This document shows, piece after piece, positions 1 to 46,589 of a stretch of 46,589 nucleotides of DNA (position 1 is the first letter of the stretch; each line of letters opens with the position of its first letter). Source of the DNA: Bacteroidales bacterium (GTDB lineage Bacteria; Bacteroidota; Bacteroidia; Bacteroidales; UBA932); contig JAFTDE010000054.1 in NCBI GenBank assembly GCA_017454335.1, positions 1 through 46,589 on the forward strand. The letters run 5' to 3'. The notes beneath the pieces were generated by a model. It did no database searches. It was not told the origin of the DNA and saw nothing but the letters and a program-made list of their open reading frames with translations. Made by a program: the position numbers and the translations under genes.

Positions 1-564
1 CAGAACCTGCTGCAGCACTCGCGCGAGGTGGCCAACATCTGCGCCATCATGGCTTCGGAGCTGGGCCTCAACCCGTCTGTCGCCAAACGCGCCGGCCTGC
101 TGCACGATATCGGCAAGGTGTCGGAAGAGGACAGCGAACTGCCTCACGCCCTGCTGGGAGCCCGCCTGGCCGAACAGTACAAGGAACGTCCCGAGATCTG
201 CAACGCCATCGGCGCACACCACGAAGAGATGGAGATGAACACCCTGATCGCACCGCTCGTGCTGGTCGGTGACGCCATTTCCGGCGCCCGTCCCGGTGCC
301 CGCCGCGAAGTGATCGAATCCTACATCAAGCGCCTCAAGGGCATGGAAGACCTGGCTGCCTCGTATCCGGGCGTCACCAAGTCCTACGCCATCCAGGCCG
401 GCCGCGAACTGCGCGTCATCGTGGGGGCGGAGGAAGTCAGCGACGACCAGGCCGCCCGCCTGTCAACGGACATCGCCCAGCGCATCCAGGACGAGATGAC
501 TTATCCCGGCCAGGTGAAGATTACGGTGATTCGGGAAACCCGCTCCGTGGCTTTCGCCAAGTGA
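1..564 (+). CDS. rny: Ribonuclease Y, C-terminal part (5' end outside window)
   Basis: This is the end of RNase Y, the membrane-anchored endoribonuclease that initiates mRNA decay. The frame is open from base 1, so the membrane anchor, coiled coil and KH domain lie upstream. The 187 visible residues are the catalytic HD domain and tail: HSREV (visible residues 6-10), the metal-binding HD pair in LLHDIGK (35-36), GAHHEE (71-76) and the conserved [13 protein letters not shown] (90-102). The protein ends in [12 protein letters not shown], as usual for the family. Its stop codon directly abuts the stop of punA on the other strand, with no spacer and no visible terminator. Identification rests on the HD motifs and the characteristic tail. 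Confidence 0.93.
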
Positions 565-1392
565 TCAGAGCGCGGCTATCATCGTCGCGAACAGCGAAGA
601 CATACGCATCGCGGCCGCGTCCGCCTGCATGACAACGTCAGCACCGTCATTGAGGTTCCGTTCCACATTGACGGTGTTCGCTTTGTTGGTGACCACCGAC
701 ATGCCGAAGACGCGGATGCCGCAGTGGCGGGCGACGATGACCTCGGGAATGGTGGACATGCCCAGCAGGTCCGCACCGATGGCGCGGTAGAAGCGCACCT
801 CCGCGGGCGTTTCGTAGGTCGGGCCGGAGCTGCCCAGGTACACGCCCTTCAGGACGGGGAAGCCCAGTTCCGCGGCCTTGGCGACGGCCAGCTCCTGCAG
901 TTCGAGGTCGTAGGCGCAGGTCATATCCGGGAAACGGGGGCCGAACTGCTCCATGTTGGGACCGATCAGGGGATTGGGCATGTTGTTGATATGGTCGCGG
1001 ATGATCACCAGGTCGCCGACTTCGAAATCGGGATTGCAGGCTCCGGCCGCGTTCGAGACGAACAGATACTGCACGCCCAGGGTCTTCATCACGCGAATAC
1101 CGATCGTGACCGTGTCCATCGCATAGCCTTCATAGCCGTGGAAACGGCCCTGCATGGCGATTACGCACTTGCCGCCCAGGTCACCGACGATGAAATTGCC
1201 TTTGTGGCCGATGGCGGTCGATTTGGGGAAATCCGGAATCGTGGCGTAAGGGATGACGACCGGATCGGTGATCTGGTCGGCCAGACGGCCCAGGCCGCTG
1301 CCCAGGACGATGCCGACGAGGGGTTTGCGTGCGCCGAGCACGGATTCGACATACTCGGAAGCCGAGTAGATTCTTTCAACGCGGGGGTCCAT
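565..1392 (-). CDS. punA: Purine-nucleoside phosphorylase (trimeric type)
   Basis: Cytoplasmic phosphorolysis of inosine, guanosine and deoxy analogues to free base plus (deoxy)ribose-1-phosphate. At 275 residues it has the length of the trimeric, human-like class. Visible motifs are the phosphate-binding GSGLG (31-35), the family signature GRFHGYEGY (82-90), GPTYETPAE (190-198) with the purine-contacting Glu, and TNKA (235-238). The Asn in TNKA marks oxopurine specificity and argues against a methylthioadenosine phosphorylase, which has Asp there. It is the last gene of a minus-strand unit behind mtaD, with 1 nt between them. The pair makes chemical sense: the deaminase turns (methylthio)adenosine-type nucleosides into inosine-type ones, which this enzyme can cleave. 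Confidence 0.93.
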   Translation of the reverse strand: MDPRVERIYSASEYVESVLGARKPLVGIVLGSGLGRLADQITDPVVIPYATIPDFPKSTAIGHKGNFIVGDLGGKCVIAMQGRFHGYEGYAMDTVTIGIRVMKTLGVQYLFVSNAAGACNPDFEVGDLVIIRDHINNMPNPLIGPNMEQFGPRFPDMTCAYDLELQELAVAKAAELGFPVLKGVYLGSSGPTYETPAEVRFYRAIGADLLGMSTIPEVIVARHCGIRVFGMSVVTNKANTVNVERNLNDGADVVMQADAAAMRMSSLFATMIAAL

Positions 1393-1393
1393 A

Positions 1394-2671
1394 TCAGAAG
1401 TAGTTATTCATTATGTGTCGGGCTTGGCGGAGGATGTCTTCCTCGCCGGGTACCTCCCGGTGGCGCATCAGGACCCGGCCGCCGCAGATGACGCTGTCGA
1501 TGCAGTCCGAATGCGCGCCATAGATCAGGTTGGCCAGGAAAGGAGCGGGGGAGAGGAAATAGGTATTGTCCGTATCGATGATGGACAGGTCGGCCAGGGC
1601 GCCTTCGCGCAGCACGCCGGTATCCAGGCCCAGGGCCCGGGCGCCGTGCACGGTGGCGACGTCCATCAGTTCGTCCAGCGGCAGGGCCTTGGGATCGTTC
1701 CGCCAGGCCTTCTGCAGCATGGCCGCCGTCTTCATCGCCTCCAGCAGGTCGAGGTTGTTCGACGAAGCGCATCCGTCCGTACCAATGCATACATTGACGC
1801 CGGCATCGCGGAGTTCGTTGTACAGGAAACGGTATCCGGAGGCGAGCTTGAGGTTGGAGTTGACATTGTGTATGCAGTGCACGCCGTAGCGGGCGAGCAG
1901 CTCGATGTCGTGTTCACCCAGCCAGAGCGTGTGGGCGGCCAGCAGGTTCGGACCCAGGATGCCCAGTTCGGCGAGGTACTCCACCGGAGTCAGCCCGCCG
2001 TGGGCGGCCTTGCAGTCCTCGACCTCCTTGCGGGTCTCGCAGAGATGGATGTGCAGGGGGATGCGGTGTTCGCGGGCGAAATCCGCCGCCCAGCACATCA
2101 TGGCCTCGCTGACGCTGTAGATGGCATGGAAGGAGAGCGTGTAGATGGATCCGTCGCCGGCCCATTCCTGCATGGCGCGCTCGTACAGGCGCGTGCAGGC
2201 TTCTTTCTGGCGCTCGGCCTCGGCCGGGTCTCCCCGGTCCATGATATCGTACCCCAGGGCGGGACGGACGCCCATCTCGACGGCGGCGTCATGCCCGGCC
2301 CGGAAATGCCAGTACTGGTCGTTGTAGGTGGTGGTCCCGGACTTGATCATCTCGATGCAGGCGACCTTCGAGGCCCAGTAGACCATCTCGTTGTCCACCT
2401 TCTCCTCGATCTTCCAGATCTTGTCGATCCAGTCCTGGAAAACCATGTCTTCGCCCACCCCGCGCATCAGGGTCATCCCGTTGTGCGTATGCATGTTGAC
2501 GAAACCCGGAATGGCGACCTTGCCGCTGCATTCCAGCACTTCGAAATCACCGGCCAGCTCCCAGTGCACGGAACTGCCCGCAGGGCCGATCCTGTGGATA
2601 CGGTCCTGGCGGATCAACATGTCATCGACGGATCCGTTGATCCGGATATTCTTCAGAAGGATGGTTCCCAA
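1394..2671 (-). CDS. mtaD: 5'-methylthioadenosine/S-adenosylhomocysteine deaminase-type amidohydrolase
   Basis: A metal-dependent deaminase of the amidohydrolase superfamily, 425 residues. The HxH motif is HTH at 61-63. HIHLCET at 207-213 supplies metal His and the general-acid Glu, His247 (AAHTLW) and His268 (CIHNV) follow, and the last metal ligand is Asp299 in IGTDG. The N-terminal VAIPGFVNMHTH and C-terminal GALADLSIID strands of the small beta-sandwich are both present. MTA/SAH deaminase is the most likely activity, because of the neighbouring phosphorylase and general similarity. Other members of the group act on guanine, chlorinated triazines or other adenosine derivatives, so the substrate is inferred. 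The gene lies 3 nt after the DUF3276 gene and 1 nt before punA. Confidence 0.82.
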   Translation of the reverse strand: MGTILLKNIRINGSVDDMLIRQDRIHRIGPAGSSVHWELAGDFEVLECSGKVAIPGFVNMHTHNGMTLMRGVGEDMVFQDWIDKIWKIEEKVDNEMVYWASKVACIEMIKSGTTTYNDQYWHFRAGHDAAVEMGVRPALGYDIMDRGDPAEAERQKEACTRLYERAMQEWAGDGSIYTLSFHAIYSVSEAMMCWAADFAREHRIPLHIHLCETRKEVEDCKAAHGGLTPVEYLAELGILGPNLLAAHTLWLGEHDIELLARYGVHCIHNVNSNLKLASGYRFLYNELRDAGVNVCIGTDGCASSNNLDLLEAMKTAAMLQKAWRNDPKALPLDELMDVATVHGARALGLDTGVLREGALADLSIIDTDNTYFLSPAPFLANLIYGAHSDCIDSVICGGRVLMRHREVPGEEDILRQARHIMNNYF

Positions 2672-2674
2672 GGC

Positions 2675-3022
2675 CTACAGGTCTTCGAATTGGACATCGG
2701 AGCCGGAATCCTCGGGGGTCCGGACGGGAATCTCGCCGTGGAAGCAGTTCTGCTTGATGTATTCCACGACCTCGGCAAGCCCCTGGGCGAACTTCTCGAA
2801 ATCCTCCTTGTACAGGAAGATCTTGTGCTTGTCAAATGCGAAAGAGCCGTCGGGATTCTGCCGGCGCTTGCTCTCGGTGATGGTCAGATAATAGTCGTTG
2901 TTGCCCTTGGTGGACTTGACGTCAAAGAAATAGGTACGCTTGCCGGCCCTCACCGGTTTGGAGTAAACATCCTCCGCCGAGCGGTCATTGTATCCCGCCG
3001 AATCAAAATCCTCTCTGTACAT
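2675..3022 (-). CDS. DUF3276 / PUR-like nucleic-acid-binding protein
   Basis: A 115-residue protein of the DUF3276 family, whose known structures have the PUR-alpha fold that binds single-stranded DNA or RNA. The core from GKRTYFFDVKS through YYLTITESKRR and HKIFLYKEDFEKF matches the beta-beta-beta-alpha layout, and the tail is acidic (ending DVQFEDL). It is the first gene of the minus-strand unit with mtaD and punA. A -7 element lies about 30 nt upstream of the start. Family assignment is from remembered sequence pattern. The cellular role is not established; a global nucleic-acid-binding or regulatory role is inferred from the fold. Confidence 0.82.
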   Translation of the reverse strand: MYREDFDSAGYNDRSAEDVYSKPVRAGKRTYFFDVKSTKGNNDYYLTITESKRRQNPDGSFAFDKHKIFLYKEDFEKFAQGLAEVVEYIKQNCFHGEIPVRTPEDSGSDVQFEDL

Positions 3023-3051
3023 ACAGCCGTTTTTTTATACCATTAATTGCA

Positions 3052-3059
3052 CAAAATTA
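3052..3059 (-). promoter_or_regulatory. -7 promoter element for the DUF3276-mtaD-punA unit
   Basis: The minus strand reads TAATTTTG, a match to the Bacteroidota -7 consensus TAnnTTTG, 29 nt upstream of the DUF3276 start codon. It sits inside a 14-bp AT palindrome, AAAATTATAATTTT (3053-3066). It diverges from the nusB promoter 25 bp away. Confidence 0.6.
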
Positions 3060-3083
3060 TAATTTTTTATCGATTCTAAGTGT

Positions 3084-3091
3084 TATCTTTG
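3084..3091 (+). promoter_or_regulatory. -7 promoter element for the nusB operon
   Basis: TATCTTTG matches the -7 consensus exactly and is followed by CACA, a common context. It is 22 nt upstream of the nusB ATG, giving a short leader of roughly 15 nt. No -33 element is convincing. Confidence 0.7.
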
Positions 3092-3113
3092 CACAAATTT
3101 TTGACACAACGAG

Positions 3114-4034
3114 ATGCTAGGCAGAAGAATTCTCCGTATCAAGGCATTCAAGGCCTTGTACAGTTACGCTGAAAATCCTTCCATGTCCCTCAAGGAAGCC
3201 GAAGGACTGCTGGAACTGTCGTGCGAAGCGACACGGGACCTCTATTTGTTCATGCTGGCCGTCGCAGGCCCGCTGACGGCGGAAGCCCGTTCCCGGATCG
3301 AAGCCGCCCGCAGCAAGTTCAACCCCACGGAGGAAGAGCGCAACCCGAACCTCAAGTTCGTGAACAACGCCATCGCCCCGCTGCTGGAGAACGACCCCGA
3401 TTTCACCAAGATCATCAAACGCAAGAAACTCTCCTGGGACCAGTACGACGTACTGTTGCGGCACCTCTACGAGCACATCCGCGAGCAGGACTATTTCAAG
3501 GCCTACCTCGCTTCGCCCAAGACGGGCATCGCGGCGGATGCGGCCCTGTTCGTGCGCATCTACGAAGAGGAATTCGTGGACAACAGCGAACTGGAATCCA
3601 TCCTGGAGGACCTGTCCATCTACTGGAACGACGATCTCGCGTATGCGCTGACCTTCTGCTGCCGGACCATGGAAGAGCTCGGCCGCGGCAAGGGCTGGGC
3701 CATGCCCGAACTGTACCAGAGCCAGATGAACCCCCGGGAAGGCATGCAGAGCGACAAGGCCTTCGTCTTCGGCGTGCTGCGCACGGGATACCGGCACTTC
3801 GAGGACTACTGCAGCCGCCTGGCAGAGCTGACCCCGAAATGGGACCGCAACCGCATCTGCACCACGGACCTCTCGCTGATCGTCGCCGGCATGGCGGAGG
3901 CGGACTGTTTCAAGGACACCCCGAAAAAAATCATCATCAACGAATACGTCGAAATCTCCAAATTCTACAGCACCCCGGAGAGCAGCGGATTCGTCAATGG
4001 ATTGTTGGATAAACTAATAGAACGTACAATATGA
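3114..4034 (+). CDS. nusB: Transcription antitermination factor NusB, long Bacteroidota form
   Basis: NusB binds boxA RNA with ribosomal protein S10 and supports rRNA antitermination. This one has 306 residues, about twice the E. coli length, as usual in the phylum. The N-terminal MLGRRILRIKAFKALYSYAE (1-20) is the typical first helix. The C-terminal NusB helices are clear: DLSLIVAGMAEADCF followed by IIINEYVEISKFYSTPESSGFVNG and DKLIER. The middle (about 60-200) is the extra helical insertion of this lineage. It is the first gene of a six-gene operon and overlaps yajC by 4 nt (ATGA), which suggests translational coupling. Confidence 0.88.
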   Translation: MLGRRILRIKAFKALYSYAENPSMSLKEAEGLLELSCEATRDLYLFMLAVAGPLTAEARSRIEAARSKFNPTEEERNPNLKFVNNAIAPLLENDPDFTKIIKRKKLSWDQYDVLLRHLYEHIREQDYFKAYLASPKTGIAADAALFVRIYEEEFVDNSELESILEDLSIYWNDDLAYALTFCCRTMEELGRGKGWAMPELYQSQMNPREGMQSDKAFVFGVLRTGYRHFEDYCSRLAELTPKWDRNRICTTDLSLIVAGMAEADCFKDTPKKIIINEYVEISKFYSTPESSGFVNGLLDKLIERTI

Positions 4035-4357
4035 ACACACTGACCCTTTTGCTCCAGGCTGCGGCCGGACAACAGGCCGCCCCGGGCGGTGGCCTCACTT
4101 TTTGGCTCATGATCATTCTGATGTTTGTCGTGATGTATCCCTTCATGATCCGTCCGCAGCGCAAGCAGCAGAAAGAACTCGAGAAATTCCGCAACGAACT
4201 CAAGAAAGGCGACAAGGTCGTCACCGCCGGCGGCATCTACGGCGTCGTGGATGAGATCAAGGAAAGAAGCGTGCTGATCAAGGTGGACGGCGACGTCAAA
4301 CTGCGCGTCGACAAGAACTCCATCGTCCGCGACTACAGCGACACCAACGCCGCCTAA
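4031..4357 (+). CDS. yajC: Preprotein translocase accessory subunit YajC
   Basis: A small inner-membrane protein that joins SecDF-YidC at the Sec translocon. It has 108 residues. A single transmembrane helix at about 20-38 (LTFWLMIILMFVVMYPF) is followed by the family signature IRPQRKQQKELEKF and a cytoplasmic beta domain with GDKVVTAGGIYG. The start overlaps the nusB stop as ATGA. The order nusB-yajC-cdaR-coaE is one I know from other Bacteroidota. Confidence 0.93.
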   Translation: MNTLTLLLQAAAGQQAAPGGGLTFWLMIILMFVVMYPFMIRPQRKQQKELEKFRNELKKGDKVVTAGGIYGVVDEIKERSVLIKVDGDVKLRVDKNSIVRDYSDTNAA

Positions 4358-4363
4358 ACGAGC

Positions 4364-5299
4364 GTGAAACGCGGGTACGTCTTCCTGATCTGCCTGCTGC
4401 TGTCTTTCAGCGTCTGGCTGATCCACAATCTCTCACAACCCTATTCCGACGTTGTGAGCGTACCCGTCGTAGCCGTCAGCAACATCGAAGGACGCGCCCA
4501 GCGCTCGGCTGGCGCCTGCAACGTCGTGGCGCGCTGCCGGGCGACCGGCTTTACCCTGTTGCAGCTGCGGCGCAGTTCGCGTCACCGCGACAAGCTGATT
4601 GAAATCGGCGCCGCCGACTTCACGCACCAGCAGGGCGACCAGTTCTCGATCGACGCCGAAGACCTGCACAAATACGCCACGCAGATTTTCGGGGAAAGCG
4701 TCTCCATCGAGTCTTTCGCCTCCCGTTCCTTCCTGTTCCGCTTTACGGCGGAAAACTACAGGAAGGTTCCCATCAAGCCCGTCAGCTCGGTTTCCTTCCG
4801 GCCGCAGTACATGCCGCTGTCGCAGATGCAGTTCTCGCCGGATTCGGTCGTGCTGTACGCCGATCCCGCCCGTCTGGAGGGCATCGAGCGCGTCCTGACG
4901 CGCCCCATCGTCCACAGCGACCTGCGCAAGAGCGTGCACGGCATGGTCAAGCTGGAACCCATCGCCGGCGTGCGCATGTCCGACGAGAAAGTGGCCTACA
5001 GCCTGGAGGTGACACGCTTCGTGGAACTGTCCGGACAGGTGAAGGTCGAACTGCGCAACGTCCCGGCGGGACGGCATTTCTCGGCCTATCCCTCTTCGGT
5101 GTCCGTACGGCTGGACTGCACCTTCCCGATGCAGGAGAACCCGCTGGACGCCATCACGCTGTACGTGGACTACCGGGAATTCGCCAGTTCGCTGACCGGA
5201 CGCTGCGTCGTGCACTGCGATGCGCTGCCCGAGGGCGTGCTGAGCATGCAGATCGATCCGCAGGTATGTGACTGCGTCGAAAACGTTTCGGAACGATGA
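4364..5299 (+). CDS. YbbR/CdaR-like domain protein
   Basis: A 311-residue single-pass membrane protein. A signal anchor sits at about 4-20 (GYVFLICLLLSFSVWLI), and the rest should lie outside the cytoplasmic membrane. The body looks like YbbR-type beta repeats: RKVPIKPVSSVSF, then segments with VELSGQVKVELRNVP. In Firmicutes, CdaR proteins of this type regulate a diadenylate cyclase, but no cyclase gene is in this window, so that role is not shown. The chosen start is GTG at 4364, directly before the hydrophobic segment. It lies 6 nt after yajC and overlaps coaE by 4 nt. Confidence 0.72.
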   Translation: MKRGYVFLICLLLSFSVWLIHNLSQPYSDVVSVPVVAVSNIEGRAQRSAGACNVVARCRATGFTLLQLRRSSRHRDKLIEIGAADFTHQQGDQFSIDAEDLHKYATQIFGESVSIESFASRSFLFRFTAENYRKVPIKPVSSVSFRPQYMPLSQMQFSPDSVVLYADPARLEGIERVLTRPIVHSDLRKSVHGMVKLEPIAGVRMSDEKVAYSLEVTRFVELSGQVKVELRNVPAGRHFSAYPSSVSVRLDCTFPMQENPLDAITLYVDYREFASSLTGRCVVHCDALPEGVLSMQIDPQVCDCVENVSER

Positions 5300-5808
5300 G
5301 GACGATCCTGGTCACAGGCGGTATCGCCAGCGGCAAGTCCGCGGTCTGCGCCCATCTGCAGGAGCGGGGTTTCCCCGTGTATGACTGCGATTCCCGCACC
5401 AAGGGCCTGTATGCATCCGTCCCGGGACTGCGGGATCGGGTGGAAGCGGCCATCGGCGTGCCCCTGCAGGAGGCGGAGATCATCTTCCGGGATCCGGTAC
5501 GCCGCGAAGCCCTCGAGGCCGTCGTGTACCCCGAAGTGCTTGCGGACATCCTCCGCTGGAGACAGGCCCAGCAGGCCGACACGGTCGTCATCGAGTCCGC
5601 CATCGCCCTGGACAAGCCCGTTTTCGACGGCCTGTTCGACGAGGTCATCCTGGTCGTCGCCCCGCTGGAAGTGCGTCTCAGACGCAATCCGAAGGCCGCC
5701 CAGCGCATCCATGCCCAGCCGCCGATCGATCCGGCCCGGGCCGATTATTTGATCATCAACGACGGGGACCTAGCTTCCCTGTACAGAAAAACAGACGATA
5801 TCTTATGA
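5296..5808 (+). CDS. coaE: Dephospho-CoA kinase, short form
   Basis: CoaE phosphorylates the 3'-OH of dephospho-CoA, the last step of coenzyme A synthesis. The P-loop GGIASGKS is at 8-15, the conserved Asp of the VYDCDS motif is at about 30-32, and VVIESAIALDKPVFDGLFDEVILV matches the family core. At 170 residues it is about 30 shorter than usual. The helical lid after EAAIGVP is reduced, and the segment between the Arg-rich RLRRN and the C-terminal ADYLIIND is short. The usual HP in the IxHP motif reads YP here (VVYPEV). The position between cdaR and DUF5606 fits coaE in other Bacteroidota. Start overlaps cdaR as ATGA and the end overlaps the next gene by 4 nt. Confidence 0.85.
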   Translation: MRTILVTGGIASGKSAVCAHLQERGFPVYDCDSRTKGLYASVPGLRDRVEAAIGVPLQEAEIIFRDPVRREALEAVVYPEVLADILRWRQAQQADTVVIESAIALDKPVFDGLFDEVILVVAPLEVRLRRNPKAAQRIHAQPPIDPARADYLIINDGDLASLYRKTDDIL

Positions 5809-6215
5809 AAACCGATCTTTCCAAAATCCTGTCCGTTTCCGGCAAGCACGGACTGTACCAGTACATTGCCCAGGCCCGCAACGGCGTCATCGCCGAAGCG
5901 CTCAGCGACCACAAGCGCACCGTCTTCGACGCCCATACGCGCCTGACCACCCTGGCCGACATTTCCATCTTCACGCACAGCGAGGAGATGAAGCTCAGCG
6001 AGGTGTTCCTCGCCCTGCAGAAGGTGCTCGGGGACAAGTACGCCCCCGCCGGCAAGGGTACCGACGCCGCCCTGAAGGCGCTGTTCGCCGAGGCCGTACC
6101 GGAGTATGACGAGGACCGTTTCTACGTCTCGCACATGCACAAGGTGGCCGAGTGGTACAACGATCTCGTAAATTACGCCTCCCTTGATTTCGAAGTCCCC
6201 GAAGAAACGGATTAA
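5805..6215 (+). CDS. DUF5606 domain-containing protein
   Basis: A 136-residue soluble protein of unknown function found in Bacteroidota. The N-terminal LSKILSVSGKHGLYQYIAQA and the DISIFTHSEEMKLSEVFLAL segment match the family pattern as I remember it. The first 60 residues look like a compact beta domain and the rest is helical. There is no signal peptide or membrane segment. It starts with ATG overlapping the coaE stop by 4 nt and overlaps the proposed TTG start of rimO by 32 nt. No function can be given from the sequence. Confidence 0.75.
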   Translation: MKTDLSKILSVSGKHGLYQYIAQARNGVIAEALSDHKRTVFDAHTRLTTLADISIFTHSEEMKLSEVFLALQKVLGDKYAPAGKGTDAALKALFAEAVPEYDEDRFYVSHMHKVAEWYNDLVNYASLDFEVPEETD

Positions 6216-7500
6216 GGTTATCACCCTGGGCTGTTCCAAGAACCAGGTCGATACCTCCCACCTGCTGGCCCAGCTGCCGGCGGGGGAGTTCGACGTGGTC
6301 CCCGAAGAGGAAGACGCGGAGGTGGACGTGCTGCTGGTCAATACCTGCGGCTTCATCGGCGACGCCAAGGAGGAATCCATCCAGACCATCCTGAAATGCG
6401 CCGCCCTCAAGGAGAGCGGGCAGGTCGGGAGGCTGGTCGTATTCGGCTGCCTGTCACAGCGTTATGCAGATAAGATGCCGGATCTGATTCCGGAAGTGGA
6501 TGCCTGGTACGGGGCCCGGGATCTCGATCCCGTCATCCGGGAACTGGGCGCCACGCCCTCGGATTCCCTGCGCACCGGACGCTATGCGCTGCAGCCCGGA
6601 CGGCCCTACGCGTACCTGAAGATCTCCGAGGGCTGCGACCGGCGCTGCGCCTACTGCGCCATCCCGCTGATCCGGGGAGCGCACAAGTCCGTGCCCATTC
6701 CGGACCTGGTCCGGGAGGCGGAAGGGCTGGCCGCCACAGGCGTGAAGGAGCTGATCCTGATCGCCCAGGACACGACCTACTACGGACTGGACCTGTACGG
6801 ACACCGGGCCCTGGCGGAACTCCTGCAGGCGCTCTCCGCCATCCCGCAGATCGCCTGGATCCGCATCCATTATTCCTACCCGGCGGATTTCCCGGAGGAC
6901 GTGCTGGACCAGATGGCTTCCAACCCCAAGGTATGCAAGTACCTGGACATCCCGCTGCAGCACATCGCCGATCCGGTGCTGGAGCGCATGCGGCGGCATG
7001 TGGACGGCGCCTGGACGCGCCGGCTGATCGCCACGCTGCGCAGCCGCGTCCCGGGCGTGGTGCTGCGTACGACCCTGATCGTGGGGCATCCCGGCGAAGG
7101 GGAGGCCGAGTTCGAAGAGCTGATGGATTTCATCCGGGAGGCCCGCTTCGAACGGCTGGGCGCCTTCCCGTATTCGGAAGAGGAGGACACGTACGGAGCG
7201 CTGCACTATGCCGACGACGTGCCCCAGGAGGTCAAGGAATCGCGCTACCGCCTCCTGATGGAAAGGCAGGCGGAGATCTCGACTGCGTTCAACGAGTCGC
7301 GTGTCGGGACGGAAGAGACCGTGCTGGTGGACGACTGGGTGGACGGGACTCTGGTCTGCCGGTCGCAGTACGAGAGCCCCGAAGTGGACGGGGAAATCCT
7401 GGTTCCGTGTGCGGAAGGGAAGTCGCTGGCCGGGCAGTTCATCCGGGTGCGGATCACCGCGGCGGACGCCTACGACCTGCAGGCTGAAATAATGCCGTAG
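6184..7500 (+). CDS. rimO: Ribosomal protein S12 methylthiotransferase RimO
   Basis: A radical SAM methylthiotransferase that modifies an aspartate of ribosomal protein S12. It has 438 residues in three domains. The N-terminal UPF0004 domain has the cluster cysteines C17 (TLGCSKN), C55 (NTCGF) and C89 (FGCLSQ). The radical SAM cluster is C151-x3-C155-x2-C158 (GCDRRCAYC). A C-terminal TRAM domain covers about 375-435. The LGCSKN form and overall length favour RimO over MiaB. No ATG gives a full N-terminus; the TTG at 6184, inside the DUF5606 gene, places the first cysteine at the usual position and is the likely start. Its stop directly touches the 3' end of rnpB on the other strand. Confidence 0.93.
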   Translation: MISKSPKKRIKVITLGCSKNQVDTSHLLAQLPAGEFDVVPEEEDAEVDVLLVNTCGFIGDAKEESIQTILKCAALKESGQVGRLVVFGCLSQRYADKMPDLIPEVDAWYGARDLDPVIRELGATPSDSLRTGRYALQPGRPYAYLKISEGCDRRCAYCAIPLIRGAHKSVPIPDLVREAEGLAATGVKELILIAQDTTYYGLDLYGHRALAELLQALSAIPQIAWIRIHYSYPADFPEDVLDQMASNPKVCKYLDIPLQHIADPVLERMRRHVDGAWTRRLIATLRSRVPGVVLRTTLIVGHPGEGEAEFEELMDFIREARFERLGAFPYSEEEDTYGALHYADDVPQEVKESRYRLLMERQAEISTAFNESRVGTEETVLVDDWVDGTLVCRSQYESPEVDGEILVPCAEGKSLAGQFIRVRITAADAYDLQAEIMP

Positions 7501-7804
7501 GTGGGACCGTAAGCCGGTTTCTGTTTTATTCTGCCATTTATCTTCGCAACCTACCCCCTGGCATCGGCCGGGCCGGCCTCATCTGCCAGTATATTTGGTT
7601 TTGCAGAACCCGGTGCCGTACCCGCCGGACATCGCTGCCCGGCGTCGTGAGCTCTTGCCTCGCGTTTTCACCCTCACCGGCACGGGGCCGGCAGTCATTC
7701 TCTGTTACGGCTGACAAAAAGTTACCTCCTTCTGCGCTTTCCGCAGCGGGTCGCCCTGTTCTGTCCGGACTTTCCTCCCTTGCGGGCGGCAGATCGTCCC
7801 ACCT
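7501..7804 (-). ncRNA. rnpB: RNase P RNA (class A-like)
   Basis: The catalytic RNA of RNase P, which matures tRNA 5' ends. On the minus strand the universal 5' motif GAGGAAAGTCCGGAC is at 7763-7777. The conserved core GAGGGTGAAAACGCGAGG and CAAGAGCTCAC follows. Near the 3' end comes ACAGAAACCGGCTTA, the standard terminal motif. The ends pair as P1: GTGGGAC near 7803 with GTCCCAC at 7501-7507. Ends are set by this helix and may be off by a few bases. A -7 element lies just upstream (7825-7832). The gene is convergent with rimO and has no spacer from it. Confidence 0.95.
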
Positions 7805-7824
7805 GTGACATTACTTAGGGGCTG

Positions 7825-7832
7825 CAAAATTA
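7825..7832 (-). promoter_or_regulatory. -7 promoter element for rnpB
   Basis: The minus strand reads TAATTTTG followed by CAG, about 20 nt before the mature RNA. It faces away from the promoter of the cyclotransferase gene, whose -7 element lies 21 bp further right. Confidence 0.6.
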
Positions 7833-7853
7833 GTCATTTTCTTCGAAAACGGC

Positions 7854-7861
7854 TATCTTTG
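7854..7861 (+). promoter_or_regulatory. -7 promoter element for the glutamine cyclotransferase gene
   Basis: TATCTTTG, an exact consensus match, 21 nt upstream of the ATG at 7883. Confidence 0.65.
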
Positions 7862-7882
7862 TCTGACTCAAAGCAACTGAAC

Positions 7883-8641
7883 ATGCACAGAATAGGCAAT
7901 ATACTGGCCGTGCTGCTGGTCTGCGCCGGCTGCCAGGCCCGGGTCCGGGAGTACCGGGTGGAAGTCGTCCGGGAGTATCCGCACCAGGTATCCTCCTACA
8001 CCCAGGGGCTGTTCTTCCAGGACGGGCAGATGTACGAGAGCACCGGGCAATACGGGGAATCGACTTTCCGCAAGGTGGACCTGGGGACCGGAGTAGCGCT
8101 GCGCAAGCTGGATTTCGGCCGCAAATATTTCCTGGAGGGATCGGTCATGCTGGACGGCAGCCTGTATCTGCTGACCTGGACGAACAAGGTCGCCTTCGTG
8201 TATGACGCCGCCACCCTGGAATACCGGCAGACCTATTCCTACCCGCGCGAGGGCTGGGGCCTGACGACGGACGGCAAGGAACTGATCGCTTCCGACGGAT
8301 CGAACCGGATCTATTTCCTGTCCAAGGACTTCAAACTGCAGCGGACATTGTCCGTGACCCTGAACGGGCGGCCGCTGCGTTACCTGAACGAACTGGAATG
8401 GATCGACGGGAAGATCTGGGCCAATGTCTATACGACGGACATGATCGTGATCATCGATCCCAAGTCCGGGGAAGTGGAAGCACGGATCGACTGCACCGGG
8501 CTGCTGCCGCAGCACCTCCGGGACGCGGACACGGACGTGCTGAACGGCATCGCAGTGAATCCCGCCGACGGACGCATCTACCTGACCGGCAAACGCTGGA
8601 AACGTCTGTACGAAGTCCGGCTCGTCGAGAAAAAGGACTGA
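7883..8641 (+). CDS. Glutaminyl-peptide cyclotransferase (plant-type beta-propeller), lipoprotein
   Basis: A 252-residue predicted lipoprotein of the glutamine cyclotransferase family (five-bladed beta-propeller, as in papaya and bacterial QC), which turns N-terminal Gln into pyroglutamate. The signal peptide ends in VCAGC with the lipid-anchored Cys at 17. Diagnostic segments are SYTQGLFFQDGQMYESTGQYG, LTWTNKVAFVYD, REGWGLTTDGKELIASDGSNRI, NELEWIDGKIWANVYTTD and DVLNGIAVNPADGRIYLTGKRW. The frame stays open further upstream, but the ATG at 7883 was chosen because it follows a promoter and starts the signal peptide. In this phylum many exported proteins have Gln after the signal cleavage site, which fits an envelope-located QC; that link is inferred. 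Confidence 0.85.
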   Translation: MHRIGNILAVLLVCAGCQARVREYRVEVVREYPHQVSSYTQGLFFQDGQMYESTGQYGESTFRKVDLGTGVALRKLDFGRKYFLEGSVMLDGSLYLLTWTNKVAFVYDAATLEYRQTYSYPREGWGLTTDGKELIASDGSNRIYFLSKDFKLQRTLSVTLNGRPLRYLNELEWIDGKIWANVYTTDMIVIIDPKSGEVEARIDCTGLLPQHLRDADTDVLNGIAVNPADGRIYLTGKRWKRLYEVRLVEKKD

Positions 8642-8642
8642 T

Positions 8643-8671
8643 ACCTGCCCACCGGGTTCGCGGGCGCAGGT
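8643..8671. terminator. Imperfect stem-loop after the cyclotransferase gene
   Basis: ACCTGCCC (8643-8650) can pair with GGGCGCAGGT (8662-8671) with a small bulge. It begins 1 nt after the stop codon, so it may stop or stabilise the transcript. There is no T tract, so a standard intrinsic terminator is doubtful. Confidence 0.3.
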
Positions 8672-8681
8672 GCGATACCGG

Positions 8682-8771
8682 GGCATGGAACCGGAACTTC
8701 GAACCGGGACTTGCAACCGGGGCTTGGAGCCGGGACTTGCAACCGGAACTTCGAACCGGGGCATGGAACCG
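8682..8771. repeat. Seven 13-bp tandem units in mirror order
   Basis: Seven consecutive 13-bp units, each ending in CCGG, lie at 8682, 8695, 8708, 8721, 8734, 8747 and 8760 (the last lacks its final G). They are A GGCATGGAACCGG, B AACTTCGAACCGG, C GACTTGCAACCGG and D GGCTTGGAGCCGG, in the order A-B-C-D-C-B-A. The cores of B (TTCGAA) and C (TTGCAA) are palindromic. The last A unit runs into the inverted repeat that follows. Confidence 0.9.
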
Positions 8772-8821
8772 CTCCAGGAATGCTTTCCCGTCAGGGGCTC
8801 TCCCGCATTCCTGGAGCGGTT
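8767..8821. repeat. 17-bp perfect inverted repeat with 21-nt loop
   Basis: AACCGCTCCAGGAATGC (8767-8783) is exactly complementary to 8805-8821. The left arm begins inside the last 13-bp unit. It would form a stable hairpin in either strand, but no T tract follows on either side. Confidence 0.85.
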
Positions 8822-8844
8822 TCCGTGTCCCGGGAGTGCCGTTC

Positions 8845-9092
8845 TGCAGAAAAAACAGCGAAAATTCCGCAAAATCACGTTCCGACAGGCATTTTGCAGA
8901 AAAACCGACGAAAAATCTGCAAAACCATGTTCCGGGAGGGCATTCTGCGGAATAATCGGCAAAAATTCCGCAAAACCATGTTCCGGGAGGGCATTCTGCG
9001 GAATAATCGGCGAAAATTCCGCAAAACCATGTTCCGACAGGCATTTTGCAGAAAAACCGGCGATTATTCCGCAAAATCACGGTCAGGCTGAC
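8845..9092. repeat. Five tandem hairpin modules of 50-51 bp
   Basis: Each module is a 27-nt dyad plus a 23-24-nt linker. Dyads lie at 8845-8871, 8895-8921, 8946-8972, 8997-9023 and 9047-9073. Dyads 3 and 4 pair TGCGGAAT with ATTCCGCA (8 bp). Dyad 2 pairs TGCAGA with TCTGCA, a compensated change at the fourth pair. Dyads 1 and 5 have A opposite C there, which is a G-U pair in minus-strand RNA. The linkers are two near-identical variants (AAACCATGTTCCGGGAGG and AAATCACGTTCCGACAGG types), so this is not a CRISPR array. The right arm of one dyad can also pair with the left arm of the next, giving an alternative fold. Confidence 0.88.
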
Positions 9093-9120
9093 TATTTAGC
9101 AGTCCCACCTCCGCAGGAGT

Positions 9121-9210
9121 AGCGGCTGGGGGCAGTTCCGCAGCGGGAATGCTTGAAACGCGAGAGCGTTTTGTATTGCATTCTCCGCGCGGAACCTGCC
9201 CCCGGCCGCT
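9121..9210. repeat. 90-nt long interrupted hairpin with GAGA tetraloop
   Basis: The outer arms AGCGGCTGGGGGCA and TGCCCCCGGCCGCT pair with one G-T wobble. Inside these come GTTCCGC with GCGGAAC, then GCGGGAATGC with GCATTCTCCGC, then AAACGC and GCGTTT around a GAGA tetraloop (9162-9165). Only short bulges interrupt the stem. The wobble and the GNRA loop suggest an RNA fold, read from the plus strand. The 3' arm overlaps the first of the 26-bp repeats. Confidence 0.8.
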
Positions 9211-9358
9211 TTCAGAGGGAGCTACTTTCGCCGCTTTCAGAAGAATCTACCTTCGGCCGCTTTCAGAGGGAGCTACTTTCGCCGCTTTCAGAAGGGTCCA
9301 CCTTCAGCCGCTTTCAGAAGGGTCCACCTTCGGCCGTTTTCAGGGGTAGTTGCACCCC
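9204..9358. repeat. Six tandem 25-27-bp units, each with a small hairpin
   Basis: Units start at 9204, 9230, 9255, 9281, 9306 and 9332, each as GGCCGCTTTCA (or close) plus a hairpin. Units 4 and 5 pair GAAGG with CCTTC around GTCCA. Units 1 and 3 have GAGGG with CTTTC, still paired through G-U in plus-strand RNA. Unit 6 has GGGGT with ACCCC around AGTTGC, a fully compensated stem. Unit 2 keeps only GAAG/CTTC. A degenerate seventh copy (CAGTTCAGAAGGGTT) follows near 9372. Confidence 0.85.
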
Positions 9359-9381
9359 GGATGACCCCGCGCAGTTCAGAA

Positions 9382-9535
9382 GGGTTTGTAGAAAGTGAAG
9401 CACGCGGACCGGCCTCTCACGGCCCTGTGAGGCATGCCCCTGTGCTCAGACTCGCCATTTCGGCCCTCTGAGCACACGCACCCCCCACAGAATGGCTTCT
9501 GTGGCTTCCTCGCGTGCTTCACTTTTTACAAAACC
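9382..9535. repeat. Cloverleaf-like fold: 25-bp outer stem with three inner hairpins
   Basis: The outer arms at 9382-9406 and 9511-9535 pair over 25 positions with one G-T wobble and one mismatch; the core is GTGAAGCACGCG. Inside lie three separate hairpins. CTCAC/GTGAG (9416-9420, 9427-9431) is extended by GC past a bulge. TGTGCTCAGA/TCTGAGCACA (9441-9450, 9467-9476) is perfect. CCACAGAA/TTCTGTGG (9485-9492, 9497-9504) closes a TGGC loop. The fold is a four-way junction. It does not resemble a tRNA in arm lengths or conserved bases. Confidence 0.82.
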
Positions 9536-9593
9536 GCAAAAGCCCCCTCAGTCCACCCGGCCGGCCCGGCACTCTGTCCGCCCCATCTACGAG

Positions 9594-9619
9594 TCAACCC
9601 CGCATCACTGCGGGGTTGA
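9594..9619. terminator. Perfect 11-bp stem-loop
   Basis: TCAACCCCGCA (9594-9604) pairs with TGCGGGGTTGA (9609-9619) around TCAC. The stem looks like intrinsic terminators of this phylum, but neither strand has a T tract after it. It lies about 85 nt downstream of the minus-strand promoter at 9709-9716, so it could be an early structure of that transcript. Confidence 0.45.
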
Positions 9620-9708
9620 TCGGTTAGTTAGTAGTGTATTACCTTAGAAGGTTAATTATTGTTGGTTAGAATCTCTTAAAAAGAGTAGAGTTGTTTCATT
9701 TCCTGTTG

Positions 9709-9716
9709 CAAAGGTA
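9709..9716 (-). promoter_or_regulatory. Strong -7 promoter element with no protein gene downstream
   Basis: The minus strand reads TACCTTTG followed by CAAC, the classic strong form of the -7 element. A TTGTGG about 22 nt upstream could serve as the -33 element. Transcription would start near 9702 and run left through the structured repeats. The only reading frame at the start is seven codons long (ATG at 9699, stop at 9676, peptide MKQLYSF), which may be chance. The first gene met on that strand is rnpB, 1.9 kb away. Confidence 0.6.
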
Positions 9717-9777
9717 CACATAATTTTTGTATCCACAAGTTTTTTTAAAAAAATTTGCGAAAAAATTGTCCGAGTTT

Positions 9778-10461
9778 TTAAAATTCTTTATTAAGCAGCT
9801 CCGGCCGGAGGAGGCGCGTCCGTTCGAGGGCCTGCTCGTCCTGCCAGGCGCGGATCAGCTTGGGATTGCCGCTCAGCAGCACGTCGGGCACTTTCCAGCC
9901 GTTGTATTCCGCGGGGCGCGTGTAGATGGGCGGGGACAGCAGGCCGTCCTGGAAGCTGTCGCTCAGCGCGGAGGTCTCGTCCGTCAGGGCGCCGGGAATC
10001 AGGCGCACGATGGAGTCGGCCAGCAGGGCCGCCGGAATCTCGCCGCCGCTGACGACGTAGTCGCCTACGGAGATCTCCCGGGTGACGAGGTGTTCGCGGA
10101 TGCGGTGGTCGATGCCCTTGTAGTGTCCGCACAGCAGGATCAGGTTTTCCTTCAGCGAGAGCTGGTTGGAAATGGCCTGGGTCAGCCGTTCCCCGTCGGG
10201 GGAGAGGTAGATGACCTCGTCGTAGTGCCGTTCGGCCTTCAGTTCCTCCATCATCCGGTAGACGGGCTCGACCATCATCACCATGCCGGCGTCTCCGCCG
10301 TAGCTGTAGTCGTCCACGCTGCGGTGGGGGCCGATGCCGTATTTGCGGATGTTGTGCACGTGGATTTCGACGAGGCCTTTCCTGATGGCCCGTCCCACGA
10401 TGGAATGGCTGAGCGGGCTGTCCAGCAGCTCCGGAACGACGGTAAGGATATCTATGCGCAT
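9778..10461 (-). CDS. trmD: tRNA (guanine37-N1)-methyltransferase TrmD
   Basis: A SPOUT-class enzyme that makes m1G37 in tRNAs and so prevents frameshifting. It has 227 residues. Visible motifs are [13 protein letters not shown] at the N-terminus, [13 protein letters not shown] (50-62), LSPDGERL (86-93), the trefoil-knot segment [10 protein letters not shown] (111-120) and GDYVVSGGE (133-141), followed by the C-terminal helical domain with [20 protein letters not shown]. It stands alone here rather than with rpsP-rimM-rplS as in many bacteria. Its 3' end faces the structured repeat region, with an AT-rich stretch but no clear terminator between. Confidence 0.95.
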
Positions 10462-10480
10462 GATGTGGTGTTTTTCCCTG

Positions 10481-10488
10481 CAAAAATA
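10481..10488 (-). promoter_or_regulatory. -7 promoter element for trmD
   Basis: The minus strand reads TATTTTTG followed by CAGG, 19 nt upstream of the trmD start. It diverges from the promoter at 10510-10517. Confidence 0.6.
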
Positions 10489-10509
10489 CCGTATTTTCCA
10501 CGAAATTGC

Positions 10510-10517
10510 TATATTTG
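10510..10517 (+). promoter_or_regulatory. -7 promoter element for the DUF349-yidC operon
   Basis: TATATTTG matches the consensus and lies 25 nt upstream of the ATG at 10543. An AT-rich leader without a clear Shine-Dalgarno sequence follows, as is common in this phylum. Confidence 0.65.
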
Positions 10518-10542
10518 TCTTTCAACATTAATAAGAAGTATT

Positions 10543-12243
10543 ATGGCCAACCCAACAATTCCTGAAGAAATCATTACTTCAGATGTAGCGACGGAAGAAA
10601 CGCAGGCGACCAGTCTTGTGGACAAGTCCCTGGCCGAACTCTCCGATTTGTTCCAGGAAATCCGGACCAGCGCCGACGCGATGCTCCGGTCCAAGGAGGC
10701 GGAATCCGTCAAGTCCGCGTTTTACAAACTGCTCACCAAGCTCAAAGGGGATTCGCCCGAGGGCCTGGACAACCCCTTCGAGGCCGTGGAGGAGAACTTC
10801 AAGGCCATGTATGCCGATTACAAGAAGGAGCGGGCGGAATTCAACCGCAAGCAGGAAAGTGAACGCGAGGAGAACCTCGTCAAGAAGCTGGCCATCATTG
10901 AAGAACTTAAGACGCTCGTCGAGAACCAGGAGGATGTCAGCGCATCCTTCCCGGCTTTCCGCGAGCTGCAGAACCGCTGGCGCGAGGCGGGTCCCGTCCC
11001 GACGGCCAAGTTCCGCGACGTCAACGATACGTATCAGTTCTATGTCGAGCAGTTCTACGACATGGTCAAGATCAACCGCGACCTGCGGGACCTGGACTTC
11101 AGGAAGAACCTCGAAGCCAAGCAGGCCTTCTGCGAGGCCGCCGAGAAACTCGCCGAGAACGAGGATGTCGTGAACGCCTTCCACGAACTGCAGAAACTGC
11201 ACGAGCAGTGGAAGGAATTCGGCCCGGTCGCCAAGGAGTACCGCGAGGACATCTGGAACCGCTTCAAAGCCGCCACCGCTGTCATCAACAAGAAATACCA
11301 GGCTCACTTCGAGGGGCTGAAGGGCCAGCAGGAAGAGAACCTGAAGGCCAAGACCGCCCTGTGCGAGAAGGTCGAGGAGATCGCCGCCCGCGAGGTCACA
11401 TCCTCCAACGAGTGGAACAGTCTCTCCCGCGAGATCGAGCAGATCCAGGCCGAATGGAAGACCATCGGATTCGCCACCAAGAAGGAGAACCAGAAGATCT
11501 ATGCCCGTTTCCGCGCCGCCTGCGATGCCTTCTACGAGCACAAACGCCTGTTCTATGTCGGCTTCAAGGACAGCATGAACGAGAACTACGAGAAGAAGCT
11601 GGCCATCATCGAGACCGTCGAAAGCCTCAAGGACAGCACCGAGTGGAAGAAGACGACGGACCAGATCATCGCCCTGCAGAAGCAGTGGAAGGAGATCGGC
11701 GCCGTGCCCCGCAAGAAATCCGAGCAGCTGTGGAAGCGTTTCCGTTCCGCCTGCGACGCCTTCTTCGCCGAGCGCGACAAAAACGCCAAGCCGGAGAACG
11801 ACTTCTACGGCAACCTGCGCGCCAAGCGCCGCATCATCGAGGAGATCGCCGCATACCAGCCCGTTGACAGCCAGACGGCCAACGCGGAGGCGATGCGCGA
11901 CTTCAGCGCCCGCTGGCAGGCCATCGGCTTTGTGCCGTTCCGCGAAAAGGACAGCATCAACGCCGCGTTCAAGGAGGCCATGCAGGAGAAATTCCCGCTG
12001 TTCAACCAGCGCGGAGGCGCTTCCGCCGCCAAGGCACCCCGCTCCGGCAAGGACCTGCTGATCGCCAAGTACAACGAACTCCAGCAGGACATCACCACCT
12101 ACGAGAACAACATCGGTTTCTTCTCGGCGTCCAAGAATTCCGCCCCGCTGATCAAGCAGATGGAAGAGCGGATCGAGCACGCCAAGGCTGAACTGAAGGA
12201 ACTGGAAGAGAAGATCCGCACATACGAGGAGGGACAGGCATAG
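10543..12243 (+). CDS. DUF349 repeat protein
   Basis: A 566-residue, charged, helical cytoplasmic protein with at least five DUF349 repeats. Each repeat is recognisable by a W-x2-x-G core: NRWREAGPVP, EQWKEFGPVA, AEWKTIGFAT, KQWKEIGAVP and ARWQAIGFVP, followed by an Arg/Phe-rich helix such as YARFRAACDAFY. The ends look like coiled coil, and the last 60 residues (YNELQQDITTYENNIGFF onward) are a conserved tail in this phylum. The frame is open far upstream, but the ATG at 10543 follows the promoter. DUF349 proteins have no settled function; RNA or ribosome association has been suggested for relatives. It leads an operon with yidC, yggS and an acyltransferase. Confidence 0.83.
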   Translation: MANPTIPEEIITSDVATEETQATSLVDKSLAELSDLFQEIRTSADAMLRSKEAESVKSAFYKLLTKLKGDSPEGLDNPFEAVEENFKAMYADYKKERAEFNRKQESEREENLVKKLAIIEELKTLVENQEDVSASFPAFRELQNRWREAGPVPTAKFRDVNDTYQFYVEQFYDMVKINRDLRDLDFRKNLEAKQAFCEAAEKLAENEDVVNAFHELQKLHEQWKEFGPVAKEYREDIWNRFKAATAVINKKYQAHFEGLKGQQEENLKAKTALCEKVEEIAAREVTSSNEWNSLSREIEQIQAEWKTIGFATKKENQKIYARFRAACDAFYEHKRLFYVGFKDSMNENYEKKLAIIETVESLKDSTEWKKTTDQIIALQKQWKEIGAVPRKKSEQLWKRFRSACDAFFAERDKNAKPENDFYGNLRAKRRIIEEIAAYQPVDSQTANAEAMRDFSARWQAIGFVPFREKDSINAAFKEAMQEKFPLFNQRGGASAAKAPRSGKDLLIAKYNELQQDITTYENNIGFFSASKNSAPLIKQMEERIEHAKAELKELEEKIRTYEEGQA

Positions 12244-12245
12244 AT

Positions 12246-14123
12246 ATGGATAAGAATACGGTCATCGGATTCGTCCTGATTGCGGCGATTCTGTTCGGTT
12301 TCACTTTCATTCAGTCCAGACAAACACGAAAATACGCAGAAGAGCAGGCCGCGATCGCGGCCGAGCAGGCACGCCTTGATTCGGCAGCCCGTGCGGAAGC
12401 CGCCCTGGCCATGCCGGTCGCCGGAGACGGGGAAGAAGCCGCCGAGGCCGGGCAGCCCCTGCCCGTCCGGCAGTCCGTCTACAAGGACTCCCTGCTGGAA
12501 CTCTCGCACGCCGCCGAAGGCAGCATCGTGGCCATCGAGAACGACAAGGTCCGCATCGAACTGAACACCCGCGGCGCCCAGCCGTACGCGGCCCTGGTCA
12601 AGGATTATTACAACTACGACAGCACCGCCCTGTACATCTTCAAGGCGGGCGGCTGCGACTACAACCTGCACGTTTATGCGGGCGAGTACATCAGCACCGC
12701 CGACTTCGTCTTCGACGTCGTCGAGCAGACCCCCTCGTCCGTCACCATGCGCCTGCCCTTTGCCGGCGGCGGCTACATCGAACAGAAGTACACGCTGCGG
12801 GAAGGGGAGTACATGATGGACAACGCCCTGTCCTTCAAGGGGATGGGGAAGCTGATTCCGCGCAACGTCTCGAACTTCGACATCGACTGCAGCATCACCA
12901 TCCCGCGCATGGAGAAGGGCTACAAGAACGAGTCGCAGTACTCCAAGCTGGATTACTATTTCGAAGGGGAGAAGAAGCCCGTCGAGATGGGCCGCGGCCG
13001 CAACGGATCCAAGCGGATCGAGTCCCGGCTGAGCTGGTTCGCCTTCCAGCAGCAGTTCTTCTCCGCCATCATCCGCGCCCCGCAGGGCTTCGCCTCGGGC
13101 CAGCTGGCCATCAATTTTGCCTCGCAGGACGACCCGGAGCGCAATCTGATGACCTGCACGGCCAACATGCGCGCGGACCTGCCGCAGGGTGACACAACCA
13201 TCCCGTTCGAGTTCTACCTGGGCCCGAACCACTACAACACCCTGCACGGATATGACCACAAATTCGAGAAGATCATCCCGCTGGGCGGCTGGCTGGTCGG
13301 CTGGTTCACCCGCTTCGTGATCATCCCGCTGTTCAACTGGCTGCACCGCTTCATCTCCAACTTCGGCATCATCATCCTGCTGATGACCCTCATCATCAAG
13401 ATCGTGGTGTTCCCCCTCACCTACAAGTCCTTCGCCTCGTCGGCCAAGATGGCCGCCCTGCGTCCGGAGATCGAGAAGATCAACGCCAAGTATCCCAAGC
13501 AGGAAGATGCGCTGAAGAAACAGCAGGCGACGATGGACCTGTACAAACGGGCCGGCGCCTCCATGACGGGCGGCTGCCTGCCGACGCTGCTGACCTTCCC
13601 GATCCTGTGGGCGATGTTCCGCTTCTTCCCGGCCTCCATCGAGCTGCGCCAGCAGGGATTCCTGTGGGCGAGCGACCTGAGTACCTATGACAGCATCGTG
13701 GACTTCGGTACGCGCGTCCCGCTGCTGGGAGACCACCTGTCGCTGTTCGCCCTGCTGATGGCGGTCACGATGTGGCTGTACAGCAAGATGACGATGGCCA
13801 GCCAGCCTGCATCCGCGAACGACCCGAATGCGGCCAGCATGCGCTTCATGAGCGTGTGGATGATGCCGATCATGATGTTCTTCATCTGCAACAACCTCTC
13901 CGCCGGTCTGAGCTACTACTACCTGCTCTCCCAGCTGATCAGCATGCTGCAGGTCTGGATCATCCGCAAGTTCGTCGTGGATCCGGAGAAGATCCTCGCG
14001 AAGGTGCGCGCCTCGGAAGGCAAGCCCCTCCCGAAGTCCAAATGGCAGCAGCGTCTGGAAGAAGCCCAGCGCATGCAACAGCAGCAGCTGCGCGAGCAGC
14101 AGAAGAAAGGCGGACGGAGATGA
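12246..14123 (+). CDS. yidC: Membrane protein insertase YidC
   Basis: Inserts and folds inner-membrane proteins alone or with SecYEG. The 625 residues have the Gram-negative layout. An N-terminal anchor (VIGFVLIAAILFGFTFIQSR, about 6-25) is followed by a coiled linker, a large periplasmic beta-sandwich (about 90-340), and the conserved membrane core from about 355. The core includes NFGIIILLMTLIIKIVVFPLTYKS, then KQQATMDLYKRAG, GGCLPTLLTFPILWAMFRFFP and NNLSAGLSYYYLLSQ. The tail is rich in Gln and basic residues (MQQQQLREQQKKGGRR), fitting ribosome contact. It starts 2 nt after the DUF349 gene and overlaps yggS by 4 nt. Confidence 0.96.
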   Translation: MDKNTVIGFVLIAAILFGFTFIQSRQTRKYAEEQAAIAAEQARLDSAARAEAALAMPVAGDGEEAAEAGQPLPVRQSVYKDSLLELSHAAEGSIVAIENDKVRIELNTRGAQPYAALVKDYYNYDSTALYIFKAGGCDYNLHVYAGEYISTADFVFDVVEQTPSSVTMRLPFAGGGYIEQKYTLREGEYMMDNALSFKGMGKLIPRNVSNFDIDCSITIPRMEKGYKNESQYSKLDYYFEGEKKPVEMGRGRNGSKRIESRLSWFAFQQQFFSAIIRAPQGFASGQLAINFASQDDPERNLMTCTANMRADLPQGDTTIPFEFYLGPNHYNTLHGYDHKFEKIIPLGGWLVGWFTRFVIIPLFNWLHRFISNFGIIILLMTLIIKIVVFPLTYKSFASSAKMAALRPEIEKINAKYPKQEDALKKQQATMDLYKRAGASMTGGCLPTLLTFPILWAMFRFFPASIELRQQGFLWASDLSTYDSIVDFGTRVPLLGDHLSLFALLMAVTMWLYSKMTMASQPASANDPNAASMRFMSVWMMPIMMFFICNNLSAGLSYYYLLSQLISMLQVWIIRKFVVDPEKILAKVRASEGKPLPKSKWQQRLEEAQRMQQQQLREQQKKGGRR

Positions 14124-14788
14124 TCGGGGAGAAACTGAAAAGCATTCTGGAAGAACTGCCACATAGCGTCAAGCTGGTGGCAGTTTCCAAATTCCACCCC
14201 ATGGAAGACATCCTGGAGGCGTACAACGCCGGCCAGCGCCGTTTCGGCGAGAACCGGCCGCAGGAGTTCGCCGCCAAGGCCGTCCAGCTGCCCCAGGACA
14301 TCGAGTGGCACTTCATCGGCCACCTCCAGACCAACAAGCTGAAACTCGTCCTTCCGTATGCGTCCCTGGTCCAGTCCATCGATTCGCTCCACCTGCTGGA
14401 TGCGGTCGAGAGCTGGGGCGAGCGCAACGAACGGAGCGTCCGCGTGCTGCTGGAACAGCACCTGGGGTCCGAGCAGACCAAGTCCGGCATGGACGAAGAA
14501 GAGATCCTTCAGATCTGCCGGGACGCCGCCAGCTATCCCCACGTCCGCTTCTGCGGGCTGATGGGCATGGCGTCGAACACCGACGACGAGCAGCAGATCC
14601 GGGAGGAATTCTCCCGCATCCGGACGCTTTTCCGCCGGATCGCCGGGGAGTTCCCGCAGTTGGAGGAATTCACGGAACTGTCCATCGGCATGTCGGGAGA
14701 CTGGAGAATCGCCGTGGAGTGCGGGGCGACCATCGTCCGCATCGGGACGGCCATTTTCGGATACAGAGACTACCCAAACGCACTATGA
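14120..14788 (+). CDS. yggS: Pyridoxal-phosphate homeostasis protein, YggS family
   Basis: A 222-residue PLP-binding TIM-barrel protein without known catalysis that balances PLP and amino-acid pools. The PLP lysine is K24 in LVAVSKFHP. Other family marks are RRFGENRPQEF, IEWHFIGHLQTNKLK, LVQSIDSLHLL, FCGLMGMAS, and the phosphate-binding LSIGMSGDWRIAVECGATIVRIGTAIFG. The start ATG at 14120 overlaps the yidC stop, and the end overlaps the acyltransferase start by 4 nt. The frame is also open upstream within yidC, but family length supports this start. Confidence 0.93.
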   Translation: MIGEKLKSILEELPHSVKLVAVSKFHPMEDILEAYNAGQRRFGENRPQEFAAKAVQLPQDIEWHFIGHLQTNKLKLVLPYASLVQSIDSLHLLDAVESWGERNERSVRVLLEQHLGSEQTKSGMDEEEILQICRDAASYPHVRFCGLMGMASNTDDEQQIREEFSRIRTLFRRIAGEFPQLEEFTELSIGMSGDWRIAVECGATIVRIGTAIFGYRDYPNAL

Positions 14789-15600
14789 TTATGGAAAGAA
14801 GAGAAGATTTCAGGATCGACCTGGAAAAGATCATCGCGAACAAGACCGGCAAGAAGATGCCGCGTTTTGTCGTCAAGTTTCTCAAGCGCCTCATCCACGA
14901 GGACTTCCTGAACGAATACATCACCCGGGGAGACGAGGGCGTCGCGTTCTGCACCGGGACCCTGAAATATCTGGGCATCACGATGCAGGTGGAAGGCCTG
15001 GAAAATGTCCCCAAGGACGGAACCCTGTACACCTTCGCCTCCAACCACCCCCTGGGCGGCATCGACGGCGTCGCCATGGGATCCATCATCGGCGAGCGTT
15101 TCGACGGCAAGGTGCGTTACCTGGTCAACGACCTGCTGATGAACCTCAAAGGCCTCGCGCCCATCTGTGTGCCCGTCAATGTCATGGGCGGCCAGTCCCG
15201 GGACCTGCCCCGCCTGATCGACGAGGCGTACCGCTCGGACAACCAGATGCTGATCTTCCCGGCCCAGAAAGTCTCCCGTCGGATCAAGGGCGTCATCCAG
15301 GATGTCGACTGGGCCAAGTCTTTCATCGTCAAGAGCGTCCAGACGGGGCGCAGCATCGTTCCCGTGCATTTCATCGCCCACAACTCCAAGCGCTTCTACC
15401 GCATCGACAAATGGTGCAAGTTCTTCGGCATCAAGGCCAACCTCGCGATGCTGACCCTGCCGGACGAGATGTACAAGTCCCGCGGCAGCACCTTCCGCGT
15501 CATCATCGGAAAACCCATCCCGCCCGCGCATTTCGACGGCAGCAAGACCCCGCGCGAATGGGCGCAGTGGGTCCGCGCCCAGGTATACAGCATGGAATAG
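14785..15600 (+). CDS. Acylglycerol/lyso-lipid acyltransferase (PlsC-like, GlsA/OlsA type)
   Basis: A 271-residue membrane-associated acyltransferase. The catalytic motif is NHPLGGID (87-94), with His88 and Asp94 separated by five residues rather than the four of classical PlsC. Further conserved parts are RYLVNDLLMNLKGLAPICVPVN and QMLIFPAQKVSRR. A similar spacing is, as I recall, seen in the Bacteroidota O-acyltransferases of glycine/ornithine lipid synthesis (GlsA), so that role is possible. No partner N-acyltransferase is adjacent. The start overlaps the yggS stop as ATGA; a second ATG two codons later is possible. A shared terminator with gap follows. Confidence 0.7.
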   Translation: MIMERREDFRIDLEKIIANKTGKKMPRFVVKFLKRLIHEDFLNEYITRGDEGVAFCTGTLKYLGITMQVEGLENVPKDGTLYTFASNHPLGGIDGVAMGSIIGERFDGKVRYLVNDLLMNLKGLAPICVPVNVMGGQSRDLPRLIDEAYRSDNQMLIFPAQKVSRRIKGVIQDVDWAKSFIVKSVQTGRSIVPVHFIAHNSKRFYRIDKWCKFFGIKANLAMLTLPDEMYKSRGSTFRVIIGKPIPPAHFDGSKTPREWAQWVRAQVYSME

Positions 15601-15617
15601 GGTCCCCGGACCGACAC

Positions 15618-15656
15618 AAAAAAAAGAAGGGCAGCCCCGTTCCGGCCGCCCTTCTT
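15618..15656. terminator. Bidirectional intrinsic terminator between plsC-like gene and gap
   Basis: AAGAAGGGC (15624-15632) pairs with GCCCTTCTT (15648-15656). The minus strand then has eight T (A8 at 15618-15625 on the plus strand), a strong terminator for gap. The plus side has only CGTTT and is weaker. Confidence 0.85.
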
Positions 15657-15676
15657 CGTTTGCGGGAATATCGCGA

Positions 15677-16720
<1,044 letters not shown>

Positions 16721-16751
16721 CTAACCTTGTCCTTTCAATTCGGACAGCTTG

Positions 16752-16759
16752 CAAATTTA
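16752..16759 (-). promoter_or_regulatory. -7 promoter element for gap
   Basis: The minus strand reads TAAATTTG followed by CAAG, 76 nt upstream of the gap start, giving a leader of about 70 nt. Its right edge touches the palindrome at 16759-16773. Confidence 0.6.
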
Positions 16760-16773
16760 CTGAATTATTCAGT
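16759..16773. promoter_or_regulatory. 15-bp palindrome between gap and surE promoters
   Basis: ACTGAATTATTCAGT is a perfect dyad around a central T. It lies exactly between the divergent -7 elements, where a bound protein could control both directions. No regulator gene nearby suggests its identity. Confidence 0.4.
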
Positions 16774-16782
16774 GAAAATCAA

Positions 16783-16790
16783 TATCTTTG
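16783..16790 (+). promoter_or_regulatory. -7 promoter element for surE-lpxB
   Basis: TATCTTTG, an exact match, 17 nt before the surE ATG. Confidence 0.65.
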
Positions 16791-16807
16791 TAAAAATATT
16801 ACGAACG

Positions 16808-17641
16808 ATGAGGATCTTGATTACCAATGACGACGGATACCGCTCCAAAGGCCTGCAGACCCTGGTAAAACTGCTCCGGCCGATGGGGGACCTGACCATC
16901 GTGGCTCCGAAGTCCGCCCAGAGCGGCATGTCGATGGCCGTGACGATGGGATACAAGCCCATCGCTGTCCGGCATCTGCAGCAGGACGCGCACGAGGACT
17001 GGTGGTACCTGGACGGGACGCCGGCCAGCTGCATCAAATTCGGGCTGGACAATGTCCTCTGCCCGCAGCGCCCCGACCTGGTCGTCTCCGGCATCAATCA
17101 CGGCAGCAATGCCGCCACCGCATCGATCTACTCCGGCACGGTGGGCGCCGCCATGGAGGGCGCCGTCAACGGCATCCTCTCGATCGGCGTCAGCCTGGAC
17201 AGCTTCGACCAGGACGCCGACTTCAGCGTCGTCGAGCATTGGCTGCCGCGGCTGCTGAACAAGATTCTCGCCGCACCCAACAAACGCTTCGGCGCCTTCT
17301 ACAACATCAATTTCCCCGACGTGCCCGTATCGCTGGTGCGCGGGGTGAAGATCTGCCACATGGGCATGGGCCACTGGGAGCACGAATACCAGGATTACAA
17401 CGAGGCCTTCCTGGCGTCCAAGCCCTACCACCGGCCGACGGAAGCCGACCGCGACTATGTCCGGAACATCCTTCCGGGAGAGCACCTGTACGTCATGGCG
17501 GGGGATTTCACGGACAACGGGAACAACAAGCATACGGCCGATCACCTGGCCCTTTCGCTCGGGTACATCACGATCACGCCGGGCAACATCGACAACACCG
17601 ATTACAGAGAATACGAACGCCTATGCGCTATTACCTTGTAG
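16808..17641 (+). CDS. surE: 5'/3'-nucleotidase SurE
   Basis: A metal-dependent nucleoside monophosphatase of the SurE family, 277 residues. It begins MRILITNDDG, with the metal-binding Asp pair at 8-9. The Ser of PKSAQSGMSMAVT and the Asn of VVSGINHGSNAATASIYSGTVGAAMEG complete the site. The later part (FYNINFPDVP, TDYRE) fits the dimer arm. The frame is open upstream, but the ATG at 16808 follows the promoter and gives the canonical N-terminus. The last 19 nt overlap lpxB. Confidence 0.95.
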   Translation: MRILITNDDGYRSKGLQTLVKLLRPMGDLTIVAPKSAQSGMSMAVTMGYKPIAVRHLQQDAHEDWWYLDGTPASCIKFGLDNVLCPQRPDLVVSGINHGSNAATASIYSGTVGAAMEGAVNGILSIGVSLDSFDQDADFSVVEHWLPRLLNKILAAPNKRFGAFYNINFPDVPVSLVRGVKICHMGMGHWEHEYQDYNEAFLASKPYHRPTEADRDYVRNILPGEHLYVMAGDFTDNGNNKHTADHLALSLGYITITPGNIDNTDYREYERLCAITL

Positions 17642-18744
17642 CCGGGGAAGCGTCCGGCGACCTGCACGGCAGCAACCTGATCCGCGGCCTGCATGCGGAA
17701 GACCCGCATGCGGAAGTCCGCTTCTGGGGCGGTGACCTGATGCTGGCGGCCGGGGGAGAGCTGGTCCACCACTACCGGGACGACGCCGTCATGGGCATTT
17801 CGGACGTGCTGCGCCACGGCGGACGCCTGGCGGCCAATCTCAGGCATTGCAAGGCCGATATCGCGGCCTGGAAGCCCGATGTGGTCATCCTGATCGATTA
17901 CCCCGGATTCAACCTGAAAATCGCCCGTTTCGCCCATTCCCGGGGCATCCGGGTCTTCTATTACATCGCACCCAAGACCTGGGCTTCGCGCGAAGGGCGC
18001 AACCGCCGCCTCAAGGCCTGGGTGGACCGGCTGTTCATCGTCTTCCCCTTCGAGGTCCCGTATTTCGAAAAACAGGGGATCCCGTTCACCTACAAGGGTA
18101 ATCCGCTGGTCGACGCCGTCGACGGCCATCCGTACGAACGCCCCTGCGACGGGCCGTACATCGCCATGCTGGCCGGCTCCCGCAAGGATGAGATCCGCCG
18201 GATGATGCCGACGCTGATGCAGGTGGCCGACCGTTTCCCGCAGCGGCGCTTCCTGATCGCCGGCGCCCCGTCCCGCAGCCTGGACGACTACGCCCCGCAC
18301 ATCGGGCAGCGCAGCAACGTGCAGGTGCTGTTCGGACGCACCTACGACATTCTCCGATACGCCGACGCGGCCGTCATCAATTCCGGCACCGCTTCGCTGG
18401 AAGCCGCCCTGATCGGGACGCCGCAGGTGGTCTGCTGGTCCGCGTCGAAACTGACCTACTTCGTGGCCGTGCACGTTCTCCGCGTCTATGACCACATTCC
18501 CTATGTGTCACTGGGGAACCTGATCCTGGGCCGCGAGGCCTTCCGGGAACTGATCCAGGACCAGTTCGACGCCGACCGGGTCGCGGAGGAACTCCGCCGC
18601 CTGACCGGGGACGAGCGCTGCCGCGAGCGCATGCACGCGGACTACGCGCAGATACGCACCCTGCTGGGCGGCACGGGAGCGTCCCGCGCCGTCGCAGCAG
18701 CGATGATCCAGGAACTGGGGTCTCAGACCTTGAAAACCCAGTAA
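17623..18744 (+). CDS. lpxB: Lipid-A-disaccharide synthase
   Basis: A GT-B glycosyltransferase that joins UDP-diacylglucosamine and lipid X to form the lipid A disaccharide at the inner membrane. It has 373 residues. Family marks are MRYYLVAGEASGDLHGSNL (GEASGD at 8-13), DVVILIDYPGFNLKIA, YYIAPKTWASREGR, FPFEVPYF, LAGSRKDEIRRMMP and INSGTASLEAALIGTPQVVCW. The start was chosen at 17623 because it gives this canonical N-terminus, inside the surE gene by 19 nt. It shows the organism makes lipid A. The 3' end overlaps the convergent pssA by 22 nt. Confidence 0.95.
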   Translation: MRYYLVAGEASGDLHGSNLIRGLHAEDPHAEVRFWGGDLMLAAGGELVHHYRDDAVMGISDVLRHGGRLAANLRHCKADIAAWKPDVVILIDYPGFNLKIARFAHSRGIRVFYYIAPKTWASREGRNRRLKAWVDRLFIVFPFEVPYFEKQGIPFTYKGNPLVDAVDGHPYERPCDGPYIAMLAGSRKDEIRRMMPTLMQVADRFPQRRFLIAGAPSRSLDDYAPHIGQRSNVQVLFGRTYDILRYADAAVINSGTASLEAALIGTPQVVCWSASKLTYFVAVHVLRVYDHIPYVSLGNLILGREAFRELIQDQFDADRVAEELRRLTGDERCRERMHADYAQIRTLLGGTGASRAVAAAMIQELGSQTLKTQ

Positions 18745-19448
18745 ACGATATTCTTGAGGATATAGAGGGTCAGCGTCAGCAACACGACAGCCGACCAGTT
18801 GAGTCGCAGGAGCACGACGGCAAGCACGCTGAGCGCCACCAGCAGGAGCAGGGCAAGGCGCTTCCAGCGCACTGTGCCGTCCGCCTTTCCGCAGCCGAAC
18901 TTGAAGGAGAACATGGGGATCTCGCAGACCAGCAGCGCGGACAGCAGGACACTCATCACCGGGACGAAGACCATACCGCCCGCCCAGGCCGCCAGGACGG
19001 ATCCGGGCGTGAATGCGACATAATAACAGAAAGCCCCGCAGAGCATGGCGCAGGCGGGGGTGGGGAGCCCCAGGAAGGAATCCTTCTGGCGCTCGTCCAG
19101 GTTGAATTTCGCCAGGCGCAGGCCGCTGAATACGGCCAGGACCAGCGGCACCCACACGACCCAGCTGTCCGAGAAGGTGCACGCGCGCATAAGGCAGTGG
19201 AGCATGACGGCCGGCAGGACGCCGAAACTCACCACGTCGGACAGGGAATCGAGTTCCTTGCCCAGGGGTGAGTAGGCGTCCAGCAGGCGGGCGGCGAGGC
19301 CGTCCATGAAATCGAAGACGGCCGCCGCCAGCATCAGGGGAAAAGCGATGTCAAACCGGCCCCGGAAAGCGAATACGATGCCCGCGACCCCGCACAGGAG
19401 GTTCAGGCTGGTAATGAAATCGGGGATGAACCGGACTATCCTGCGCAT
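18723..19448 (-). CDS. pssA: CDP-diacylglycerol-serine O-phosphatidyltransferase
   Basis: Makes phosphatidylserine, the precursor of phosphatidylethanolamine, in the inner membrane. The 241-residue protein has several hydrophobic helices and the CDP-alcohol phosphotransferase motif D-G-x2-A-R-x8-G-x3-D-x3-D at 49-71 (DG at 49-50, AR at 53-54, G63, D67, D71). The N-terminal FIPDFITSLNLLCGVAGI is typical of type II PssA. It lies 3 nt after the C1 peptidase gene and shares its last 22 nt with lpxB, so the two phospholipid/lipid A genes meet tail to tail. Confidence 0.93.
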   Translation of the reverse strand: MRRIVRFIPDFITSLNLLCGVAGIVFAFRGRFDIAFPLMLAAAVFDFMDGLAARLLDAYSPLGKELDSLSDVVSFGVLPAVMLHCLMRACTFSDSWVVWVPLVLAVFSGLRLAKFNLDERQKDSFLGLPTPACAMLCGAFCYYVAFTPGSVLAAWAGGMVFVPVMSVLLSALLVCEIPMFSFKFGCGKADGTVRWKRLALLLLVALSVLAVVLLRLNWSAVVLLTLTLYILKNIVYWVFKV

Positions 19449-19451
19449 CGC

Positions 19452-20642
19452 CTACTTGCCGATTTTCTTCCGGAGGTCCTTGGGGAGGGCGTCCTTGTGC
19501 AGGATGATGTCCAGGCTCTGCTGGCGGACATAGGCCTCGGTGGCATACCAGATGCCGTCGAACTTGCCCGTGACGCCCCAGGAATTGCGGACCATGTAGT
19601 ATTTCTTGCCGAACTGGTCATGGGCGATGCCGAAGATCTGCATGCCATGGTCGTCGGTGACGGTCTTGTTGTCGAAGTCGGTCTGGCGGGTTTCCTGGGT
19701 GACCTTCTTCTCGATGATCTCGATCTGGGGAGCGGGCCGTCCCTCCTCGCGGCCGACCCAGTGCTCCTGGTCGGAGCCGGCGGCGGCGGTGGCGGGGACG
19801 TCCACCAGGATGGCGTAACCGTCACGGGTGAATCCCGTGTCGCTGACGTCGGCACCCCAGGCGGCCGTATAGCCGGCCATGATAGCATCGTCCAGCACCT
19901 TCATGAATTCGTCGATCGGCACGTTGTAGGACTTGTCCCAGCGCCAGTTGTCGCAGACCTCGATGGCGAACCAGGTATAGAAGGGATGGTGCGTGTAGGA
20001 AGTCAGGGAGACATAGTCGTCCGGGACGATCTTGAGGGCGTCGCGGTAGGACTCGGGGGTGTATTCCTTGCCGTTCACGGTGAAACGCTCCGGACGCTTG
20101 CCCAGGTATTCGTCCAGGATGGCCTGGAAACCGCGTTTCCACGCCGTCGTCAGGGTCCGGTTGGGGTTCTTGGCCACGGCGCTGACATAGGCGTTCAGCA
20201 CGGCGTCGAGTTCGCTCTGGCGAGGCAGTTCCGTCCCGTAGTTCATACCGGTCATTTCGGACAGCGGCACGATGCCGTGGTCCCGGATGACATCCAGCAC
20301 GTCATCGCCTTCGGAACCGGCCCCGAAGGTCAGGTTACCGTCCAGGCGGACATACTTCTCCGCGCGCTCGGCGTAGGAGTGGCTGACCACCCAGAACACG
20401 GACAGGTCGGGATATTTGGCAGGATCCGTGATCTTGTTGATGCGGATGACCTCGGACTCCAGGAAACCGATGGTGGAGTAGGCCCAGCAGGTTCCGCTGC
20501 TCGCCTGGTTCTTCACCGGCGTGATGGGATTGGCCTTGTCAGTCGTGAATTTGTAGTCCGGGGTTTTCACCTGGGACTGGGACTGGGCCTGGGCTGCGCA
20601 GGACAGGACCAGGACGGTAACAATAAGTAAAATACGCTTCAT
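19452..20642 (-). CDS. Exported C1-family (bleomycin hydrolase-like) cysteine peptidase
   Basis: A 396-residue papain-fold peptidase of the PepC/bleomycin hydrolase branch. A signal peptide (MKRILLIVTVLVLSCAAQA, cleavage before QSQ) sends it to the periplasm or beyond. The active site is Gln46 and Cys52 in NQASSGTCWAY, His332 in DDHGMQIFG and Asn353 in MVRNSWG. The region SEMTGMNYG and the spacing fit bleomycin hydrolase rather than cathepsins. The mature N-terminus begins with Gln, a possible substrate of the glutamine cyclotransferase encoded at 7883. It is the first gene of a two-gene unit with pssA. Confidence 0.85.
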   Translation of the reverse strand: MKRILLIVTVLVLSCAAQAQSQSQVKTPDYKFTTDKANPITPVKNQASSGTCWAYSTIGFLESEVIRINKITDPAKYPDLSVFWVVSHSYAERAEKYVRLDGNLTFGAGSEGDDVLDVIRDHGIVPLSEMTGMNYGTELPRQSELDAVLNAYVSAVAKNPNRTLTTAWKRGFQAILDEYLGKRPERFTVNGKEYTPESYRDALKIVPDDYVSLTSYTHHPFYTWFAIEVCDNWRWDKSYNVPIDEFMKVLDDAIMAGYTAAWGADVSDTGFTRDGYAILVDVPATAAAGSDQEHWVGREEGRPAPQIEIIEKKVTQETRQTDFDNKTVTDDHGMQIFGIAHDQFGKKYYMVRNSWGVTGKFDGIWYATEAYVRQQSLDIILHKDALPKDLRKKIGK

Positions 20643-20674
20643 ATTGAGGATGGATTGTTTGGATTCCTGTCGTT

Positions 20675-20692
20675 ATATCTTTACAAAGATAT
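20675..20692. promoter_or_regulatory. 18-bp palindrome covering the C1 peptidase -7 element
   Basis: ATATCTTTACAAAGATAT is a perfect dyad with AC in the centre. It contains the minus-strand TATCTTTG and, on the plus strand, a TATCTTTA that is one base from a -7 element. It may be an operator or just a near-symmetric promoter. Confidence 0.4.
20684..20691 (-). promoter_or_regulatory. -7 promoter element for the C1 peptidase-pssA unit
   Basis: The minus strand reads TATCTTTG, 41 nt upstream of the peptidase start. Confidence 0.6.
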
Positions 20693-20702
20693 GAAAAATC
20701 CT

Positions 20703-20710
20703 TACCTTTG
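20703..20710 (+). promoter_or_regulatory. -7 promoter element for the unknown lipoprotein gene
   Basis: TACCTTTG followed by TTTCG, 22 nt before the ATG at 20733. Confidence 0.6.
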
Positions 20711-20732
20711 TTTCGTAGTAGCGCAACTTTTG

Positions 20733-21881
20733 ATGAAAAGAATCTGTACAATCGCATTCCTGTTCGTGCTGGCCGCCTGCCAGCAGAGCGAACAGGTGTC
20801 CCGTCCGGTATCCGCCTTCGTCCGCGCCATCATCGCCAACGCAGATTCCCGCGCCCACCGGATCGTCGCCGACGCCGGCGCACCCGTCTCCACCGATGAC
20901 ATCTACCTGGTCGGAAGCCGCCGGGACTGCCAGCTGCTGGGCGAAGCGCTTATCCGCAGCGACCGTTTCGACAACACGGACGGGCAGCGCGGCGAAGACC
21001 TCCTGCCCGACTTCGCCGGCGAGACCATCGTTTCGATCCAGGACGTGGCCAACGAGCCCTACGACGGATACATCGAGGCGGGGAACTACGATTTCCTGCG
21101 CAGCATCGCCGTTTCCCATGTCGTGAACGCACTGGATACGGTCTGCTATATCAGCCCCTACGACCGGGAAGGACTCAGCCGCAAGAACAAGGCGAAGCTG
21201 ATCCTGTTCACCTCGTCCGTCTTCGCCGCCTACGGGCAGTTCGAAGTGGACACGCTCCTGCACACCCTGGGATGCAGCACGCCGGTGGTCTTCCCGCTGG
21301 AAGACATGCTGGAGGAAGTTTTCTCCGCCGGCAAGGCGAGCTGCCACATCGGCGTGATCGCCGATTCGCTGACCGCCGGGTCCGGGGCCTATTCCAGCCT
21401 GTTCCGCCAGAAATGCCAGGAACACGGCATCGAGGATGCCGACTGCGTCTGTTTCCCGCGCAGGAGCGATGCGGATCCGCTGACCAGTTTCCTGGACAGC
21501 TACATCGCCGCCGGCTATTCCGCCCCGCTGGACGCGCTGATCATCGACGACTACACCGCGGACATGGACGAGGTCACCGCTTCGATGGAACGCATCCGCT
21601 CGGTGATGAGCGAGGAATCCTACAATTACGGCTGGCTGCTGCGCGACGACTGCCGGCTGCTGGATGTGCAGACCACCGCCGCCACGCGCTGCTATGAATT
21701 CCTGCGCAGCCATTCGCTGTTCACCCACCGGATCGCGCTGCCCCGCAGCCAGGCCTTCATCACCTGCCCGCGTCCGAACCTGCCTGAATCCACCTTCGCG
21801 GACAAGTTCGCCCGCAGCGTGTCCGCCGACATAGAAACCTTCATGCTGATCCCCTTCAGCGAAAGATACCTTCCCGAGTAG
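20733..21881 (+). CDS. Unrecognised lipoprotein
   Basis: I do not recognise this 382-residue protein. The signal peptide MKRICTIAFLFVLAACQQSE has a good lipobox LAAC with Cys16. The mature part has alternating hydrophobic strands and helices (IYLVGSRRDCQLLGEAL, CHIGVIADSLTAGSGAYSSLF, LDALIIDDYTADMDEV), reminiscent of a two-lobed periplasmic-binding-like fold; that is inference from pattern only. No transmembrane segment follows the signal. It ends directly against the next ATG, so it is probably cotranscribed with the exonuclease and RlmI-like genes, which give no hint to its role. The ATG at 20733 was chosen for the signal peptide and promoter distance. Confidence 0.75.
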   Translation: MKRICTIAFLFVLAACQQSEQVSRPVSAFVRAIIANADSRAHRIVADAGAPVSTDDIYLVGSRRDCQLLGEALIRSDRFDNTDGQRGEDLLPDFAGETIVSIQDVANEPYDGYIEAGNYDFLRSIAVSHVVNALDTVCYISPYDREGLSRKNKAKLILFTSSVFAAYGQFEVDTLLHTLGCSTPVVFPLEDMLEEVFSAGKASCHIGVIADSLTAGSGAYSSLFRQKCQEHGIEDADCVCFPRRSDADPLTSFLDSYIAAGYSAPLDALIIDDYTADMDEVTASMERIRSVMSEESYNYGWLLRDDCRLLDVQTTAATRCYEFLRSHSLFTHRIALPRSQAFITCPRPNLPESTFADKFARSVSADIETFMLIPFSERYLPE

Positions 21882-22532
21882 ATGTTCCAGATCAGCATAG
21901 CCCCGGAAGAAATAGAAAAAATGCCTTTGGGTTCGTTCCAGGGCGAGATTCACGTGATCTCCCGTCCGGGTCGCGAACTCAACCGCGCCATCAGCTACCT
22001 CAAGAACCAGCGGGTCCTGGGTTTCGACACCGAGACCAAACCGGTTTTCTCGCCGGGCCAGCCGCACAACAAGGTCGCCCTGCTGCAGCTGTCCGGTCCG
22101 GACAAGGCCTACCTCTTCCGCCTGTTCAGCCTGGGGCTGCGCCACCGGCTGTGCAAGATCCTGTCGGACGGAAACATCCGCAAGGTCGGTGCCGCCGTGC
22201 ACGACGATGTCCGGGGACTGCAGAAGCATGCCGCGTTCGAGCCCCACGGCTTCGTGGACCTGCAGAAGATCGGCTGGGAGTGGGGGATACGCGACAAGAG
22301 CGTCAAGAAGATGGCCGCCAACATCCTGGGCGTGCGCATCTCCAAGACCCAGCAGCTGTCCAACTGGGAGGCGCCGGAGCTGAGCGAATCCCAGCAGCTG
22401 TATGCCGCGACGGACGCCTGGGTATGCCTGAAGATGTACGAGCGCCTTCAGCAGAGCCCCAAGAACCCGCTGACACCGGAGCAGCTCAACCCCAACAACC
22501 CGCAAAATGGCCAGAATCATACTCAAGCATAA
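21882..22532 (+). CDS. 3'-5' exonuclease, RNase D/WRN type (DEDD family)
   Basis: A 216-residue stand-alone DEDD exonuclease domain. Exo I is GFDTET (47-52, with Asp49 and Glu51). Exo II lies around KVGAAVHDDVRGL, and Exo III is YAATDAWVCLKMY with the Tyr-x3-Asp pattern of the DEDDy class. There is no HRDC domain, so it is not classical RNase D; substrate (RNA or DNA) is open. The C-terminus is a low-complexity Asn/Gln/Pro tail. It starts immediately after the preceding stop and overlaps the next gene by 26 nt. Confidence 0.82.
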   Translation: MFQISIAPEEIEKMPLGSFQGEIHVISRPGRELNRAISYLKNQRVLGFDTETKPVFSPGQPHNKVALLQLSGPDKAYLFRLFSLGLRHRLCKILSDGNIRKVGAAVHDDVRGLQKHAAFEPHGFVDLQKIGWEWGIRDKSVKKMAANILGVRISKTQQLSNWEAPELSESQQLYAATDAWVCLKMYERLQQSPKNPLTPEQLNPNNPQNGQNHTQA

Positions 22533-23694
22533 ACGCGAGGAATCCATCCTGCGCTACCACCCCTGGATCTTCTCCGGGGCCATCGCCCAGATCGTCGGCC
22601 ACCCTGCCGAGGGGGACCTGGTCGATGTCTACACCGCCGAAGGCGAGCAGATCGCCTGCGGCCACTACCAGGTCGGTTCCATCGCCGTACGCATCCTCAG
22701 TTTCAGCGGAGACCCGCACGATCCGGATTTCTGGCGTGCACGCATCGCGGCGGCCAGGGCCCTGCGCGAAGCCACCCTGCCCGCCGATACGGACTGCTAC
22801 CGCCTGGTCCACGGCGAAGGCGACGGCCTGCCGGGACTGGTCATCGACTGGTACGGCGGCGTCTGCGTGCTGCAGGCCCACTCCGCGGGCATGTTCCGCG
22901 CCAAGGCCCAGATCTGCGAAGCCCTCCGGCAGGTCTTCGGGGACGCCCTGCGCGCCGTCTACGACAAGAGCGCCCAGACCGCCCCGTTCAAGGCCGGTTT
23001 GGAGCTCATAGACGGCTATATATGGAAGGCGCCGGACTACGACGCCACCGAGATGGAAGTGCGCGAAAACGGGCACCGTTTCCTCGTCAACTGGGAAGAG
23101 GGCCAGAAGACCGGATTCTTCCTGGACCAGCGGGACAACCGCGCGCTCGTGGAGCGCTGCGCCCGCGGCCGCAACGTGCTGAACCTGTTCTGCTATACGG
23201 GCGGTTTCTCGGTGTACGCCCTCGCCGGCGGCGCCACCCACGTCGATTCCGTGGACAGCTCGGCCAAGGCCATGCTGCTGACGGGCCGGAACGTGGCGCT
23301 GAACTGCCCGGATGCGGAGACCCGGCACGAAGGCTTCTGCGAGGACGCCATCGATTTCCTGGGCAAGAGCCCGGCGGGAAAATACGGGCTGATCATCGTG
23401 GATCCGCCGGCATTCGCCAAGCACCGCGGCGCCCTGAAAAACGCCCTGCGCGCCTACCAGCGCCTGAACGCCGCCGCCATTTCCCGCGTGGCGCCGGGCG
23501 GATTCGTCTTCACGTTCAGCTGTTCCCAGGTCGTGGACAAGGAGACCTTCGCCCTGACCGTCTTCTCCGCCGCCGCCCAGACCGAGCGCAGCGTGCGCAT
23601 CCTGGACCGCCTGGGCCAGGGAGCCGACCATCCGGTCAGCATCTACCACCCCGAGGGGGAATACCTCAAGGGGCTGCTTCTGTACGTAGAATAG
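22507..23694 (+). CDS. rlmI: Class I rRNA (cytosine-C5) methyltransferase, RlmI-like
   Basis: A 395-residue SAM-dependent methyltransferase with an N-terminal PUA domain (about 1-75, starting MARIILKHKREESILRYHPWIFSGAI). The catalytic domain has the SAM loop VLNLFCYTGGFSVYALAGGA, the acidic VDSVDSS, the motif IIVDPPAFAK and the catalytic Cys in FTFSCSQVV. E. coli RlmI makes m5C1962 in 23S rRNA; the same target is inferred. The stop lies 3 nt from the end of convergent ispG, with no visible terminator. Confidence 0.87.
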   Translation: MARIILKHKREESILRYHPWIFSGAIAQIVGHPAEGDLVDVYTAEGEQIACGHYQVGSIAVRILSFSGDPHDPDFWRARIAAARALREATLPADTDCYRLVHGEGDGLPGLVIDWYGGVCVLQAHSAGMFRAKAQICEALRQVFGDALRAVYDKSAQTAPFKAGLELIDGYIWKAPDYDATEMEVRENGHRFLVNWEEGQKTGFFLDQRDNRALVERCARGRNVLNLFCYTGGFSVYALAGGATHVDSVDSSAKAMLLTGRNVALNCPDAETRHEGFCEDAIDFLGKSPAGKYGLIIVDPPAFAKHRGALKNALRAYQRLNAAAISRVAPGGFVFTFSCSQVVDKETFALTVFSAAAQTERSVRILDRLGQGADHPVSIYHPEGEYLKGLLLYVE

Positions 23695-23697
23695 GAT

Positions 23698-24947
<1,250 letters not shown>

Positions 24948-24951
<4 letters not shown>

Positions 24952-25754
24952 TTTCCGAAAACGATTTCCCGCGCCTCCCTGCGCAGCTGCGCGCTGGTGC
25001 GGCCGCGGCGTCGTCCCAGCTGGAGGGTGACGCCGGCCGAGACGATGATGTCATAGGGGTAGGCATAGCGGGCATAATACTCACTGGCATAATTGGATTC
25101 CTGGAATTCGCTCCAGGAATAGCGCACGCCGGCATCGATGTGGAACTCGACCGGATCCAGGATCAGGGCGAATCCGACCCCGCCGCGAAGGCCGTAGTCG
25201 AAACGGTGCTCGTACTCGCGGAATTCGTGTTCGTAGGTCGAATCCATGAAACCCTCGCGGTTCATGCCGTAACGGTATCCGCCGTAGATGCCGGCCCGGG
25301 CGGACACCTGGAAACTGCCGGCGTCGTAGTGGATCAGCGCCATGAACGGCACGTCAACCACCTTCATCTCGATCCGGGTGGCGTCGTCCAGCAGCGGGAT
25401 GGTCCCGGTTTCCTCGTTCTTGCGCATCGCCGTTCCGGCATGCCCCATCTCGATGCCGAACTGGTACCCGAAATAGGGCAGGTAATCGAACATCTTCTCG
25501 TAGTGGGTGAACAGCAGGGAATAGTATTCCGGGGCGAACACCCAGTCCTGCTTCTGCGGAGTATTCAGGTTCATCCGCGAAAAACTGACACCGTACTGCA
25601 CGCCGATCGAAGAATAGTCGTTGATCTCGGGAACCGTCACGGTCACGGTGTCCAGGTACAGCGGATCGAACTCGAGGCTGTCGCGCGGGATCCAGGCGGC
25701 ACGCAGGACGGCCGGAACAAGCAAGAGGAAGAAGAGTATCAGGTACTTGCGCAT
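24948..25754 (-). CDS. Outer-membrane beta-barrel protein of unknown role
   Basis: A 268-residue exported protein. The signal peptide is MRKYLILFFLLLVPAVLRA. The rest consists of alternating, Tyr/Phe-rich amphipathic strands (IGVQYGVSFSRM, FGYQFGIEMG, VSARAGIYGGYRYG, FHIDAGVRYSW, IIVSAGVTLQLG), typical of a small eight- to ten-strand barrel, possibly PorT-like. The C-terminus, however, is a basic tail (RRRGRTSAQLRREAREIVFGK) beyond the last strand. The gene sits between an Ig-like lipoprotein (5 nt upstream) and ispG (4-nt overlap). Confidence 0.65.
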
Positions 25755-25759
25755 GGCTG

Positions 25760-27550
25760 TCAGTCTTTGAAAAGTTCAGTCAGGTCGACGGTCTGTTCGA
25801 TCTCGGACGAGGAGGGGATGCTGATCGCCCGGTCCCCGTCGGTCTGGACGGTGCGCACCTTCTCGCTCTGGCGCAGTTCCAGCAGGGATCCGGCGTCCAG
25901 CAGGGAATTCCCGTTGACATCCTCGAAGATGCGGATGGCGTAGGACCCTTCCTGCAGGTAGGGGATGACGATCTTGGTCGCTTCGTGCACCCGGAAGGTG
26001 CGGAAGGTCTTGCCCAGGTTGGAGTCCATCAGGTCCACGACATAGTCGTACTGCGGGTTGACCAGGTCCAGGATCAGGGTGCTGAGTTTCTCGTCGTCGG
26101 GCAGCTTGAACTTGGTCGTCAGGCTGTCGGAACGGAATCCGTTGATGTCCGTGAAGGCGCCCTCGGGAATGCGGAGTTCGTACTCCCAGCCCGTCTGGTA
26201 CTTTATTTCCGGCCGGATGACATAGCGCAGCAGGTTCAGCGAATCCCGCTCGAAGCGGAAGGGCTCGGACGTGCGCACCTGCTTGGGATTGATGGAGACG
26301 AAGCGGACGGAATCGAACTGCTCGTAGATGATGGGCAGCGCGAAGGACAGCGAGATGCCCTCCTGCTCGACCAGTTCGGGTTTGGCATCGACGCTGAAGA
26401 GGCAGATGGTGTCCGTGTGCTGGACGCGGTTGCGCCCGCGCGCGGGAGCCTGCACCTTCTTCTCCAGCGCCAGGATGCTCTCCTCCAGGACCGGTTCCAG
26501 CTCGCCGTCCGCGTTGGTCTTGCGGTAATTGACCATCAGGCTGAGCGTGTCCGGAACGGGCCGGCGGTCGTTGATCCAGATTTCCATGCTGTCGCGGGCC
26601 GTGTTGAACTGGGTGATGATGTGGTCGGCGGGATAGCCGCGCACCCACAGGGTGTCCACCCAGGCGTCCCAGGCGCCGAAGGTGATGTAAGCCGCGCGCG
26701 GCGCAACGCGCTCGTGCGCCCGGAGGAACTGGCGGTTGTTGCGTTCCTGGAACAGTTGCAGTTCGAAATCGGGGACGCGGGCCCGGCAGGCCAGCGTATC
26801 GGTCATGTCGTATTTGAGCAGTTCCGGCACCGTATCGTTGACCACGTGCAGCGGCCGGACCAGGCTGTCGATGAAGGCGATGCGTTCCGTCTCCGGGCTG
26901 TACCGGCTGTTCCCGTCCTGGTCTTCAACGGCATACATGCGGTAGAGCGTATCCTGGATGAAGGAGATGGCGAAGAATCCCCAGTCGTCCGTCACGGCCG
27001 CCGCATAGGGCAGGGAATTGAAGACGGCGGAATCCGTCTGGTCCTTGTACAGCAGCACGCGCGCGCCCTTGACAGGGGAGAGGGTGTTGCTGTCGTTGAC
27101 CACACCCGTGAGGTAGCAGGAATCGATCTGGTCGCCGGTGGAGAACACATAGGTGAATCCCGGGAACATGTTGCCCTCGTTGTTGTCGGCGATGGCATCC
27201 GGGAAATTGATGGTGTAGGTCGTGTTGGGCAGCAGCGGCTCCGGGAAGGAAACCACCAGCCGCTTGCCGCGGATCCGGGAATCCGGCTGGCGGGACTGGG
27301 GCGGGGACAGGAAGATGTTCTTGGGATCCTTGATGGCGACGTATTCGTCGAAGGTGAACACGACCGATCCGCCTTCCAGCGGGAACTCCGTCTGGCCGGG
27401 CAGGGGATCGATCATCACGATCACCGGCGGAATGGTATCCTTGAGTCCGCCGGAGGGTGCGTCCGTGGTGTTGGCGCAGGAATGGACGAACAGCATCGGG
27501 ACCAATGCCGCCAGCACCAGGAATGGGAGGATTGCCTTCTTCATCTTCAT
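25760..27550 (-). CDS. Lipoprotein with N-terminal Ig-like (Big_5 type) domain
   Basis: A 596-residue predicted lipoprotein with Cys25 after the signal peptide (FVHSC). Residues about 40-140 form an SbsA Ig-like domain: PPVIVMIDPLPGQTEFPLEGGSVVFTFDEYV, then KRLVVSFPEPLLPNTTYTINF and ADNNEGN. The middle has a carboxypeptidase-regulatory-like segment (YLTGVVNDSNTLSPVKGARVLLY). The C-terminus has further beta domains with YAIRIFEDVNGNSLLDAG. It is probably an envelope protein of the kind common in Bacteroidota; the binding partner is unknown. The start at 27550 overlaps the rsh stop as ATGA and gives the signal peptide. Confidence 0.78.
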   Translation of the reverse strand: MKMKKAILPFLVLAALVPMLFVHSCANTTDAPSGGLKDTIPPVIVMIDPLPGQTEFPLEGGSVVFTFDEYVAIKDPKNIFLSPPQSRQPDSRIRGKRLVVSFPEPLLPNTTYTINFPDAIADNNEGNMFPGFTYVFSTGDQIDSCYLTGVVNDSNTLSPVKGARVLLYKDQTDSAVFNSLPYAAAVTDDWGFFAISFIQDTLYRMYAVEDQDGNSRYSPETERIAFIDSLVRPLHVVNDTVPELLKYDMTDTLACRARVPDFELQLFQERNNRQFLRAHERVAPRAAYITFGAWDAWVDTLWVRGYPADHIITQFNTARDSMEIWINDRRPVPDTLSLMVNYRKTNADGELEPVLEESILALEKKVQAPARGRNRVQHTDTICLFSVDAKPELVEQEGISLSFALPIIYEQFDSVRFVSINPKQVRTSEPFRFERDSLNLLRYVIRPEIKYQTGWEYELRIPEGAFTDINGFRSDSLTTKFKLPDDEKLSTLILDLVNPQYDYVVDLMDSNLGKTFRTFRVHEATKIVIPYLQEGSYAIRIFEDVNGNSLLDAGSLLELRQSEKVRTVQTDGDRAISIPSSSEIEQTVDLTELFKD

Positions 27551-29742
27551 ACGATATCGGTTCTGAGTACGTCCTGGATTCCCTCGACCTTCTGCAGCCC
27601 CTCGATCATCTCGTTCAGGCTCTCCCGGTCCTTGACCAGCAGGTCGATGAATCCGTCGAAAATACCGCCGTCGCTGCCCAGCTGGATCTTGCGCATGTTC
27701 AGCCCCATGCTGCCGGAGATGACCCCGGTGATGTCGCTCAGCAGGCCGACGCGGTCGATGCCCCGCAGCGAAATACGGGTCGGGAAAGCCCGGTCGGCCA
27801 CATCCCACTCGGGCACGACGACCCGCTCGCCGAACTTGGAGGCCAGGCCCTCGGCCACGCTGCAGGATTTCTTGTGCACGATGACCGTGTTCCGCCCGGA
27901 GCGGAATCCGACGACCGCATCGCCCGGAATCGGGTTGCAGCATTCGGCCCGGACATATTTGCGGATGGCGGACTCCGGCGCGTGGTGCCCCTGGTAGAGG
28001 TGCATCCCGCTGCGGTCCCGTCCCTTGATCACCAGGGCGAAGTCTTCGGCGCCGATCAGGCCCAGCCCGATGCGGAAAAATAGCTCATCCTGGTCACGCA
28101 ACTGGGCGTAGATCAGGAATTTGCGCAGGGTTTCCCGGTCCGGTTCAACGCCCATGGTCTGCAGGCGTTCCCGGTAGATCTGCCGGCCGTTCGCGGCGAT
28201 CTCGTCCCGCTGGGTGCGGAAATAATCGATGACCAGCGAACGCGCGTGGCGGGTCTGCAGGAACTGCAGCCACTCGACCTTGGGACGGCCGCTGCGCGCC
28301 GTGATGATCTCGACCTGGTCCCCGGCCTTCAGCACCTGCGAGAGCGGCACCAGTTTCATGTTCACCTTGGCCGCGATGGCGGAGTTGCCGATGTGGGTGT
28401 GGATCTGGTAGGCGAAGTCCAGCGCCGTCGATCCGTTCTTGACGCTGCGCTGCTCGCCCTTGGGCGTGAAGACGACGATCTCGCTGGTGACCAGGTCGCC
28501 GTGGATGATGTCCAGCAGCTCGATGGCGTTGACATCGTCGCTGACGAGGATCTCCTGGACCTTGGCCAGCCATTTGTCCACCTCGTGGTCGTTCTCCGCG
28601 ATGTATCCGTCGCTCTTGTAGGCCCAGTGGGCCGCGATGCCCTTCTCCGCGATGTCATCCATGCGGCGCGAGCGGATCTGGACCTCGATCCAGAATCCCG
28701 CCTTGCTCATCAGGGTGCAGTGCAGGGCCTCGTAGCCATTGCTCTTGGGCTGCTTGATCCAGTCGCGCGTCCGGGCGGGCTGGTCCCGGTACATCTTGGT
28801 GACCTTGGCATAGATGATGTACGCCTCGTCGCGCTCGGCGTCCGGATTGGTCAGCTCCGATTCATAGATGATACGTACCGCATACAGGTCGTAGATCTGC
28901 TCGAACGGCACGTTCTTGGTCTTCATCTTGTACCAGATGGAGTAGGGGGTCTTGATGCGCTTCTTGATGGTGAAGCGGATGCCGGCGGCCTGGAGCGCCT
29001 CGCTGATCGGGGCGATGAACTCGTCGATCTCCCGGTCGCGCAGGGCGACGTTCTGGCTGATCCGGCGGTTGATTTCGGCATATTCCTCCGGCTCCTTGAA
29101 ACGCAGCCAGATGTTCTCCATCTCGGACTTGACGCTGTACAGGCCCAGGCGGTGGGCCAGCGGGATGAAGATGAACATCGTCTCCGAGAGGATCTTGTCC
29201 CGCTTGTGCTCGGGCATGAATTCAATGGTCCGGCAGTTGTGCAGGCGGTCCGCCAGCTTGATCAGGATGATGCGGACGTCGTTGTTCAGGGTCAGCAGGA
29301 TGCGCTTGAAATTCTCGGCCTGGAGGCTCTGCTCGTACACCTGGTCCTCCTGCTTCTTGCGGTCCTCGTTGTCCAGGACGGTCTTGATCTTGGTCAGCCC
29401 GTCCACCAGGACGCCCACTTTCTCGCCGAACATCGAGGAGATGTCATCCAGCGTGTAGTCCGTGTCCTCGACGACATCGTGCAGCAGGGCGGCACAGATG
29501 GACTTGCATCCCAGGCCGATCTCGCTGACGACGATCTTGGCGACGGCGATCGGATGGACGATGTAGGGCTCGCCGGAGCGCCGGCGGACGTCCTTGTGCG
29601 CATTGTTCGCGAACTCGAAGGCCTTGTTCACCTGGGCGAGTTCCTCGGCGGAACGGCAACGGACGCGCGCAAGTTCCTCCAGAGACCGGTACTCGGACTC
29701 GATCAAAGCGTAATCTTCCGGTGTAAACTCCGAATACTTCAT
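27547..29742 (-). CDS. rsh: Bifunctional (p)ppGpp synthetase/hydrolase RelA/SpoT (Rsh)
   Basis: Stringent-response enzyme that makes and degrades (p)ppGpp. It has 731 residues in the standard order. The hydrolase HD domain has ANNAHKDVRRRSGEPYIVHP and an intact LLHDVVEDTDYT, so hydrolysis should be active. The synthetase domain has RIKTPYSIWYKMK and QPKSNGYEALHCTLM. Then come the TGS domain (VVFTPKGEQRSVKNGSTALDF), the helical/zinc-finger part with CCNPIPGD, and a C-terminal ACT domain (RISLRGIDRVGLLSDITGVIS). The frame is open 24 codons upstream, but the ATG at 29742 gives MKYSEFTPEDY and lies 4 nt after yihY. Confidence 0.95.
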   Translation of the reverse strand: MKYSEFTPEDYALIESEYRSLEELARVRCRSAEELAQVNKAFEFANNAHKDVRRRSGEPYIVHPIAVAKIVVSEIGLGCKSICAALLHDVVEDTDYTLDDISSMFGEKVGVLVDGLTKIKTVLDNEDRKKQEDQVYEQSLQAENFKRILLTLNNDVRIILIKLADRLHNCRTIEFMPEHKRDKILSETMFIFIPLAHRLGLYSVKSEMENIWLRFKEPEEYAEINRRISQNVALRDREIDEFIAPISEALQAAGIRFTIKKRIKTPYSIWYKMKTKNVPFEQIYDLYAVRIIYESELTNPDAERDEAYIIYAKVTKMYRDQPARTRDWIKQPKSNGYEALHCTLMSKAGFWIEVQIRSRRMDDIAEKGIAAHWAYKSDGYIAENDHEVDKWLAKVQEILVSDDVNAIELLDIIHGDLVTSEIVVFTPKGEQRSVKNGSTALDFAYQIHTHIGNSAIAAKVNMKLVPLSQVLKAGDQVEIITARSGRPKVEWLQFLQTRHARSLVIDYFRTQRDEIAANGRQIYRERLQTMGVEPDRETLRKFLIYAQLRDQDELFFRIGLGLIGAEDFALVIKGRDRSGMHLYQGHHAPESAIRKYVRAECCNPIPGDAVVGFRSGRNTVIVHKKSCSVAEGLASKFGERVVVPEWDVADRAFPTRISLRGIDRVGLLSDITGVISGSMGLNMRKIQLGSDGGIFDGFIDLLVKDRESLNEMIEGLQKVEGIQDVLRTDIV

Positions 29743-29746
29743 AGCG

Positions 29747-30673
29747 TCATTTGTCTTCCCATTCGGGGATGTGATAAGAATCGACATTCTGGAACCCGTA
29801 GGTGAGTTCCGCACCGTATATGATGATCTGCCAGGAGAAATTCATCCAGATCAGGAACAGCGGAATCGCGGCGAGGACCCCGTACACGCTGTTCAGGCGG
29901 CTGACCAGGACCTGCATCTCCAGGTAAACGTACTGGAAGAGCACGAAGAACAGCCCGGCGACCAGGGCGGATTTCAACGCATAGGTGTACTTGACCTTGA
30001 CGGCCGGGATGAACTTGTACATCGCCGACAGGGTGAAGGCCACGAGCACGTAGAAGCCCAGGTATCCGAGGATCTTGGGCAGGAAGCGCACGTCCCCGAG
30101 GTCCAGGCCGATCAGGTTGGTCAGGTTCGTATAATACGCGATACCCGATCCGAAGATCAGCACCAGGAAAGGGGAGAGGACCAGCACGCCCACATAGAAC
30201 GAAAAGCGCTTGTAGATCTTGCGCGGGATCTTCAGGATGCCCCAGACATTGTTGAACACCCGTTCGACCTGGAACATCAGCCAGATGATGGTCCAGATGA
30301 ATCCCAGGGCGCCCACCAGCCCGACGATGCCGGACTGGGCCTGGTTGACGATGTTGTTCGCCTTGTCGAGGACACGGTCGACCAGGTCCGGATAGGAGGG
30401 AACCAGCACATATATGTACTCGGCCAGTTTGTCCTCGATGCCCAGGCCGCCGCCGATGGCGAAGATGAACGCGACCAGCGGCACGATGGCCATCAGAAAG
30501 AAGTAACTCAGGGCGACGCACTGGAATCCCATCCGGTTCTGCATGAAGCTGCTGAAGGTGATGCGGATCAGTTTGAAAAAGCGTACCATGTGCCGCCACC
30601 ACCGTGCTTCGCCTGTGGTGTCGATCGTCCAAAGCTTGTTGGAGAACAGTACGCTGAAATCCCTGAACCTCAT
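29747..30673 (-). CDS. YihY/BrkB family inner-membrane protein
   Basis: A 308-residue polytopic membrane protein with about six helices: YFFLMAIVPLVAFIFAIGGGLG, GIVGLVGALGFIWTIIWLMFQ, FYVGVLVLSPFLVLIFGSGIAYY, YLGFYVLVAFTLSAMY, ALVAGLFFVLFQYVYL and VLAAIPLFLIWMNFSWQIIIYGAELTYGFQ. The last one is the family signature. The family was once called RNase BN in error; its function is not settled. It lies 3 nt after ligA and 4 nt before rsh. Confidence 0.88.
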   Translation of the reverse strand: MRFRDFSVLFSNKLWTIDTTGEARWWRHMVRFFKLIRITFSSFMQNRMGFQCVALSYFFLMAIVPLVAFIFAIGGGLGIEDKLAEYIYVLVPSYPDLVDRVLDKANNIVNQAQSGIVGLVGALGFIWTIIWLMFQVERVFNNVWGILKIPRKIYKRFSFYVGVLVLSPFLVLIFGSGIAYYTNLTNLIGLDLGDVRFLPKILGYLGFYVLVAFTLSAMYKFIPAVKVKYTYALKSALVAGLFFVLFQYVYLEMQVLVSRLNSVYGVLAAIPLFLIWMNFSWQIIIYGAELTYGFQNVDSYHIPEWEDK

Positions 30674-30676
30674 CTG

Positions 30677-32776
<2,100 letters not shown>

Positions 32777-34414
32777 TTACTTCTGCTGTTCGAGCTTCAG
32801 GGTCTTGGTAGGCTGGTCACACACCTCGGAGGGGCCCCAGTACTGGATGGCTCCCGGATAGACGAAGCAGGTCTCGGCGGCCCAGCGCTCGCGGTGGGCG
32901 GCGAAGTACTTGAACGGAGCGCCGTCCAGTTCGACGAGGGCCTTGCGGATGACGGGCTTGACCTTGCCGGAGCGCCGCTCGAGGTTCATCATCATCGTGA
33001 TCGGCACGCCGCCGGCGATCCACTCCGCGGCGGGAGCGGTCGTGTTGCGGATGACGGACATGTATCCGGTCTTGCCGCAGGCGATCAGGCGGGAGGCGTT
33101 GTATCCGAGGGAATAGCAGTAATCGGCGTCGAAATTGGACGGGGCGGCGCAGCGGCCCTCGTAGCCGAAGAAATGGTGCAGGGTGGAGAACTTGCCGCTG
33201 TAAAGGCCTTCCTTCTTCATCTTCTCGAGTTTCTGGGCCACCATCGTGGACAGCAGTTTCTCGGTCTCGATCAGGGACACCTGGACATTGCCGTGCGGGT
33301 CACGGTCCAGGGCCAGCTGACGGGCCACGCCCACGGGCAGGCTGTTGAAGACGGCGAGGTTCTCCGCGCTCAGGTGGCTCTTGGCGAAGTCGATCGTCTC
33401 CGAGCGGCCCATCTCCTTCGTTTCCGGCAGGGCCAGCACGTCGTTCAGCTGGGCGATCAGTTTCTTGATGGAAGGGATGAACTCGATGAGTCCCTCCGGG
33501 ATCAGCACGGTGCCGAAGTTCATGCCCTTGGCGGCACGGGCGGCGACCACGTCGGCGATGTAGGAGACGATCTCGTCCAGGCTCTGCCCGAGGGCTTCGA
33601 CCTCTTCGGAGACCAGGCAGATGTTCGGCTGGGTCTGCAGGGCGCATTCCAGCGCGATGTGCGAGGCGCTGCGGCCCATCAGTTTGATGAAGTGCCAGTA
33701 TTTGCGGGCGGAGTTGCAGTCACGCTCGATGTTGCCGATCAGCTCGGAATAGGTCTTGGTGGCGGTATCGAAGCCGAAGGAGGTCTCGATCTGGGCGTTC
33801 TTCAGGTCGCCGTCGATGGTCTTGGGACAGCCGATGACCTGGATGCCGTACTTCTTGGCGGCATAGTACTCGGCCAGCACGCAGGCGTTGGTGTTGGAAT
33901 CGTCGCCGCCGATGATCACGAGGGCGCCGATGCCCAGCTGCCGGAGGATCTGCAGGCCGCTCTCGAACTGGTCCACTTCCTCGAGTTTGGTACGGCCCGA
34001 TCCGATGATGTCGAATCCGCCGGTATTGCGGTACTCGTCAATCAGTTCCGGGGTGATCTCGACATACTTGTGGTCGACCAGACCGCCGGGGCCCATCAGG
34101 AAACCGTAGAGTTTGTTCTGGGGGTTGAGGGCCTTGATGCCGTCGAAAAGGCCGGAGATGACGTTGTGCCCGCCGGGGGCCTGACCGCCGGAGAGGATGA
34201 CGCCGACGTTGACGGCGGCGCCGGTCTGACGGGTTCCGGGAACGAATTCGACAACGGGCATGCCGTAGGTATTCGGGAAGAGGGCCTTGATTTCCGCCTG
34301 GTCACCGACGGACTGGGTGGGAGCGCCTTCCTGCACGGCGACAGGGCCGAGAAGCGCCTTGGGCAGCTTCGGCTGGTAGCTGGCGCGTGCGATCTGGAGA
34401 GATGATTTTTCCAT
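32777..34414 (-). CDS. pfp: Pyrophosphate-dependent 6-phosphofructokinase (large type)
   Basis: Reversible phosphorylation of fructose-6-phosphate with pyrophosphate in place of ATP. It has 545 residues, the length of the long plant/Bacteroidota/spirochaete class. [12 protein letters not shown] (73-84) binds the phosphoryl donor. GGDDSN (169-174) has Asp where ATP enzymes have Gly, which marks PPi use, and PKTIDGDL (197-204) carries the catalytic Asp. The start ATG at 34414 follows the promoter; the frame extends 17 codons further but without support. It heads a tightly spaced seven-gene unit ending in ispG. Confidence 0.93.
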
Positions 34415-34452
34415 CTGTTCGGATATGTTTAAAAAATGAATATGCAATCCTG

Positions 34453-34460
34453 CAAATTTA
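34453..34460 (-). promoter_or_regulatory. -7 promoter element for the pfp-ligA-...-ispG unit
   Basis: The minus strand reads TAAATTTG followed by CAGG, 38 nt upstream of the pfp start. A TTTG about 22 nt upstream on the same strand (34480-34483) is a fitting -33 element. All six downstream genes are spaced too tightly for separate promoters. Confidence 0.7.
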
Positions 34461-34464
34461 GTCA

Positions 34465-34483
34465 TTTGACTTGAAAAGTCAAA
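34465..34483. promoter_or_regulatory. Palindrome over the pfp -33 region
   Basis: TTTGACTTGAAAAGTCAAA pairs 8 bp on each side of GAA. It spans the -33 region of the pfp promoter and the last codons of the GH13 gene. It could be an operator or a weak terminator of the GH13 transcript. Confidence 0.4.
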
Positions 34484-35741
34484 GGATTATGGCCTCGCGC
34501 GCGGGAATTTCGACGGGAACCGAGGGCTGTGACCAGCCGCTCAGCGCGCAGAGCGATGCAGGGACCTGCAGGTTGAAGCGGGCAGGGACCGCGGAGAAAT
34601 TGCAGACCGCCAGCACGGGCGCCCCGTTCCGGTCCTCCGGATAGCGGAGGAAGGCGAAGTGCCGCCCCGGATCGAAACCGGGCGTATCGGCGTTGCAGAA
34701 ACAGAGATCGAAATTCAGCCAGTCCTGCACGCGGGAGGCCAGCTGCAGGATGCGGCGGTGACGCTCCAGCCGCTCCGCCTCAGCGGCGGGAAGCGGTTCG
34801 CCGAGGCGGATGTGGCGGATCAGCCGCTGCACGGTCGGAACGGTCTCGAAGTCGAAGATGGAGGTGCGCAGGCGCTCCGATCCCTCCGCCCTTTCCCCGA
34901 GCTCTTCACCGAAGTACAGGAGGAAAGAAGCGTTATTGAACAAAGCACTGACAGTCAGCGCTGCATAATTGTCCTGCTGAAGTCTTTGTTCATCATGGTT
35001 CTCCAGGAAATTCAGCATCCGGGGCTGGAGGTCGGAGAGGCGCTGCCAGTTCAGCGTGATGTCATGGGCGTTCCGCTGGCCGCCATCGATGGCCACCAGC
35101 GTATCGTACAGTCCGGACTTGTCGTACAGGAGATCGAAACCCACCTGTTCGACATACTCCCGGTAACGGGCCATGTCGTACACCTCGGCGATGAAACGGA
35201 AATCCGGCCAGCGGGATTTGATCCGGGGAATGGACATCGCGAAGAAATCCGGCGGAACCAGTTCGACCATGTCGCAGCGGACCCCGTCCACACCCTTGGA
35301 CGCCCAGAAGGAAAGGATTTCACAGAGTTTTTCCCGCGTGTCGGCTGCGCCGTAATCGATCTTGCGCGTGTCCGTCCAGTCCGCATCGCAGCAGTCAAGC
35401 AGCGGCAGGTCACCCCGGTATTCCCGGGCCACATGGTTGGGGACAAAGTCGATGACCACGCCCATGCCGGCCGCATGCACACGCCTTACCAAAGACTCGA
35501 ACTCAGCCATTCTGTTCTCTTCTTTATCAGCAAGATACGGATTGACATCATAATAGTCCTCAATGGCATAGGGACTGCCCGGATCGCCTTTCACGAAGGG
35601 CTTGCCGCGCGCATGGCGCGGGACACCGGTGAACCAGACATGGGAGATGCCCAGCGAACGCAGATACGCCAGTTCCGCATCGCCCCAATCGGAGAACCTG
35701 CCGTTGCCCCACAGGCGGGGCAGTACCTGGTAGATGATCAT
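34479..35741 (-). CDS. GH13 alpha-amylase-family glycosidase (cytoplasmic)
   Basis: A 420-residue TIM-barrel glycoside hydrolase. The conserved regions are DFVPNH (98-103), GVRCDMVEL with the nucleophile Asp157, FIAEVYD with the acid/base Glu186, and FLENHDEQR with the transition-state Asp250. A small C-terminal beta domain follows. There is no signal peptide, so it should act on internal glycans or imported oligosaccharides. The substrate (alpha-glucan, maltodextrin, trehalose or other) cannot be told. The start overlaps the trmH stop as ATGA, so it is translated with trmH. Confidence 0.85.
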
Positions 35742-36442
35742 CGGCGGCGGAATTCGGATAAGGTGATGGCCGTGGCGACCGCCACGTTCAGGGATTCGGA
35801 ACTGTTTCCGGCGGCGAAACACGGGATCAGCAGCCTTCCGTCCACCTGGGCGGCCGTTTCGGGCCGGATGCCGTCGGATTCGCTGCCCATCACGACCAGG
35901 CCGTCGGCGGCCAGGTCCTGCCGGTAGATGTCCGTCCCGTCCAGGAAAGTGCCCCAGACCCGGCGGCCCGCAGCGCGGAAACGCCGGCACAGATCCGGAA
36001 TGTCACAGTAGCAGACGCGGACGCGGAAAATGGCCCCCATCGTCGCCTGGACCACTTTCGGATTGTACAGTTCGACCGTATCGGGGGAGGCGTAGACCAT
36101 CCCGACGCCGAACCAGTCCGCCAGACGCAGGATGGTTCCCAGGTTGCCGGGATCGCGGATGCCGTCCAGTGCCAGGCACAGCCCGTCGCAGAGCGCGGGG
36201 TCCAGGGGAGGGCGCTGCCGGACGACCGCGAGCACGGGCGAGGGGCTGGACATGGCGCTGATGCGCGCCATCGCCGCCTGTCCGATCTCGTCGCGCCGCC
36301 ACAGCTTCACCACCTCGAAACCCGAAGCGAGGGCTTCGTCCACGAGCTTTTCGCCTTCGACGACGAAAAGGGAAGACGCGTCGCGGTATTTCTTGACGGC
36401 CAGGGAGCGGACCTGTTTGATTTCCTGGTTTGATATCGGCAT
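35738..36442 (-). CDS. TrmH/SpoU-family RNA 2'-O-methyltransferase
   Basis: A 234-residue SPOUT methyltransferase. The N-terminal substrate-binding part has LAVKKYRDASSLFVVEGEKLVDEAL. The three SpoU motifs are LDGIRDPGNLGTILR, VVMGSESDGI and SLNVAVATAI. The target (tRNA or 23S rRNA) is unknown. Its divergent placement next to tamL is one I know from other Bacteroidota. The promoter lies so close to the ATG that the mRNA may be leaderless. Confidence 0.88.
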   Translation of the reverse strand: MPISNQEIKQVRSLAVKKYRDASSLFVVEGEKLVDEALASGFEVVKLWRRDEIGQAAMARISAMSSPSPVLAVVRQRPPLDPALCDGLCLALDGIRDPGNLGTILRLADWFGVGMVYASPDTVELYNPKVVQATMGAIFRVRVCYCDIPDLCRRFRAAGRRVWGTFLDGTDIYRQDLAADGLVVMGSESDGIRPETAAQVDGRLLIPCFAAGNSSESLNVAVATAITLSEFRRR

Positions 36443-36450
36443 ACGGAAAA

Positions 36451-36458
36451 CAAAGATA
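36451..36458 (-). promoter_or_regulatory. -7 promoter element for trmH, very close to the ATG
   Basis: The minus strand reads TATCTTTG, with only 8 nt between it and the trmH ATG. With the usual start point 5-7 nt downstream, the leader would be 1-3 nt. Confidence 0.6.
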
Positions 36459-36471
36459 CGCTATTTTTTAT

Positions 36472-36479
36472 TAAATTTG
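36472..36479 (+). promoter_or_regulatory. -7 promoter element for tamL, very close to the ATG
   Basis: TAAATTTG lies 5 nt upstream of the tamL ATG. A start point at the usual distance falls on or beside the start codon. Confidence 0.6.
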
Positions 36480-36484
36480 TCCGC

Positions 36485-38683
36485 ATGAAGATACGATTTG
36501 CCCTGCTGGCCGCGCTCATTCTGTGCCTGAGCGCCTGCAGCACCACCCGGGTGCTGCAACCGGGGCAGTATCGCCTGAAGTCCAACAAGGTCAAGGTCAC
36601 CAACGCCCCGCAGTTCAGCACCTCCCAGATCACCCCGTACATCAAACAGCAGGTGTCCTCCGGATGGAGTCCGCTGATGAGCATCTACAACTGGCAGACC
36701 CCCGGTTCGGACGACTTCATTTCGCGTTTCGCCCGCAAGGTGGGCGTGGCGCCCGTGGTGTACAACGCCAGCCTGCTGCCTTCCAGCATCGAAAACATCG
36801 ACAAGCACCTCGTCTATCTGGGATACTACAATTCCCAGATCGCCACCCGCGTGGATACCGTCAAACGCAACGTCGTGGTGAACTACGAGATCGAACTGGG
36901 CCGGCGCTACCGCATCGATTCGGTCTTCTACAGCATCCCGGACGACGGGGATTTCCGCCAGGAGTTCTATGCCGATACGGCCTCCTCGCTGGTCCGCCCC
37001 GGCATCTACCTGTCCGAAAGCCTGCTGGAACAGGAGAGCGCGCGCGGCGCGGCGTATTTCCGGGATCTGGGCTATTACGACTTCAACAAGAGCTTCTACA
37101 CCTTCGTCGCCGACACGCTGAACCACGCGGATTCGACGATCCTGGAGTACCGGATCGAGCGCTTCTCGCGCAACGCCGGCGAAGCCACCGCCAAACCGCT
37201 CCGCAAATACACGATCGGGGACGTCCGCATCTCGCGCTCCGCGAACATTCCGTTCCGGGACAAGGTCCTGACGGACCTGAACACGGTCAAACCCGGCCAG
37301 ATCTACAGCGAGAGCGAGATCAACAAGACCTATACGCGTCTGTCGCAGCTGAAGCTGTTCAACAGCATCCGGATGGAACTCGAGCCCCAGGATTCGCAGC
37401 GGGTCAGCTGTGACATCCGCCTGTCCGAATCCCGCCAGCGGGGCTTCAAGGTCCAGCTGGAAGCCTCCAGCAACTCGTCCGGCCTGATCGGCATCTCGCC
37501 CCAGCTGAGTTTCTTCCACAAGAACCTGTTCCATGGAGGGGAGTGGCTGAACCTGGGATTCAGCGGCAACTTCCAGACCATGATCGGGAACCGCGACGTG
37601 CATTCCACCGAGTTCTCGGCGGCGTCCAGCCTGAGTTTCCCGCGCATCCTGGGCATCCCGAACCGCGTGTTCCGTTCGGCCTACATCCCGCGCACCGAAA
37701 TCAGCCTGTCCGGCAGCTACCAGGACCGCTCCGAGTACAAGCGCAGCATCGCGTCCCTGAGCCTCGGACTGGTCGGAAACCTGAACAAGGAACTCTACTA
37801 CAGCATCACCCCGTTCCAGTTCAAGTACGTCAACGTGGCCGCGGACCCGGCATTCATCCTCCAGCTGATCGAAAAGGACAACCTCTACCTGCTCCGCACC
37901 TTCGAGTCGCACGTCGATGCGGGCGTGGGGGTCTCGCTCCAGTACATCACCAACACCGATATCGTCCCCAAGACCCCGTACCACTACATCAAGCTGAGCC
38001 TGAACTCCTCGGGTAATGTCCTGTCCCTGTTCAAGAATTCCTTCCGCTATGACGAGGACCTCCGGGAGCGGGTCGTGCTGGGGGTTCCGTTCTCGCAGTA
38101 CGTGCGGGGGGAGCTCACCCTGGGAAGGACCCTGCGTTTCGGACGGAACGACAACCAGGCGCTGGCCATGCGCCTGCTGGCCGGAGCCGGCTTCGCCTAC
38201 GGGAATTCGAGCGCGCTCCCATTTGAACAACAGTTTTACGTGGGAGGATCCAACAGCTTGAGAGGTTGGCAGATACGTTCAATAGGACCAGGCTTCGCCA
38301 ACGCGAGCCAATACTTTACCATCCCCAGCCAGACGGGCGACCTGCGCCTGGAAGCCAACCTCGAGTACCGCTTCCCCCTGTTCTGGAAACTCGAAGGCGC
38401 CCTGTTCGCGGAGGCGGGCAACATCTGGATGCTGTCCCACAGCGCCTTCCCGGAATGGGACGACGAATGGGAGTTCTTCCATTTCAGCGACTTCTACAAG
38501 AGCCTGGCGGCGGACTGGGGACTGGGCCTGCGCGTCAACCTGGACTTCATCCTGCTGCGCCTGGACGCGGGCGTCAAGGTCCACGACCCGTCCCGGCCAG
38601 AAGGCCAGCGCTGGATCGGATCGGACCAGTGGCTGCAGCGCAACGGATTCGCCATCCACTTCGGCGTGGGCTATCCGTTCTGA
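36485..38683 (+). CDS. tamL: Translocation and assembly module lipoprotein TamL (BamA/TamA family)
   Basis: An Omp85-family outer-membrane protein, 732 residues, which in Bacteroidota takes the place of TamA and carries a lipid anchor. The signal peptide ends LCLSAC with Cys18. POTRA domains follow: about 40-150, 150-240 (RRYRIDSVFYSIP) and 240-310 (YTIGDVRIS, YSESEINKTYTRLSQLKLFNSIRMEL). The 16-strand barrel runs from about 330, with the conserved loop motif GGSNSLRGWQIRSIGPG and a C-terminal FAIHFGVGYPF ending in Phe, the usual BAM signal. The usual tamB gene does not follow; rarA lies there on the other strand with no spacer. Confidence 0.9.
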   Translation: MKIRFALLAALILCLSACSTTRVLQPGQYRLKSNKVKVTNAPQFSTSQITPYIKQQVSSGWSPLMSIYNWQTPGSDDFISRFARKVGVAPVVYNASLLPSSIENIDKHLVYLGYYNSQIATRVDTVKRNVVVNYEIELGRRYRIDSVFYSIPDDGDFRQEFYADTASSLVRPGIYLSESLLEQESARGAAYFRDLGYYDFNKSFYTFVADTLNHADSTILEYRIERFSRNAGEATAKPLRKYTIGDVRISRSANIPFRDKVLTDLNTVKPGQIYSESEINKTYTRLSQLKLFNSIRMELEPQDSQRVSCDIRLSESRQRGFKVQLEASSNSSGLIGISPQLSFFHKNLFHGGEWLNLGFSGNFQTMIGNRDVHSTEFSAASSLSFPRILGIPNRVFRSAYIPRTEISLSGSYQDRSEYKRSIASLSLGLVGNLNKELYYSITPFQFKYVNVAADPAFILQLIEKDNLYLLRTFESHVDAGVGVSLQYITNTDIVPKTPYHYIKLSLNSSGNVLSLFKNSFRYDEDLRERVVLGVPFSQYVRGELTLGRTLRFGRNDNQALAMRLLAGAGFAYGNSSALPFEQQFYVGGSNSLRGWQIRSIGPGFANASQYFTIPSQTGDLRLEANLEYRFPLFWKLEGALFAEAGNIWMLSHSAFPEWDDEWEFFHFSDFYKSLAADWGLGLRVNLDFILLRLDAGVKVHDPSRPEGQRWIGSDQWLQRNGFAIHFGVGYPF

Positions 38684-39988
38684 TTATTTCTTGGGATAAT
38701 ACTTGGGCCAGCAGGCCTCCAGATACGCCTTGAGGACATCCTCGTGGCGGTTCGGCTGCGGATGGTAGAACACCCGACCCTCGAGGCCGGCGGGCATGAA
38801 TTCCTGGTCCACGAAGTGACCGGGGAAGTCGTGGGCGTACTTGTACCCGTCAGCGTAGCCCAGTTCTTCCATCAACTGGGTCGGCGCGTTGCGCAGATAC
38901 AGCGGCACGCTGCGCGTCTTGTCCTCCCGGGCCACCCGCAGGGCCTCCTCCAGCGCCATGTACGAGGCGTTGCTCTTGGGCGAAGAAGCCAGGTACACCG
39001 TGCATTCCGCCAGCGGGATGCGGGCTTCGGGCATGCCGATGACATTCACCGTCTGGAAACAGGCGTTGGCCAGCAGCAGGGCGTTCGGATTCGCGAGTCC
39101 CACGTCCTCGGACGCGCTCAGGCACAGGCGCCGGGCGATGAACAGGGGATCCTCGCCCCCGTCCAGCATGCGCGCCAGGTAATAGATGGCGGCGTTGGGA
39201 TCGGATCCGCGTATGCTCTTGATGAAGGCGGAGATGATATCGTAGTGCATCTCGCCGTCCTTGTCATAGATGGCGATGTTCTCCTGCAGGCAATTGGTAA
39301 CCAGCTGGTTGTCGATGACGATCCGGTCGCGACCCGCACTGGCGTCCACGACGATTTCCAGGATGTTCAGCAGCTTGCGGGCGTCCCCGCCGCTCTGGCG
39401 CAGCAGGGCTTCGGTTTCGGAGAGGGTGACGTTGCGCTCCTTCAGGACGGGATCCTCGCGGATGGCCCGCTCCAGCAGGACCATCAGGTCCGCCGCCTCC
39501 AGCGATTTCAGCACGAAGACCTGGCAGCGGGACAGCAGGGGAGTAATGACCTCGAAGGAGGGATTCTCCGTCGTCGCGCCGATCAGCACGATGGTTCCGG
39601 CCTCGACGGCCCCCAGCAGGGCGTCCTGCTGGGCCTTGTTGAAACGGTGGATCTCATCGATGAACAGCACGGGCGCGGCGGCATGGGAAAAGAGGCTGCG
39701 GCTCTTGGCCGAATCGATCACGTCCCGCACGTCCTTGACGCCGGCGCTGACGGCGGACAGGGTGAAGAACTCCCGGTCCAGGCTGTCGGCGATGATCCGG
39801 GCGAGGGTGGTCTTCCCGACCCCCGGCGGTCCCCATAAAATGAACGAAGAGAGGTTTCCGCTCTCGATCATGTTGCGGAGAATACAGCCTTCACCCACCA
39901 GATGGCGCTGTCCGACGTACTCGGAGAGCTTGTGGGGGCGCATCCGCTCGGGAAGCGGGGGCAAAAGCGTATTCCCTTCGTAACTCAT
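38684..39988 (-). CDS. rarA: Replication-associated recombination protein A (AAA ATPase)
   Basis: A clamp-loader-like ATPase (RarA/MgsA/WRNIP1 family) acting at stalled replication forks. It has 434 residues. Walker A is GPPGVGKT (53-60), Walker B is VLFIDEIH (107-114), sensor 1 is LIGATTENPSFEV, and the Arg finger is in LLSRCQVFVL. The C-terminal tetramerisation part has DVGLANPNALLLANA and APTQLMEELGYADGYKYAHD. The stop touches the tamL stop. Upstream lie two TAACA-N4-TGTTA dyads. Confidence 0.95.
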   Translation of the reverse strand: MSYEGNTLLPPLPERMRPHKLSEYVGQRHLVGEGCILRNMIESGNLSSFILWGPPGVGKTTLARIIADSLDREFFTLSAVSAGVKDVRDVIDSAKSRSLFSHAAAPVLFIDEIHRFNKAQQDALLGAVEAGTIVLIGATTENPSFEVITPLLSRCQVFVLKSLEAADLMVLLERAIREDPVLKERNVTLSETEALLRQSGGDARKLLNILEIVVDASAGRDRIVIDNQLVTNCLQENIAIYDKDGEMHYDIISAFIKSIRGSDPNAAIYYLARMLDGGEDPLFIARRLCLSASEDVGLANPNALLLANACFQTVNVIGMPEARIPLAECTVYLASSPKSNASYMALEEALRVAREDKTRSVPLYLRNAPTQLMEELGYADGYKYAHDFPGHFVDQEFMPAGLEGRVFYHPQPNRHEDVLKAYLEACWPKYYPKK

Positions 39989-40004
39989 TATCGTTCAATC
40001 AATG

Positions 40005-40039
40005 TAACAATCTTGTTAAATGTCGTAACAAAAATGTTA
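40005..40039. promoter_or_regulatory. Twin TAACA-N4-TGTTA dyads upstream of rarA
   Basis: TAACAATCTTGTTA (40005-40018) and TAACAAAAATGTTA (40026-40039) are two copies of the same 5-4-5 dyad, 21 bp apart, which places them on one face of the helix. The right copy overlaps the stop of the GNAT gene. The 5-4-5 spacing is that of CRP/FNR-family sites. No exact TAnnTTTG element is visible for rarA here. Confidence 0.45.
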
Positions 40040-41167
40040 TATGGCTTTTTTGTAGGATCTGCGGCGTTTTTTCTGGATATAATCGAAATCTTTGAACTGT
40101 TCCTGGTTCTTGTAGTTGTCTTCGAGGATGGCATTGCTCTCCGCCCACTTGATACCGGCCTTGCTGAACTTGTAGAAGATGTCCGTAATCAGCAGTCCGT
40201 TGATGCCGCGGTTCTGGTAATCCGGACGGACCCCGATCAGCAGCAGTTCGGCCCCCGGTTCGTGTTTGAGGTAAAGGGACTTGAGCAGCGGCCACCAGCC
40301 GAAGGGGAACAGCCGGCCGCGGGACTTGCGGAGCGCCTTGGCCAGCGAAGGCATCGTGATGCCGAAGCCCACGCACTCGCCATCGGCGTTCTCCACGATG
40401 GTGAGGAAGCGCAGGTCCAGCACGCTCAGGTAGAATCCCAGGTATTTGTCCGCCATGTCCTCGGGCAGGATGGTGAAATTGTACAGGTCCTTGTAGGTCT
40501 GGTTGATCAGGTTGAAGATCTTGTGGCCGTAATCCTCCTCGCGGATGATCTTGCGGGTCAGCTCGCGCATGTGCACGTTGTTGCGCTCCATCACGATGTT
40601 GCAGAGGCGCTTGTAGCGGTCGGGCAGGACCTCGGGGACGGTGAAGCGGCGCTCGATCCAGTCCTTCTCCTTGCTGAAGCCCAGCGCCTCCATGTGCTGG
40701 GGATAATACGGATGGTTGTAGATCAGCGGCATGGTGCTTTCCTGGTCAAAACCCTCGACCAGCATGCCCTCGGGGTCGAAATCCGTGAATCCCAGCGGCC
40801 CCACGACCGATTCCATGCCGGCCAGGCGGCCCATTTCGACCACCTTGTCCATCAGGGCGCGTGCGACCTCGGGATCGTCCACGAAGTCGAACCAGCCGAA
40901 ACGGACCTCCTTGTGGTCCCACTGGGCGTTCGCCTTGTGGTTGATGATACCGGCGATCCTTCCTACGGGCTTGCCGTCCCGGTACGCCATGTACAGTTGC
41001 GCCTCGCAGAATTCCATGGCGGGATTCCTGGCGGGATCCAGGGTCCCCATCTCATCGAATACAAGGGACGGAACGTAATAGGGATTGTTCCTGTAGAGTT
41101 TCTCGGGGAAAAGGACGAATTTGCGGATTTCCTTGCGTCCCTGAACACGTCGGATTTCTAATGCCAT
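40037..41167 (-). CDS. GNAT-fold N-acetyltransferase-like protein
   Basis: A 376-residue cytoplasmic protein common in Bacteroidota. It looks like two GNAT-like halves. The N-terminal half has AQLYMAYRDGKPVGRIAGIINHKAN and VVGPLGFTDFDPEGMLVEGFD. The C-terminal half has FLTIVENADGECVGFGITMPSLAKAL and the acetyl-CoA-type loop IGVRPDYQNRGINGLL. The substrate is unknown. It has also been mislabelled as other enzymes in databases, as I recall. It is divergent from the secreted-protein pair at 41246. Confidence 0.75.
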   Translation of the reverse strand: MALEIRRVQGRKEIRKFVLFPEKLYRNNPYYVPSLVFDEMGTLDPARNPAMEFCEAQLYMAYRDGKPVGRIAGIINHKANAQWDHKEVRFGWFDFVDDPEVARALMDKVVEMGRLAGMESVVGPLGFTDFDPEGMLVEGFDQESTMPLIYNHPYYPQHMEALGFSKEKDWIERRFTVPEVLPDRYKRLCNIVMERNNVHMRELTRKIIREEDYGHKIFNLINQTYKDLYNFTILPEDMADKYLGFYLSVLDLRFLTIVENADGECVGFGITMPSLAKALRKSRGRLFPFGWWPLLKSLYLKHEPGAELLLIGVRPDYQNRGINGLLITDIFYKFSKAGIKWAESNAILEDNYKNQEQFKDFDYIQKKRRRSYKKAI

Positions 41168-41195
41168 AAAGAATGGGTTTAAGTTTTTAGTAAAC

Positions 41196-41225
41196 GCTAA
41201 TATAAAGTTTTTTTCCTATATTAGC
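41196..41225. promoter_or_regulatory. Inverted repeat with mirrored -7-like elements
   Basis: GCTAATATA (41196-41204) pairs with TATATTAGC (41217-41225) across 12 nt. Each arm reads TATATTAG outward, one base from TAnnTTTG. It lies 29 nt from the GNAT start and 21 nt from the start at 41246. It may therefore be two divergent promoters, an operator, or both. Confidence 0.4.
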
Positions 41226-41245
41226 AATTCCTGAAGCCATAAACT

Positions 41246-41821
41246 ATGTCTGCAAAGGGGCGTCACATCGTTTGCCTGCTCGCGCTGGTCTGCTTCTGTA
41301 CCGGAATCCGGGCGCAGCAAACCTCCGTGGGGCTGTTCAGTTCCCCGAAAGGCTTCGGAGCCAACGTCCAGTTCGCTTCCTCCCGGAAAGCGGACGCCTT
41401 CCACGACCTGAGTCTGTACGCCGACATCTACGGTGTCACCATGGGCAAGTGCCTCCAGCCGGGCATCGCCCTCAACTATACCTATGCCATGGTGTTCCAC
41501 CGCTTTGACTGGCGGGGGATGGACTGCCGGCTGTACACCGGACCGGGTGTCAGCCTGGGATGGGTCCGCGAACACGAGCCGGGCCTGTTCGACCCGGAAG
41601 TCAAGTACTTCCTGTCCCCGGGCGGCATGGCCGCGGTCAATGCGGCCTTCGGCATCCAGGTCCGCTGCCACGAGCGCGTCCGGCTGGACCTCCGCTGGGA
41701 AGCCCAGGCCGGTGTATTCTACCGATCGGACAGCTCGCCGCAGAGCACGACCCTGTCCCTGTTCAAGAACGGTATCTACCGGGCTTTTTATCCAGAACTC
41801 GTCATCTCCATCCTGCTGTAA
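41246..41821 (+). CDS. Small secreted beta-barrel candidate of unknown function (first of pair)
   Basis: A 191-residue protein with signal peptide (HIVCLLALVCFCTGIRAQ, cleavage near 24; the mature end begins QQ or close). The remainder is strand-rich with alternating residues: TSVGLFSSPKGFGANVQFASS, DLSLYADIYGV, GIALNYTYAMVFHRF, CRLYTGPGVSLGWV, VNAAFGIQVRC and VRLDLRWEAQAGVFYR. That suggests an eight-strand outer-membrane barrel. I do not recognise the family. The next gene starts within its stop codon (TAATG), so the two are translated together. Confidence 0.65.
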   Translation: MSAKGRHIVCLLALVCFCTGIRAQQTSVGLFSSPKGFGANVQFASSRKADAFHDLSLYADIYGVTMGKCLQPGIALNYTYAMVFHRFDWRGMDCRLYTGPGVSLGWVREHEPGLFDPEVKYFLSPGGMAAVNAAFGIQVRCHERVRLDLRWEAQAGVFYRSDSSPQSTTLSLFKNGIYRAFYPELVISILL

Positions 41822-42429
41822 TGAAAAAACACCTCCGGATCCTGCTGTGCCTGATCGGCTTCTGCCTGTGCGGAAGTCCGCTCCAGGCGCGCTCGCCCTG
41901 GAATTTCAGCCTGGAATGGGGATATACGGCCGCCTTCTTCAACCACTACCGGTACAATTACTTCGACAGCGAAGGTTCGCGCGTGAACGACGAGGGATGG
42001 CAGCGGCGCCTGCTGTCCAACGGAAACCTGCGGGTCGGGGCCGGTTACCATCTGTCCGACTGCTGGAACCTGTCCCTGATGGCGGGGTTCGAAGGGCTCT
42101 ACGAGGACCGGCGCGTGATTCCCACGACGCTGCGGGGCACTTTCCTACCGGAAGGGCGCAGCCGCAGCGGATGGATCCTGTTCGCCGAGGGCGGCGCAGG
42201 ATGGACGCGCAGGATGGACTTCGGACCGGCTATCCTGGCCCGCGGCGGTGCGGGGTGGCGCCTGCCGATGGACGGCGGCATCAGCCTGGACGTGCTGGTC
42301 TCGCTGCACGCCAGCTTCGACCATCCGCCCGTGCTGGACCCCGAGCACCACGAAATCTCGCGGCTGAAGGTCCGTTCCACCACCGCGAATTACTACGGAA
42401 TCAACTTTTCGCTGTCCCTGAATTTCTAG
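41821..42429 (+). CDS. Small secreted beta-barrel candidate of unknown function (second of pair)
   Basis: A 202-residue exported protein. The signal peptide is MKKHLRILLCLIGFCLCGSPLQA. Strands such as FSLEWGYTAAFFNHYRYNYF, NLRVGAGYHLSDCWNLSLMAGFEGLY, ILFAEGGAGWTRRMDFGPAILARGG and YYGINFSLSLNF, with a terminal Phe, fit an outer-membrane barrel. The start is the ATG overlapping the preceding TAA by one base. The frame stays open upstream within the first gene, but the signal peptide settles the start. Together with its partner it may form an envelope pair. Its 3' end overlaps the antiporter gene by 4 nt. Confidence 0.68.
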   Translation: MKKHLRILLCLIGFCLCGSPLQARSPWNFSLEWGYTAAFFNHYRYNYFDSEGSRVNDEGWQRRLLSNGNLRVGAGYHLSDCWNLSLMAGFEGLYEDRRVIPTTLRGTFLPEGRSRSGWILFAEGGAGWTRRMDFGPAILARGGAGWRLPMDGGISLDVLVSLHASFDHPPVLDPEHHEISRLKVRSTTANYYGINFSLSLNF

Positions 42430-43382
42430 CGTTTGATGAACAGCCAGACCAGATAGGCGGCTTCGCACAACAGCATCAGCGCCCCGTCGAAACGGTCCAC
42501 CTGGTCCTTTTTGCCGGTGAAGGCAGCCGTGTAGATCAGCACGGCGCTCAGCAGCAGCACGCCCAGGTCCACGAAATTCATCCCGGAGAAACTGACCGGA
42601 TGGATCAGCGCCGACCCGCCCAGGATCAGCAGGATGTTGAAGATGTTCGAACCGAGGATGTTGCCGAGGGCCAGCTGGCCGCGGTGCTTGGCCGCCGCCA
42701 CGACGCAGGTCGCCAGTTCCGGCAGGGAAGTGCCGCCCGCCAGGACGGTGATGGCGATGAACTTGTCGCTCACGCCCAGGGCGCGGGCGATCGCGGTCGC
42801 ATTGTTCACGAACAGGCGCCCGCCGATGACCAGCCCGGCCAGTCCGCCCAGGGTCAGCAGGATGGCCAGCCAGAGCTTGAGATCCTTCTGCGGCGCCTCC
42901 GACTCCGTCGGGGAATCGCTCTTGAAGCAATAGAATATATAAGCTGCGAAAATCAGCAGAAACACAGCACCTTCCACACGCGTCAAACCATCCGATCCTC
43001 CCCAGCCGAAGAGGGTAAAACTCATACCGCAGAGGATCAGCAGCAGGGTGACGCCGATCACGATTGGGATGTCGCGCTTGCGGTTCGCCGCGGTAATGGC
43101 GACGGGGGAGACCACGCCGGTCAGGCCCAGGATCAGCAGGGAGTTGAAGATGTTCGACCCCACGACGTTGCCGATCGAGATGTCGGAATTGCCCTGGATG
43201 GCGCCCAGGAAGCTGACCACCATCTCGGGACAGGAGGTGCCGAATCCGACGATGGTCAGGCCGATGACGAATTCACTCACGCCGGCCTTGCGGGCGATGG
43301 CCGAGGCCCCGTCCACCAGGTAGTCCGCCCCGAAGACGATCAGGGCCAGGCCGACGAGCAGGAGGAGTATCTGAAGTATCAT
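42426..43382 (-). CDS. Calcium/sodium antiporter (CaCA family, YrbG-like)
   Basis: A 318-residue inner-membrane cation exchanger with about ten helices in two inverted halves. The alpha-1 repeat is VIGLTIVGFGTSCPEMVVSF followed by IGNVVGSNIFNSLLILG. The alpha-2 repeat is AITVLAGGTSLPELATCVVAA followed by ALGNILGSNIFNILLILG. The conserved acidic residues in both repeats are intact. It is the last gene of the mscS-rlmD unit and overlaps rlmD by 4 nt. Confidence 0.94.
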   Translation of the reverse strand: MILQILLLLVGLALIVFGADYLVDGASAIARKAGVSEFVIGLTIVGFGTSCPEMVVSFLGAIQGNSDISIGNVVGSNIFNSLLILGLTGVVSPVAITAANRKRDIPIVIGVTLLLILCGMSFTLFGWGGSDGLTRVEGAVFLLIFAAYIFYCFKSDSPTESEAPQKDLKLWLAILLTLGGLAGLVIGGRLFVNNATAIARALGVSDKFIAITVLAGGTSLPELATCVVAAAKHRGQLALGNILGSNIFNILLILGGSALIHPVSFSGMNFVDLGVLLLSAVLIYTAAFTGKKDQVDRFDGALMLLCEAAYLVWLFIKR

Positions 43383-44782
43383 ATCCTTTCCAATTGACAG
43401 ACATTTTCAACGTGCTGCGTGTGCGGGAACATGTCCACGGGCTGGACTTCCGTGATCCGGTACGCCTCCGAAAGGATGGCCAGGTCCCGGGCCTGGGAGG
43501 CCGGATTGCAGCTGACATAGACGATGCGCCGGGGCGCCGCGCGCAGGATGACCCGCGCGACGTCGGGGTGGATGCCCGCGCGCGGCGGGTCCAGGATGAT
43601 CACGTCCGGACGGCCGTGTTCCGCGATGAACGCATCCGTCAGCACGTCCTTCATGTCGCCGGCGAAGAAGTCGCAGTTCGTGATGCCGTTGGCGGCGGCA
43701 TTGATGCGGGCGTCCTCGATGGCCTCCGGCACATACTCGATGCCGATGACGCGGCGGGCCTGGCCGGCAACGAACTGGGCGATGGTGCCGGTGCCGGTAT
43801 ACAGGTCATAAACGGTCTCGCTGCCGCTCAGGCCGGCGAACGAACGGGCCACCTGGTACAGCCTGTACGCCTGCGTGGCGTTGGTCTGGTAGAAGGATTT
43901 GGGCCCGATCTTGAAGCGCAGCCCTTCCATGGTCTCGTAGATGGCCTCGTCTCCCTTGTACAGCAGGCAGGTCTGGTCCGAGATGCTGTCGTTGACCTTG
44001 GCGTTGATCACGTAATAGAGCGAGGTGATGGAGGGGAAAGCGGCCGCCAGGGCGTCCAGCATCGGGAAAACGTCCTCCGTCATGGCTGAGAAGCAGACGA
44101 TGACCATCACCTGGCCGTCCCCGGTCGTACGCACGAACATCGTGCGCAGCAGGCCGGTATTCTCGCGTAGGTCGTAGAAGGAGAGCCCGTGTTCGATGGC
44201 GTACTGCCGGCAGAACAGGCGGATCGCATTCGTGGGTTCGGGCTGGAGATAGCAGTGCCGGATGTCCAGGACCTTGTCGAAGTACCTGCCGACATGGAAG
44301 CCCAGGCCGAGTTTCTGTTCGGGCGTCAGCGCCTCGGGATCCTCGTCCGGCAGGATCCAGCGCCGGGACGAGAAGGAGTATTCCAGTTTGTTGCGGTAAC
44401 CCACGGTCTGATCGGACCCGAGGATGGGCCGGATCGGGGGTACTTCCAGATGGCCGATGCGGACCAGCTGGTCATAGACCTGCTGCTGTTTGGCCTCCAG
44501 CTGCAGCGGGTAGGGAAGCGGCTGCCACTTGCATCCGCCGCACACCCCGAAATGCTCGCAGAAGGGTTCCAGGCGCTGCTCCGAGGCCTGTTTGAGGCGG
44601 ATGATGCGCCCCTCGCAGTAGTTCTTCTTGCGGCGCGTCAGCCGCACGTCCACGACATCGCCGGGCACCGCGAACTCGACGAACACCACCGCCCCGTCGG
44701 GCGCATGCGCCAGGGCTTTGCCTTCGGCGGCGACGGCTTCGATCCGCAGGTCCTCCAGGACGATATCCAGTTTCTTTCGCAT
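43379..44782 (-). CDS. rlmD: 23S rRNA (uracil-5-)-methyltransferase, RlmD/RlmCD type
   Basis: A TrmA-family m5U methyltransferase of 467 residues. The N-terminal TRAM domain (about 1-65) is followed by iron-sulfur cysteines C75, C81 and C84 (FCEHFGVCGGC), with a fourth downstream in DIRHCYLQPE. The SAM site is VYDLYTGTGTIAQFVA, and IILDPPRAGIHPDV is the substrate-side motif. The catalytic Cys lies in IVYVSCNPASQARDL. Whether it targets U1939, U747 or both cannot be told. It lies 6 nt after mscS. Confidence 0.9.
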   Translation of the reverse strand: MRKKLDIVLEDLRIEAVAAEGKALAHAPDGAVVFVEFAVPGDVVDVRLTRRKKNYCEGRIIRLKQASEQRLEPFCEHFGVCGGCKWQPLPYPLQLEAKQQQVYDQLVRIGHLEVPPIRPILGSDQTVGYRNKLEYSFSSRRWILPDEDPEALTPEQKLGLGFHVGRYFDKVLDIRHCYLQPEPTNAIRLFCRQYAIEHGLSFYDLRENTGLLRTMFVRTTGDGQVMVIVCFSAMTEDVFPMLDALAAAFPSITSLYYVINAKVNDSISDQTCLLYKGDEAIYETMEGLRFKIGPKSFYQTNATQAYRLYQVARSFAGLSGSETVYDLYTGTGTIAQFVAGQARRVIGIEYVPEAIEDARINAAANGITNCDFFAGDMKDVLTDAFIAEHGRPDVIILDPPRAGIHPDVARVILRAAPRRIVYVSCNPASQARDLAILSEAYRITEVQPVDMFPHTQHVENVCQLERI

Positions 44783-44788
44783 CGGCGG

Positions 44789-45688
44789 CTAGTTCTTGAT
44801 CCGGATCTCCATCTGGGGATACTCGAAGGAGAATCCCTGGGCGGGCAGCCGGGTATACAGCGCCTCGTTCAGCGCGAACATGGCCGCCCAGTAATCCGCG
44901 CTGCGGACCCAGACGCGCAGCATAAAGCGCACGCTGCTGTCCTCCATCGTATGCAGCACGGCCATGGGGTTTTCCGCCCCCGGGGTCTTGTCGTCCAGCA
45001 CCAGCGATTCTTCGCGCGCGACGGCCAGCATGGCCTGCTCGCACTGGGCGGAATCGACGCCGTAGGGGACGTTGACAAAGATGTCCACGCGCCGCAGTTC
45101 GCGGGCCGTATAATTGGTGATGGTGCCGCTGGCCAGTCCGCCGTTGGGCAGCACGACGACCTTGCTGTCGGGCGTAATGATCTTCGTCGAGATGATGTTG
45201 ATCTCGTTCACGGTACCGATCGATCCGTTGAATTCGATCACGTCACCGGCACGGAAAGGCTTGAATATCAACAGGATCAAACCGCCTGCGAAATTCTGGA
45301 CGGTTCCGCTGAGCGCCATACCGATGGTCACGCCGCCCGCAGCCAGCAGGGCGGCGATGGAGCTGGTGTTGATGCCCAGCGCACCGATCACGACGGCGAT
45401 CAGGATCGCCCACATGACGATCTTCAGGAAGGAGATGACAAAAGACGAGACCGTCTTTTCTGTCCCGCGCCGGTCGAACGAGCGCCGGATCAGTTTGGCG
45501 ATCAGGGAGATCAGCCAGGCGCCGATGATGTAGATGGCCAGGGCGGCCAGGACCTTGAAACCGAAATCAATGGCCTTCTGCCCGATCTCCGCGACGAAGG
45601 CGCTGGGATCGGACTTGATTTTTTCAACATTTTCCAGCATTTCCAGTTTGAGCGAATCTGCCGGGGGGACGATTTCTTCTATCTGCAT
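44789..45688 (-). CDS. mscS: Mechanosensitive ion channel, MscS family
   Basis: A 299-residue small-conductance channel that releases solutes on hypo-osmotic shock. Helices lie at about 45-70 (VLAALAIYIIGAWLISLIAKLI) and 82-105. The pore helix TM3 follows, rich in Ala and Gly (SIAALLAAGGVTIGMALSGTVQNFAGG). The beta domain begins PFRAGDVIEFNGSIGTVNEINIISTKIITPDSKVVVLPN. An extra N-terminal 35-residue segment precedes TM1. The ATG at 45688 (MQIEEIVPP) was preferred over one 17 codons upstream, because the promoter lies between them. Confidence 0.92.
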   Translation of the reverse strand: MQIEEIVPPADSLKLEMLENVEKIKSDPSAFVAEIGQKAIDFGFKVLAALAIYIIGAWLISLIAKLIRRSFDRRGTEKTVSSFVISFLKIVMWAILIAVVIGALGINTSSIAALLAAGGVTIGMALSGTVQNFAGGLILLIFKPFRAGDVIEFNGSIGTVNEINIISTKIITPDSKVVVLPNGGLASGTITNYTARELRRVDIFVNVPYGVDSAQCEQAMLAVAREESLVLDDKTPGAENPMAVLHTMEDSSVRFMLRVWVRSADYWAAMFALNEALYTRLPAQGFSFEYPQMEIRIKN

Positions 45689-45708
45689 ATATGTATAATT
45701 CCAAATTT

Positions 45709-45716
45709 CAAATGTA
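45709..45716 (-). promoter_or_regulatory. -7 promoter element for the mscS unit
   Basis: The minus strand reads TACATTTG, 20 nt upstream of the mscS ATG. A second match, TATATTTG, lies at 45737-45744 and could be an alternative. Confidence 0.5.
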
Positions 45717-45804
45717 GCTATTTTGCTGCAAAATCCCAAATATATGCAGGTCAGAGCCGGAAATCTTGCAGATTCCGGGTAAAATGCCTATCTTGTGGAA
45801 CTTT

Positions 45805-46488
45805 ATGAATAACACGGATAACCTTGTAAAAATCATCGAGATCAAGAAGAGCGTCTTCGCCGAGAATGAGAAAGATGCCGACGGTCTCCGCGCCGAACTG
45901 AAGAAGAAAGGCGTATTCCTGCTGAACCTCATGTCCGCTCCCGGAAGCGGAAAGACCACCACGCTGATCCAGACTTTGCGGCGCCTGAAAGGGCGTCTGC
46001 GCGTCGCGGTGATGGAAGCCGATATCGACAGCGACGTCGATGCCGTCAAGATCCGCGAAGCGACCGGCGTGTATTCCATCCAGCTGCATACCGGCGGCAT
46101 GTGCCACCTCGACGCCGAAATGACGCGGCAGGGCCTGGACAACCTGGACCTGTCGGCGGTGGACCTGGTCATCCTGGAGAATGTCGGCAACCTGGTCTGC
46201 CCGGCGGAATTCGACACCGGAGCCGTGCGCAACGCCATGCTGCTGTCCGTCCCGGAAGGGGATGACAAGCCGTTGAAATACCCCCTGATGTTCTCCGTCT
46301 GCGATACCGTGCTGATCAACAAGATCGACGTGATGCCGTACTTCGACTTCGACCTGGACCGCTGCCGGGAAAACATCCTCCGGCGCAACCCAAAGGCCCG
46401 CGTGATTCCCATCTGTGCCAAGACGGGGGAGGGCGTGGACGCCTTCGCGGACTGGCTGGTCGAAGAAGTGGAAAACTGGAAACGATAA
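45805..46488 (+). CDS. hypB: Hydrogenase nickel incorporation GTPase HypB
   Basis: A SIMIBI-class GTPase that delivers nickel to [NiFe] hydrogenase. It has 227 residues. The P-loop is APGSGKTT (45-52), then MEADIDSDVDA (70-80), the metal-site Cys100-His101 in TGGMCHLDAEM, Cys132 in NVGNLVCPAEFD, and the guanine-specificity motif NKID. The N-terminal CxxCGC and His-rich stretch of E. coli HypB is absent. UreG is excluded by the sequence around the metal site. The ATG at 45805 was chosen because residues from there match the family; an upstream ATG at 45766 is possible. The only -7-like site, TATCTTG at 45789, is one base short. Confidence 0.9.
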   Translation: MNNTDNLVKIIEIKKSVFAENEKDADGLRAELKKKGVFLLNLMSAPGSGKTTTLIQTLRRLKGRLRVAVMEADIDSDVDAVKIREATGVYSIQLHTGGMCHLDAEMTRQGLDNLDLSAVDLVILENVGNLVCPAEFDTGAVRNAMLLSVPEGDDKPLKYPLMFSVCDTVLINKIDVMPYFDFDLDRCRENILRRNPKARVIPICAKTGEGVDAFADWLVEEVENWKR

Positions 46489-46500
46489 ACCTGAACTGAT

Positions 46501-46589
46501 ATGCCTGAAATGTCCAAGAAATTTGTCCCCAAGCACTTTGGAGACAAGAATCCCAATCCCAAGCTGATCAAGCTGGTCCGCCATGTCAC
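46501..46589 (+). CDS. Start of an unidentified gene, cut by the window edge
   Basis: An ATG 12 nt after hypB opens a frame that runs to the window end: MPEMSKKFVPKHFGDK and onward, 29 residues visible, rich in Lys and Pro. A second ATG is at codon 4. Close spacing suggests cotranscription with hypB. It does not look like the start of HypA or HypC; nothing more can be said. Confidence 0.45.
   Translation, partial: MPEMSKKFVPKHFGDKNPNPKLIKLVRHV

Follow-up and report, generated by a model that had tools for sequence, protein, structure and literature searches.

The island at 8642-9720 lies between a glutamine cyclotransferase gene and trmD in the window, i.e., the whole 46.6-kb stretch of DNA that was analysed. 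It consists of two unrelated parts: a pile of repeats from 8642 to about 9589 and, at 9590-9705 on the minus strand, what is very probably a small RNA gene. The initial annotation had described a gene-free, repeat-dense island, and the repeat and hairpin analysis bears this out. Repeat and hairpin density is as high as first described, six of the eight Tandem Repeats Finder rows of the window fall within 8642-9720, and no credible gene was seen inside it. The reading of all structures as repeats holds up to about 9589; the hairpin at 9590-9622 and the AT-rich tract leading from it to the promoter instead make up a separate, conserved, predicted transcription unit. The features of the locus are as follows.

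7494-7805, minus strand: RNase P class A RNA, adjoining the cyclotransferase gene
7805-8641, plus strand: glutamine cyclotransferase gene (PF05096), the convergent neighbour
8677-8771: 13-bp tandem array (Tandem Repeats Finder; own-genome comparison)
8767-8821: hairpin element B, a perfect 17-bp inverted repeat (8767-8783/8805-8821) with a few copies elsewhere in the genome
8826-9084: 51-bp hairpin-bearing array C (4.9 copies at 8826-9076), with many dispersed arrays
9124-9202: palindromic element D (hairpin), searched as 9085-9202
9203-9343: 26-bp tandem array E (Tandem Repeats Finder; own-genome comparison)
9380-9540: long palindrome F with terminal arms of about 25 bp, present at five other places in the genome
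9590-9705, minus strand: conserved, very probable small RNA gene of about 115 nt, its start placed from the promoter
9778-10461, minus strand: trmD (PF01746), the syntenic neighbour of the small RNA gene

Repeat elements in the convergent gap

The genome assembly that contains the island comprises 2.16 Mb in 63 contigs and is 78.8% complete. Within it, the island stretch has 40 further matches, some of which are one palindrome counted on both strands. Four families are dispersed through the genome, namely the 51-bp array, the 9124-9202 palindrome, the 9380-9540 palindrome, and the 8767-8821 hairpin. They occur elsewhere in other combinations, and the 9085-9202 element alone occupies 14 places, the island copy included. 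The 13-bp and 26-bp arrays have no second copy among the own-genome stretches compared. By eye, the hairpin arms of the 51-bp array (8826-9084) differ in matched fashion between units (GCAGA/TCTGC versus GCGGAA/TTCCGC). Copies of the 9380-9540 palindrome also lie at contig ends (C20 and C43, bases 17-175), and the assembly seems to break at this element.

Relatives have a different picture at the same place. A search for the 9085-9202 element in 36 further genomes, 22 from the genus and 14 from the order, gave no match, and a search with the whole island against 60 other genomes, with up to seven candidates scored per genome, returned no other repeat element. The RNA motif and the cyclotransferase gene occur together at 53 loci, facing each other in 26 and otherwise arranged in 27. 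Three of the facing loci are the own locus, with a gap of 984 nt by the same measure (981 nt from the stop). Eleven facing rows have gaps of 32-84 nt and represent eight or nine distinct genomes (L028, L033, L044, L056, L063, L114, L118, and L119, with L141, L143, and probably L172 as repeats of these); of the remainder, one gap is 451 nt and eleven are 1.8-5.0 kb. Because the short tail-to-tail layout exists without the block, the latter was most likely added in the own lineage. The convergent gap between the cyclotransferase gene and the small RNA gene beside trmD would thus have been filled, within that lineage, by unrelated dispersed repeats.

One of the readings offered by the initial annotation, a place where repeat elements accumulate, is therefore right for 8642 to about 9589, given the dispersed own-genome copies, the confinement of the 9085-9202 element to the own genome among those compared, and the absence of the block from eight relatives with the same convergent layout. 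Its alternative of a large structured RNA is not supported, as relatives match only positions 944-1079 of the island query (up to seven candidates scored per genome). It is extremely unlikely that the 1.1 kb as a whole forms a single structured RNA or a single recombination site: hairpins are dense and a promoter reads towards the block, but the repeats are dispersed elsewhere in other combinations, are missing at the same place in the eight relatives, and are separated from the promoter by a terminator. The repeat half is a caution against inferring a large RNA from a promoter and a high density of hairpins.

The palindromes resemble REP elements in being dispersed as copies through the own genome. 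In a comparison with REP/BIME elements and RAYT-mobilised REPINs (PMC3733652), the likeness lies in the dispersed palindromes, which here sit in a convergent gap and are unseen in relatives. Unlike the elements described there, those of the island measure about 79 and 160 bp, are accompanied by tandem arrays, and occur at about 5-15 places each. They also differ from the RAYT system by lacking a link to Y1_Tnp genes. Three such genes (PF01797) are present in the own genome (C31:343-675, C10:20908-21075, and C34:3389-3541), and no island element lies within the 3.5-4.0 kb around each; REP/RAYT mobilisation was set aside for want of this association.

The probable small RNA gene beside trmD

The right-hand part of the island has the following anatomy, all on the minus strand.

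9736-9738: -33 element TTG, separated by N19 from the -7 box
9709-9716: -7 box TACCTTTG (TAnnTTTG)
9673-9685: 5' hairpin H1, variable in sequence and present in many members (fold of the own member)
9650-9671: conserved segment 1, UUCUAACCAACAAUAAUUAACC, largely unpaired, with the final three bases serving as the 5' arm of H2
9641-9652: middle hairpin H2 (ACCU..AGGU; fold of the own member)
9622-9639: segment 2, AUACACUACUAACUAACC, the proposed seed, with an invariant or nearly invariant core and predicted to be unpaired except for the last C
9590-9622: terminator hairpin with a mostly GNRA-type loop (covariation, fold), containing a GC hairpin at 9595-9618

The minus-strand promoter pointing into the island, as initially claimed, is present (TTG-N19-TACCTTTG, 9709-9738), and would drive a unit some 115 nt long that carries a terminator of its own. 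We take TTG-N19-TAnnTTTG to be the Bacteroidetes-type promoter with its -33/-7 consensus. A TAnnTTTG box stands upstream of the motif at 61 of 65 loci. At the other end, the terminator has both-sided changes at eight of ten pairs in an alignment of 55 of the 64 available sequences; outside the alignment are L020, L025, L045, L059, L060, L063, L064, L068, and L081, several of them divergent, plus L030, which is cut at a contig end. Terminator stability has a median z of -6.1 against shuffles, and 76 of 77 terminators are far more stable than these. The two inner hairpins are weaker than the terminator: ranked against shuffled versions of the same segment, 36 of 74 5' segments (H1) and 38 of 77 middle segments (H2) reach the best tenth. 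In the alignment, ACACUACUAACUAACC and UCUAACC show little or no variation at most columns. There are two copies of CUAACC, both in unpaired stretches, and a single UUAACC at the H2 arm. No reading frame is kept across the small RNA sequences, as judged by eye, and the unit thus combines its own promoter, its own terminator, and no conserved open reading frame, as a small RNA gene should. Rfam gives no match in 9590-9720, either at gathering thresholds or at E-values up to 1; five hits to Rfam families, far below gathering scores and none within 9590-9720, were discarded.

A DNA search and a covariance model search of related genomes had been proposed in the initial annotation, and they separate the two halves of the island. 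The former, in 61 genomes, gave matches in 28 including the own; the other 27 are all of the same genus, and all of their matches fall inside query 944-1079, the AT-rich unit at the right edge on the minus strand, which is conserved, with no match to the repeats. The 9590-9705 unit is conserved by sequence, synteny, and covariation. Absence of the block from relatives together with a lack of covariation, which was to mark neutral repeat expansion, is accordingly what was found for the repeats and not for the last 115 nt.

Around 80 trmD genes of named genomes, the RNA is found at 48 loci (45 by motif and three more by covariance model), including those of Candidatus Cryptobacteroides merdigallinarum, avicola, and excrementavium. 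In 56 of the 63 loci with both, a distance of 76-263 nt separates the motif from the trmD match end. Selection via trmD applies to 45 of the loci; 19 were fetched only by the DNA of the RNA, and in 17 of these trmD lies within 1.5 kb as well. The covariance model R1 matches 202 of 250 genus genomes and 81 of the 98 of good quality, nearly always with one copy per matching genome and in a few with two. In the family sample it matches 16 of 199 genomes (15 from the genus itself, one from a different genus), and in the order 10 of 295, eight of which lie outside the family with E-values above 2e-4. These eight look like chance terminators on inspection and were rejected. The R1 scans scored 14-21 candidates per genome (17 in the genus scan), so that absences are not firm. 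The small RNA is conserved across the genus that includes Candidatus Cryptobacteroides. Many of the loci come from rumen and gut samples, according to record titles. Two genus genomes (L276, L294) contain diverged small-RNA-like units with ACACAACTAACTAACC, a promoter box, and a strong terminator. Neither the RNA in phages nor the island or the RNA in plasmids gave a match; four viral contigs with the 16-mer look like chance by context, the best model E-value being 0.06, and phage-borne copies were dismissed.

The conserved unit could in principle be no more than the terminator-bearing 3' end of the trmD transcript, and the unit and trmD do share a strand in 51 of 63 loci. The opposite orientation of the other 12 and the unit's own promoter box make this very unlikely. 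Promoter box, covarying terminator, synteny, and genus conservation together argue strongly, at the level of sequence, for a small RNA gene at 9590-9705.

Candidate target sites

The small RNA may act in trans by base pairing, which we infer from complementary sites in messenger leaders; segment 2, AUACACUACUAACUAACC, would pair in various registers close before the start codons of mRNAs. An 11-mer complementary to the motif is rare, with eight further sites in 23 genus genomes; seven of these lie at translation starts in the sense orientation (by eye), two of the seven being inside the first codons. A wider pattern scan gave 69 sites in 55 of 200 genomes, 67 of them distinct. A simple sense bias of GGTTAGTTAG at starts was rejected, with 18 sense and 15 antisense among the 67, and the contrast between sense and antisense sites is weak (p 0.03 to 0.09). 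The sense sites include carA (own genome), chorismate mutase (two genomes), a homoserine-kinase-type (thrB) gene, a lysA-type gene (two genomes), and aconitase (two genomes). The commonest sense match, fusA, was rejected as a conserved target, with GGTTAG in just 4 of 30 leaders. The idea that GGTTAG is a start signal in general was also dropped, since none of 280 leaders has it. Two genomes with pattern sites, G544 and G594, have no R1 match among the 17 candidates scored per genome.

The antisense rows include a distinct set. In about ten of the 21 antisense rows (including L237, L247, L255, L262, L283, L285, L291, and L293), the small RNA's own letters, CTAACTAACC, precede the ATG of a TonB-receptor-type gene by 1-18 nt, and a Plug domain was found in all eight of the scanned proteins. 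Base pairing does not explain these own-letter sites, which are possibly a sponge or the sites of a second regulator. Separately, a genome without an R1 match (G002, L292) contains a short hairpin-ended stretch with GGTTAGTTAG, which complements the small RNA and may represent an anti-RNA or a coincidence.

Leaders (-40 to +3) were also ranked by their duplex energy with AUACACUACUAACUAACC, using 1549 leaders of three genomes and 120 shuffled segments as control. AUACACUACUAACUAACC is the segment of the own genome and of the relative G581; G016 has C at the second base. It forms predicted duplexes of 10-13 bp beside start codons. The best two of the 1549 leaders are both PII (PF00543), at -14.6 in the own genome and -14.4 in G581, and their sites differ in letters between the two genomes while both end at the ATG. 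Over all 1549 leaders, nine reach -13 or below, and 12 of 120 shuffles give as many. For the AT-rich leaders of the three genomes, defined by a cut set after a first ranking, the native count at this threshold is six, equalled by 1 of 120 shuffles.

In G581 the signal is strong among AT-rich leaders. Six of all its 570 leaders reach -13 or below (6 of 120 shuffles as many), and five of its 224 AT-rich leaders, the held-out stretch included, do so against a shuffle mean of 0.35 (0 of 120 as many). Four of these five precede PII, glutamine synthetase III, aspartokinase/homoserine dehydrogenase, and chorismate mutase/prephenate dehydratase; the fifth precedes a beta-eliminating lyase, presumably a threonine aldolase. 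A sixth strong match, just outside the AT-rich cut, belongs to a TonB-receptor-type gene (L349; phmmer). The nitrogen and amino-acid class thus accounts for five of the six strongest G581 matches versus 2 of 27 shuffle-matched control genes, the two being a LeuA-type and a homoserine-kinase-type gene, and 12 of the 27 controls having no Pfam match. Fisher tests, for a class named after seeing the matches, give 1e-4 (5/5) and 5e-4 (5/6) against all 27 controls and 0.001 to 0.006 (0.006 for 5/6) against the 15 Pfam-named controls only.

Other results are less favourable. In a held-out 160-kb stretch of G581 with 117 genes, no leader reaches -11, the best being PurE at -10.9, and among AT-rich leaders near trmD none reaches -10, either with the RNA (0 of 212) or without it (0 of 174). 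At the weak energy of -9, the 29 native matches are fewer than the shuffle mean of 58.2. The PII leader of G016 has no site, the glutamine synthetase site is found only in G581 among four leaders, and thrB, pckA, the PFK-type gene, and dapB each have the site conserved in one of two. TonB receptors were rejected as a segment 2 regulon (1 of 16 at rank <=0.05); with segment 1, 3 of 16 fall at rank <=0.05 versus 28 of 1187 others (Fisher 0.007), so that they may still be targets of segment 1.

Proposed regulation and known systems

The proposed targets are PII, glutamine synthetase III, carbamoyl-phosphate synthase, aspartokinase/homoserine dehydrogenase, the homoserine-kinase-type enzyme, chorismate mutase/prephenate dehydratase, a diaminopimelate-decarboxylase-type enzyme, and aconitase. 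Pairing would block ribosome access to these mRNAs and reduce their translation, where we infer both the repression and an inducing signal. That the small RNA covers the start regions of nitrogen and amino-acid mRNAs as a base-pairing regulon is plausible from the predicted duplexes, at somewhat less than even chances. The regulon is a proposal only, because site conservation is mixed and the held-out stretch yields no strong match; confidence is lowered further because 6 of 120 shuffles equal the native count over all G581 leaders and the sixth match is TonB-type. The full explanation, a repeat-filled gap next to a trans-acting small RNA that base-pairs with nitrogen and amino-acid mRNAs, comes close to an even chance.

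Somewhat doubtful, if still a serious competitor, is the reading in which the small RNA is real, its conserved segments serve for protein binding or as a sponge for another RNA, and the leader matches are chance. The two unpaired copies of CUAACC with UUAACC at the H2 arm, the CTAACTAACC letters before TonB-receptor-type genes, and the lack of enrichment among weak duplex matches are all consistent with it. The strongest G581 matches argue the other way by falling mostly in one functional class (5/6 versus 2/27), as does the recurrence of PII in two genomes with different letters. It is unlikely that the GGUUAG/UAGUAGUGU leader elements have nothing to do with the small RNA and instead bind a regulator that controls amino-acid genes at transcription or translation. 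Such a regulator would account for elements that sit mostly at one functional class and for sites in G544 and G594, where no RNA match is listed, but the latter absences rest on just 17 candidates scored per genome, and the PII registers differ (UAGUAGUGUAUU versus UAGUUAGUUAGUGUU), which fits sliding along an 18-nt RNA segment better.

Under the base-pairing proposal, a genus-wide small RNA of Bacteroidota might use a single near-invariant segment of 18 nt to coordinate nitrogen assimilation with amino-acid synthesis. Targets could evolve complementarity to any register of this segment, such that the pathway is kept per species while target genes and registers turn over; this wider generalisation is tentative. 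If the pairing is real, it constitutes a directly testable post-transcriptional switch for nitrogen use in bacteria of the genus.

Nitrogen control by small RNAs is known from NsiR4 in cyanobacteria, GlnZ in enterobacteria, and NrsZ in Pseudomonas. The RNA described here would resemble these in its proposed action on glutamine synthetase and nitrogen genes, a likeness by proposed target only, and differs from them in belonging to a different phylum and in the broader set of amino-acid targets proposed. Among the papers searched, none looked, from its title and the beginning of its abstract, like a report of the 9590-9705 RNA, of a small RNA beside trmD, or of any small RNA in Bacteroidota that targets nitrogen or amino-acid genes.

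Within the phylum, the closest comparison is with GibS and FopS of Bacteroides thetaiotaomicron (PMC11697453). FopS has, according to that paper, been deposited in Rfam, and the RNA beside trmD has no match in the Rfam copy used. GibS and FopS belong to 12-15 paralogues and act on glycan genes (PMC11697453), whereas here there is one copy and the predicted targets are nitrogen and amino-acid genes. A further difference is that no RRM protein, the type of chaperone looked for, was found in the own assembly, which is incomplete (79%). The shared features are a Bacteroidetes-type promoter, a conserved seed in an unpaired region, and an intrinsic terminator, and GibS pairs with target mRNAs (PMC11697453).
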